Under the pieces are notes generated by a model. That model made no database searches. It worked only from the letters and a program-made list of their open reading frames with translations, and was not told the origin of the DNA. Shown piece after piece: positions 1-35,983 of a DNA stretch of 35,983 nucleotides. Numbering within the stretch: the stretch's first letter is position 1; every line of letters begins with the position of its first letter. The position numbers were made by a program, and so were the translations under genes. Origin of the DNA: Bacteriovoracaceae bacterium (GTDB lineage Bacteria > Bdellovibrionota > Bacteriovoracia > Bacteriovoracales > Bacteriovoracaceae); the NCBI GenBank assembly GCA_023137315.1, contig JAGLPP010000024.1:1-35983 (forward strand), read 5' to 3'.

Positions 1-1400
1 TCGGGATCAAAAACGGGATTGATATCCATATTAACCGGAGTAAAAAGTTTGCGTCCCCTTCCGGTTTTGGTGTTATAAATCTGGATATAATATTGATGTT
101 CACAGAGTGTTGCTGCGGAGTATACCAGCCACTTTCCATCAGGTGACCATGATGGTGTAATAATACGTCCAAATTTCTCCCTTGCGATCATTTGAGCATG
201 ATTTCTTTTTGTACCAACAAGCCATGCTTCGTTTCTGTTGTTGGTTACGACAATGCTGTCATTTTCAGGATTCGGAACGATGCTCCAGATTTTTCCCCAT
301 GATACTTTGGGAGCAATTTTTTTTACGGTTCTTTTTTCAGAATCCACTATGACAAGTTCGTCTGCCCCCATCTCATTTGTATGGGCGGCAACAAAATGTT
401 TTTCATCATTAAGCCAACGTGTCAGCTTGTAGCGAACCTCGTCTTGATTTCCCAAAACATACGGGGCACCTTTCCACGAAGGCATCATAAAAAGTCGTCC
501 TCTGCTAGTAAATGCTATGTTTGATCCATCGTTAATGAGATCATAATCCTCCAGATATTCACTGGCAGATTCAAAACGGGTCTTTGCCTGAACAGCGGAC
601 GTTTTTACAGTTATATCAATTTTTTCAATAATGTTTTTTTGTGGAAAAAACGTGTAAATATCAGCACCGGCCGTGTAGATGATTTTTTCTCCATCGGTGT
701 TTAAACCGCGAACATAGAAATCATCATGATGAGTGTGGCGCTTTAATCCGGTACCGCTTTGGAGAACGGAATAAATATTTGCTGTCCCCTCGTGATCAGA
801 AATAAAATAAATCCTTCCATTGAACCATGTTGGATCAGTGAGTGCGTGCTGTATTTTTTTTAAAATTTGCTTGAACTTCGCTTTCGTATTTTCCTTTACC
901 CAGAGTTTTCCGGCGGTTCCACCACGGTATCTTTTCCAATAGCATGCATCCCTGCAATTACGACCGATAACCACCATTCCTTTTTCCCCCCAGGAAATCC
1001 TGTTGGCCGGGCCCACGGGAATTACTTTTGGTTCCGGTTTTTCAATATTAATTTCATATAAAAGACCCATTCCCCTGTTAGCCGCCTTGTGAGAAGAGGC
1101 GATTACAACGGTTTTTTTATCTTTCCAACCCAGAACGCGATCAATGCCAAGAAAAGTTAGTCTTGTTGCTTCGCCTCCGCAGACTGGCATGAGATACAGA
1201 TCAGCAACACCAGACTCACGTCCAAGAAATGCAATTAATTCCCCGTCCGGAGAAATTTTTGGAAAGCTGACGCGTCCGAGATTGGCAGTTAATCTTTGTG
1301 CCGCACCACCTGCTGTTTTGACTTCCCAAAGATCATCATCGGAAACAAAGATTATTGTGTCATTGTGAACAGTTGCATCATAAAAATAGCCGTTATTCAT
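1..1400 (-). CDS. Tricorn-protease-like beta-propeller protein (partial, C-terminus outside window)
   Basis: A reading frame open on the minus strand from an ATG at 1400 to the window edge, with no stop seen, gives about 466 residues. The start is preceded by an AAAGGAA ribosome site 8 nt upstream. The protein has no signal peptide and repeats the PD40/WD40-like pattern of tricorn and TolB propellers, for example KISPDGELIAFLGRESGVAD, followed by further blades such as a SWSPDGKWLVYSA segment. Tricorn-type proteins place one or two propellers before PDZ and S41 protease domains; if that holds here, the catalytic part lies left of the window. The missing C-terminus means a non-peptidase propeller protein cannot be excluded. 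The gene is divergent from the dehydrogenase at 1486, leaving a short shared intergenic region. Confidence 0.8.
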   Translation of the reverse strand, partial: MNNGYFYDATVHNDTIIFVSDDDLWEVKTAGGAAQRLTANLGRVSFPKISPDGELIAFLGRESGVADLYLMPVCGGEATRLTFLGIDRVLGWKDKKTVVIASSHKAANRGMGLLYEINIEKPEPKVIPVGPANRISWGEKGMVVIGRNCRDACYWKRYRGGTAGKLWVKENTKAKFKQILKKIQHALTDPTWFNGRIYFISDHEGTANIYSVLQSGTGLKRHTHHDDFYVRGLNTDGEKIIYTAGADIYTFFPQKNIIEKIDITVKTSAVQAKTRFESASEYLEDYDLINDGSNIAFTSRGRLFMMPSWKGAPYVLGNQDEVRYKLTRWLNDEKHFVAAHTNEMGADELVIVDSEKRTVKKIAPKVSWGKIWSIVPNPENDSIVVTNNRNEAWLVGTKRNHAQMIAREKFGRIITPSWSPDGKWLVYSAATLCEHQYYIQIYNTKTGRGRKLFTPVNMDINPVFDP

Positions 1401-1485
1401 AAAAATATTCCTTTATTGAAGACGTACCTTTTTACCAGAGTCCATGCTAATATCCAAGAATATTGATAATACCGTTGGAGTGGAT

Positions 1486-2616
1486 ATGACTGAAAAAGTT
1501 GCATGGGTTCCGTTTGATGTACTTGAAAATTATATGTTCGATGTTTTCAAGGGAATAGGTGTTCCCGAAGATGATGCAAGAACTTGTGCCGACGTTCTTA
1601 TAACCTCGGATAAACGCGGTATTGATTCTCATGGGATTGGGCGTTGCAAAACAATCTACTATGATCGAATCAATATTGGTATCCAGCATCCTTGCACCAA
1701 CTTTGAAATTATTCGACAGACTCCTACAACCGCAGTTGTCGACGGACATGATGGTATGGGGCATGTTATTGGAAAAAAATCCATGCAAATGGCAATCGAC
1801 AAGGCAAAAAAATACGGTATGGGAATGGTTGCAGTCAGAAACTCAACCCATTACGGAATCGCCGGATACTACGCACTCATGGCCTGTGAGAATGATATGA
1901 TTGGCATGACAGGTTCAAACGCAAGGCCATCTGTTGCGCCAACATTCGGGGTGGAAAACATGATGGGGACAAACCCGATGACTTTTGGAATTCCAACCGA
2001 CGAGGATTTTCCATTCGTACTTGATTGTGCAACCTCACTCACACAGCGTGGAAAAATTGAAGTCTGTGATCGTGCCGAAAAGGAACTACCGGAAGGATGG
2101 GTAATTGATCAGCATGGGAATACAAGAACCGACACAAAAAAGGTGTTAGAGGATTTGGTAAACGGAACTTGTGCACTTACACCTCTTGGTGGAATTGGAG
2201 AGGAAGGCGCAGGTTACAAGGGATACGGTTATTGTACCGTTGTTGAAATATTGTGTGCGGCCCTTCAGCAGGGTGCATATATGAAAATGCTCACAGGTCT
2301 TGGTAAAGGTGGAGAAAAAATTCCATACAAGCTTGGACATTTTTTCATGGCCATCGACATAAACGCTTTTATTGAACCGGAAAAGTTTAAACAAATGGCC
2401 GGAGAAATTTTAAGAGAGCTCAGGCACTCAAGAAAAATGCCAAAAACGGACAGGATTTACACCGCAGGTGAAAAAGAACATCTGGCATGGCTTAACCGCC
2501 AATACAAAGGTGCCCCAATCAACGAAAATCTGCAAAAAGAAATATTGACGATGAGCAAGGAATTGGGTTTAAACCAATACGACTTTTCCCAGTACGGATT
2601 TTGGGCAAAAATCTAG
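1486..2616 (+). CDS. Malate/L-lactate/ureidoglycolate-type dehydrogenase (Ldh_2 family)
   Basis: This 376-residue protein matches the NAD(P)-dependent Ldh_2 oxidoreductases, which interconvert 2-hydroxy acids and 2-oxo acids in the cytosol. Near the N-terminus is RGIDSHGIGR, the family signature with the catalytic histidine. It is followed by RNSTHYGIAGYYA and GTNPMTFGIP. The usual DMATS motif appears as DCATS. The C-terminal half carries GGIGEEGAGYKGYGY. An in-frame ATG exists at 1444, but the one at 1486 has GGAG at 1477-1480 with 5-nt spacing and matches the family start, so it is preferred. The downstream YchF-like gene begins 9 nt after the stop, with its ribosome site overlapping the end, so the two are probably cotranscribed. 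Substrate (malate, lactate or another) cannot be told from sequence. Confidence 0.88.
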   Translation: MTEKVAWVPFDVLENYMFDVFKGIGVPEDDARTCADVLITSDKRGIDSHGIGRCKTIYYDRINIGIQHPCTNFEIIRQTPTTAVVDGHDGMGHVIGKKSMQMAIDKAKKYGMGMVAVRNSTHYGIAGYYALMACENDMIGMTGSNARPSVAPTFGVENMMGTNPMTFGIPTDEDFPFVLDCATSLTQRGKIEVCDRAEKELPEGWVIDQHGNTRTDTKKVLEDLVNGTCALTPLGGIGEEGAGYKGYGYCTVVEILCAALQQGAYMKMLTGLGKGGEKIPYKLGHFFMAIDINAFIEPEKFKQMAGEILRELRHSRKMPKTDRIYTAGEKEHLAWLNRQYKGAPINENLQKEILTMSKELGLNQYDFSQYGFWAKI

Positions 2617-2625
2617 GAGTAAACA

Positions 2626-3669
2626 TTGAAGATAGCAATTCTCGGATTACCACAAGCGGGAAAGAAAACACTTTTCTCCCTGCTAACAGGCAAAACTCTT
2701 CCTGAGTATCTAAAAGCAGGAGAGTCCTTGAGAGGAATGGCAAAGGTTGCGGACAAACGGATTGAGCATCTTCACGACATGTATAATCCTAAAAAAACCA
2801 CATGGGCGGAAACCGAGTTTCTTCTCTGTCCCGATATTGACATGGGGTCTGGAAATTATTCGTGGCTTAATGAGGCCCGTCTCTGTGATCTTCTTTGTTT
2901 TGTAGTAAGGGATTTTGAATCCGATGAAGTTTTTCATAATAGTGGGAGTGTTGATTCGGCAAGGGACAGGGAGAATATTGAGGCCGAGCTTTTGCTTGCT
3001 GATCTTGCCCTGGTGGAAACGAGACTTGAACGCATTAAAAAAGAAAAAGTCAAAAAAAAACAGACAACAAAACAGATAACAGAAGAGGCCACTCTTTTAA
3101 AATGCATGGATGTTCTGGAAAATAATACAATGCTCAATACCATTGAGTTGAATAACGAGGAAGAGGCTTCCATTTTATCGCTGAATTTTGTTTCAAAAAA
3201 AACCATTCTCTGGTGCTACAACATCAATGAAAGCGATATCAGCGAACACCATTCAAAATCAGAAAATAATACACTCCATATCTCTGCCCAGATCGAAAAG
3301 GAAATCGCTGAAATTGATGAAGTCAATGAAAGAAAGGAATACATGAGTGAACTTGGAATCCATGATTCCGGAATCAATCGGTTAAACCAGACGGCCTATG
3401 ATCTTCTTGGTCTTATGTCACTTTATACAGTCGGTGAGGATGAGGTCCGCGCCTGGACAATAACAAAGGGATGTGCAGCTCCACAAGCCGGTGGAAAAAT
3501 TCATTCAGATATTGAGCGCGGCTTTATCAGGGTTGAGGTGATGAAGTATGATGATCTTGTTTCGGCAGGAAGTGAACAGGCCCTGAAAAGTGCGGGAAAA
3601 ACCATGATGAAGGGGAAAGATTATATTATCGAAGATGGTGATATATGCCATTTTCTTTTTAATGTATGA
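2626..3669 (+). CDS. Diverged YchF/OLA1-family P-loop protein with TGS domain
   Basis: The 347-residue product aligns with the ribosome-associated ATPase/GTPase YchF over its full length. The P-loop is GLPQAGKKTLF at residues 7-17, the helical insert reads LLLADLALVETRLERIKK, and the C-terminal TGS part (EVRAWTITKGCAAPQAGG, then DIERGFIRVEV) is close to typical YchF. The G3/switch II segment, normally DIAGLVKGA, is replaced by CPDIDMGSGN, and the G4-like segment is YNINESD. Nucleotide hydrolysis may therefore be altered. Initiation is at a TTG with AGGAG at 2615-2619, 6 nt upstream and overlapping the previous stop. It could be a second, specialised YchF beside a canonical copy elsewhere. Confidence 0.85.
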   Translation: MKIAILGLPQAGKKTLFSLLTGKTLPEYLKAGESLRGMAKVADKRIEHLHDMYNPKKTTWAETEFLLCPDIDMGSGNYSWLNEARLCDLLCFVVRDFESDEVFHNSGSVDSARDRENIEAELLLADLALVETRLERIKKEKVKKKQTTKQITEEATLLKCMDVLENNTMLNTIELNNEEEASILSLNFVSKKTILWCYNINESDISEHHSKSENNTLHISAQIEKEIAEIDEVNERKEYMSELGIHDSGINRLNQTAYDLLGLMSLYTVGEDEVRAWTITKGCAAPQAGGKIHSDIERGFIRVEVMKYDDLVSAGSEQALKSAGKTMMKGKDYIIEDGDICHFLFNV

Positions 3670-3700
3670 TAGTGCCATAAATTGTTGGCGATTTGATGAA

Positions 3701-4699
3701 TTAGTTCCAGTCCAGCTTTAAATCACAGCATTTTATTTTAGGTCCTGTATTGTATTCAACCATTACATCCCCGTATCCACAAACCAAATTGTTCGGATCA
3801 TCCAATTCGTAGCATGAACCTGCGCTAGTATCCACTTTCAATTCCGGCCAATTTGTCTGTACTTTGGGACTAGTGGCATCAAGCCTTATTCCACGTTCAC
3901 TTCCTGAGTAAAAATAACATCGCCCGATTGTTTTATCCCATTTTCCGTCATTAACGTTATTTTCGCAAAAATTTTTCAAGTAGTCCTGCTCGTCATCGTC
4001 CTGAATAAAACATTCATTTGCATAGTAATTTCCGCCGGATTTGTAGGCTATCATAGTCAGGGGAATATCCCTTGCGATGTCATGATGGGTAATACCGGTT
4101 GTCCGCGTTTTTTCTATCCTTTTTTCGATCGTATTATATCGTACTGGATCAATCAGGGTATATGCAAGACGAAGTTTTGCAATTGAGTAATAATGATTTG
4201 GTGAATAAATATCTTGAAATGAGTTTCCGGGATCAACTTCAAGCACTTTGTTATTATCAAAGGGTTCACCACCAAAATGCACAACCGTCATTTTTATGAG
4301 CCAGACTGTCGCTCCGCCACTTTGAAAAACAGTGGGCAGGTTCGGAATAAATGTGGTGGATGCGGTACCGCTTTCATCAGACAATTTTTCGACAGTAAAT
4401 CCGTCATTGTCCAATTGATAGCTTGATGTGGTGACGCTGAGACCTGATCTTGGAGGAACTCCAACAGTCAGACTGTTGGTGCATGCCGCCCTGTTTTTTA
4501 AAAATTGGGTAATGCGATTGGTTGTGTTGTCGATGGTTATGTTTTGAAATGCCCTTTTTTGTTGAGCTATCTGATCTTTTTGTAACTGCAACATATAGAT
4601 GGCAGAAGCGGCCAAAATACCGCCGATAACTATAACCTGTAACAATGAAGCACCGACATGGCACGAGATATGTCTTCGCATGCTCCCTGTATTTTTCAT
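3701..4699 (-). CDS. Prepilin-like secreted protein with atypical N-terminus and C-terminal Cys module
   Basis: A 332-residue protein with a short basic leader followed by GASLLQVIVIGGILAASA, a pilin-like transmembrane helix. The glutamate usually at +5 of a processed type IV pilin or pseudopilin is Gln here, and the canonical GFTLxE cleavage motif is absent, as in some minor pseudopilins. The C-terminal ~100 residues share a cysteine pattern with the two prepilins encoded at 4878-6630: WDKTIGRC, then NWPEL, then a CC pair close to the end. It is divergent from those genes across a 178-bp intergenic region. A role as a minor pilin or pseudopilin of a type IV pilus or type II-like secretion system is inferred from the helix and neighbours. 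Start ATG at 4699 follows a GGGGTGGTGG purine-rich stretch. Confidence 0.7.
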   Translation of the reverse strand: MKNTGSMRRHISCHVGASLLQVIVIGGILAASAIYMLQLQKDQIAQQKRAFQNITIDNTTNRITQFLKNRAACTNSLTVGVPPRSGLSVTTSSYQLDNDGFTVEKLSDESGTASTTFIPNLPTVFQSGGATVWLIKMTVVHFGGEPFDNNKVLEVDPGNSFQDIYSPNHYYSIAKLRLAYTLIDPVRYNTIEKRIEKTRTTGITHHDIARDIPLTMIAYKSGGNYYANECFIQDDDEQDYLKNFCENNVNDGKWDKTIGRCYFYSGSERGIRLDATSPKVQTNWPELKVDTSAGSCYELDDPNNLVCGYGDVMVEYNTGPKIKCCDLKLDWN

Positions 4700-4877
4700 C
4701 CACCACCCCTTACATTTTTTATGTGCGTAATTTAATAATACACCAAACCATGAAAATCATGTAACTTATAACTTGCTGAAAATACACTAAAAAATAAAAA
4801 ATTTCATGTGTGGCATTATGAACCTGTGTTAAAATATCGATTGGAGATACTTCTATTATAATTGGGAATTTTTATTT
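4700..4877. promoter_or_regulatory. Divergent intergenic region between prepilin-like genes
   Basis: This AT-rich 178-bp gap separates the leftward and rightward prepilin-like genes and must carry promoters for both. I see no confident -35/-10 pair or long palindrome, so only the location of the control region is claimed. The tract 4784-4804 is strongly A-rich. Confidence 0.35.
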
Positions 4878-5750
4878 ATGAAATCCAAGCTACGATTACA
4901 TGGTGGATTTACATTGATGGAAATCATGGTGGCCGTTGGACTTGTCGGAGTTTTGGGCATATTCATGGCACAGCTCATGAAGGACACCAGTAAGGATTCA
5001 CTTCGTATAATGCAGGATTCAATAATAAGGGAAGAAACCTCACGTATTGAAAAGATTGTCACAAGACCTTATAACTGTAAGCTGAATTTTGTAGACTCTG
5101 CTACCAACGTCCTTGGTTTCCCCAAAAAAATTAACTCGCTCCAACGAAAGACAAGTACTGGTACTCGCAAGTTCATTGACATCCCGGCCCCGGCCCCGGC
5201 AAAAAATCCCGGTCATAGAATCGGACTTGGTAGATCCAGTGTAGGTATTATTGAAATGGAATTGGGGAACTATGCAAAAATCAGCGATTTGGAGGGCTCC
5301 TTTGGTAAAAAGGAGGTTGGAACCTTTACGTTAATGATAAAGTATCTGAGATCCGGAGTAGGAGAGGTGCAGGGAATATTTGAACTCGAATCAGGCAAGT
5401 CCAACAAGGAATTGACAAGGTATATAAAATTTCGTGTAACAGTCGATGATACGGGAAAAATTATCGATTGTACCGATCGTGGTCGATACCAGGAGGATGC
5501 CTGCAGGGCCATGCAGGGAGTCTGGGATCCAGCAACTCAAAAATGCGAAGTAACAAAGCTTTGTCATTTTGACGAAAAACTTGGGAAAGAAGTCTGTATG
5601 ACCGATTGGACGGAAAGAATGGGCTACAGGAAAATAGACTGCAAATGGGAAGCACGTTGTACGGAAGGTGTGGCAGTTGGTTACAGAACAATCGATGACA
5701 AGGTAAAATGTTGTGTATATAAAATGTGGTTTGGCGGACAATATGAGTAA
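4878..5750 (+). CDS. Prepilin-type N-methylation protein with C-terminal Cys module
   Basis: The 290-residue product has a class III prepilin leader: a short basic stretch, then GGFTLMEIMVAVGLVGVLG, with cleavage expected after the second Gly and the conserved Glu at +5. A PilD-type peptidase would process it for a type IV pilus, pseudopilus or related secretion machine. The rest is extracytoplasmic. The C-terminal third has a cysteine-rich module (ACRAMQGVWDPATQKC, then CKWEARC and KCC near the end) shared with both neighbouring prepilin-like proteins. The next gene starts 8 nt before this stop, indicating translational coupling. It could be a minor pilin, adhesin or pseudopilin; the exact machine is not shown here. 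Confidence 0.83.
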   Translation: MKSKLRLHGGFTLMEIMVAVGLVGVLGIFMAQLMKDTSKDSLRIMQDSIIREETSRIEKIVTRPYNCKLNFVDSATNVLGFPKKINSLQRKTSTGTRKFIDIPAPAPAKNPGHRIGLGRSSVGIIEMELGNYAKISDLEGSFGKKEVGTFTLMIKYLRSGVGEVQGIFELESGKSNKELTRYIKFRVTVDDTGKIIDCTDRGRYQEDACRAMQGVWDPATQKCEVTKLCHFDEKLGKEVCMTDWTERMGYRKIDCKWEARCTEGVAVGYRTIDDKVKCCVYKMWFGGQYE

Positions 5751-6630
5751 AAATACGCGAATTCACAATTTTTTGAATAGTGAGAGAGGTTTTTCGCTGA
5801 CCGAGATCATGATATCACTCGGTCTGCTTGGAATCGTAACCTTCTCGGCCATTACTCTTATGAAATCATCCTACAAGTCCCAGAAAACTCTTGAGCAGAA
5901 CTACAGTATTCAGAATGTTATGAATAACATCAATCAAATCATGAAAAATGAGTCTGTCTGTACAGAAACACTAAAGGGTTTTTTGAGAATTGGCAAAATA
6001 CCTGATGAAATAAATAATGGTGTAGTTATTCCAACAATCAAATCCCCAAATAAAACCTATTATTATAAAAGCAGTAATGACCCTGCTGCATCACCACTGA
6101 AAAAGGGAATCTATCCTCGAGATCCACCGTTTACAGGAAATATTATTCCAGGAAAGGGAAGAATCAGAATTACAGATTTTAGACTGATAAACTTTGAGAA
6201 AAGAGGGGACAGTTTTAAGAATTTGGCCGGCAATAATGTTGAATACGGCGATATAACACTGAAAATATCATTCCAGAGGCCAAGGGAGAAAGATGCCTTT
6301 AGCACTAATACAATCAACCATTATATTCATTTAAGGGTTCTTACGAGTGCTTCCACAGAAAAAATAGTAAGCTGCTATTCTGCCGATAATTATTACAAGT
6401 CAGCCTGCCAGGCCATGGGGGGAAAGTATGACGGAACCACTTCTAAATGTGATTTTGTCGATATTTGTTTTGGAGAAGATTGCCGTTCAGACTGGCCTAC
6501 ATTGCAAGTGAGATATGGATGTAAATGGCGTAATAAAAAATGTAATTCCAATGAAGCCATGATAAAGGTGAACACTTCAAACAAGAAAGTTTACTGTTGT
6601 CCGATAGGTGTCAGAGGCGATGATATATAA
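5743..6630 (+). CDS. Prepilin-type N-methylation protein, paralogue of the upstream gene
   Basis: A 295-residue protein starting at the ATG at 5743, inside the upstream stop region (ATGAGTAA overlap). The longer frame from 5713 would put ten extra residues before the natural leader. The prepilin motif is RGFSLTEIMISLGLLGIV, with cleavage expected after Gly and Glu at +5. The C-terminus repeats the module of the upstream gene: ACQAMGGKYDGTTSKC, a DW pair, GCKWRNKKC and YCC near the end. These cysteines probably form disulphides in the periplasm or outside the cell. It ends 2 nt from the convergent glycosyltransferase gene. Which pilus or pseudopilus system it serves is not visible. Confidence 0.83.
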   Translation: MSKNTRIHNFLNSERGFSLTEIMISLGLLGIVTFSAITLMKSSYKSQKTLEQNYSIQNVMNNINQIMKNESVCTETLKGFLRIGKIPDEINNGVVIPTIKSPNKTYYYKSSNDPAASPLKKGIYPRDPPFTGNIIPGKGRIRITDFRLINFEKRGDSFKNLAGNNVEYGDITLKISFQRPREKDAFSTNTINHYIHLRVLTSASTEKIVSCYSADNYYKSACQAMGGKYDGTTSKCDFVDICFGEDCRSDWPTLQVRYGCKWRNKKCNSNEAMIKVNTSNKKVYCCPIGVRGDDI

Positions 6631-6632
6631 AA

Positions 6633-8255
6633 TTACTCTGTTTTTTTTATAAAAAACATTTTTGTATGCTTGAATTGCTTTGAGTTGGAAAAAAGATTTT
6701 TGTTTTTTTCACATAGACTGAGCATATTCAATCTTACATTACGGTTACCCTTATAGTAGTAATCAAGATGAGCGTCATAGATTTCAAAAAATCCACTTGT
6801 TTTTTTCAGATACAAATATTTCATGAAAAGTCTTTCAAGTGCCTCATGCAAATAAGGCTTGATAATAACCGCATCCAATAAAAATCGGAGTGCCTCTTTT
6901 TTTCTACCTCTGCCCCACAGATATTCTCCATATGCGGTATTAAGTGGAAAACTGAGCGGGTTCAACGAAAGACTGTGACCAAGAAGTGTTCCACTGTTTT
7001 TCCATCTTGAAATCTGATTGAATGATATTGTCATAAAAAATGCGAGGTATCCGGCCATTGCCAGGAAGAAAAATGCACGTACACGAAGCTTGCAGACATG
7101 TTTGATAATATAAAGAACCGCAAAAGACATTACCAGTGAGTGAACCACGGATGATAAAAACGAATATCTGTCCGATACAACGGAGATATTCTGAAAGTTG
7201 TGTGACACTATTCCCAAATGTGGCAAAAGAAATATCAGAAAAAGAAAAAATATTAAAAAGGCAAAATCAATAATTCGTTTATATTTTAAAAAAATTGTAC
7301 CGCATGCAATAAAAATGAAAATCATGAAATTTATTCTAGCCGGATATGACTCCGAAAAAATCTTTTTAATTTGAAAAAACGTATGTCCGTAATCAAAATT
7401 AAGATTATATGGCAGGATGTTTTTCACAAGATAAAACCACCAGGAATGAATGGCGACGATATACCGTAAATATATATTGTAATCAAATGTCCCCCGGGAA
7501 ATCCTGAAAAAATAAAAAATTCCGAAAATAAATACGGGAACAAGCGTGGCTGGATTATAAGTTAAAATGCTTTTCCATTTAATTTTATACAGGAAGATAT
7601 CCAGAAAAATAAATGCCAACGGCAAGATTCCATATGTTGCTTTTGACAATATGGATAAAAACATAAAAACGATTATCAGGATAATCTGAATCCATGGTTT
7701 GTTGGTGCTATTACGCGATTTAAAATAGAAAATAAAAGAAATCAGGGCAAACATCAATGCCAGTTGGTCTTTCAGACACGACACCCATGCTGTAACCTCT
7801 ACATGAACTGGATGAAGAAGAAAAAAAATGGAACCGATCATTGCAGCCAGACGTATTTTTTCACGCGAAACAGTCCAGGAATGTGCACGGCCCTGATTTT
7901 TTAAAAAATAAACATTTAAAAAATATCCTATCCAGATATTAACCAGAAAAACATTCACCGTGTAAACGAAAACTGATAACAAGTGGTATGGTATGGGATT
8001 TTTTGTTCCAAATACGAGTCCTGCAAGACCCCAAACCGTATAAGGTACAGGCATTAGTGAATGTGTCCATATCCAGACAAGACTGGACCATGTCAGCGGA
8101 TTAATTTCACGCTTGCCTGCAAGATGAATATTGTCGTCAAAGATAAAAAACTCATAACCGGCCGTTCGTCCGTAAAAAACAAGTATAATCAGGATAACGG
8201 TTGAAACATATATCCAGCCGGGTATTTTCTCCCATTCAATTTTGATGTTCTTCAT
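6633..8255 (-). CDS. GT-C-type membrane glycosyltransferase with short C-terminal soluble tail
   Basis: This 540-residue protein has roughly ten or more hydrophobic segments. After the first one comes FFIFDDNIHL, an acidic pair in the first extracytoplasmic loop typical of GT-C transferases (PMT, ArnT, TMTC-like) that use a lipid-phosphate-linked sugar. Around residues 440-500 a helical TPR-like stretch (YGEYLWGRGRKKEALRFLL) resembles the TPR tails of TMTC-like bacterial proteins. It probably glycosylates a periplasmic or surface target from a polyprenyl-phosphate sugar; the substrate is unknown. The start lies 10 nt after the end of the coiled-coil gene on the same strand, so the two form an operon. 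Confidence 0.65.
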   Translation of the reverse strand: MKNIKIEWEKIPGWIYVSTVILIILVFYGRTAGYEFFIFDDNIHLAGKREINPLTWSSLVWIWTHSLMPVPYTVWGLAGLVFGTKNPIPYHLLSVFVYTVNVFLVNIWIGYFLNVYFLKNQGRAHSWTVSREKIRLAAMIGSIFFLLHPVHVEVTAWVSCLKDQLALMFALISFIFYFKSRNSTNKPWIQIILIIVFMFLSILSKATYGILPLAFIFLDIFLYKIKWKSILTYNPATLVPVFIFGIFYFFRISRGTFDYNIYLRYIVAIHSWWFYLVKNILPYNLNFDYGHTFFQIKKIFSESYPARINFMIFIFIACGTIFLKYKRIIDFAFLIFFLFLIFLLPHLGIVSHNFQNISVVSDRYSFLSSVVHSLVMSFAVLYIIKHVCKLRVRAFFFLAMAGYLAFFMTISFNQISRWKNSGTLLGHSLSLNPLSFPLNTAYGEYLWGRGRKKEALRFLLDAVIIKPYLHEALERLFMKYLYLKKTSGFFEIYDAHLDYYYKGNRNVRLNMLSLCEKNKNLFSNSKQFKHTKMFFIKKTE

Positions 8256-8265
8256 AGGTTGGTAA

Positions 8266-9414
8266 CTACTGATCCATGGTTACGGTGCGATTGGTGATTA
8301 TTGGATTTTCCACATTGTTACAGGCAATTCGTCCAACATTGTGTCCAAGATCTGCAAGCGCAGTATTGATTCGTCCAATTTCCTTTTTCAGATTTTCCTT
8401 TTCCATTTTAACTGATTTGAGATCACCATCCAGCTTTTCAACATGTTTTTTCTCAAGCTCCAGATTTCTTTCGCTCATCAGGATTTTATTTTTGAGTTTT
8501 TCCTCGTGAACCTTGTTTTTTTCAATGATAAGATTTAAATGATTGATCTCATCGCTGTTTTTTCGGATATTTTCTTTTTCGTTTATCAGTCTCTTCTGTA
8601 GTTCATTATTATGATGCACTGTTTCAATTTTTTCTCCGGCCATATCCTGCAATTTTTTGCCAATGGCATGATTTTTTTCTTTCATGAGCTTTATTCTTTC
8701 AATCAATTCCCTCTTTTGCTCCAACACCTTTTGTACCCTGTTTTTTGATTTGTCCGCTTCTTCCTGGAGCACAATGGAATTAACCTTGTAATTTTCAATA
8801 TAATTTTTTAGATTTTCTTTTTCACCTTTTATCCTTGAAATTTCTTCATTTAATAATGCAACTTCCTCACGTAATTGTTCCGCATCAAGGGCAAAAATTG
8901 TTTTTTCGGCCCTGGCAGTCTTTAAAATTCTTTTGAGTTTGATATTATTCGAGGATAATTTCCCTTCCGTAATTTTTCCTTTTTTAATTACTTCTTCTTG
9001 AGTCTGAATTTTTTCACAAAGCCTCTCTATTTCGACTTTCTTGCTTAATTCCAATCCCTTGCTTTTAACAAGATCATTTTCAAATTTTTTTCCTTTCTCA
9101 ACCAAAATCCCATTTTCTTCATGTAACGCATCAATTTCTTTATTGATAGTGACGAGTCTTGTTTCCAGGGAACCGATAAATTTCTTTAATCTTTCGATTT
9201 CTTTCCCATGTGTGGCACTTTTTAATTGATTGAGACTTGTGAGTTTATTTCTCTCTACATCAATCTCACCCTGCCTGGCGTCCCAAATGGCCTTGAAAAT
9301 TCCGTGTCCTCCCTTTTTCAGAAGGTGTCCCTTATTTTTTGGTTTCCCTATAAAATCAAAAACAGATTTGTTTTTTTCCATGAAATCTTCAAAATTAGTG
9401 TAAAATTCGGCCAT
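8266..9414 (-). CDS. Long coiled-coil protein of unknown function
   Basis: A 382-residue, Lys/Glu-rich protein. Residues ~50-355 show almost continuous heptad-like charge and leucine spacing (for example LEEEVALL-type helices, IERLCEKIQ, LEKKHVEKLDGDLKS), as expected for a long coiled coil. There is no signal peptide or membrane segment. The frame also opens with a TTG at 9420, but the ATG at 9414 has GGAGG at 9423-9427 with 8-nt spacing and is chosen. The final ~25 residues (IACNNVENPIITNRTVTMDQ) are not coiled. It is upstream of, and probably cotranscribed with, the membrane glycosyltransferase; a scaffold or polar/cytoskeletal role is possible, but nothing in the sequence proves it. Confidence 0.7.
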   Translation of the reverse strand: MAEFYTNFEDFMEKNKSVFDFIGKPKNKGHLLKKGGHGIFKAIWDARQGEIDVERNKLTSLNQLKSATHGKEIERLKKFIGSLETRLVTINKEIDALHEENGILVEKGKKFENDLVKSKGLELSKKVEIERLCEKIQTQEEVIKKGKITEGKLSSNNIKLKRILKTARAEKTIFALDAEQLREEVALLNEEISRIKGEKENLKNYIENYKVNSIVLQEEADKSKNRVQKVLEQKRELIERIKLMKEKNHAIGKKLQDMAGEKIETVHHNNELQKRLINEKENIRKNSDEINHLNLIIEKNKVHEEKLKNKILMSERNLELEKKHVEKLDGDLKSVKMEKENLKKEIGRINTALADLGHNVGRIACNNVENPIITNRTVTMDQ

Positions 9415-9501
9415 GTTCAAAACCTCCGGTAATACTAACAGTTAATTATAAACAGAAGTTTATGGTGGTGAAAAGGTTTTGAAGCTTAAATTCGCTGCAG
9501 A

Positions 9502-9530
9502 TTGACACAGAGTAATTGAAATTTCATGAT
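9502..9530 (+). promoter_or_regulatory. Candidate sigma-70 promoter of the bat operon
   Basis: A perfect TTGACA at 9502-9507 is followed after 17 bp by CATGAT at 9525-9530, which matches TATAAT at four of six positions. Transcription would start near 9537, downstream of the alternative TTG start at 9533. This supports the ATG at 9557 as the true start of the first bat gene. Confidence 0.5.
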
Positions 9531-9556
9531 TTTTGACTAAAATAATAGCGTTTATC

Positions 9557-10843
9557 ATGAAAAAGATACTTATCTTACTTATTATTACTGTTTCATTGAG
9601 TTCCCTTGCCAACCCAGTTGACCTCATAGGGGAGCTTGGGTTTCATGTCACAAATTCCACGCCACCACCATTCGTTTTGAACGATCTTGATGGTAATGCA
9701 CATAATCTTGAAAAATGGCGCGGAAAATGGATTATTCTGAATTTTTGGGCAACGTGGTGCGGGCCGTGCCGGTATGAAATGCCGGAACTCCAAAAACTTC
9801 AAGGTGAACTTGCAAACAAAGACTTTCAGATTATTGGAATTTCCATTGATCAAGGTTCCAAACCGGCCATCAAAAAATTCATCAAACAAAACAACATCAA
9901 TTTTCCCATTCTCTGGGACCAATCGGGAAGTGTATCACGTGAATATGTTGCAAGCTCTGTTCCGTCGTTGTATTTGATATCCCCTGATTTCAAGCTTGTT
10001 GGAATTCTTCGTGGTGCAAAAAGCTGGAGCGACCAGATATCCACAATGGCAAGGCTTCTTCAATATAAAAAAATTCCAAAAGATGCGATAAAAAAGATCT
10101 CAGCTTCAACGGCCTCATCCCCGGTTCCTGAAAAATTGATACCGCCGATACTTGAAATAAAAATTTCGGATAAAAATCCGGTCAGGGGTGAAAGTGCCAT
10201 TTTGAATATCAGCATTGAATGGAAGGGAACTCCACAAAAATATATCGTCAAGGTTCCAAGACTGGAACTTCCTCCGGAGATTGAAAAAGGAAATGTCTCC
10301 GTCAGTTCAAAGGCCACTTCGAAAAGGGCAACGCTCGTCTACCACTATCCGCTGTCTTTTATGAAGGAGGGAAATTTTCATCTTGGACCTGTCACTCTTT
10401 CATATAACAGCAGGGCAATGGGAGCGGAACAATTCTCACGGCATCCCGGTATTGATTTGATGGTCGTAAAAAAGTCCGTACCAATAACAATATTAATTAT
10501 TGTCGGAGTGGTGGCCCTTCTTATCATCGGTATTATTTTAAAGATCGCACTAAAAAAAGGAAAAATAACTTCAGACAAAAACGGTCGGGAATTATATTCA
10601 CAATTTTCATTGCGGTACGAGGATCTGCGAAAATCAAGGATTCAAGGTCGTAATCGTGAATATCAAAAAAATTTGCTAATCATGTTAAAAGAATTATTAT
10701 TGTTGGAGAAAAAGGACGTATTGTCGTTGGATAGTGTTTTAGAAAAAATAAGTTATGGTAGCGAAACATTATCGCCCCAGGAAATTAATCATTACGAAAA
10801 AGAAATTGAGGATATTATCCATCCTCAAAGTGAGGAGTATTAA
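9557..10843 (+). CDS. TlpA-like thioredoxin fused to a BatD-like domain, membrane anchored
   Basis: The 428-residue protein begins with a signal-type segment (MKKILILLIITVSLSSLA). A thioredoxin domain with NFWATWCGPCRYEMPEL follows; the redox-active cysteines are 68 and 71 and the cis-proline is in SVPSLYLI. TlpA/ResA-like proteins reduce periplasmic disulphides. Residues ~195-310 form an all-beta domain resembling the Ig-like region of BatD (KISDKNPVRGESAILNISIE). A TM helix near residues 315-340 and a ~90-residue cytoplasmic tail follow. The stop is immediately followed by the moxR ATG. The start at 9557 is preferred because the likely promoter transcript begins after the TTG at 9533. The fusion suggests the bat complex is tied to periplasmic redox control. 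Confidence 0.8.
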   Translation: MKKILILLIITVSLSSLANPVDLIGELGFHVTNSTPPPFVLNDLDGNAHNLEKWRGKWIILNFWATWCGPCRYEMPELQKLQGELANKDFQIIGISIDQGSKPAIKKFIKQNNINFPILWDQSGSVSREYVASSVPSLYLISPDFKLVGILRGAKSWSDQISTMARLLQYKKIPKDAIKKISASTASSPVPEKLIPPILEIKISDKNPVRGESAILNISIEWKGTPQKYIVKVPRLELPPEIEKGNVSVSSKATSKRATLVYHYPLSFMKEGNFHLGPVTLSYNSRAMGAEQFSRHPGIDLMVVKKSVPITILIIVGVVALLIIGIILKIALKKGKITSDKNGRELYSQFSLRYEDLRKSRIQGRNREYQKNLLIMLKELLLLEKKDVLSLDSVLEKISYGSETLSPQEINHYEKEIEDIIHPQSEEY

Positions 10844-11833
10844 ATGAAGGCATCTGTAGAGGAAATCACCAGAAAAATCAATGAAGAATTCCCGGTCATC
10901 GCGTCTGTTCTGGAAGAGGTAAATAAAATCATGGTTGGCCAGAGGGATATGATCGAAAAACTTCTAATCGGTTTTTTAACAGACGGCCATGTTCTTGTGG
11001 AGGGTGTTCCAGGCTTGGCAAAAACAACTGCAATCAATACTCTTGCTAAAGTAATACGGGCAGATTTTAAAAGAATCCAGTTTACGCCGGATCTTTTGCC
11101 AGCGGACCTTGTTGGTACACAAATTTTTTCACCAAAGGATGGATCATTCTATACCAAAAAGGGCCCACTCTTTGCCAATATTATTCTGGCAGACGAAATA
11201 AACAGATCTCCTGCCAAAGTACAAAGTGCCCTTTTGGAGGCCATGCAGGAAAAACAGATTACAATAGGTGACAAAACATTCATTCTTCCAGAACCATTTT
11301 TGGTAATGGCCACTCAAAACCCGATTGAACAAGAGGGAACCTATCCGCTTCCCGAGGCGCAGGTAGACCGTTTCATGCTTAAGGTGGTAATCGACTATCC
11401 CAACAAGGACGAGGAAATAAGAATAATGAAAAGAATAACCTCAACCGAGGAAATTCAAATCAATCCAATCATTTCACCGGAAAAGATTCTTGAACTTCGA
11501 AACCTGATTGGAGATATTTTCATGGATGAAAAGCTTTACGATTATATCGCCAACATAGTGTTTGCAACCAGGGACCCCGCTGCTTTTGGACTTTCTGATA
11601 TAAAACATTTAATTGAATTCGGAGCAAGTCCGCGTGCATCCATCAATCTGGTCAAGGCATCCAAGGCGTATGCTTTTTTACAAGGACGCGGATACGTTAC
11701 ACCACAGGATATCAAAAACATTGGTGCAGAAGTTCTAAGACACCGGGTTATGGTTTCCTACGAAGCTGAGGCACGGAATATGACGTCTGATGATCTTCTT
11801 ATAACCATATTCAACAAGATTGATGTTCCATAA
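10844..11833 (+). CDS. moxR: MoxR-family AAA+ ATPase
   Basis: This 329-residue cytosolic ATPase has the MoxR layout. Walker A is GVPGLAKT at residues 54-61, Walker B is IILADEIN at 113-120, sensor 1 lies in MATQNPIEQEGTYPLPEAQ, and the arginine-finger region (VDRFM) follows. MoxR proteins act as chaperone-like remodelers paired with VWA-domain proteins, here BatA and BatB in the same operon. It starts directly after the thioredoxin-BatD fusion stop and is followed 11 nt later by the DUF58 gene, the standard moxR-DUF58-VWA order. Length and motifs are ordinary for the family. Confidence 0.95.
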   Translation: MKASVEEITRKINEEFPVIASVLEEVNKIMVGQRDMIEKLLIGFLTDGHVLVEGVPGLAKTTAINTLAKVIRADFKRIQFTPDLLPADLVGTQIFSPKDGSFYTKKGPLFANIILADEINRSPAKVQSALLEAMQEKQITIGDKTFILPEPFLVMATQNPIEQEGTYPLPEAQVDRFMLKVVIDYPNKDEEIRIMKRITSTEEIQINPIISPEKILELRNLIGDIFMDEKLYDYIANIVFATRDPAAFGLSDIKHLIEFGASPRASINLVKASKAYAFLQGRGYVTPQDIKNIGAEVLRHRVMVSYEAEARNMTSDDLLITIFNKIDVP

Positions 11834-11844
11834 GCGGGAAAAAA

Positions 11845-12735
11845 ATGGAAAAAAGTGCATTTTTAAGCGAAGAACTTCTGTCAAAGATAAAAGGAATCCA
11901 AATCAGGGCGTTACATCTGGTTAATAATGCCTTTTCCGGTGAATATGTCTCCGCATTCAAGGGACGTGGAATTGAATTTGAAGAAGTCAGGGAATATATT
12001 CCAGGTGATGATATAAGAAGCATCGACTGGAATGTCACCGCAAGACATAACAAACCATTTATAAAAACCTATCGTGATGAAAGGGAACTCACGATAATGT
12101 TCGTGGTTGATGTTTCGGCATCATCGAGATTTGGAACAGTCAGCAAGTTTAAAAACGAAATAGCCGCTGAGATTACGGCACTTTTGGCATGGACCGCTCT
12201 CAAAAATAATGACAAAATTGGATTGATTATTTTCTCGGATCATGTTGAACATTATATTCCGCCGAAAAAGGGACGTGCTCATGTTTGGAGACTCATTCGT
12301 GATATTCTAACTCATGAGTCAAACTCAAAAAAAACAGACATGAACGTGCCACTTGATTTTCTTAATCAAGTCCTGAAAAAAAAGGCGATAACTTTTCTAA
12401 TTTCGGATTTTCAGGGTGAGGACTTCCATCGTGAGGTCAAAACCACCGCCAGAAGACATGAGCTGGTTGCCATTTCAATCACTGATCCACGTGAAATCGA
12501 ACTTCCCAATATAGGCTACATAGAACTTGAAGACGCTGAAACGGGAGAGTACCGTATGATCAACACAGGGAACTCGTTACTGAGGGGAAAATACAACAAG
12601 GAAGCAAAAAAACGACTTTATAATATCAGAAAATTTTTTCATTCCAATGGAATTGATTACATTGAATTAAAAACGGATGACTCTTATATTGATCCCATAG
12701 TTCGTTTTTTTAAAGTCAGGGAACGCAGAAAGTAG
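11845..12735 (+). CDS. DUF58 protein of the MoxR-VWA cluster
   Basis: The 296-residue protein carries the DUF58 signature GRGIEFEEVREYIPGDDIRS followed by IDWNVTARHNKPFIKTY. Its second half has a VWA-like fold start, MFVVDVSASSRFGT, a degenerate MIDAS-type DxSxS site. DUF58 proteins occur immediately downstream of moxR in most bacteria and are thought to bridge the ATPase to its VWA partners. A ribosome site GCGGGAAAAAA lies just before the ATG. No membrane segment is evident. It sits between moxR (11-nt gap) and the parvulin-like gene (8-nt gap), so it is cotranscribed. Confidence 0.93.
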   Translation: MEKSAFLSEELLSKIKGIQIRALHLVNNAFSGEYVSAFKGRGIEFEEVREYIPGDDIRSIDWNVTARHNKPFIKTYRDERELTIMFVVDVSASSRFGTVSKFKNEIAAEITALLAWTALKNNDKIGLIIFSDHVEHYIPPKKGRAHVWRLIRDILTHESNSKKTDMNVPLDFLNQVLKKKAITFLISDFQGEDFHREVKTTARRHELVAISITDPREIELPNIGYIELEDAETGEYRMINTGNSLLRGKYNKEAKKRLYNIRKFFHSNGIDYIELKTDDSYIDPIVRFFKVRERRK

Positions 12736-12743
12736 GATTTACC

Positions 12744-13931
12744 ATGAGCAAGAATATCAAATTTTTTACAATGATCGCTTTGCAGGTTGTTATAATGGCG
12801 GCAGTCATATTTGTTGCTGTAAAGAACGTGGGAAATTTTAATTCACGGACAAATCACCTGCGCGAGACTGCCAACAAACTACATGCGGCAGGTATTACAG
12901 GTGAAGCTATCAGGCAATATGAAAAATATCTGGATACGAGTGAGATAAATCCTGACACAAGTGCTGAAATTGCCTTTTCCATTGCCACTCTTTACGAGAA
13001 AGAGGGGAAACCTGAAAAGGCCCTTACATGGTATTATCAAGTGGAAGGATTCAATCCAAAATCCAAATACGCAACAAAAGCATCTAAAAAAATTGTCGCT
13101 ATTTTGGAGAAAATTGGAAAAACCTCGGCCGCTCTGATGGCATTAAATGAACGAAGTTCTTTGAAAAAAGAAAAGAAAAGAATAAAAGGTGCCGCTCTGG
13201 TTGCCAAAATCGGCGATAAGGAATTTTTTGACTTTGAAATTGCGGAAGAACTTGATCGACTGGGGCCAAAACAGAGAAAACAGATGGAAAGCAAAGAGGG
13301 CAAACAGAAACTTCTTCAAAAAATGGTTGCAGATGAACTTCTATATCAAAAGGCCATAAGACTGGGAATGCATGAGAAAGATCCATATATGAAGCAGATT
13401 TATAAGATCAAAAAGAATCTGTTGGTACAAATAATCATTCAGGACGAGATTCATAAAAAGATCAAACCAAATGAAAAAGATATTATGAACTATTACGAAC
13501 AAAACAAGGAACGCTTCGCTGCGCCTGCACAATATAAAATAGCGATGGCATCATATAAAACGGAAAAGACCGCAAAAAACATTGTAAAAAAGTTGAGGAA
13601 GGGGAAGAGGCTGGGAAAACTTACAAAAAAATCCTACAAGGAGGAGGATGTGTCAGAAGGCGGTACTCTAAATGGGTTTACGTCTAAAATCACACAAAAA
13701 GCAATTACCTGTATGAAAAACAATATCGCCGACCCGTTATTTCACAAAGGGAAATATCATGTATTCCAGGTGAAATCAGTAACTCCAAAACAGGTTCCTC
13801 CATTTGAAAAAATAAAGAATTACGTCGTCCAGTCCTGGCAAATGGATCAGGGTAAAAAACTGTATGACCAACTATTGAAAAAGCTGCTGGAGAACAAGGA
13901 AGTAAGGATTTTTACGGAAAATATTAAATGA
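12744..13931 (+). CDS. Membrane-anchored SurA/PpiC-like chaperone with TPR-like N-terminus
   Basis: A 395-residue protein with an N-terminal membrane anchor (IALQVVIMAAVIFVAV). A TPR-like stretch follows at ~40-120 (ITGEAIRQYEKYLDT, KPEKALTWYYQVEG). A SurA-N-like helical domain begins at AKIGDKEFFDFEIAEELDRL and includes KMVADELLYQKAIRLG. A short C-terminal parvulin-like segment ends FHKGKYHVFQVKSVTPKQV. The parvulin core is abbreviated, so isomerase activity is uncertain and a holdase/chaperone role is as likely. Its position inside the bat operon, 8 nt after the DUF58 gene and overlapping the next gene by 4 nt, suggests it folds periplasmic Bat or client proteins. Confidence 0.72.
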   Translation: MSKNIKFFTMIALQVVIMAAVIFVAVKNVGNFNSRTNHLRETANKLHAAGITGEAIRQYEKYLDTSEINPDTSAEIAFSIATLYEKEGKPEKALTWYYQVEGFNPKSKYATKASKKIVAILEKIGKTSAALMALNERSSLKKEKKRIKGAALVAKIGDKEFFDFEIAEELDRLGPKQRKQMESKEGKQKLLQKMVADELLYQKAIRLGMHEKDPYMKQIYKIKKNLLVQIIIQDEIHKKIKPNEKDIMNYYEQNKERFAAPAQYKIAMASYKTEKTAKNIVKKLRKGKRLGKLTKKSYKEEDVSEGGTLNGFTSKITQKAITCMKNNIADPLFHKGKYHVFQVKSVTPKQVPPFEKIKNYVVQSWQMDQGKKLYDQLLKKLLENKEVRIFTENIK

Positions 13932-14872
13932 TGAAAAACTTCATTTTTACATTCATCATGCTTCTTTTGGCAATTCAAATTGTCCGCGCCGAGGTGATTT
14001 TTGATACACATGTTGACAAGGCACTGGCCACAACCAGTGAAGAGATTATCTTCACATTAAATCTCACGAGACCGGAAAGCATAAATCTCTCCATCCCGGA
14101 TATAGGGGACAAAATTGAGGGATTCAGAATTGTTGATTTTGGGGAAAATAAACCAGAGAAGATCGAGGATCATGTACGTCTGCAAAGGTGGTATAAGCTG
14201 AACGCGGATGTTTCCGGCGTCTATATTCTACCCTCGGTGGAAATTGGATATACGGATAAGAATGGAAAAAATCATACAATAAAATCATCCGAGATTTTTG
14301 TTGAATTTGAATCCCCTTACAGCAAGGAAAAAAAGGAAAAGGGTGCCACCCCAAAGGACATAAGAGACATAAAGGATCTTGATCGAATGTCATCCAGTCT
14401 GATTCTTCTTTTTGTTATTATTCTTGTTTGTTTGATTTTAGGTGCGGGAGTATGGTTTTTTATAAAAAGGAAAAATCGCAAGACTGCCATGATTTCAATA
14501 CCTCCTCATGAAAAGGCATTGAATGAACTTGCGGGCATGAAGATGAATGATCTTGAGACCAGGGAAAAATCAAGGATGTTTTCATTTAAACTCAGTTCCG
14601 TTATAAGGGATTATGTCGAGGGAAGATTCAACTTTCCGGCAACAGACCGGACAATTGAGGAGATAAATAAACAAATCAATAATGTTCAAATGGAACAGGA
14701 ACGAAAAAAAATCTTTCTGGAAATTCTTCAAAAGACTGATTTTATAAAATTTACGGATTCAGTGTTGTCAAATGATTCGGGGAAAGAGCTTGTTGAAAAC
14801 AGTAGAAAATTCATTGAGCAGACCATGATTGCGACAAAAACACGTTCGTCGGATGAGGGGGATCTTATATGA
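13928..14872 (+). CDS. Short BatD-like membrane protein
   Basis: The 314-residue protein has a signal peptide (MMKNFIFTFIMLLLAIQIVRA). A periplasmic beta domain of ~130 residues follows, whose opening (VDKALATTSEEIIFTLNL) resembles the first repeat of BatD. One TM helix (SLILLFVIILVCLILGAGVWF) leads to a ~110-residue helical cytoplasmic tail containing SVIRDYVEGRFNFPATDRTIEEI, which recalls the C-terminal part of BatD/DUF4381-type proteins. The start overlaps the previous stop by 4 nt (ATGA), and the end overlaps batA by 4 nt. It is likely a structural partner of the VWA proteins. Confidence 0.75.
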   Translation: MMKNFIFTFIMLLLAIQIVRAEVIFDTHVDKALATTSEEIIFTLNLTRPESINLSIPDIGDKIEGFRIVDFGENKPEKIEDHVRLQRWYKLNADVSGVYILPSVEIGYTDKNGKNHTIKSSEIFVEFESPYSKEKKEKGATPKDIRDIKDLDRMSSSLILLFVIILVCLILGAGVWFFIKRKNRKTAMISIPPHEKALNELAGMKMNDLETREKSRMFSFKLSSVIRDYVEGRFNFPATDRTIEEINKQINNVQMEQERKKIFLEILQKTDFIKFTDSVLSNDSGKELVENSRKFIEQTMIATKTRSSDEGDLI

Positions 14873-15864
14873 CCCGTTTCGCTCATCCATGGTATATTTT
14901 TCTTCTTTTGCTGATCCTGCCGGTGGTTTTTTTCTGGGGACGCTCCACAGGGGGAAGAATACGCTTTTCCAGTCTGAAGATTCTTAAGGACATAGGAGCC
15001 TCAACGGTTTTTCATCCACGACAAATTTTACTTTTGCTCAGGGTTTTCGTAATTGTCTTTTTTGTACTTGCGCTTGCAAGACCACAGTCAGGAAAAAAAT
15101 TCACAAAGATTACAAGTGAAGGAATAGATATAATGCTTCTTCTGGATACTTCAGGAAGTATGAAGGCCATGGATTTTGAACTATCCGGCGAAAGAGTTGA
15201 GCGTCTTGATATCGTCAAGGATGTTGTCGAAAAATTTATCAGGAAAAGACCGAATGACAGAATGGGTATTATTGTATTCGGTGATGATGCATATACACAG
15301 TGTCCACTGACTCTCGATCATGGAATAGTAATCGAATTTCTTAAAAAACTTGAAATTGGAATGGCCGGACAGGCGACGGCCATAGGTTCCGCCATAGGTG
15401 TTGGCGTCAACCGGATGAAGGATATAAAGGCAAAATCAAAAATAATGATTCTATTAACCGACGGAAAAAATACCGCCGGTCGAATTTCGCCAATAAAGGC
15501 TTCCGAGATATCGGAAAGCTTTAATATCAAAATTTATACGATTGGTGTTGGAACAAAGGGGAAGGCCCCATTTCTGGTGAATCATCCTTTCTTTGGAAAA
15601 AAATTCATGTTTCAAAATATTGAATTTGATGAACAGACACTGATGGAAATAGCAAAAAATACAAAGGCACGTTATTTCGCGGCCAATAAAACAAGTGAAC
15701 TTGAAAAAATCTATGATGATATCGACAAATTGGAAACGACCAAAATAGAGGCAAAAGAATATACGGAATACAATGAAATATTCCATTATTTTCTTTTAAT
15801 TGGTGTTTTCCTCCTTTTAGTCGAGATTATTCTGGGGAACACCATATTGCGAAAAATACCGTAG
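14869..15864 (+). CDS. batA: BatA-type VWA membrane protein
   Basis: A 331-residue protein with the BatA layout: two N-terminal hydrophobic segments (YIFLLLLILPVVFFW; ILLLLRVFVIVFFVLALA), a VWA domain beginning at residue ~88, and a C-terminal TM helix (FHYFLLIGVFLLLVEIIL). The MIDAS metal site is complete: DTSGS at 93-97, the threonine region in GQATAIGSAIG, and DDAYTQ/LLTDG. The VWA domain lies between membrane segments and should bind divalent metal and partner proteins. It overlaps the preceding gene by 4 nt and is followed 7 nt later by the BatB-BatC fusion. Confidence 0.93.
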   Translation: MTRFAHPWYIFLLLLILPVVFFWGRSTGGRIRFSSLKILKDIGASTVFHPRQILLLLRVFVIVFFVLALARPQSGKKFTKITSEGIDIMLLLDTSGSMKAMDFELSGERVERLDIVKDVVEKFIRKRPNDRMGIIVFGDDAYTQCPLTLDHGIVIEFLKKLEIGMAGQATAIGSAIGVGVNRMKDIKAKSKIMILLTDGKNTAGRISPIKASEISESFNIKIYTIGVGTKGKAPFLVNHPFFGKKFMFQNIEFDEQTLMEIAKNTKARYFAANKTSELEKIYDDIDKLETTKIEAKEYTEYNEIFHYFLLIGVFLLLVEIILGNTILRKIP

Positions 15865-15871
15865 AGGAAAA

Positions 15872-17608
15872 ATGAAATTTGGTAATCTTCAATATTTATG
15901 GTTTTTGTGGTTTATTCCAGGAATAATTGTTTTCTATTTCTGGGCATTCAAGCGCAAACAAAAACTTTTGGAAAGGTTTGTAAGTAATGAACTTAAAGAG
16001 CGTCTTCTTTTCGGGTTTTCACCTGGCAGGCAAAAACTCAAGGCTTTTTTTATAATTGTTGCCATGCTGTTTGCGATTATTTCGCTTATTCGTCCACAGT
16101 GGGGATTTCATTGGGAGGAAGTCAAAAGAAAGGGTGTCGATATAATGGTGGCCCTTGATGTCTCAAGAAGTATGCTGGCCGGAGATGTTTCTCCGAACAG
16201 GCTGGAACGTGCGAAAAGGGAAATTATTGATCTGATGAATATTATGCAGGGAGATCGTCTTGGACTTATCGCCTTTGCTGGAACAAGCTTTCTTCAAAGC
16301 CCATTGACTCTTGATTATGGTGCAGTCAGGATTTTTCTCGACGATCTTGATACCAGTTTGATACCGGTTCCAGGTACGGCTATTGCCGATGCCATCAAAA
16401 AGGCGAGTCAATCCTTTGATCAGGCCGATAAAAAATCAAGAGTTCTCATCCTTATTACCGATGGTGAAGATCACGAGGGCGATCCTGTTTTGGCGGCCAA
16501 AACGGCTTCTGAAAATGGCATAAAAATATATACCGTTGGCATCGGTGCCAAGGGTGGTGCCCCAATTCCTGTTCAGGGAGGAGGTTTTCAAAAAGACAGA
16601 AACGGTGAAATGATTCTTACGCAGATGAATGAAACGACCTTGCAAAAAATTGCCCTTGAAACAGGTGGTAGTTATGTGCGTTCCATTACCGGGGATTTGG
16701 ATTTGGAAAATATCTACAAGGACATAACTGAAAAGGTGGAGGATAAGGAGCTAAAAAGTGGAAAAAGAAAACGATTTGAAGAACGGTTTCAATGGCCTCT
16801 CATATTGGCGTTGATCTTCATTATACTTGAGGTTTTAGTCAGGGAACGAAGCACCAGAAAGTTGTTGTTGATATTTCTGATGCTTTTTGCACTACCACAG
16901 ACAGGGCGCTCCGGGATTTTTAAAAAGGATGCCCAGCAACTTTATGATGGAGGAGACTACTCCAAAGCGGTTCAAAAGTATTTGGACAGGCAGATGGAGG
17001 ATCAGGACAATCCACAACTCAAATATAATCTTGGTAATTCCTATTACAAGGCAAAAAGTTACAAGGAAGCATATCAATTTTTCTCCGATTCAGCTCTCAA
17101 GGGGGATAAAACGCTTTCACAAAAATCATATTACAACCTTGGTAATACATCTTACAGGCTTGGGAAACTTCCTGAGGCCATCAAGCATTATGAACAGGCC
17201 TTGAATCTTAATCCGGATGATGCTGATGCCAAATATAATCTGGAATTTGCCAGGGAGGAATTGAAAAAAAGAATCGAGGAAAACAAAAAAAGACAACAGC
17301 AGCAGAAGAAACAGAAGCAACAACAACAAAATAAGAAATGTGACAATCCCAACGCAAACAAACAACAGCAGAAAAATGAACAGAAGCAGGGGGAGAAGCA
17401 AGAGAAAGAGCAGAAACAAAAGGATGGACAAAAAAAACAACAAGCTCAGGAACAAGGTAGTGCCCAAAAAATGAAAAAAGGCAGTGAGAAAAAACTTTCA
17501 AAGGAAGAGGCAATGAGATGGCTGAGAAATCTTTCTGAAAACAGAAAAAAACATCTTAAGAGAAGGCTTCGCGGTGATGGTCACTATCAGGTGGAGAAGG
17601 ACTGGTAA
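15872..17608 (+). CDS. batB: BatB-BatC fusion: VWA domain, TPR repeats, Gln/Lys-rich tail
   Basis: At 578 residues this is much longer than a typical BatB (~330). The first ~330 residues are BatB-like: two N-terminal TM helices, VWA MIDAS at 96-100 (DVSRS), LITDGEDHEGDP, and a TM helix (WPLILALIFIILEVLV). A second hydrophobic stretch, LLLIFLMLFALPQTGRSG, looks like a retained BatC signal peptide. TPR repeats follow at ~345-455 (YNLGNSYYKAKSYKEAYQFF; YNLGNTSYRLGKLPEAIKHY). A low-complexity Gln/Lys/Glu tail of ~80 residues precedes a short basic end. The two halves are separate genes in Bacteroidota-type bat operons, so this is a BatB+BatC fusion. batD starts 1 nt after the stop. Confidence 0.88.
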   Translation: MKFGNLQYLWFLWFIPGIIVFYFWAFKRKQKLLERFVSNELKERLLFGFSPGRQKLKAFFIIVAMLFAIISLIRPQWGFHWEEVKRKGVDIMVALDVSRSMLAGDVSPNRLERAKREIIDLMNIMQGDRLGLIAFAGTSFLQSPLTLDYGAVRIFLDDLDTSLIPVPGTAIADAIKKASQSFDQADKKSRVLILITDGEDHEGDPVLAAKTASENGIKIYTVGIGAKGGAPIPVQGGGFQKDRNGEMILTQMNETTLQKIALETGGSYVRSITGDLDLENIYKDITEKVEDKELKSGKRKRFEERFQWPLILALIFIILEVLVRERSTRKLLLIFLMLFALPQTGRSGIFKKDAQQLYDGGDYSKAVQKYLDRQMEDQDNPQLKYNLGNSYYKAKSYKEAYQFFSDSALKGDKTLSQKSYYNLGNTSYRLGKLPEAIKHYEQALNLNPDDADAKYNLEFAREELKKRIEENKKRQQQQKKQKQQQQNKKCDNPNANKQQQKNEQKQGEKQEKEQKQKDGQKKQQAQEQGSAQKMKKGSEKKLSKEEAMRWLRNLSENRKKHLKRRLRGDGHYQVEKDW

Positions 17609-17609
17609 A

Positions 17610-19373
17610 ATGAAGAAATATCTCTTTTTAATATTGATTACATTTTCGTGGAGTATTTACGCGCAGGTAAGTCTTTCTCTTCACGTGGATAGTAATAATA
17701 TTTCAATAAACGATCAGATTACGTTGCAGATAAGGGTAAACGGAAGCCGGGACGCGGATGAAATAAAAATCCACGGACTTGACAATTTTCAATCACAGAG
17801 GGCCGGTACTTCGTCACAGATAAATATTATAAATGGTCGAACGGCCGTATCAAAGATTTTCAATTACCATCTCTACCCGAAAAATGAGGGCAGTTTTACG
17901 CTTGGTCCCGCCTATGTTGAAATAGATGGAAAAACGCATAACAGCAACATCATAAAAATCAAGGTTTCAAAGGATACCTCTGGAAAAGCGGAGATACAGA
18001 AATATTTTTATATTACAGGCGAAGTTACAAAAACCAATTTGTACAAGGGTGAACAACTGCTTTACACCTTTAAACTTCATCAGAGAACAAGACTTTTTTC
18101 TCCGGCCCTGGAACTTCCCGAATTCAATGGATTTTGGAAGGAGCAAATAGGAAAGGAAAAGCAGTACCGTGAAGATAGAAATGGAATTAAATGGAACGTC
18201 TATGAGCTGACATATCTTCTTTATCCTATAAAAACTGGAAAGATAACAATTCCTTCAGCCTCCTTGAATGCGGAAATCGCCAAACAGGGGAGAGGACGCA
18301 GGAGGCAGCGATCCATTTTGAATTCGCTTTTCGAAGATCATCCAATGTTTGGTGAAAGAAAGAGAATCAGACTGCGTTCCAAACCTGTTGATATAAATGT
18401 ACGTGCCATTCCTGATGAGGGAAAACCTGATAATTACACCGGTCTGGTAGGTCAATTTTCACTAAAAGCACAGCTTCCCAAAAATTCGGTTAGAAAAGGT
18501 GATTCAACAACATTGACAGTGACACTTGTTGGACAAGGAAGTGTTGCCAGCGTCGAATTGCCACAAATCTCCAATGGAAATTTCAAAATCTACGATGATA
18601 AACCGACATTCAGCAAGACAATTGAGCATGGCAAACTTTATGAGAAAAAGGTTTTCAAAAAGGCCCTTGTCCCACAGAAAGAAGGCGTTGTTGAAATTCC
18701 GCGAATCAGTATTAATTACTTTGATCCGATAGATGGGAGCTATAAGATCGCATCAACCGATCCTATTTCGCTAAACGTCTCTCCCGCTGCCGTTGGCGAG
18801 GAAAATTTTCAAATAATAAAGGCACAGACCCCAACTGAAACAGGAAAGAAAAAGATCAAGATTCTTGCCCAGGACTTGCGTCCAATATTCTACAATACCG
18901 AGGTTCTTGATCATGAGGCAAAAGGAGTATGGTTTAAAGTCTTTTTGCTGTCTTTGCTCATTATCTTTCCTGCACTCTACTTCTTTATGTATTTCTATCA
19001 AAAAAGACTCGTAAAGCTTCAAAATGATTCCGGACATCAAAGAAGAAGCAGGGCCTTCAGGACTTTCAATGGAAAAATTAATAATATCAGTACAGGTAAA
19101 GGATTTTGTGAGGATGCATCGAAGGTGCTTAAAACCTATATTGGGGACAAAACAACGACCGACGGGATGGCAATTACAAGCTATGATCTTGATCGAATCC
19201 TGCTTTCAAAAAATGTTCGCATGGAAACTGTCGCTAGGGTAAAAAAAATCATGAATGATCTTGATCAAAGACAGTACGGTGGTGGAATGGCCGGAAGCGT
19301 GGATGATTATGCAGACTTCTTGCGCGATATCCGGGATGTTGTAAAAACCATTGAGAAGGAGATAAGAGCATGA
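17610..19373 (+). CDS. batD: BatD (oxygen tolerance) membrane protein
   Basis: The 587-residue product has a signal peptide (MKKYLFLILITFSWSIYA) and repeated BatD Ig-like beta domains: VSLSLHVDSNNISINDQ, then KTNLYKGEQLLYTFKLHQ, then VRKGDSTTLTVTLVGQGSV. One TM helix (VFLLSLLIIFPALYFFMYF) leads to a ~130-residue helical cytoplasmic tail. The frame is open upstream to an ATG at 17574 inside batB, but the ATG at 17610 begins the signal peptide and follows the batB stop by 1 nt, so it is chosen. BatD is the periplasmic scaffold of the cluster. It overlaps batE by 4 nt. Confidence 0.9.
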   Translation: MKKYLFLILITFSWSIYAQVSLSLHVDSNNISINDQITLQIRVNGSRDADEIKIHGLDNFQSQRAGTSSQINIINGRTAVSKIFNYHLYPKNEGSFTLGPAYVEIDGKTHNSNIIKIKVSKDTSGKAEIQKYFYITGEVTKTNLYKGEQLLYTFKLHQRTRLFSPALELPEFNGFWKEQIGKEKQYREDRNGIKWNVYELTYLLYPIKTGKITIPSASLNAEIAKQGRGRRRQRSILNSLFEDHPMFGERKRIRLRSKPVDINVRAIPDEGKPDNYTGLVGQFSLKAQLPKNSVRKGDSTTLTVTLVGQGSVASVELPQISNGNFKIYDDKPTFSKTIEHGKLYEKKVFKKALVPQKEGVVEIPRISINYFDPIDGSYKIASTDPISLNVSPAAVGEENFQIIKAQTPTETGKKKIKILAQDLRPIFYNTEVLDHEAKGVWFKVFLLSLLIIFPALYFFMYFYQKRLVKLQNDSGHQRRSRAFRTFNGKINNISTGKGFCEDASKVLKTYIGDKTTTDGMAITSYDLDRILLSKNVRMETVARVKKIMNDLDQRQYGGGMAGSVDDYADFLRDIRDVVKTIEKEIRA

Positions 19374-20122
19374 GTTCCATTCGACAATTGAAAATCATGG
19401 TTATTGTTACATTTCTTTTTTCAGGAATAGCATTTGCGGATGACGACTCCAAGGCATTTATGGACGCCAACAGTCTTCATTCAAATGGTGAATATCAAAA
19501 GGCCATTGAAATTTATGATCAGCTTCTTGCCCGGAAGAAAAATGTCGGGGAATTACACTATAATCTTGGCAATTCTCTTTTCAGAAACGGGGAATTGGGG
19601 AAGGCTATTTTCCATTACATAAAAGCAAAAGAGCTTCTTCCAAGAAATGCCGATGTAAAATTTAATTTGAATTATGCCCGTTCCAAGGCCACAGACAAAA
19701 TTGATTCACAAAAATCGTTTTTTTCAAATCCTGGTTCTGCATTTAAAAAGATTGAACTTCTGTTTTTGACTGTTGTTACTTCGTTGGTTTTCTGGATTTC
19801 AATGGGGGTTTTACTCTTCAGGAAAAACTATTATCTTGGATGGATCAGAAATATTTCCTTGATCTCAATGATTATCAGTGTCTCATTATGGGTAATGGTT
19901 GAACTCGACCAAAAAAATCCAATTGTGGTAACCAGCGAGAAGGCCCATGTTTACTCAACCATAGGTAAAAATGCCATCAAGCTCTTTACCTTGCATGAGG
20001 GGGCAGAGGGAAACCTAGTGGAAATGATCGAAGATAAATGGGCCCTTTTTGAACTGGCCGATGGTAAAAAGGGTTGGATTGAGAAAGCAAAAATCATTTA
20101 TACTCTGCCTGAAAAGATTTAA
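19370..20122 (+). CDS. batE: BatE: TPR plus SH3-like protein
   Basis: A 250-residue protein with a signal-type N-terminus (IMVIVTFLFSGIAFA). Two to three TPR repeats cover ~30-105 (SNGEYQKAIEIYDQLL; YNLGNSLFRNGELGKAIFHY). Two TM helices lie at ~125-180 (LLFLTVVTSLVFWISMGVLLF; ISLISMIISVSLWVMV). A C-terminal SH3-like domain covers ~190-250 (ALFELADGKKGWIEKAKI). This is the BatE arrangement and ends the operon. The start overlaps the batD stop by 4 nt. About 155 bp with no gene follow. Confidence 0.88.
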   Translation: MSSIRQLKIMVIVTFLFSGIAFADDDSKAFMDANSLHSNGEYQKAIEIYDQLLARKKNVGELHYNLGNSLFRNGELGKAIFHYIKAKELLPRNADVKFNLNYARSKATDKIDSQKSFFSNPGSAFKKIELLFLTVVTSLVFWISMGVLLFRKNYYLGWIRNISLISMIISVSLWVMVELDQKNPIVVTSEKAHVYSTIGKNAIKLFTLHEGAEGNLVEMIEDKWALFELADGKKGWIEKAKIIYTLPEKI

Positions 20123-20222
20123 AAATCAAGTTGTTAAGTTAAAATTCTGCGCAGTGCGCTAATGTAAAAATTACAAATTTCTCCACAATCTCACCATTAC
20201 CCAAACTACGGGGATATATACG

Positions 20223-20247
20223 TATTCGTTATTTTATTTAACGAATA
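20223..20247. promoter_or_regulatory. Perfect 9-bp inverted repeat upstream of the secreted transglutaminase-like gene
   Basis: Arms TATTCGTTA (20223-20231) and TAACGAATA (20239-20247) flank a 7-nt AT loop, 31 nt before the ATG at 20279. It has no T-run, so it is not an intrinsic terminator of the bat operon. It could be an operator or a 5'-UTR stem. A smaller GC palindrome (GCGC-AGT-GCGC) lies at 20149-20159 in the same intergenic region. Confidence 0.5.
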
Positions 20248-20278
20248 TTACCAATTCCACACAGAAAGAGGAGTAGAG

Positions 20279-21826
20279 ATGAAATTAAAACCAATTGTAT
20301 TTGCTGTGGCAATCAGCATTTCATGCTGGGCCCTTGGCGCAACTAAACAACACCAATCTCAAGATCTCGACCAGTTTTTAAAGCAATTTAACGCCAATCC
20401 AAAGGAAGTCATGCAACAACTTCCATATAAGGAAAATTCAAAAGGTAATAAATTCGGTGATCAGATTAATGAAAACAACTTTGTACAAATTAAGTCAAAA
20501 TCCAAGAAAAATTTCTGTAGAAACATTAACGGAGTCAGGCAATGTCTGAATAATCTAAGTATTCAAGGCCGTGCATCCTTTCGTTCCAATGATCTCGCTC
20601 AAAATCTTGTCGATTCCGGTTACAATCATCTTGAGTCCCTTGATGAAATCGAAAGTCATCCAAACAAACTGAGCCAGGGAAGACTTTCAACTCAACCGTG
20701 GTCAGACGACTATTGGGCAATAGCCCAAGGTATCCTCGGTAAACGCTACGCCGACCCCAATAAGTGGTGGGCCGGTAATTGGAAGCATCGAGAAGATTAC
20801 GTAGTGGAAAATCCTGCAAAAAATTATATTGAAACCGGCTTTGTTCAGTATCTCTCGCCTTCTGAAAAATACGATCTTTTGGTTGGTGATGAGAACTTCA
20901 CTCTTACATCGAAGATGTGGGAGGAAGGACGACGATACTACAAACAACATGGTTTTGTTGAAAATTGGATGGGGATCTGTCACGGTTGGGCAGTTGCCGC
21001 CTATATGCTCGATCGTCCAACAGGTATGGTCAATGTAATGGCATACGATGGTAAAACAGTAATACCTTTTTATCCGTCCGATATAAAAGGATTGAGTTCT
21101 CTTCTTTGGGCAAAAGCCTCTCCTGATTCACGTTTTGTTGGTGGTCGTTGCAATGATAAAAATGTTGCCACTGATGAAAACGGACGTGCCCTGAAACAGG
21201 ATTGTATTGATACAAATGCCGGTACATGGCACAAGGTTGTTATCAATCAAATAGGCATTTCCGACAGATCATTTGTTATGGATGCCACTTTTGATTACGA
21301 GGTTTGGAATCAACCTGTGACTTCATACCATTATAAGTACTTTAATCCTGAAACTTTAGAAATAGCTTATTCCTGGAAGGATGCCAGAATCCGTACAACC
21401 CAATTTTCCAAAGATAAGTTCAAGTCATATCGTAACAGCAATCCTTACTATGTTGTCGGTGTTGAAATGACAGTCCAGTATATGGCAGAAAACTCACCCT
21501 CAACAAAAAAACATGACAATGAAAATTACGACGGTGTTACCACTGTTAAATATCGTTATGACCTCGAGCTTAATAAAAATGGCAAGATTTTGGGAGGAGA
21601 GTGGTACTCGAAGGCGCATCCCGATTTTCTCTGGACTCCTGCAAAGAACGCAAAGGCCGGAACAAGTGTTGATGAATATGTTAATGGAAAACTTTCTGAA
21701 AATGGTGTTCCAAAAAACTGGAAAAGATGGGCCACAAATTACAACGGACAAGGTTACGGACTTTCCGATCACGGAATTCCAATTGCGAAGGTTGTTGAAG
21801 GTCTGATAAGGCTTTCAAGACAGTAA
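20279..21826 (+). CDS. Secreted transglutaminase-elicitor-like protein
   Basis: This 515-residue protein has a signal peptide (IVFAVAISISCWALG) and the pattern of the transglutaminase-elicitor family known from Phytophthora and some marine bacteria. The candidate catalytic Cys is Cys234 in MGICHGWAVAAYML. A histidine follows at 318 (TWHKVVINQIG) and aspartates at 335/339 (MDATFDYEVWNQPVT), which fits a Cys-His-Asp papain-like site. The middle contains FYPSDIKGLSSLLWAKAS. Such enzymes crosslink or deamidate protein glutamines; a role against host, prey or the cell's own envelope is inferred. It starts with a strong GAGGAG site and is followed 1 nt later by a secreted protease gene. Enzyme activity is not proven by sequence. 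Confidence 0.8.
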   Translation: MKLKPIVFAVAISISCWALGATKQHQSQDLDQFLKQFNANPKEVMQQLPYKENSKGNKFGDQINENNFVQIKSKSKKNFCRNINGVRQCLNNLSIQGRASFRSNDLAQNLVDSGYNHLESLDEIESHPNKLSQGRLSTQPWSDDYWAIAQGILGKRYADPNKWWAGNWKHREDYVVENPAKNYIETGFVQYLSPSEKYDLLVGDENFTLTSKMWEEGRRYYKQHGFVENWMGICHGWAVAAYMLDRPTGMVNVMAYDGKTVIPFYPSDIKGLSSLLWAKASPDSRFVGGRCNDKNVATDENGRALKQDCIDTNAGTWHKVVINQIGISDRSFVMDATFDYEVWNQPVTSYHYKYFNPETLEIAYSWKDARIRTTQFSKDKFKSYRNSNPYYVVGVEMTVQYMAENSPSTKKHDNENYDGVTTVKYRYDLELNKNGKILGGEWYSKAHPDFLWTPAKNAKAGTSVDEYVNGKLSENGVPKNWKRWATNYNGQGYGLSDHGIPIAKVVEGLIRLSRQ

Positions 21827-21827
21827 A

Positions 21828-23453
21828 ATGAAACTGCCAATTTTAATTCTTTTAACGATACTTATAACAAACAGGGTAGGGGCGACAACAAGCCCCTATC
21901 CCGCTTTTTTCCCAAAAGTCTCATGCGAGAAGGCATGGAAGAATATCAAGCATCAATATGATTTCCAAAATGACTCTGAAATTTCAACAATTGGAAACAT
22001 TGGATACAAAAAATATTACGATAGAATAAATCGCAAGGACTGCTATAAGGACTGGACTGTTCTTGTCTTTATGGCGGCAGACAATGATCTTTCCCCGTAT
22101 GCCCTTTGGGACATATATGAGATGGAGAGAAAAATTTCCGGTTTAAAAAATCTTGGTGCCAGCACGGCAGAAACGGATGTCATCGTTGAAGTCGATACAT
22201 ACAAGAGAACCGGTGTCAGAAGACTTCATCTTTTTCAAACAAACAAACAATATGACAATAATGTAAATCGAGAGTATTTTGAAAACCAAAATGAACTGAT
22301 GATTGATTCCCCGATAATCAAGTTTTACAAGGAAGAGGGGCGCGGGACAGTCAGGAAACAGGAAAATCGTCTAAAACGTTTTCTTAAGCAATCCATTAGA
22401 GACTATCCTTCCAAGCATTATATGGTTGTGTTCTGGGGCCATGGTGAGGGATATATCGGCAAACATCATGAGAATGCACTTCGACGACGAGAGGAAACAT
22501 CCAGTGCGAATGCTTTTCCGATAGACAAGGTTTTTGGTGGATATGGATTTGATTTTAGTGAATTAACTTTTCTTGATGTTCCCACAATCAGGGAAATTGT
22601 TGATGATACAATGTTTTCTCTTCTTTATGATAAACCCGTTGATGTTATTGCATTTGATGCCTGCCTTATGCAAACAATTGAAGTCGTTTCAGAACTCAAG
22701 GACAGTGCTGATTTTCTAATAGGCTCCACACAGATACAGGATTACCTCGGTCTTCCGTACAGGATGATTCTTGATGAACTTAACGAAAACGATGAGATTG
22801 AACCATATGAAATTTCAAAAATTATTCCGAAACTTTCCCGTAATTCATATTTGACGGGTGGATATCAGGGAGAGATTAATCCTGAATCGTTTAGAACATT
22901 TACTGCGAGTGCCATCTCAACCAAGATTTTGAAACACGAACTTTTGCCTCGTCTTATGGAACTGGCGACCAACCTGAAGGATTATCTGGAGGAGGTTCCA
23001 TTTCGTCTTATGAATATAAATTCCGCTCTTAATAATTCTCCGGCATTTCCGGGGGAAACGAGGGATTTTGGAATATTTCTTGGTTTAATTGAGCAGATGC
23101 TTTTTCAGGAAAAAGAAGCTGGCATCGAAACAGAAAAATCACGAATTCTGAAAAATTCAATCACCAAACTTTGGAAAGCATTGGGGCAAACAATGTTTGC
23201 CAACGAATATGGAACTCTCTATACAGACCAAACGCTGGAAAACGATCAATATTATCTTTTGGGTTTCTTCAAGGGAATTTCGGTCTGGCTTCCGTCCAAC
23301 AAGGAGCTTTTTGATCACAGGATTAAAGAATTCGCAGACAGCAAACTTTTTCGTGGAAAAATCGGGACAGAAAAACCCTCCGCCTGGCAGGAAATCCTGG
23401 AATTAATTTACTCCAAGGGCGGCGGTGGTCTTCCTCCTTTACCACTTCTCTAG
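21828..23453 (+). CDS. Secreted clostripain-like cysteine protease (peptidase family C11)
   Basis: The 541-residue product has a signal peptide (LPILILLTILITNRVGA) and the C11 fold. It opens with DWTVLVFMAADNDLSPYALW. The catalytic His is 205 in VVFWGHGEGY and the catalytic Cys is 279 in VIAFDACLMQTIEV. IGSTQIQDYLGLPYRM follows. C11 enzymes cleave after Arg or Lys and often self-process. The ATG is 1 nt after the preceding stop, so the protease and the transglutaminase-like protein are coexpressed and both exported. The remaining ~200 residues are typical of longer family members. Substrate is unknown; degradation of prey or host protein is plausible but inferred. Confidence 0.88.
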   Translation: MKLPILILLTILITNRVGATTSPYPAFFPKVSCEKAWKNIKHQYDFQNDSEISTIGNIGYKKYYDRINRKDCYKDWTVLVFMAADNDLSPYALWDIYEMERKISGLKNLGASTAETDVIVEVDTYKRTGVRRLHLFQTNKQYDNNVNREYFENQNELMIDSPIIKFYKEEGRGTVRKQENRLKRFLKQSIRDYPSKHYMVVFWGHGEGYIGKHHENALRRREETSSANAFPIDKVFGGYGFDFSELTFLDVPTIREIVDDTMFSLLYDKPVDVIAFDACLMQTIEVVSELKDSADFLIGSTQIQDYLGLPYRMILDELNENDEIEPYEISKIIPKLSRNSYLTGGYQGEINPESFRTFTASAISTKILKHELLPRLMELATNLKDYLEEVPFRLMNINSALNNSPAFPGETRDFGIFLGLIEQMLFQEKEAGIETEKSRILKNSITKLWKALGQTMFANEYGTLYTDQTLENDQYYLLGFFKGISVWLPSNKELFDHRIKEFADSKLFRGKIGTEKPSAWQEILELIYSKGGGGLPPLPLL

Positions 23454-23460
23454 TAATGTT

Positions 23461-23492
23461 AACAGGTTACAACTAAAAAACAGGTTAACAAC
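23461..23492. repeat. Tandem direct repeat upstream of glutamine synthetase
   Basis: Two near-identical copies, AACAGGTTACAAC at 23461 and AACAGGTTAACAAC at 23479, lie about 70 bp before the glnA start. They are spaced 18 bp apart and could be tandem binding sites for a regulator of glnA. No clear promoter hexamers were identified beside them. Confidence 0.35.
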
Positions 23493-23547
23493 ACCTTCTT
23501 CTTGTACTAAATTAATTCTAAAAAAAAAATCCAAAGAAGAGGAAATC

Positions 23548-25080
23548 ATGACTAAGAATTATCACGAACTTGCCCTTACGCCACTCGTAAAAATTTTGGG
23601 AAAAAATCCTGAAGACTTTCAAAGAAAAGATTTAATGAAGGTTATTGAAGAACATAATATTCGTCAGATAAATCTTCACTATGTCGGAATTGACGGCAAA
23701 CTTAAAGAACTCAAAGTTCCCGTAAATTCCTATGGATATGCCGAATTGATTCTCGCACAGGGAGAAAGGATTGACGGAAGCAATATTTTCAAGGGAATCA
23801 TAGATACATCCAACAGTGATCTTTATATTGTTCCCTGTTATAAAACAGCTTTTATTTCACCATTTGAGGAAAATACCATGGGAGTTCTGTGCCGTTTTAT
23901 GGACAAGAATGGTAAACCTGCCATGTGTGCCCCTCAAAATATTCTTATTGAGGCTCATAGACGTTTCAAGGAACAAACCGGCCTTACGCTGAATGTGCTG
24001 GGTGAGCTTGAATTTTATATTATCTATGATCAAAAAGATCATCTTTTCACTGGCATGTCACAGCGTGGCTATCACCAATCCTCCCCGTTTGTAAAAAGCA
24101 GACAAATGTTGAATGAAATGATGGACATCATTTCGACCATGACAGCATCCATAAAATACGGACATTCTGAAGTTGGTTATATCAACGAACTTAATTCCAC
24201 TGACCCCGAGGTGGCCGGCAGGCGTTGTGAACAATACGAAATTGAATTTCTTCCAAGGCCCATTGAGGATATGTCCAATTATCTTCCGCTGGCGAAATGG
24301 GTTATCCGGAATGTTGCCCATAAGTGGGGTTGTACTGCCACCTTTACTCCAAAACTCGAAGAAGGAATGGCCGGAAATGGTCTGCATTTTCATCTTGAGC
24401 TTTTAAAGAATGGTAAAAATACCATGGTCGGCAAGGACGGAAAACTCTCTGATGATTCAAAAAAACTCATCGCTGGTCTTTGTAAATATGCCCCTTCCAT
24501 AACAGCATTTGGTAACTCAGTGTCAAGCGCATACCTGAGACTGGTCGCTCATCAGGAGGCTCCTACAAAAGTTTGCTGGTCCGAACAAAATCGTGCGGCG
24601 CTTATTCGTATTCCGCTGGGATGGACCCTGGATACAGATATGGCAAAAATCGTTAATCCAAATCAAAAAGATATCTATGAAACAAATTCGGGGACACGTC
24701 AAACAGTGGAACTTCGAAGTCCTGACGGATCAGCTCATATTCATTTATTATTGGCTGCTATCACAATAGCGGCCCTGGATGGCTTGACGAAAGAAGACTC
24801 CCTGTCTCGTGCTGAAAAACTGCATCTGTCTGGTAACAGTTCCATGCATGATTTTGAATCACTTCCATCCAGCTGTTTTGAATCTGCCGAGGCACTTCAA
24901 CGCGATAGACACCTTTATGTAAAAGATGGACTGGTTCCCGATACACTGATTGATTTCGTTGTGGAAAAACTCAAACTTGAAAATGACAAGAATATCAATG
25001 AACGTTTTTCACATTTGACCGCAGAGATGCGACTGAAGGCAACACGGGAAATCATGCACAAGGATTTACACAAGCAATAG
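23548..25080 (+). CDS. glnA: Glutamine synthetase
   Basis: A 510-residue glutamine synthetase, which condenses glutamate and ammonia with ATP. The frame is open upstream to 23425, inside the protease gene, but the ATG at 23548 has an AGAAGAGG site and begins the normal N-terminus (MTKNYHELALTPLVKI). Active-site motifs are present: GELEFYII, GNGLHFHLEL, EQNRAALIRIP and VELRSPDGSAHIHLLLAA. The region that would carry the adenylylated tyrosine (NLYDLP in class I-beta enzymes) instead reads SSMHDFESLP, so regulation by GlnE-type adenylylation is unlikely. The 3' end overlaps the convergent carbonic-anhydrase-like gene by 15 nt. Confidence 0.93.
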   Translation: MTKNYHELALTPLVKILGKNPEDFQRKDLMKVIEEHNIRQINLHYVGIDGKLKELKVPVNSYGYAELILAQGERIDGSNIFKGIIDTSNSDLYIVPCYKTAFISPFEENTMGVLCRFMDKNGKPAMCAPQNILIEAHRRFKEQTGLTLNVLGELEFYIIYDQKDHLFTGMSQRGYHQSSPFVKSRQMLNEMMDIISTMTASIKYGHSEVGYINELNSTDPEVAGRRCEQYEIEFLPRPIEDMSNYLPLAKWVIRNVAHKWGCTATFTPKLEEGMAGNGLHFHLELLKNGKNTMVGKDGKLSDDSKKLIAGLCKYAPSITAFGNSVSSAYLRLVAHQEAPTKVCWSEQNRAALIRIPLGWTLDTDMAKIVNPNQKDIYETNSGTRQTVELRSPDGSAHIHLLLAAITIAALDGLTKEDSLSRAEKLHLSGNSSMHDFESLPSSCFESAEALQRDRHLYVKDGLVPDTLIDFVVEKLKLENDKNINERFSHLTAEMRLKATREIMHKDLHKQ

Positions 25081-25599
25081 ACGGACCACATCTGGATTCC
25101 CGTAGTCATCTTTTTCCTTGAGATAATGGGTATATTGAAATCCGTATGATTTTAACTCCTGTTCATTCAGCTCCCTTTTTACTTTTGCAGGAGTTCCCAT
25201 AATCAAGGAATTGTCAGGATATTTTTTTCCAGGTGGAACAACCGCTCCTGCGGCAACAACCGAATTTTTTCCTATTTGAGCATTATCCAATACAACGGCA
25301 CCCATTCCGATTAAAGTGTTATCTCCAATCGTACAGGCGTGAAGTACTGCGTGATGTCCGACAGTAACCCCGTTTCCAATTGTAAGAGGAGTATTTGTAT
25401 CCACATGAAGCATGCAAAGATCCTGGATGTTTGTATTTTCACCAATCCTGATTTCGGCCATATCACCCCTTATCACAGTATTGAACCAAACACTGGAATT
25501 GTTGCCTATTTCAACTTCACCAATTACATGTGCACCATCGGCAATAAAACAATCACTGCCAACCAACGGTTTTTTTCCTTTATATTCGTACAAACTCAT
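25066..25599 (-). CDS. Gamma-carbonic-anhydrase-like hexapeptide-repeat protein
   Basis: The 177-residue protein is a left-handed beta-helix of hexapeptide repeats, as in YrdA/CaiE/gamma-carbonic anhydrases. Key segments are SVWFNTVIRGDMAEIRIG, NIQDLCMLHVD, VGHHAVLHACTIGDNTLIGM and VVAAGAVVPPGKKYP. The three metal-ligand histidines are the HVD, GHH and LHA histidines of the family pattern. Many YrdA-like members are hydrated-CO2 or metal-binding proteins without proven activity. It starts within the 3' end of the LOG gene (4-nt overlap) and is the last gene of the leftward operon from 27334. Confidence 0.88.
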   Translation of the reverse strand: MSLYEYKGKKPLVGSDCFIADGAHVIGEVEIGNNSSVWFNTVIRGDMAEIRIGENTNIQDLCMLHVDTNTPLTIGNGVTVGHHAVLHACTIGDNTLIGMGAVVLDNAQIGKNSVVAAGAVVPPGKKYPDNSLIMGTPAKVKRELNEQELKSYGFQYTHYLKEKDDYGNPDVVRLLLV

Positions 25600-26144
25600 A
25601 TTATTTCTCCATTTAAAAATTCGGAAACTATTTCATTCATATCATTCCTTTCTTGAATAAGTTCAAGATGCTCGTCAGAAACAAATCTTTCGTGATGAAG
25701 TTTTTTAAAATGATCCATCAAACCATCATAAAACCCGTTGGGATTTAAAATCCAGACATGTTTTTCATGTGTTCCAATCTGTCTCCAGGTCAGTATTTCA
25801 CACAATTCTTCCATTGTTCCAAGTCCGCCGGGCAGGGCAACAAAACCATCGGAATAATCATACATGATCTGCTTTCTTTCATGCATTGTTTTGGTTATTT
25901 TAAGATCCGTAAGATTCTGATGACAAACCTCCCATGGAATCATGAAATCGGGAATAACTCCCCAGACCTTTCCACCTTTTTCGAGAACGGAATCTGCAAG
26001 TGATCCCATAACCCCGGTGGAACCGGCCCCATATACGAGACCAATATTCTTTTCGGCCAGCAAATGACCAACTTCTTTTCCAAGATCAAGATGGTTTTGT
26101 GCCACATTTGTACTTGAACCACAAAAAATACATAATTTTTTCAC
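25596..26144 (-). CDS. LOG-family (TIGR00730) nucleotide-monophosphate phosphoribohydrolase
   Basis: A 182-residue Rossmann-fold protein. The N-terminus is KLCIFCGSSTNV, and the family motif is ALPGGLGTMEELCEILTW with the catalytic PGGxGTxxE. ERKQIMYDYSDGFVAL precedes it. Members hydrolyse cytokinin riboside monophosphates or AMP-like substrates to base and ribose phosphate; the bacterial substrate is usually unknown. It overlaps the downstream gene by 4 nt and starts 18 nt after the TlyA-like gene, so all are cotranscribed. Confidence 0.9.
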   Translation of the reverse strand: MKKLCIFCGSSTNVAQNHLDLGKEVGHLLAEKNIGLVYGAGSTGVMGSLADSVLEKGGKVWGVIPDFMIPWEVCHQNLTDLKITKTMHERKQIMYDYSDGFVALPGGLGTMEELCEILTWRQIGTHEKHVWILNPNGFYDGLMDHFKKLHHERFVSDEHLELIQERNDMNEIVSEFLNGEII

Positions 26145-26162
26145 TCTTTCTCCTTGATATTT

Positions 26163-26921
26163 TTATAATTTTTCCAGTTCCTCTCTTTGAAAAAGGCATT
26201 CATTGGATGTGGTTAAATGAAAAAAGAACTCCACATTTCCATTTTTTCCCTCTATCGGTGAACGTATTGCATTTTTCACAAAAAATCCATTTTCGGTGCA
26301 CCAATCAAATAATTGGACTATAGCATCAATTCTTGTCTGCTTGTTTTTAACAATTCCGCCCTTGCCAACTCCGCTTTTTCCAACTTCGAATTGTGGTTTT
26401 ACCAGTGCCACAACTTCTCCTTTTTCAATCAAAAGCGAAAATATGTTCTTCAAGGCAAGTTTTAACGAAATAAAGGAAAGATCCACTACGCAGAAATCGA
26501 CTTTTTCCGGAAGTTTCACCGGATTTTTAATGTTGATTCCCTCAAGATTTATGATGAGAATGTCATCCTTGAGTATTTTATCCAGTTGATCTTTTCCGAC
26601 ATCAACACAATAAACCTTTTTGGCACCGTTTTTTAGAACGACTTGTGTGAAGCCTCCTGTTGAAGCGCCAATATCAGCAACGATCATTCCTTTAATGGAA
26701 ATACCAAAGTCATTTATTGCCTTTTTAAGTTTATCCCCACCTCTGCCAACGTAAACTACATCCTTCCTGACTTCCAGGTCGATTTCATCAATCATTTGTC
26801 CGGCCTTGGTTATCTTTATTCCTTTTGAATAAACCACTCCGTCATTGATTAAAAGTCTGGCTTTTGATCTGGTTGAAATGTGTCCAAATTTGACAAGTAT
26901 TTTATCCGCCCTATCTTTCAT
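26163..26921 (-). CDS. tlyA: TlyA-like rRNA 2'-O-methyltransferase (S4 plus FtsJ)
   Basis: The 252-residue protein has an N-terminal S4 RNA-binding domain (RADKILVKFGHISTRSKARL) and an FtsJ-type methyltransferase domain. The SAM site is MIVADIGASTGGFTQVVL, with CVDVGKDQLD after it and DFCVVDLSFISLK in the catalytic loop. TlyA methylates cytidines of 16S/23S rRNA and in some species affects capreomycin sensitivity. The order S4-FtsJ and the length fit TlyA. It lies 5 nt after the small secreted protein gene and 18 nt before the LOG-family gene. Confidence 0.9.
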   Translation of the reverse strand: MKDRADKILVKFGHISTRSKARLLINDGVVYSKGIKITKAGQMIDEIDLEVRKDVVYVGRGGDKLKKAINDFGISIKGMIVADIGASTGGFTQVVLKNGAKKVYCVDVGKDQLDKILKDDILIINLEGINIKNPVKLPEKVDFCVVDLSFISLKLALKNIFSLLIEKGEVVALVKPQFEVGKSGVGKGGIVKNKQTRIDAIVQLFDWCTENGFFVKNAIRSPIEGKNGNVEFFFHLTTSNECLFQREELEKL

Positions 26922-26926
26922 GAATG

Positions 26927-27334
26927 TTACCGGACTTCGGGAGCAACGGTAAGCTCGATCAATTGACCTGAATCGTCCTTGTAGACAAGTACTTTTTGTT
27001 CACCTAGATGAATTAATATTTCCTTTTCAAAGAATGTATCCTCGAGTTTTCTATCTCTGATGAAGATACTTCCACCGAGTTTGATTTGGTCACTTGGGCC
27101 ATAATCATCTGAATTCTGCACAAAACTTGCAAACACTATCATTGTAAGACCGTTTTTCATAACAAGTCTGACTTTTTCCGTTTCGTCCACTTCCTCAACA
27201 GAATGATATTCGCTGACAAGAACAAGGCCTTTATCAATACCCTTCTTGTAGATAATGCTCAAATTAAGTCTGATTTTTGCCTGCGTTCCAATTGCAATTG
27301 ATAGAAAAAGCAAGGCTAAAAGTATATACTTCAT
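26927..27334 (-). CDS. Small secreted protein of unknown function
   Basis: I do not recognise this 135-residue protein. It has a clear signal peptide (MKYILLALLFLSIAIGTQA) and a predominantly beta-strand mature part (KIRLNLSIIYKKGIDKGL; VRLVMKNGLTMIVFASFV) with many acidic residues and no cysteines. It resembles small periplasmic beta-sandwich proteins in general character only. It is first in the leftward operon with tlyA, 5 nt upstream of it, and is divergent from the VanZ-like gene across 48 bp that must hold both promoters. Confidence 0.7.
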   Translation of the reverse strand: MKYILLALLFLSIAIGTQAKIRLNLSIIYKKGIDKGLVLVSEYHSVEEVDETEKVRLVMKNGLTMIVFASFVQNSDDYGPSDQIKLGGSIFIRDRKLEDTFFEKEILIHLGEQKVLVYKDDSGQLIELTVAPEVR

Positions 27335-27382
27335 GAATAGTATTTTATTATCACCTTTGTAGAATAAAAAGGATTTTTATAA

Positions 27383-27820
27383 TTGAAAGAGCTGTATTAT
27401 CGAAAAATCTGGCTTGTTGTGGGATTTTTACTTTTTTGCGCTGTTGTATTTCTGTCTTTAACGCCGACGATCGAAGGTCCGCCGCAATTTCCGTGGTTAT
27501 GGCTGAATAAAATTTTCGAGTATGATCATATCGACAAGATTTTTCATTATATGAGTTATCTGATGTTGGCATTCTGGTTTTCCGGAATTCATGAGAAAAA
27601 AGGAATTCCACGTATTTTTTTCGTATTCTTTCTTATGGGTACTGTAATAGAAATTCTGCAATACTTTGTTCCCGGAAGAAGTACCGATGTGATGGATATT
27701 CTTTTCAACACGTTTGGAAACATTAGTGGAATAATTCTTGTTTTTCTTTTTTTTCCGGATTTTTTAGTCAGACTTGACAGGAAAATTTATTCCAAATTAA
27801 AAATGCCCCTGGTAGATTAA
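27383..27820 (+). CDS. VanZ-like membrane protein
   Basis: A 145-residue protein with about four TM helices. The VanZ-like features are DHIDKIFHYMSYLMLAF in the second helix region and EILQYFVPGRSTDVMDILFN in the later loop. The family includes teicoplanin-resistance VanZ and many membrane proteins without known function. It starts at a TTG (27383) with AAGG about 10 nt upstream; no ATG fits the N-terminal helix. It overlaps the 3' end of the convergent dapF by 24 bp. Confidence 0.83.
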   Translation: MKELYYRKIWLVVGFLLFCAVVFLSLTPTIEGPPQFPWLWLNKIFEYDHIDKIFHYMSYLMLAFWFSGIHEKKGIPRIFFVFFLMGTVIEILQYFVPGRSTDVMDILFNTFGNISGIILVFLFFPDFLVRLDRKIYSKLKMPLVD

Positions 27821-28585
27821 TTCGGCTTTCCCACGCAAACAGACATTTTTAAAATTCTCATCAAATATTATTTCCAGTTTTCCTCCACTGGTACAAACCT
27901 CAATACTGTCTTTCCATCCAAAAAAATGCGTACATGCAATGGCCGATGCTGTTGCACCTGTCCCACATGATAAGGTTTCATCCTCCACGCCCCTTTCATA
28001 GGTTCTAAGCCTTATCTTTCCTTGGGAAATCACGGAAAAGAAATTCACATTCACACCATTTTTAAATAGTTCATGGTGAGCAATGTTTGCACTTTTTTTC
28101 AATATTTCGTGGTTATCCACATCATTTTTCACATGAAAAACAACATGCGGAACTCCTGTATTCAGATATAGCGAGTGTTCATATTCTTTGAAGCAAGACA
28201 GATCAATTTTTCCAATATCATTGATTTCAGTCATGGATAATTTTATTTCATTTCCGTTAATTTCGGCGCTGTAGAGATTGTTATCCGTTTCAAACAGGTA
28301 GAGTAATTCCTCTTTGAGATTTAAAACATGGTGTGCGAAATGAACAATGGCACGTGCTCCATTTCCGCACATGGATGCAATAGATCCATCTGAGTTGATG
28401 TATCGCATTTTAAAATCCGCTTTTTCCGACTCCTCTAAAAGCAAGGCCCCATCTGCCCCGATTCCAGTTCTTCGAGCACAAAGTTTTTGCCAAAAAGCGG
28501 AATTATCCGCTTGGAAATTTTCTTGCCTGTTATCGATGATAATAAAATCATTACCTGTTGCTGAATATTTATAGAAATCAGTCAT
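27797..28585 (-). CDS. dapF: Diaminopimelate epimerase
   Basis: The 262-residue enzyme converts LL- to meso-diaminopimelate for lysine and peptidoglycan synthesis. Both catalytic cysteines are present: Cys73 in SMCGNGARAI and Cys207 in LSCGTGATASA. The N-terminal YSATGNDFIIID and the RTYERGVEDET segment are also typical. The stop region overlaps the VanZ-like gene. About 85 bp separate its start from the tRNA gene to the right, on the opposite strand. Confidence 0.95.
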   Translation of the reverse strand: MTDFYKYSATGNDFIIIDNRQENFQADNSAFWQKLCARRTGIGADGALLLEESEKADFKMRYINSDGSIASMCGNGARAIVHFAHHVLNLKEELLYLFETDNNLYSAEINGNEIKLSMTEINDIGKIDLSCFKEYEHSLYLNTGVPHVVFHVKNDVDNHEILKKSANIAHHELFKNGVNVNFFSVISQGKIRLRTYERGVEDETLSCGTGATASAIACTHFFGWKDSIEVCTSGGKLEIIFDENFKNVCLRGKAELIYQGHF

Positions 28586-28669
28586 GTTTTTAGCTCAGCG
28601 TCATATTTTACCAATTGCCAGAAACCACCCTTAACGATATAACAAATAACGTGTTTTTCAAATGTTTAT

Positions 28670-28746
28670 GGGACTATAGCTCAGTTGGTTAGAGCTCCCG
28701 GCTCATAACCGGGCGGTCCTCTGTTCGAATCAGAGTAGTCCCACCA
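28670..28746 (+). tRNA. tRNA with CAU anticodon (elongator Met, or Ile2 after lysidine modification)
   Basis: A complete cloverleaf with encoded CCA: acceptor GGGACTA/TAGTCCC, D arm from GCTCAGTTGGTTAGAGC, anticodon stem CCCGG/CCGGG around loop CTCATAA, T arm CTCTG-TTCGAAT-CAGAG, then A and CCA. The first base pair is G-C, not the C1xA72 mismatch of initiator tRNA, so it is elongator Met or tRNA-Ile2; sequence alone does not decide. The 3' end doubles as an att-like repeat, marking the start of the accessory region. Confidence 0.93.
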
Positions 28747-28750
28747 TCGA

Positions 28751-28786
28751 AAAAAAAGGTCAACCGAAAGGTTGGCCTTTTTTTTT
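28751..28786 (+). terminator. Intrinsic terminator after the tRNA
   Basis: Ten-base arms AAGGTCAACC and GGTTGGCCTT around a GAAA tetraloop, with one G-T pair, followed by an unbroken T run. It lies 10 nt after the tRNA and is a strong rho-independent terminator. Confidence 0.9.
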
Positions 28787-28819
28787 GATCTTGCTTTACA
28801 TTGTTTTAAATACAGGAAA

Positions 28820-28885
28820 GCCCGGAGGGCGGTCGAGGCAGGGGCCGAAGTGCCGTGGAGACCATGGATGGTCGAGAACGGCCTC
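28820..28885. other. GC-rich structured block after the tRNA
   Basis: In otherwise AT-rich DNA, this block holds nested palindromes: GCCC-GGA-GGGC (28820-28830), GGGGCCG pairing with CGGCCTC (28841-28847 and 28879-28885), and GACCAT-GG-ATGGTC (28860-28873) inside. It has no ORF. It may be a REP-like repeat, a small RNA or a recombination-site accessory structure. Confidence 0.45.
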
Positions 28886-28987
28886 TATGCACACCACTAA
28901 AACTGATTGCAAAAAGAGTGACCCTCTCAAGAAATCAGAATAGTCCCACCATTTTTAAAAAGCCCTGTAACCCAAATCCGCGCGTAA

Positions 28988-29046
28988 GACCCTGAACAGG
29001 GTCATCGGTCCATAGAGACCGCAGAAGTGCGTCCAGTTTTCTGGAC
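28988..29046. repeat. Three consecutive short perfect hairpins
   Basis: GACCCTG-AA-CAGGGTC (28988-29003), CGGTC-6nt-GACCG (29006-29021) and GTCCAG-TTTT-CTGGAC (29031-29046) follow one another. They lie between the att-like repeat and the IS1380-family transposase, possibly inside the IS left end. The remaining stretch 29047-29310 shows no gene and no further strong structure. Confidence 0.5.
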
Positions 29047-29310
29047 CTGATATAAAAAATTACAAAAATTTCCCAAACTAATTTGTCATCGTCGTATTTT
29101 GTCACCAAAACCGTTATTCATTTCAAAAAAATTCCAAAACCTGTCCATCAGCTATGTCCATAGCAAATTATCTCCCCCTATTAACCCAAACTTTTTTCTC
29201 GAGCGTAGGCCAATCACTACCCAAAGACGTGTTTTTCCCCAGAAGGCACACGTCCGCCTTGTGGGAAATAGTTCAGTTGGTTTCCTGATATTAATTATTA
29301 AAGAACTCGC

Positions 29311-30675
29311 TCAGGTTTTACATTCGGAAACCTTGCTAAACATTTTATAAATGTTATTCATAATTTTTTCCAACACCTCCTTGTCAAAAGTATTAAGTCT
29401 TAGTCTTACCTTGCGAGCAGTACGCACCATACGGCACGGTATTTTGATTAATTTGTTTCTTACCTTCTTCGCAAAATATCCCAATTGTATTACAGTCCGA
29501 AGCTTTCCATCTTTACCGCGAACTTTTTTTCTTTTCTGCTCCATACAAAACGACAAAAACCTCATCATGTTATGAGCAAACGTACCCACCAATCCAAAAA
29601 CTTTATTTGCCCCAAGTCTTTGGCAGGGAAAATTTAGAAAATCAAATCCATACTTTTGTTCCTTGATATAATTTTCAGCGGTCGCTCTTTGACGATAAAA
29701 ATCAATAACTTCTTCATCGGACATATCAAAGCTACTTACGTTGGTAATAATCGAATAATAGCAGTATGCTCCTTCCTGAAAATCCTCAAACAAATCCAAC
29801 TGACAGTTTTCTTTCGGCGCTCTGATAAAAACTACTCGTAAATTTCCAAGTCTTTTGATGGGATAAAGTCCCATCGCAACTTCACATTTGTCTGATCCGA
29901 AAAATTGAAGTTCACTCTTTTTCCAGGTCAAAAGATTTTTATTCTTTTTTCTTACGTATCTTCCCAGATTTTCTCTCAAGACTATCGCAAAGTTCACATT
30001 CTTCACCTTAAGCGCATGAAACATTTTATGACTGCAATACGCTGAATCCGCTCGAAACCATCTCTCCATCGAGTCAGGCACCTTTGAAAATAATTTATGA
30101 ACCCAAAGATCAGCATCCTTACCGGAGTAAGTATTTCCGGGACGAAGATCAAAAAGATAGCTGAAGCCATATTGATCATAAGCATTTTGAGAATCACGAC
30201 ACCAATAATTTTTATAATTGAACTTAACTCCCTCCTGTTTTTGCCCACGTTGTACGTGAGGAGTAGAATCCATGGTCAGTATAAACTTTTTGTCGTCAAA
30301 AATTGCCATTCTTAGATTCAATGCCATCTCAAAAAGTAGATCCTGTAATCTTTCGATATGTCTCCTGCCAAAAGTTCTTAAGAAATCTCCCATCGTTCTG
30401 GCCGCAGCTCCACCATCTGTAAGTTCCATAAAAAAACAATCTCTCCTCAACTCATTCAAATCATCCAGACAATCATTGCCAACTGCGAAAGAAAAAAGCA
30501 GTGATTTAAACTTATTTATTTGAGATGGACCTCGATTTCTGTGTTTTTTCGGTAGCATGCGACGAAGCCGCTTCGACAAACTTAACTTATCCCAAAGCTG
30601 GTCAAAAAAAATTAATCCCGAATTTGCAGAAAATACTTCATTTGTTGTTTCGAGTGAGATATTTTTTGTACTCAT
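29311..30675 (-). CDS. IS1380-family transposase
   Basis: The 454-residue DDE transposase has the three acidic signatures in family order: first Asp in FILTMDSTPHVQRGQ, second in MERWFRADSAYCSHKM, and the Glu in FYRQRATAENYIKEQKYGFD. The N-terminal GLIFFDQLWDKL and late GLVGTFAHNMMRF are also IS1380-like. The frame is complete, with AGAGGA before the ATG at 30675, so the gene looks intact. It lies between the att-like repeats and the truncated integrase. Whether it has moved recently cannot be told from one copy. Confidence 0.9.
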   Translation of the reverse strand: MSTKNISLETTNEVFSANSGLIFFDQLWDKLSLSKRLRRMLPKKHRNRGPSQINKFKSLLFSFAVGNDCLDDLNELRRDCFFMELTDGGAAARTMGDFLRTFGRRHIERLQDLLFEMALNLRMAIFDDKKFILTMDSTPHVQRGQKQEGVKFNYKNYWCRDSQNAYDQYGFSYLFDLRPGNTYSGKDADLWVHKLFSKVPDSMERWFRADSAYCSHKMFHALKVKNVNFAIVLRENLGRYVRKKNKNLLTWKKSELQFFGSDKCEVAMGLYPIKRLGNLRVVFIRAPKENCQLDLFEDFQEGAYCYYSIITNVSSFDMSDEEVIDFYRQRATAENYIKEQKYGFDFLNFPCQRLGANKVFGLVGTFAHNMMRFLSFCMEQKRKKVRGKDGKLRTVIQLGYFAKKVRNKLIKIPCRMVRTARKVRLRLNTFDKEVLEKIMNNIYKMFSKVSECKT

Positions 30676-30863
30676 TGAAAATCCTCTTTGGTTGAATTGT
30701 TGTTTTGTGGTGAAATTACAATACTAACCTTAGAGGATTTTTGCATTTTGCAGGGCCGCAAAGTTTCATGCTTTAAACTGGCATTTAGGTGAAAATCGGA
30801 AAATGGACAGATGGCCCGTTATTGCTGCTTATAATTCACATTATATGGAAATTAGTCGCGGAT

Positions 30864-31979
30864 TTAGGTTACAATATTGGCCATTGCTTTTCTCATAATA
30901 TGAGTAGAGCGAAACTCCTTAAAAAGTCCGGCCCGCTTTAATGCCCTATTGTATTGATACTGAATCACTCTGTAGCTGGGTGGTTCTCCATTGATATGAA
31001 AAACAAAATCAAGTCTCTCTCCGGTTGATTCAAAAAAATGCTTACAAGGAATTTTAGAAACGTCACTCAATCGCCTTTCTAAAATTTCCCTCAGGCGATT
31101 ATTAATGTGAACGCATCTCGGTTCCCCGTTTTTGGGAATTTCTTTTAGATATGTGAAGGTATGTCTTTTTATCCACACCGCCACATTAATAATTTCAACC
31201 GAAGATTTACTCAGATTAACATTCGATTTTTGAAGTCCTCCGACTTCCTGAACTCTTGCCGTGGCATAGAACTGAAATTCCGCAAAATCGCGCCAGAATT
31301 GATCTTCAAAGCTGTCAAAGAATAAAAGCACCTGATCTTTAGTCATCTTCTTCTTGCTTTTATTTTTCTTCTTAATCATTCCAATAATCTTATGCCTTGG
31401 AAGAATGGGATTAATAAACCTTGGATCGTAGTTATTCCTATACCAGTTTAAAAACGCACCTAGAATTTTAAGCTCACTATTAAAATCAAAACGTCTGGGA
31501 TTACCAACCACTTTTGCGATTTTTACTTTTTCTTTTAAGTATAAATCCAAAAGCTCTGCTGATAATTCCACCATCTTGAAGTTCATAAGCCCATCAAAAA
31601 ACCTCTGTGCCTTTCGGCCTTTTTCTTCAACCGTTGATCGAGATAGCGTTGGAAAATAATACTCCTGATAGTATTCCCAAATATCGGAAAATCTATACTG
31701 GGTTTTTTCTCCGTTTAAGCTCGCTTGAATAGTCTCAGGTTTTAAATCAGAAAACTTATCCATTCTCGTCGATTCATACTTGGTATAGTTGAGGCTTGGG
31801 TGAAAAGTATTTCTCCAGTGAATCGCCTCACGAATTGAATCAAAATAAGCCGAGTATTGTTTTTTATTTATGGTCTTGCGAACATAAATTTTTCCGCTTA
31901 TTAAATCCTTTCTTAATCCCTTATGTTCCTTGATCGAAACATATCTTTTTTTATCATTTAAGGATTGTTTTTTTCTCAT
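30864..31979 (-). CDS. Tyrosine recombinase lacking its catalytic C-terminus
   Basis: This 371-residue phage-type integrase has an N-terminal arm-binding-like region, a SAM-like core-binding region (~95-180), and the start of the catalytic domain. Catalytic Arg242 is in FYATARVQEVGGL, and the HxxR box is THIMRK at 359-364. The protein stops eight residues later (AMANIVT), before the second His/Trp box and the nucleophilic Tyr. Full-length relatives continue ~40-60 residues. It is therefore probably inactive unless completed elsewhere. The frame does not continue in any of the three reading frames before the IS, ~107 bp beyond. It overlaps the HTH gene by 4 nt. Confidence 0.82.
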   Translation of the reverse strand: MRKKQSLNDKKRYVSIKEHKGLRKDLISGKIYVRKTINKKQYSAYFDSIREAIHWRNTFHPSLNYTKYESTRMDKFSDLKPETIQASLNGEKTQYRFSDIWEYYQEYYFPTLSRSTVEEKGRKAQRFFDGLMNFKMVELSAELLDLYLKEKVKIAKVVGNPRRFDFNSELKILGAFLNWYRNNYDPRFINPILPRHKIIGMIKKKNKSKKKMTKDQVLLFFDSFEDQFWRDFAEFQFYATARVQEVGGLQKSNVNLSKSSVEIINVAVWIKRHTFTYLKEIPKNGEPRCVHINNRLREILERRLSDVSKIPCKHFFESTGERLDFVFHINGEPPSYRVIQYQYNRALKRAGLFKEFRSTHIMRKAMANIVT

Positions 31980-32194
31980 GCTAAATTTCCCTCCATAATC
32001 CAGTTAAGGATTTGGTCAGGAGCAAAAAACAAAAACTTTCCCTTTTTGAACTTAGGTATTTTCTCATCTGAGACAAGATTATAAATATGTCCGATTGAAC
32101 ATCCTAAAAATCTTGCCACGTCTTTTACACGCCATATTTTTTTGTTAAAGAACAATTGATCTCTGTCTTTTTGATCTTCCTCTTTATACACCAT
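31976..32194 (-). CDS. Excisionase-like MerR/HTH_17 DNA-binding protein
   Basis: The 72-residue protein is essentially one winged-helix HTH_17 domain: WRVKDVARFLGCSIGHIYNL then KIPKFKKGKFLFFAPDQIL. This is the usual form of excisionase/recombination directionality factors and of small helix-turn-helix regulators. It sits directly upstream of the integrase with a 4-nt ATGA overlap, as excisionases often do. A GGGGGA ribosome site lies 3 nt before the ATG. It could also regulate the element rather than assist excision. Confidence 0.82.
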   Translation of the reverse strand: MVYKEEDQKDRDQLFFNKKIWRVKDVARFLGCSIGHIYNLVSDEKIPKFKKGKFLFFAPDQILNWIMEGNLA

Positions 32195-32240
32195 TTATCC
32201 CCCTTTTTTAAGTCCTCCTTTGCTTTTACGCGATTTTTAT

Positions 32241-32978
32241 CTATGTGATTTCAAGCTGTTCAAATTCCTTAATCTCCAAAACTTTCTTTTCTTTATCCCC
32301 ACTTGGAGCCTCCATTATCGCCCGCATTACTTCCTCAAGATTATTCTCAAAAATATGCTTGGAAACGATCATTAAATTGAAGCTTGGCTCATAAATGTTT
32401 TTGTAAGAATTCAAAATATTTTTGGGAATTTGACCATAGCTCCAAACAATATAAAGCACTGTTTGAAACTCATTGCTTCGATGAAGATTTTGCAATTTTT
32501 GCAGAATTCTTTTTCTGGTTTTCCTCTCCTTTTCAACCTCTATCGCCAGAGAAAAATTATTATCAAGCACTACTTCCAAATCCGGTACAAACTCATTTTT
32601 AATTTTAGAATATCGCCTCAAACTTCTTTCCGATATGAAACTAAAATTTCTGTTATAATTTTTCATTTTAACAACAATATTCAGAATATAATCTTCATGT
32701 TCCCATAAGCCCCAAGGTATCTTTTTAATAACTGAAAATGCCTCAACCCCTGATCCTCTTAAATAATCAATTGCCAGTTTTGCCAATCTATAAACATACT
32801 CTCCACTTACAAAATTTTTCTCCCTTATAATTAATTCTTCATCATACAACTTCTTTAATCTCCTCTGCGTTACTCTCAACTTCTCTTCAAAAAATAGCTC
32901 ACATAATCTCGTACAACTTGCATATCTAAAATAATCCAAAAACTTCATTAATCTAATATCTCTCTTTGTTAAAATCAT
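32241..32978 (-). CDS. Replication-relaxation-like protein with a PD-(D/E)xK-like motif
   Basis: A 245-residue product. The N-terminal ~85 residues form a winged-HTH (KRDIRLMKFLDYFRYASCTR; LKKLYDEELIIREKNFVSGE). The C-terminal part contains FVPDLEVVL followed by SLAIEVEKERKTRK, a D-(x)n-ExE/K arrangement seen in replication-relaxation/nuclease-like proteins of mobile elements. The frame opens at a TTG at 32996, but the ATG at 32978 follows a GGGGGAAAGGAA purine tract and is preferred. It is the second gene of the leftward mobile-element operon. Family assignment rests on pattern recall, so a different nuclease-like family is possible. Confidence 0.58.
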   Translation of the reverse strand: MILTKRDIRLMKFLDYFRYASCTRLCELFFEEKLRVTQRRLKKLYDEELIIREKNFVSGEYVYRLAKLAIDYLRGSGVEAFSVIKKIPWGLWEHEDYILNIVVKMKNYNRNFSFISERSLRRYSKIKNEFVPDLEVVLDNNFSLAIEVEKERKTRKRILQKLQNLHRSNEFQTVLYIVWSYGQIPKNILNSYKNIYEPSFNLMIVSKHIFENNLEEVMRAIMEAPSGDKEKKVLEIKEFEQLEIT

Positions 32979-33030
32979 TTCCTTTCCCCCTTGCACACAA
33001 ACTCTTTAAAACTAATAACATTTCGACCGT

Positions 33031-33098
33031 CCCCGCTTCGACGTGACCTCCCTCAATCAAGTAAAACGTAGAGAGAGGGAGGTCACGTCGAAGCGGGG
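33031..33098. repeat. Perfect 24-bp inverted repeat with 20-nt spacer
   Basis: The arms are 33031-33054 and 33075-33098, beginning CCCCGCTTCGACGTGACC, with no mismatch over 24 bp. It is markedly GC-rich against AT-rich flanks. It lies immediately upstream of the replication-relaxation-like gene. A long perfect cruciform here suggests a replication or mobilisation origin, recombination site or bidirectional terminator. The right arm also encodes the end of a small ORF. Confidence 0.85.
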
Positions 33099-33227
33099 TG
33101 GGAGAAATACCTCCTTTTTTAAAAATTTCAATGAATTAAACAGGGCCTCCCTCCGCTTTTCCTGTTCGTAACGATTTACAAGATAACGAACAGCCAATCG
33201 TACTTTAGAAATTTTCACGATGTACAT
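33057..33227 (-). CDS. Small basic protein of 56 residues (probable)
   Basis: This short frame starts at an ATG (33227) with an excellent ribosome site, AAAGGAG, 4 nt upstream. It encodes a Lys/Arg-rich helix-forming peptide (KISKVRLAVRYLVNRYEQEK). Its last ~17 residues (PPRFDVTSLSLRFT) are encoded by the right arm of the 24-bp inverted repeat. If real, it is the first gene of the leftward integrase operon, upstream of the replication-relaxation-like gene. No family is recognised. The strong start signal supports it; the short length and repeat overlap argue for caution. Confidence 0.5.
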   Translation of the reverse strand: MYIVKISKVRLAVRYLVNRYEQEKRREALFNSLKFLKKEVFLPPRFDVTSLSLRFT

Positions 33228-33364
33228 GCTGCTCCTTTGTTAAGATTTTTTCCTTCCTTGGCTTTTCATCAGGCTATAGAGCAACTCATGTGCCAACTTT
33301 TTTAAAATATATTTTTGTGTGTTTTTAACAAGATAACTTTTCATAAATTAATTTTTGTTTTCAA

Positions 33365-33578
33365 AGTGACCAAGATTTTAGTCACTACTTTTTTGAAAAT
33401 TAAAATATTGATTTGTGAGTAATTGAAATTACTCTTTTTTTATTTTTTTTCTAAATTCAGGGGGTGACCAACTTTCTGGTCAGATGAATTTCTTTTTTCT
33501 TAAAAAAAACAATTAACATATTAAAACTATTAATTTTTTTCTTATTTCTATGTGACCAATTTCTTGGTCACATAGAAA
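33365..33578. promoter_or_regulatory. Three related palindromic sites (TGACCA/TGGTCA family)
   Basis: Site 1 (33365-33386) is AGTGACCAAGATTTTAGTCACT. Site 2 (33465-33482) is TGACCA-ACTTTC-TGGTCA. Site 3 (33545-33578) has 15-bp perfect arms, TTTCTATGTGACCAA around TTTC. Their centres are about 98 and 88 bp apart. They look like operators or iterons for one dimeric protein, perhaps the nearby HTH proteins, in the control region between the leftward integrase operon and the rightward cargo. Confidence 0.65.
33417..33442 (+). terminator. Weak hairpin plus T-run
   Basis: GAGTAA-TTGAAA-TTACTC (33417-33434) is followed by seven or eight T. It resembles an AT-rich intrinsic terminator on the plus strand, but no upstream plus-strand gene is visible to terminate, so it may instead be an operator. 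Confidence 0.3.
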
Positions 33579-33580
33579 AG

Positions 33581-33619
33581 AGTTCCTAAAGCGGAACTAT
33601 TAGTCCCGTTTTAGGGACT
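33581..33619. promoter_or_regulatory. Tandem 18-bp palindromes before the XRE-like ORF
   Basis: AGTTCC-6nt-GGAACT (33581-33598) and AGTCCC-6nt-GGGACT (33602-33619) are similar perfect-arm palindromes in tandem, 21 bp apart centre to centre. Their spacing and symmetry fit operators of an XRE/C-type repressor, and a short XRE-type HTH ORF begins 12 bp later. Autoregulation is the simplest reading. The second is followed by GTTTTC and might alternatively form a weak terminator. Confidence 0.55.
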
Positions 33620-33630
33620 GTTTTCTATGC

Positions 33631-33801
33631 ATGGCGCGGCACGCATTGTCCGGCGACTTCTGGATTAATTGCGCTGGAGATGAAATTTCAAGAGCCAGTA
33701 TTAATTTTCTTTTATCTGGAAAAACTGATCCCAGGGCGACTACTTTGATGAAGATGGCAAAACTTTTAAGAATTTCTCAAACCGAGATATTTGATTTTTA
33801 A
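33631..33801 (+). CDS. Short XRE-type HTH ORF, possibly truncated
   Basis: The 56-residue frame from ATG 33631 ends in the second half of a Cro/C1-type HTH domain: EISRASINFLLSGKTDPRAT then LMKMAKLLRISQTEIFDF. Helix 1 and part of helix 2 of the fold are missing, and the coding start lies in an unusually GC-rich patch (GGCGCGGCACGCATTGTCC). The gene may therefore be a truncated remnant or start upstream by another route; in-frame TAG at 33601 blocks simple extension. It sits just after the tandem palindromes and before the first Fic gene, the expected place for a repressor of the cargo. Confidence 0.5.
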   Translation: MARHALSGDFWINCAGDEISRASINFLLSGKTDPRATTLMKMAKLLRISQTEIFDF

Positions 33802-33907
33802 ATTAATAATAGCAACAAATCATATATTAGTTAAAAATTTAAGCGATCAATAAGTCTAACGGTATGTATATTAACAATTTATTTAGGAATGCATAATGAT
33901 TTACTGC

Positions 33908-33935
33908 TTGACTGTAATTGGATACACCATATAAT
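33908..33935 (+). promoter_or_regulatory. Strong sigma-70-like promoter for the first Fic gene
   Basis: TTGACT at 33908-33913 and a perfect TATAAT at 33930-33935 are separated by 16 bp. Transcription would begin near 33942, 24 nt before the ATG at 33966. This excludes the upstream TTG (33918) as start. Confidence 0.7.
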
Positions 33936-33965
33936 CAATTAAATTTTTGCTTGATAAGAGTATTT

Positions 33966-34820
33966 ATGGATAAAATGAGTCCCTCTTTGAAAAGAGAGTT
34001 GAAGTTTTATAAAAATCAAATAAGTGATTTCCCTAGTGATAAAACATATGTCACGACTCACGCTGTTATAGATGCACATTTTATTTTACATGATTATTTT
34101 GTTGGTAAAGAACTTGGTGGAAGTCTGTTTGGTATAAAAGACGGCAACATGATTCATTCGGCAGTTCTGAGGCAATTTTCGGAGTTTGGTGGAGTCAAAA
34201 AATATAATACTGAGTATGAGAAGTTTGCTACATTGTATTATGGTCTTAATAAAGATCATGCATTTGTTGATGGTAACAAGAGAACTGCGTTGCTGATATT
34301 GTTATTGTGTCTAGATAAAATTAACAAAACTCTTGAGTTGTCAAATAAAGAGGTTGAGGTGCTCGCTGTTAGAACAGCATCAGGAGAGTTGAATTTATAT
34401 GATCAATATCCAGATGATAAACCAAGTCCTGACGCGGATGTAGAATTTCTTGCATATTATATTCATAAATTTGCAAGAACTATTGATAAAAAAGAGTATA
34501 TCATTTCGTATCGAAAACTAGAAAAAGCATTAATTAGTTTTGATATTTATTTTGATAAACCTAAAAAAGGCAAGATAAGTGTTAGGAAAGTTGTAATAGA
34601 GGGGATTATTTTCGGAAAGAAAGTTAATAAGTTAATTACTAAAGTAATTTTTAAAGGATGGGATAAAGATGTTCCAAAGGACGTAATTAAGCAAATACGG
34701 AAAAAATGTAAACTCCGTCCGGAAGATGGAATAGACTCTAAAATACTATACAGAAAAGCTAGTGTTGTTGATATTATTGCAAAATATAGAGTTCCACTAA
34801 GGAGATTAAGAGATAGGTGA
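33966..34820 (+). CDS. Fic/Doc-type protein 1 with shared C-terminal domain
   Basis: A 284-residue protein. The Fic/Doc core motif is HAFVDGNKRTALL at 98-110, which should form the active-site loop for transfer of AMP or phosphate to a target. The preceding helices (THAVIDAHFILHDYF; EYEKFATLYYGLNK) follow the Doc pattern. No Phd-type antitoxin gene and no clear inhibitory (S/T)xxxE(G/N) motif is visible. Residues ~185-284 form a separate domain (ISYRKLEKAL..., VPKDVIKQIRKKCKL, GIDSK, YRVPLRRL) that is homologous to the end of the neighbouring Fic protein. ATG 33966 has AAGAG upstream and follows the promoter. It ends 13 nt from the convergent partner. Confidence 0.83.
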   Translation: MDKMSPSLKRELKFYKNQISDFPSDKTYVTTHAVIDAHFILHDYFVGKELGGSLFGIKDGNMIHSAVLRQFSEFGGVKKYNTEYEKFATLYYGLNKDHAFVDGNKRTALLILLLCLDKINKTLELSNKEVEVLAVRTASGELNLYDQYPDDKPSPDADVEFLAYYIHKFARTIDKKEYIISYRKLEKALISFDIYFDKPKKGKISVRKVVIEGIIFGKKVNKLITKVIFKGWDKDVPKDVIKQIRKKCKLRPEDGIDSKILYRKASVVDIIAKYRVPLRRLRDR

Positions 34821-34833
34821 AATAAATACAATG

Positions 34834-35688
34834 TCAATATCCAGCAAGTTCCCTTAAAACAACCCTGTGCTCTAATATGAAGTGATCATAGACGCAATCT
34901 GCTTGATGATAGAAACTTTTTGAATCAATTCCTTTTGATTCAGTTAGATCCAGCTTTTTTCGGAGCTTGGCTATCTCTTTTTTTGGTACTTTTTTTCCGT
35001 TGTGACTTGTTCTTAGGGAAATTTTTGTGCTCGTAGCAAAAAGTCCCTTGGAGATGGAAAGAATTTGTCGTTCAGGATAGTATACTGATTTGATTTTAAA
35101 TCTTTTAAGGATTTTGACAAGCTCAGTAACGCTTATTTTTTGATCAGAATTATCATACTTTCTTGTATTTTTGTTAAGCCAGATTTTTATTAAGTTAACT
35201 TCCTGATCCATGTTTTTATCTCCGACCTTAAATTTGTCACTTTGTAAGAAGTTTTGTTCGATTTGAATTGTTTTTTTCAGATTTTTAATTGAGTCTAGGG
35301 ATTTGCATGATATGAAATCATTTAGTCTATGAGCGGCACAAGAAACAAAAAAGCAAAAAAGATGATCTTCTGTAACTTTACCATTGAATGTATATTCATT
35401 CATATCAAGATGTGACAGTAGAGTTACGAGAGCTGTTCTTTTATTTCCATTTTCGAATGGATGGTTTGTAACCAAGCTGTAAGTCAGAGCTGCTGCGCAA
35501 TGTAGGCAGTCCTTGTATTTATCTATCCCATCGTATGATGTATTTTGTACATATATTCCAGACTCTAGAAGGTTCATTGATCTAATAGTGGGCGGGATTG
35601 GTTCAGTATCTAGTGATTTCCTAGAATCTTCTACGAGTTTGTTGTGGATTAGTAGTACATGTGACTTTTTAATTCGTTGTATTTTCAT
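34834..35688 (-). CDS. Fic/Doc-type protein 2 with shared C-terminal domain
   Basis: Also exactly 284 residues. The Doc-like N-terminus (HVLLIHNKLVEDSRKSL; SMNLLESGIYV; CAAALTYSLVT) leads to the core motif NHPFENGNKRTALV, with the catalytic His at 76 and GNKR intact. Residues ~185-284 match the end of Fic protein 1: ISVTELVKILKRFKI, VPKKEIAKLRKKLDL, KGIDSKSFY and HRVVLRELAG. The core Fic domains are otherwise quite diverged. It is transcribed toward the first Fic gene, with 13 bp between stops. A toxin role on elongation factor or another NTP-binding target is inferred from the family; the C-terminal domain may give target choice or self-inhibition. Confidence 0.82.
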   Translation of the reverse strand: MKIQRIKKSHVLLIHNKLVEDSRKSLDTEPIPPTIRSMNLLESGIYVQNTSYDGIDKYKDCLHCAAALTYSLVTNHPFENGNKRTALVTLLSHLDMNEYTFNGKVTEDHLFCFFVSCAAHRLNDFISCKSLDSIKNLKKTIQIEQNFLQSDKFKVGDKNMDQEVNLIKIWLNKNTRKYDNSDQKISVTELVKILKRFKIKSVYYPERQILSISKGLFATSTKISLRTSHNGKKVPKKEIAKLRKKLDLTESKGIDSKSFYHQADCVYDHFILEHRVVLRELAGY

Positions 35689-35795
35689 ATACTTAATGTA
35701 TGAATATTTTACCCACTATAATGTAAAGCGTTGTATTGCCGATAATATATAGACATACTAGCCAAAGTGATACAATATTGGCCACTTGGAAAATT

Positions 35796-35983
35796 ATGGG
35801 AACTTTACTAATAGACGACATTAGAAATTTGCGAGCTGATTTTGTTGCAAGAAATTATGCTGATGGAATACGTGCCTTAAGAAAAGGAACGTGGGATCAT
35901 CTTTTACTTGATCACGACTTAGGTAGTTTTAAAAACGGTAAAGAATTTACTGGCTATGATATTGCGTGTTGGCTTGAGCGTAA
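35796..35983 (+). CDS. Cyclic-phosphate-processing receiver (cREC)-like protein, partial
   Basis: The frame runs from ATG 35796 off the right edge; 62 residues are seen. They match the cREC pattern: LLIDDIRN at the start, a helix ending IRALRKGTWD, then LLLDHDLGSF and FTGYDIACWLE. Two acidic positions at the start (DD) and the LDHDLG motif replace the phosphoacceptor arrangement of ordinary receivers. cREC domains are linked in the literature to RNA 2',3'-cyclic phosphate processing in conflict systems. It lies 12 bp right of the TACAATATTGGCCA repeat. The C-terminus and neighbours are outside the window. Confidence 0.72.
   Translation, partial: MGTLLIDDIRNLRADFVARNYADGIRALRKGTWDHLLLDHDLGSFKNGKEFTGYDIACWLER

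Follow-up and report, generated by a model that had tools for sequence, protein, structure and literature searches.

Results

An inverted repeat in a putative mobilizable element

The window, a stretch of 35,983 nucleotides from a Bacteriovoracaceae bacterium, contains an inverted repeat whose left arm (33031–33054, CCCCGCTTCGACGTGACCTCCCTC) and right arm (33075–33098) are exact reverse complements at 24 of 24 positions across a 20-nt spacer. With spacers of up to 60 nt scanned, the window held no second perfect inverted repeat of more than 15 bp. The GC content is 71% in the arms, 38% across the window and 32% in the 2 kb around the repeat, which confirms the preliminary description of perfect, GC-rich 24-bp arms in AT-rich DNA. 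Relative to shuffled sequences, the folding energy of the repeat gave z-scores of -11.3 (+ strand) and -9.1 (- strand), none of the 200 shuffles folding as well, and an Rfam search of the DNA returned tRNA as the only match. The features discussed below are collected in Table 1.

Table 1. Positions and strands of the inverted repeat, its predicted parts and the neighbouring genes
Feature	Position	Strand	Remarks
Candidate oriT core	33031..33098	- (relaxase strand modelled)	Perfect 24-bp inverted repeat with 20-nt spacer; model match 33093-33036
Conserved 19-nt inner block TGACCTCCCTCTCTCTACG	33067..33085	-	Inner arm and loop start; identical in the C74 copy
Predicted nick GGGAG/GTCACG	33081/33082	+	By analogy with the CloDF13 nick sequence; the slash marks the nick
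MOBC-type relaxase (Replic_Relax-like)	32241..32996	-	Likely start ATG 32978; N-terminal winged helix and C-terminal PD-(D/E)XK nuclease
HTH_17 protein, excisionase-like	31976..32194	-	
Tyrosine integrase	30864..31979	-	Lacks ~50 C-terminal residues, the catalytic Tyr among them, where it meets the IS
IS1380-type insertion sequence	28966..30873	-	22-bp terminal inverted repeats; DDE transposase 29311-30675
Copy of tRNA-Met 3' end	28933..28951	+	18/19 match; probable attachment-site remnant
tRNA-Met	28670..28746	+	Probable integration target

On the minus strand, 34 bp separate the hairpin from the relaxase gene in its longest form, which lies downstream. The order from the hairpin onwards is the relaxase gene, the excisionase-like HTH gene, the tyrosine integrase, the IS1380-type insertion sequence, the copy of the tRNA-Met 3' end and the tRNA gene. 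The integrase ends at the insertion sequence, and a relative in another genome, 47% identical, runs about 50 residues longer. No continuation of the integrase was found beyond the insertion, and inspection of its flanks by eye revealed no obvious target duplication. The 3'-end copy, with one mismatch, is located 205 bp downstream of the tRNA end (within 28728–28951); a GC-rich stretch lies between the two at about 28820–28885. Present here are a truncated integrase, an HTH protein, a relaxase, tRNA-Met and one att-like copy. The whole resembles a mobilizable element integrated at a tRNA gene, with the final part of its integrase missing. Because the contig stops at 35983, before the element's right end, absence of a T4SS from the element is not provable. 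As the integrase has lost its C-terminus at the insertion, the element is probably a stranded copy and, with the integrase broken, may no longer move.

Further features lie on the other side of the hairpin. Three palindromes of the TGACCAA-N5-TGGTCA type, about 90–100 bp apart (33367–33384, 33465–33482 and 33553–33570), have a TGACC core in common with the putative oriT and are operator-like in sequence. They were dropped as candidate relaxase binding sites, a similar cluster being present at C11:15152-15232 of the same genome, where no relaxase was seen. Two convergent Fic/DOC-domain genes stand side by side at 33918–34820 and 34834–35688, adjoining the putative oriT region.

The adjacent gene encodes a MOBC-type relaxase

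The neighbouring gene had been described as replication-relaxation-like, and this was borne out by a Replic_Relax match (E 5e-4) that lies below the Pfam cut-off; the protein scores below the curated cut-offs of both PF13814 and NF041423. MOBC enzymes are PD-(D/E)XK relaxases whose prototype, TraX of pAD1, has an N-terminal winged helix; a covalent intermediate has not been observed with TraX, whose direct-repeat binding site lies 70–120 bp from nic (2025 review, PMC12857230). In the window protein, we identified the motif PD..ExE...K, in which PD, E147 and E149 are invariant and K153 is more than 90% conserved among 20 aligned sequences. Its AlphaFold model (pLDDT 91) consists of a winged helix and an alpha/beta nuclease. 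A Foldseek search with this model returned MarR-type winged helices as the best matches and, weakly (E 3e-3), the restriction-enzyme folds of the small subunit of R.BspD6I and of EcoT38I. Profile alignment with hhalign matched the relaxase of pAM373 through the ExE...K motif (E 5e-7, probability 92) and aligned the same motif with Aeromonas MobC (E 2e-15). Judged by its motif, its winged helix and its relation to known MOBC members, the predicted protein is a MOBC-type relaxase.

The repeat accompanies related relaxase genes

The preliminary description had proposed a search for the same repeat beside related relaxation genes. Using a two-sequence profile, we surveyed 369 genomes of Bdellovibrionota and found relatives of the relaxase in 51 of them; 58 loci were oriented by the relaxase gene and then scanned for inverted repeats. 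By fixed rules or covariance model, a repeat of the same design was present at 47 of the 58 loci, on the same strand as the gene. Three of the 11 loci without it are cut by contig ends. The repeat is mostly located 20–200 bp upstream of the relaxase start, and at several loci just downstream of the gene. Read along the relaxase strand, a constant-length block, approximately YGACCnCnCnCnCnCnACG[AT], lies in the 5' arm and loop, and the outer arms vary between elements. A simple rule, an ACG anchor with a complementary 12-mer, was satisfied on the gene strand at 25 of the 58 loci compared with 0.8% in order-1 shuffles. Coupling-protein domains directly follow the relaxase at nine of the ten loci tested.

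At the DNA level, the only other match to the repeat in the 3.1-Mb genome is on contig C74, where the outer arms differ and the inner 20 nt (TGACCTCCCTCTCTCTACGT, relaxase strand) are identical to those of the window repeat. This copy sits between a run of genes, VirB9/CagX-, VirB10/TrbI- and VirB4-like ones among them, and a relaxase/coupling-protein pair. The C74 relaxase is 39% identical to that of the window and gave no match when compared with plasmids; after it come a coupling-protein fragment and the gene for a group II intron maturase. At locus L013 (93–2449), a coupling-protein ORF (1844–2449) stops just ahead of a group II intron maturase gene (93–1331), and from this arrangement there seems to be a group II intron inside the T4CP gene of the conjugative element. 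A DNA-level search of 59 related genomes found copies of the repeat only in its own genome, because the arms diverge, and a search for related loci among genome contigs and viral contigs found none. As the preliminary description had noted, the right arm encodes part of the tail of a small ORF (56 aa, 33057–33227, minus strand). The similarity of this ORF to one across the C74 copy is confined to the repeat-encoded residues and a few preceding ones, so coding by the right arm looks incidental, and we rejected a coding role for the ORF.

A covariance model recovers the repeat blindly

We built a covariance model, R1, without this genome. Its best match in the window was the hairpin, on the minus strand (E 1e-12), and its top three places in the 3.1-Mb genome were the window repeat, the C74 repeat and C82:1030-1081, all of them beside MOBC-type relaxases. 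One of the three had been missed by the protein search. The C82 place is about 100 bp away from an ORF with a relaxase HMM match at 4e-24, and SSB-, HTH- and integrase-like ORFs (named by eye) come after that ORF. All places with E below 0.1 in this genome are beside relaxases, and a fourth place, on C111 (E 0.8) and without a relaxase, was treated as chance.

Across the phylum, R1 had matches at E 1e-4 or better in 180 of the 369 genomes, with a false-positive rate based on E-values and on the genome of the window. Of the best 30 loci, 24 have a relaxase no more than 1.5 kb away, encoded on the strand of the match. Of the 21 among these 30 that are outside the training set, 15 have such a relaxase and four do not, and the remaining two are truncated by contig ends. 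One of the four has a possible divergent relaxase ORF with an integrase-like ORF alongside. Strong matches for which no relaxase was found in the vicinity were located beside a tyrosine integrase (L126, 9294–9348), a serine recombinase (L127, 761–814) and a fragment resembling the window integrase (L128, 5426–5479). Some of these loci may be relaxase-less mobilizable elements.

Pairing of the arms was examined in 25 repeats, none from this genome. All 16 pairs vary on both sides and 95.5% of cells pair, a value that is partly circular as the repeats were selected for complementarity; with the partners slid out of register, pairing falls to 31–47%. In loci outside the training set, where the model permits G-U, we counted 505 Watson–Crick, 10 G-U and 17 mismatched cells, and in a table counting both strands G-U is restricted to the outer four pairs. 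The near-absence of G-U pairs argues for a DNA-level constraint on arm pairing rather than one on RNA.

Comparison with known MOBC systems

The MOBC relaxase of the Enterococcus faecalis plasmid pAM373 belongs, like that of pAD1, to the TraX group. R1 matched pAM373, which is typed MOBC, at 14425–14495 (E 5e-5). Like the window, it has a perfect inverted repeat, here of 25 bp, with the same TGACC-N11-ACG block (TGACCATTTTAGCGCAACG, relaxase strand) upstream of the MOBC relaxase; unlike the window, its inner block is A/T-rich after TGACC and its loop is 27 nt. R1 matched the strand opposite the relaxase gene, although it is the gene strand that carries the 19-nt block; this block is about 630 bp away from the start of the relaxase. 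Five 12-bp direct repeats lie close to the pAM373 repeat, whereas no tandem direct repeats of this binding-site kind, a trait known for one prototype only, were seen beside the window hairpin. We take the 14425–14495 repeat to be the oriT region mapped by Francia and Clewell (2002).

In CloDF13 (MobB/MobC), the founder of MOBC, GGGTGGTCGGG occurs once, within an inverted repeat with TGACCACCC/GGGTGGTC arms that precedes the mob genes, but in contrast to the window the arms are imperfect and the spacer is 47 nt. The R1 search missed both CloDF13 and the Aeromonas MobC plasmid. The GGGTGGTCGGG of CloDF13 is presumably the nick sequence of Nunez and de la Cruz (2001).

The same repeat (E 5e-12 to 2e-11) was also found on pBdHAGR1, pBdHAGR4 and pBdHAGR5 of Bdellovibrio sp. 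HAGR004 (L090, L091 and L093). It precedes a MOBC-like gene by a short distance, and on pBdHAGR4 a T4CP-type ATPase lies downstream. These differ from the window in being plasmids; their MOBC-like genes are annotated as hypothetical and their MOB-suite type is non-mobilizable.

Discussion

The repeat, its association with relaxase genes, its orientation, the covariation of its arms, the family of the relaxase and the neighbouring coupling-protein genes lead us to conclude that the hairpin is very probably the oriT of a MOBC integrative mobilizable element at the tRNA-Met gene. The preliminary description had left open an origin, a mobilisation site or a terminator; the survey favours the mobilisation site, and the terminator found no support.

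Among other explanations, a regulatory element in the relaxase leader, either an operator or an RNA hairpin, that governs expression of the gene and is not nicked would suit the usual position upstream of the gene on its strand and the strong RNA fold. It is nevertheless improbable, given the repeats just downstream of the relaxase gene, those beside integrases with no relaxase nearby, the scarcity of G-U pairs and the distance between block and relaxase start in a known MOBC plasmid, pAM373. Somewhat less probable still is that the excised circle uses the repeat as a single- or double-strand replication origin, with the relaxase as a rolling circle initiator, and that the repeat has no role in transfer. 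The coupling-protein genes that follow the relaxase are required for transfer only, and the C74 copy lies within a secretion-system locus; these points weigh against such an origin, even though the gene family is named for replication-relaxation and MOBC relaxases are reported to serve also as replication or recombination proteins (PMC5714925). An intrinsic terminator or a dispersed REP/MITE-like repeat, suggested by the GC-rich stem and by a small stem resembling a terminator, T-run included, immediately to the right of the right arm, is largely refuted: neither arm is followed by a T-run on either strand, the weak terminator-like matches belong to that different, smaller stem, G-U pairs are hardly tolerated in the arms, the outer arms vary in sequence from one element to another, the one near DNA-level copy in 3.1 Mb is at another relaxase, and other arm matches with three mismatches are no more numerous in the genome than in a reversed control.

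Under the oriT reading, we infer nicking, a nick position, transfer and a helper for the window element as follows. The winged helix of the adjacent MOBC relaxase would bind the hairpin site, and its PD-(D/E)XK domain would nick a single strand within or close to the inner block (TGACC...CTACG). Analogy with CloDF13 suggests the plus-strand position in Table 1, with the mirror site 33048/33047 (-) as an alternative. The nicked strand would exit via type IV machinery supplied by a conjugative element resident in the same cell; the C74 element, with its identical 20-nt inner block, is a plausible helper. The outer arms would require complementarity alone, probably so that the single strand refolds to a hairpin for re-joining. 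Replication of the excised circle from the same nick would be compatible with this scheme.

We give about even chances to a broader proposal, in which MOBC relaxases of different phyla share the TGACC-N11-ACG hairpin as a general oriT signature, with the nick falling within or close to the inner block. The hairpin would also mark relaxase-less elements, beside integrases, that borrow the MOBC relaxase of another element, so that around half of Bdellovibrionota genomes would carry unrecognised mobilizable islands. The candidate oriT itself belongs to a known kind; the useful parts are the phylum-wide signature, the strict DNA-level pairing and the possible relaxase-less copies. MOBC is among the less studied relaxase families, and the signature makes oriTs predictable where current typing reads non-mobilizable. 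With an inner block that is constant and arms that are free, the repeats offer natural variants for the study of specificity. Within one genome, there may be pairs of helper and hitchhiker elements, and the findings suggest that a largely predatory phylum exchanges DNA by conjugation-type elements.
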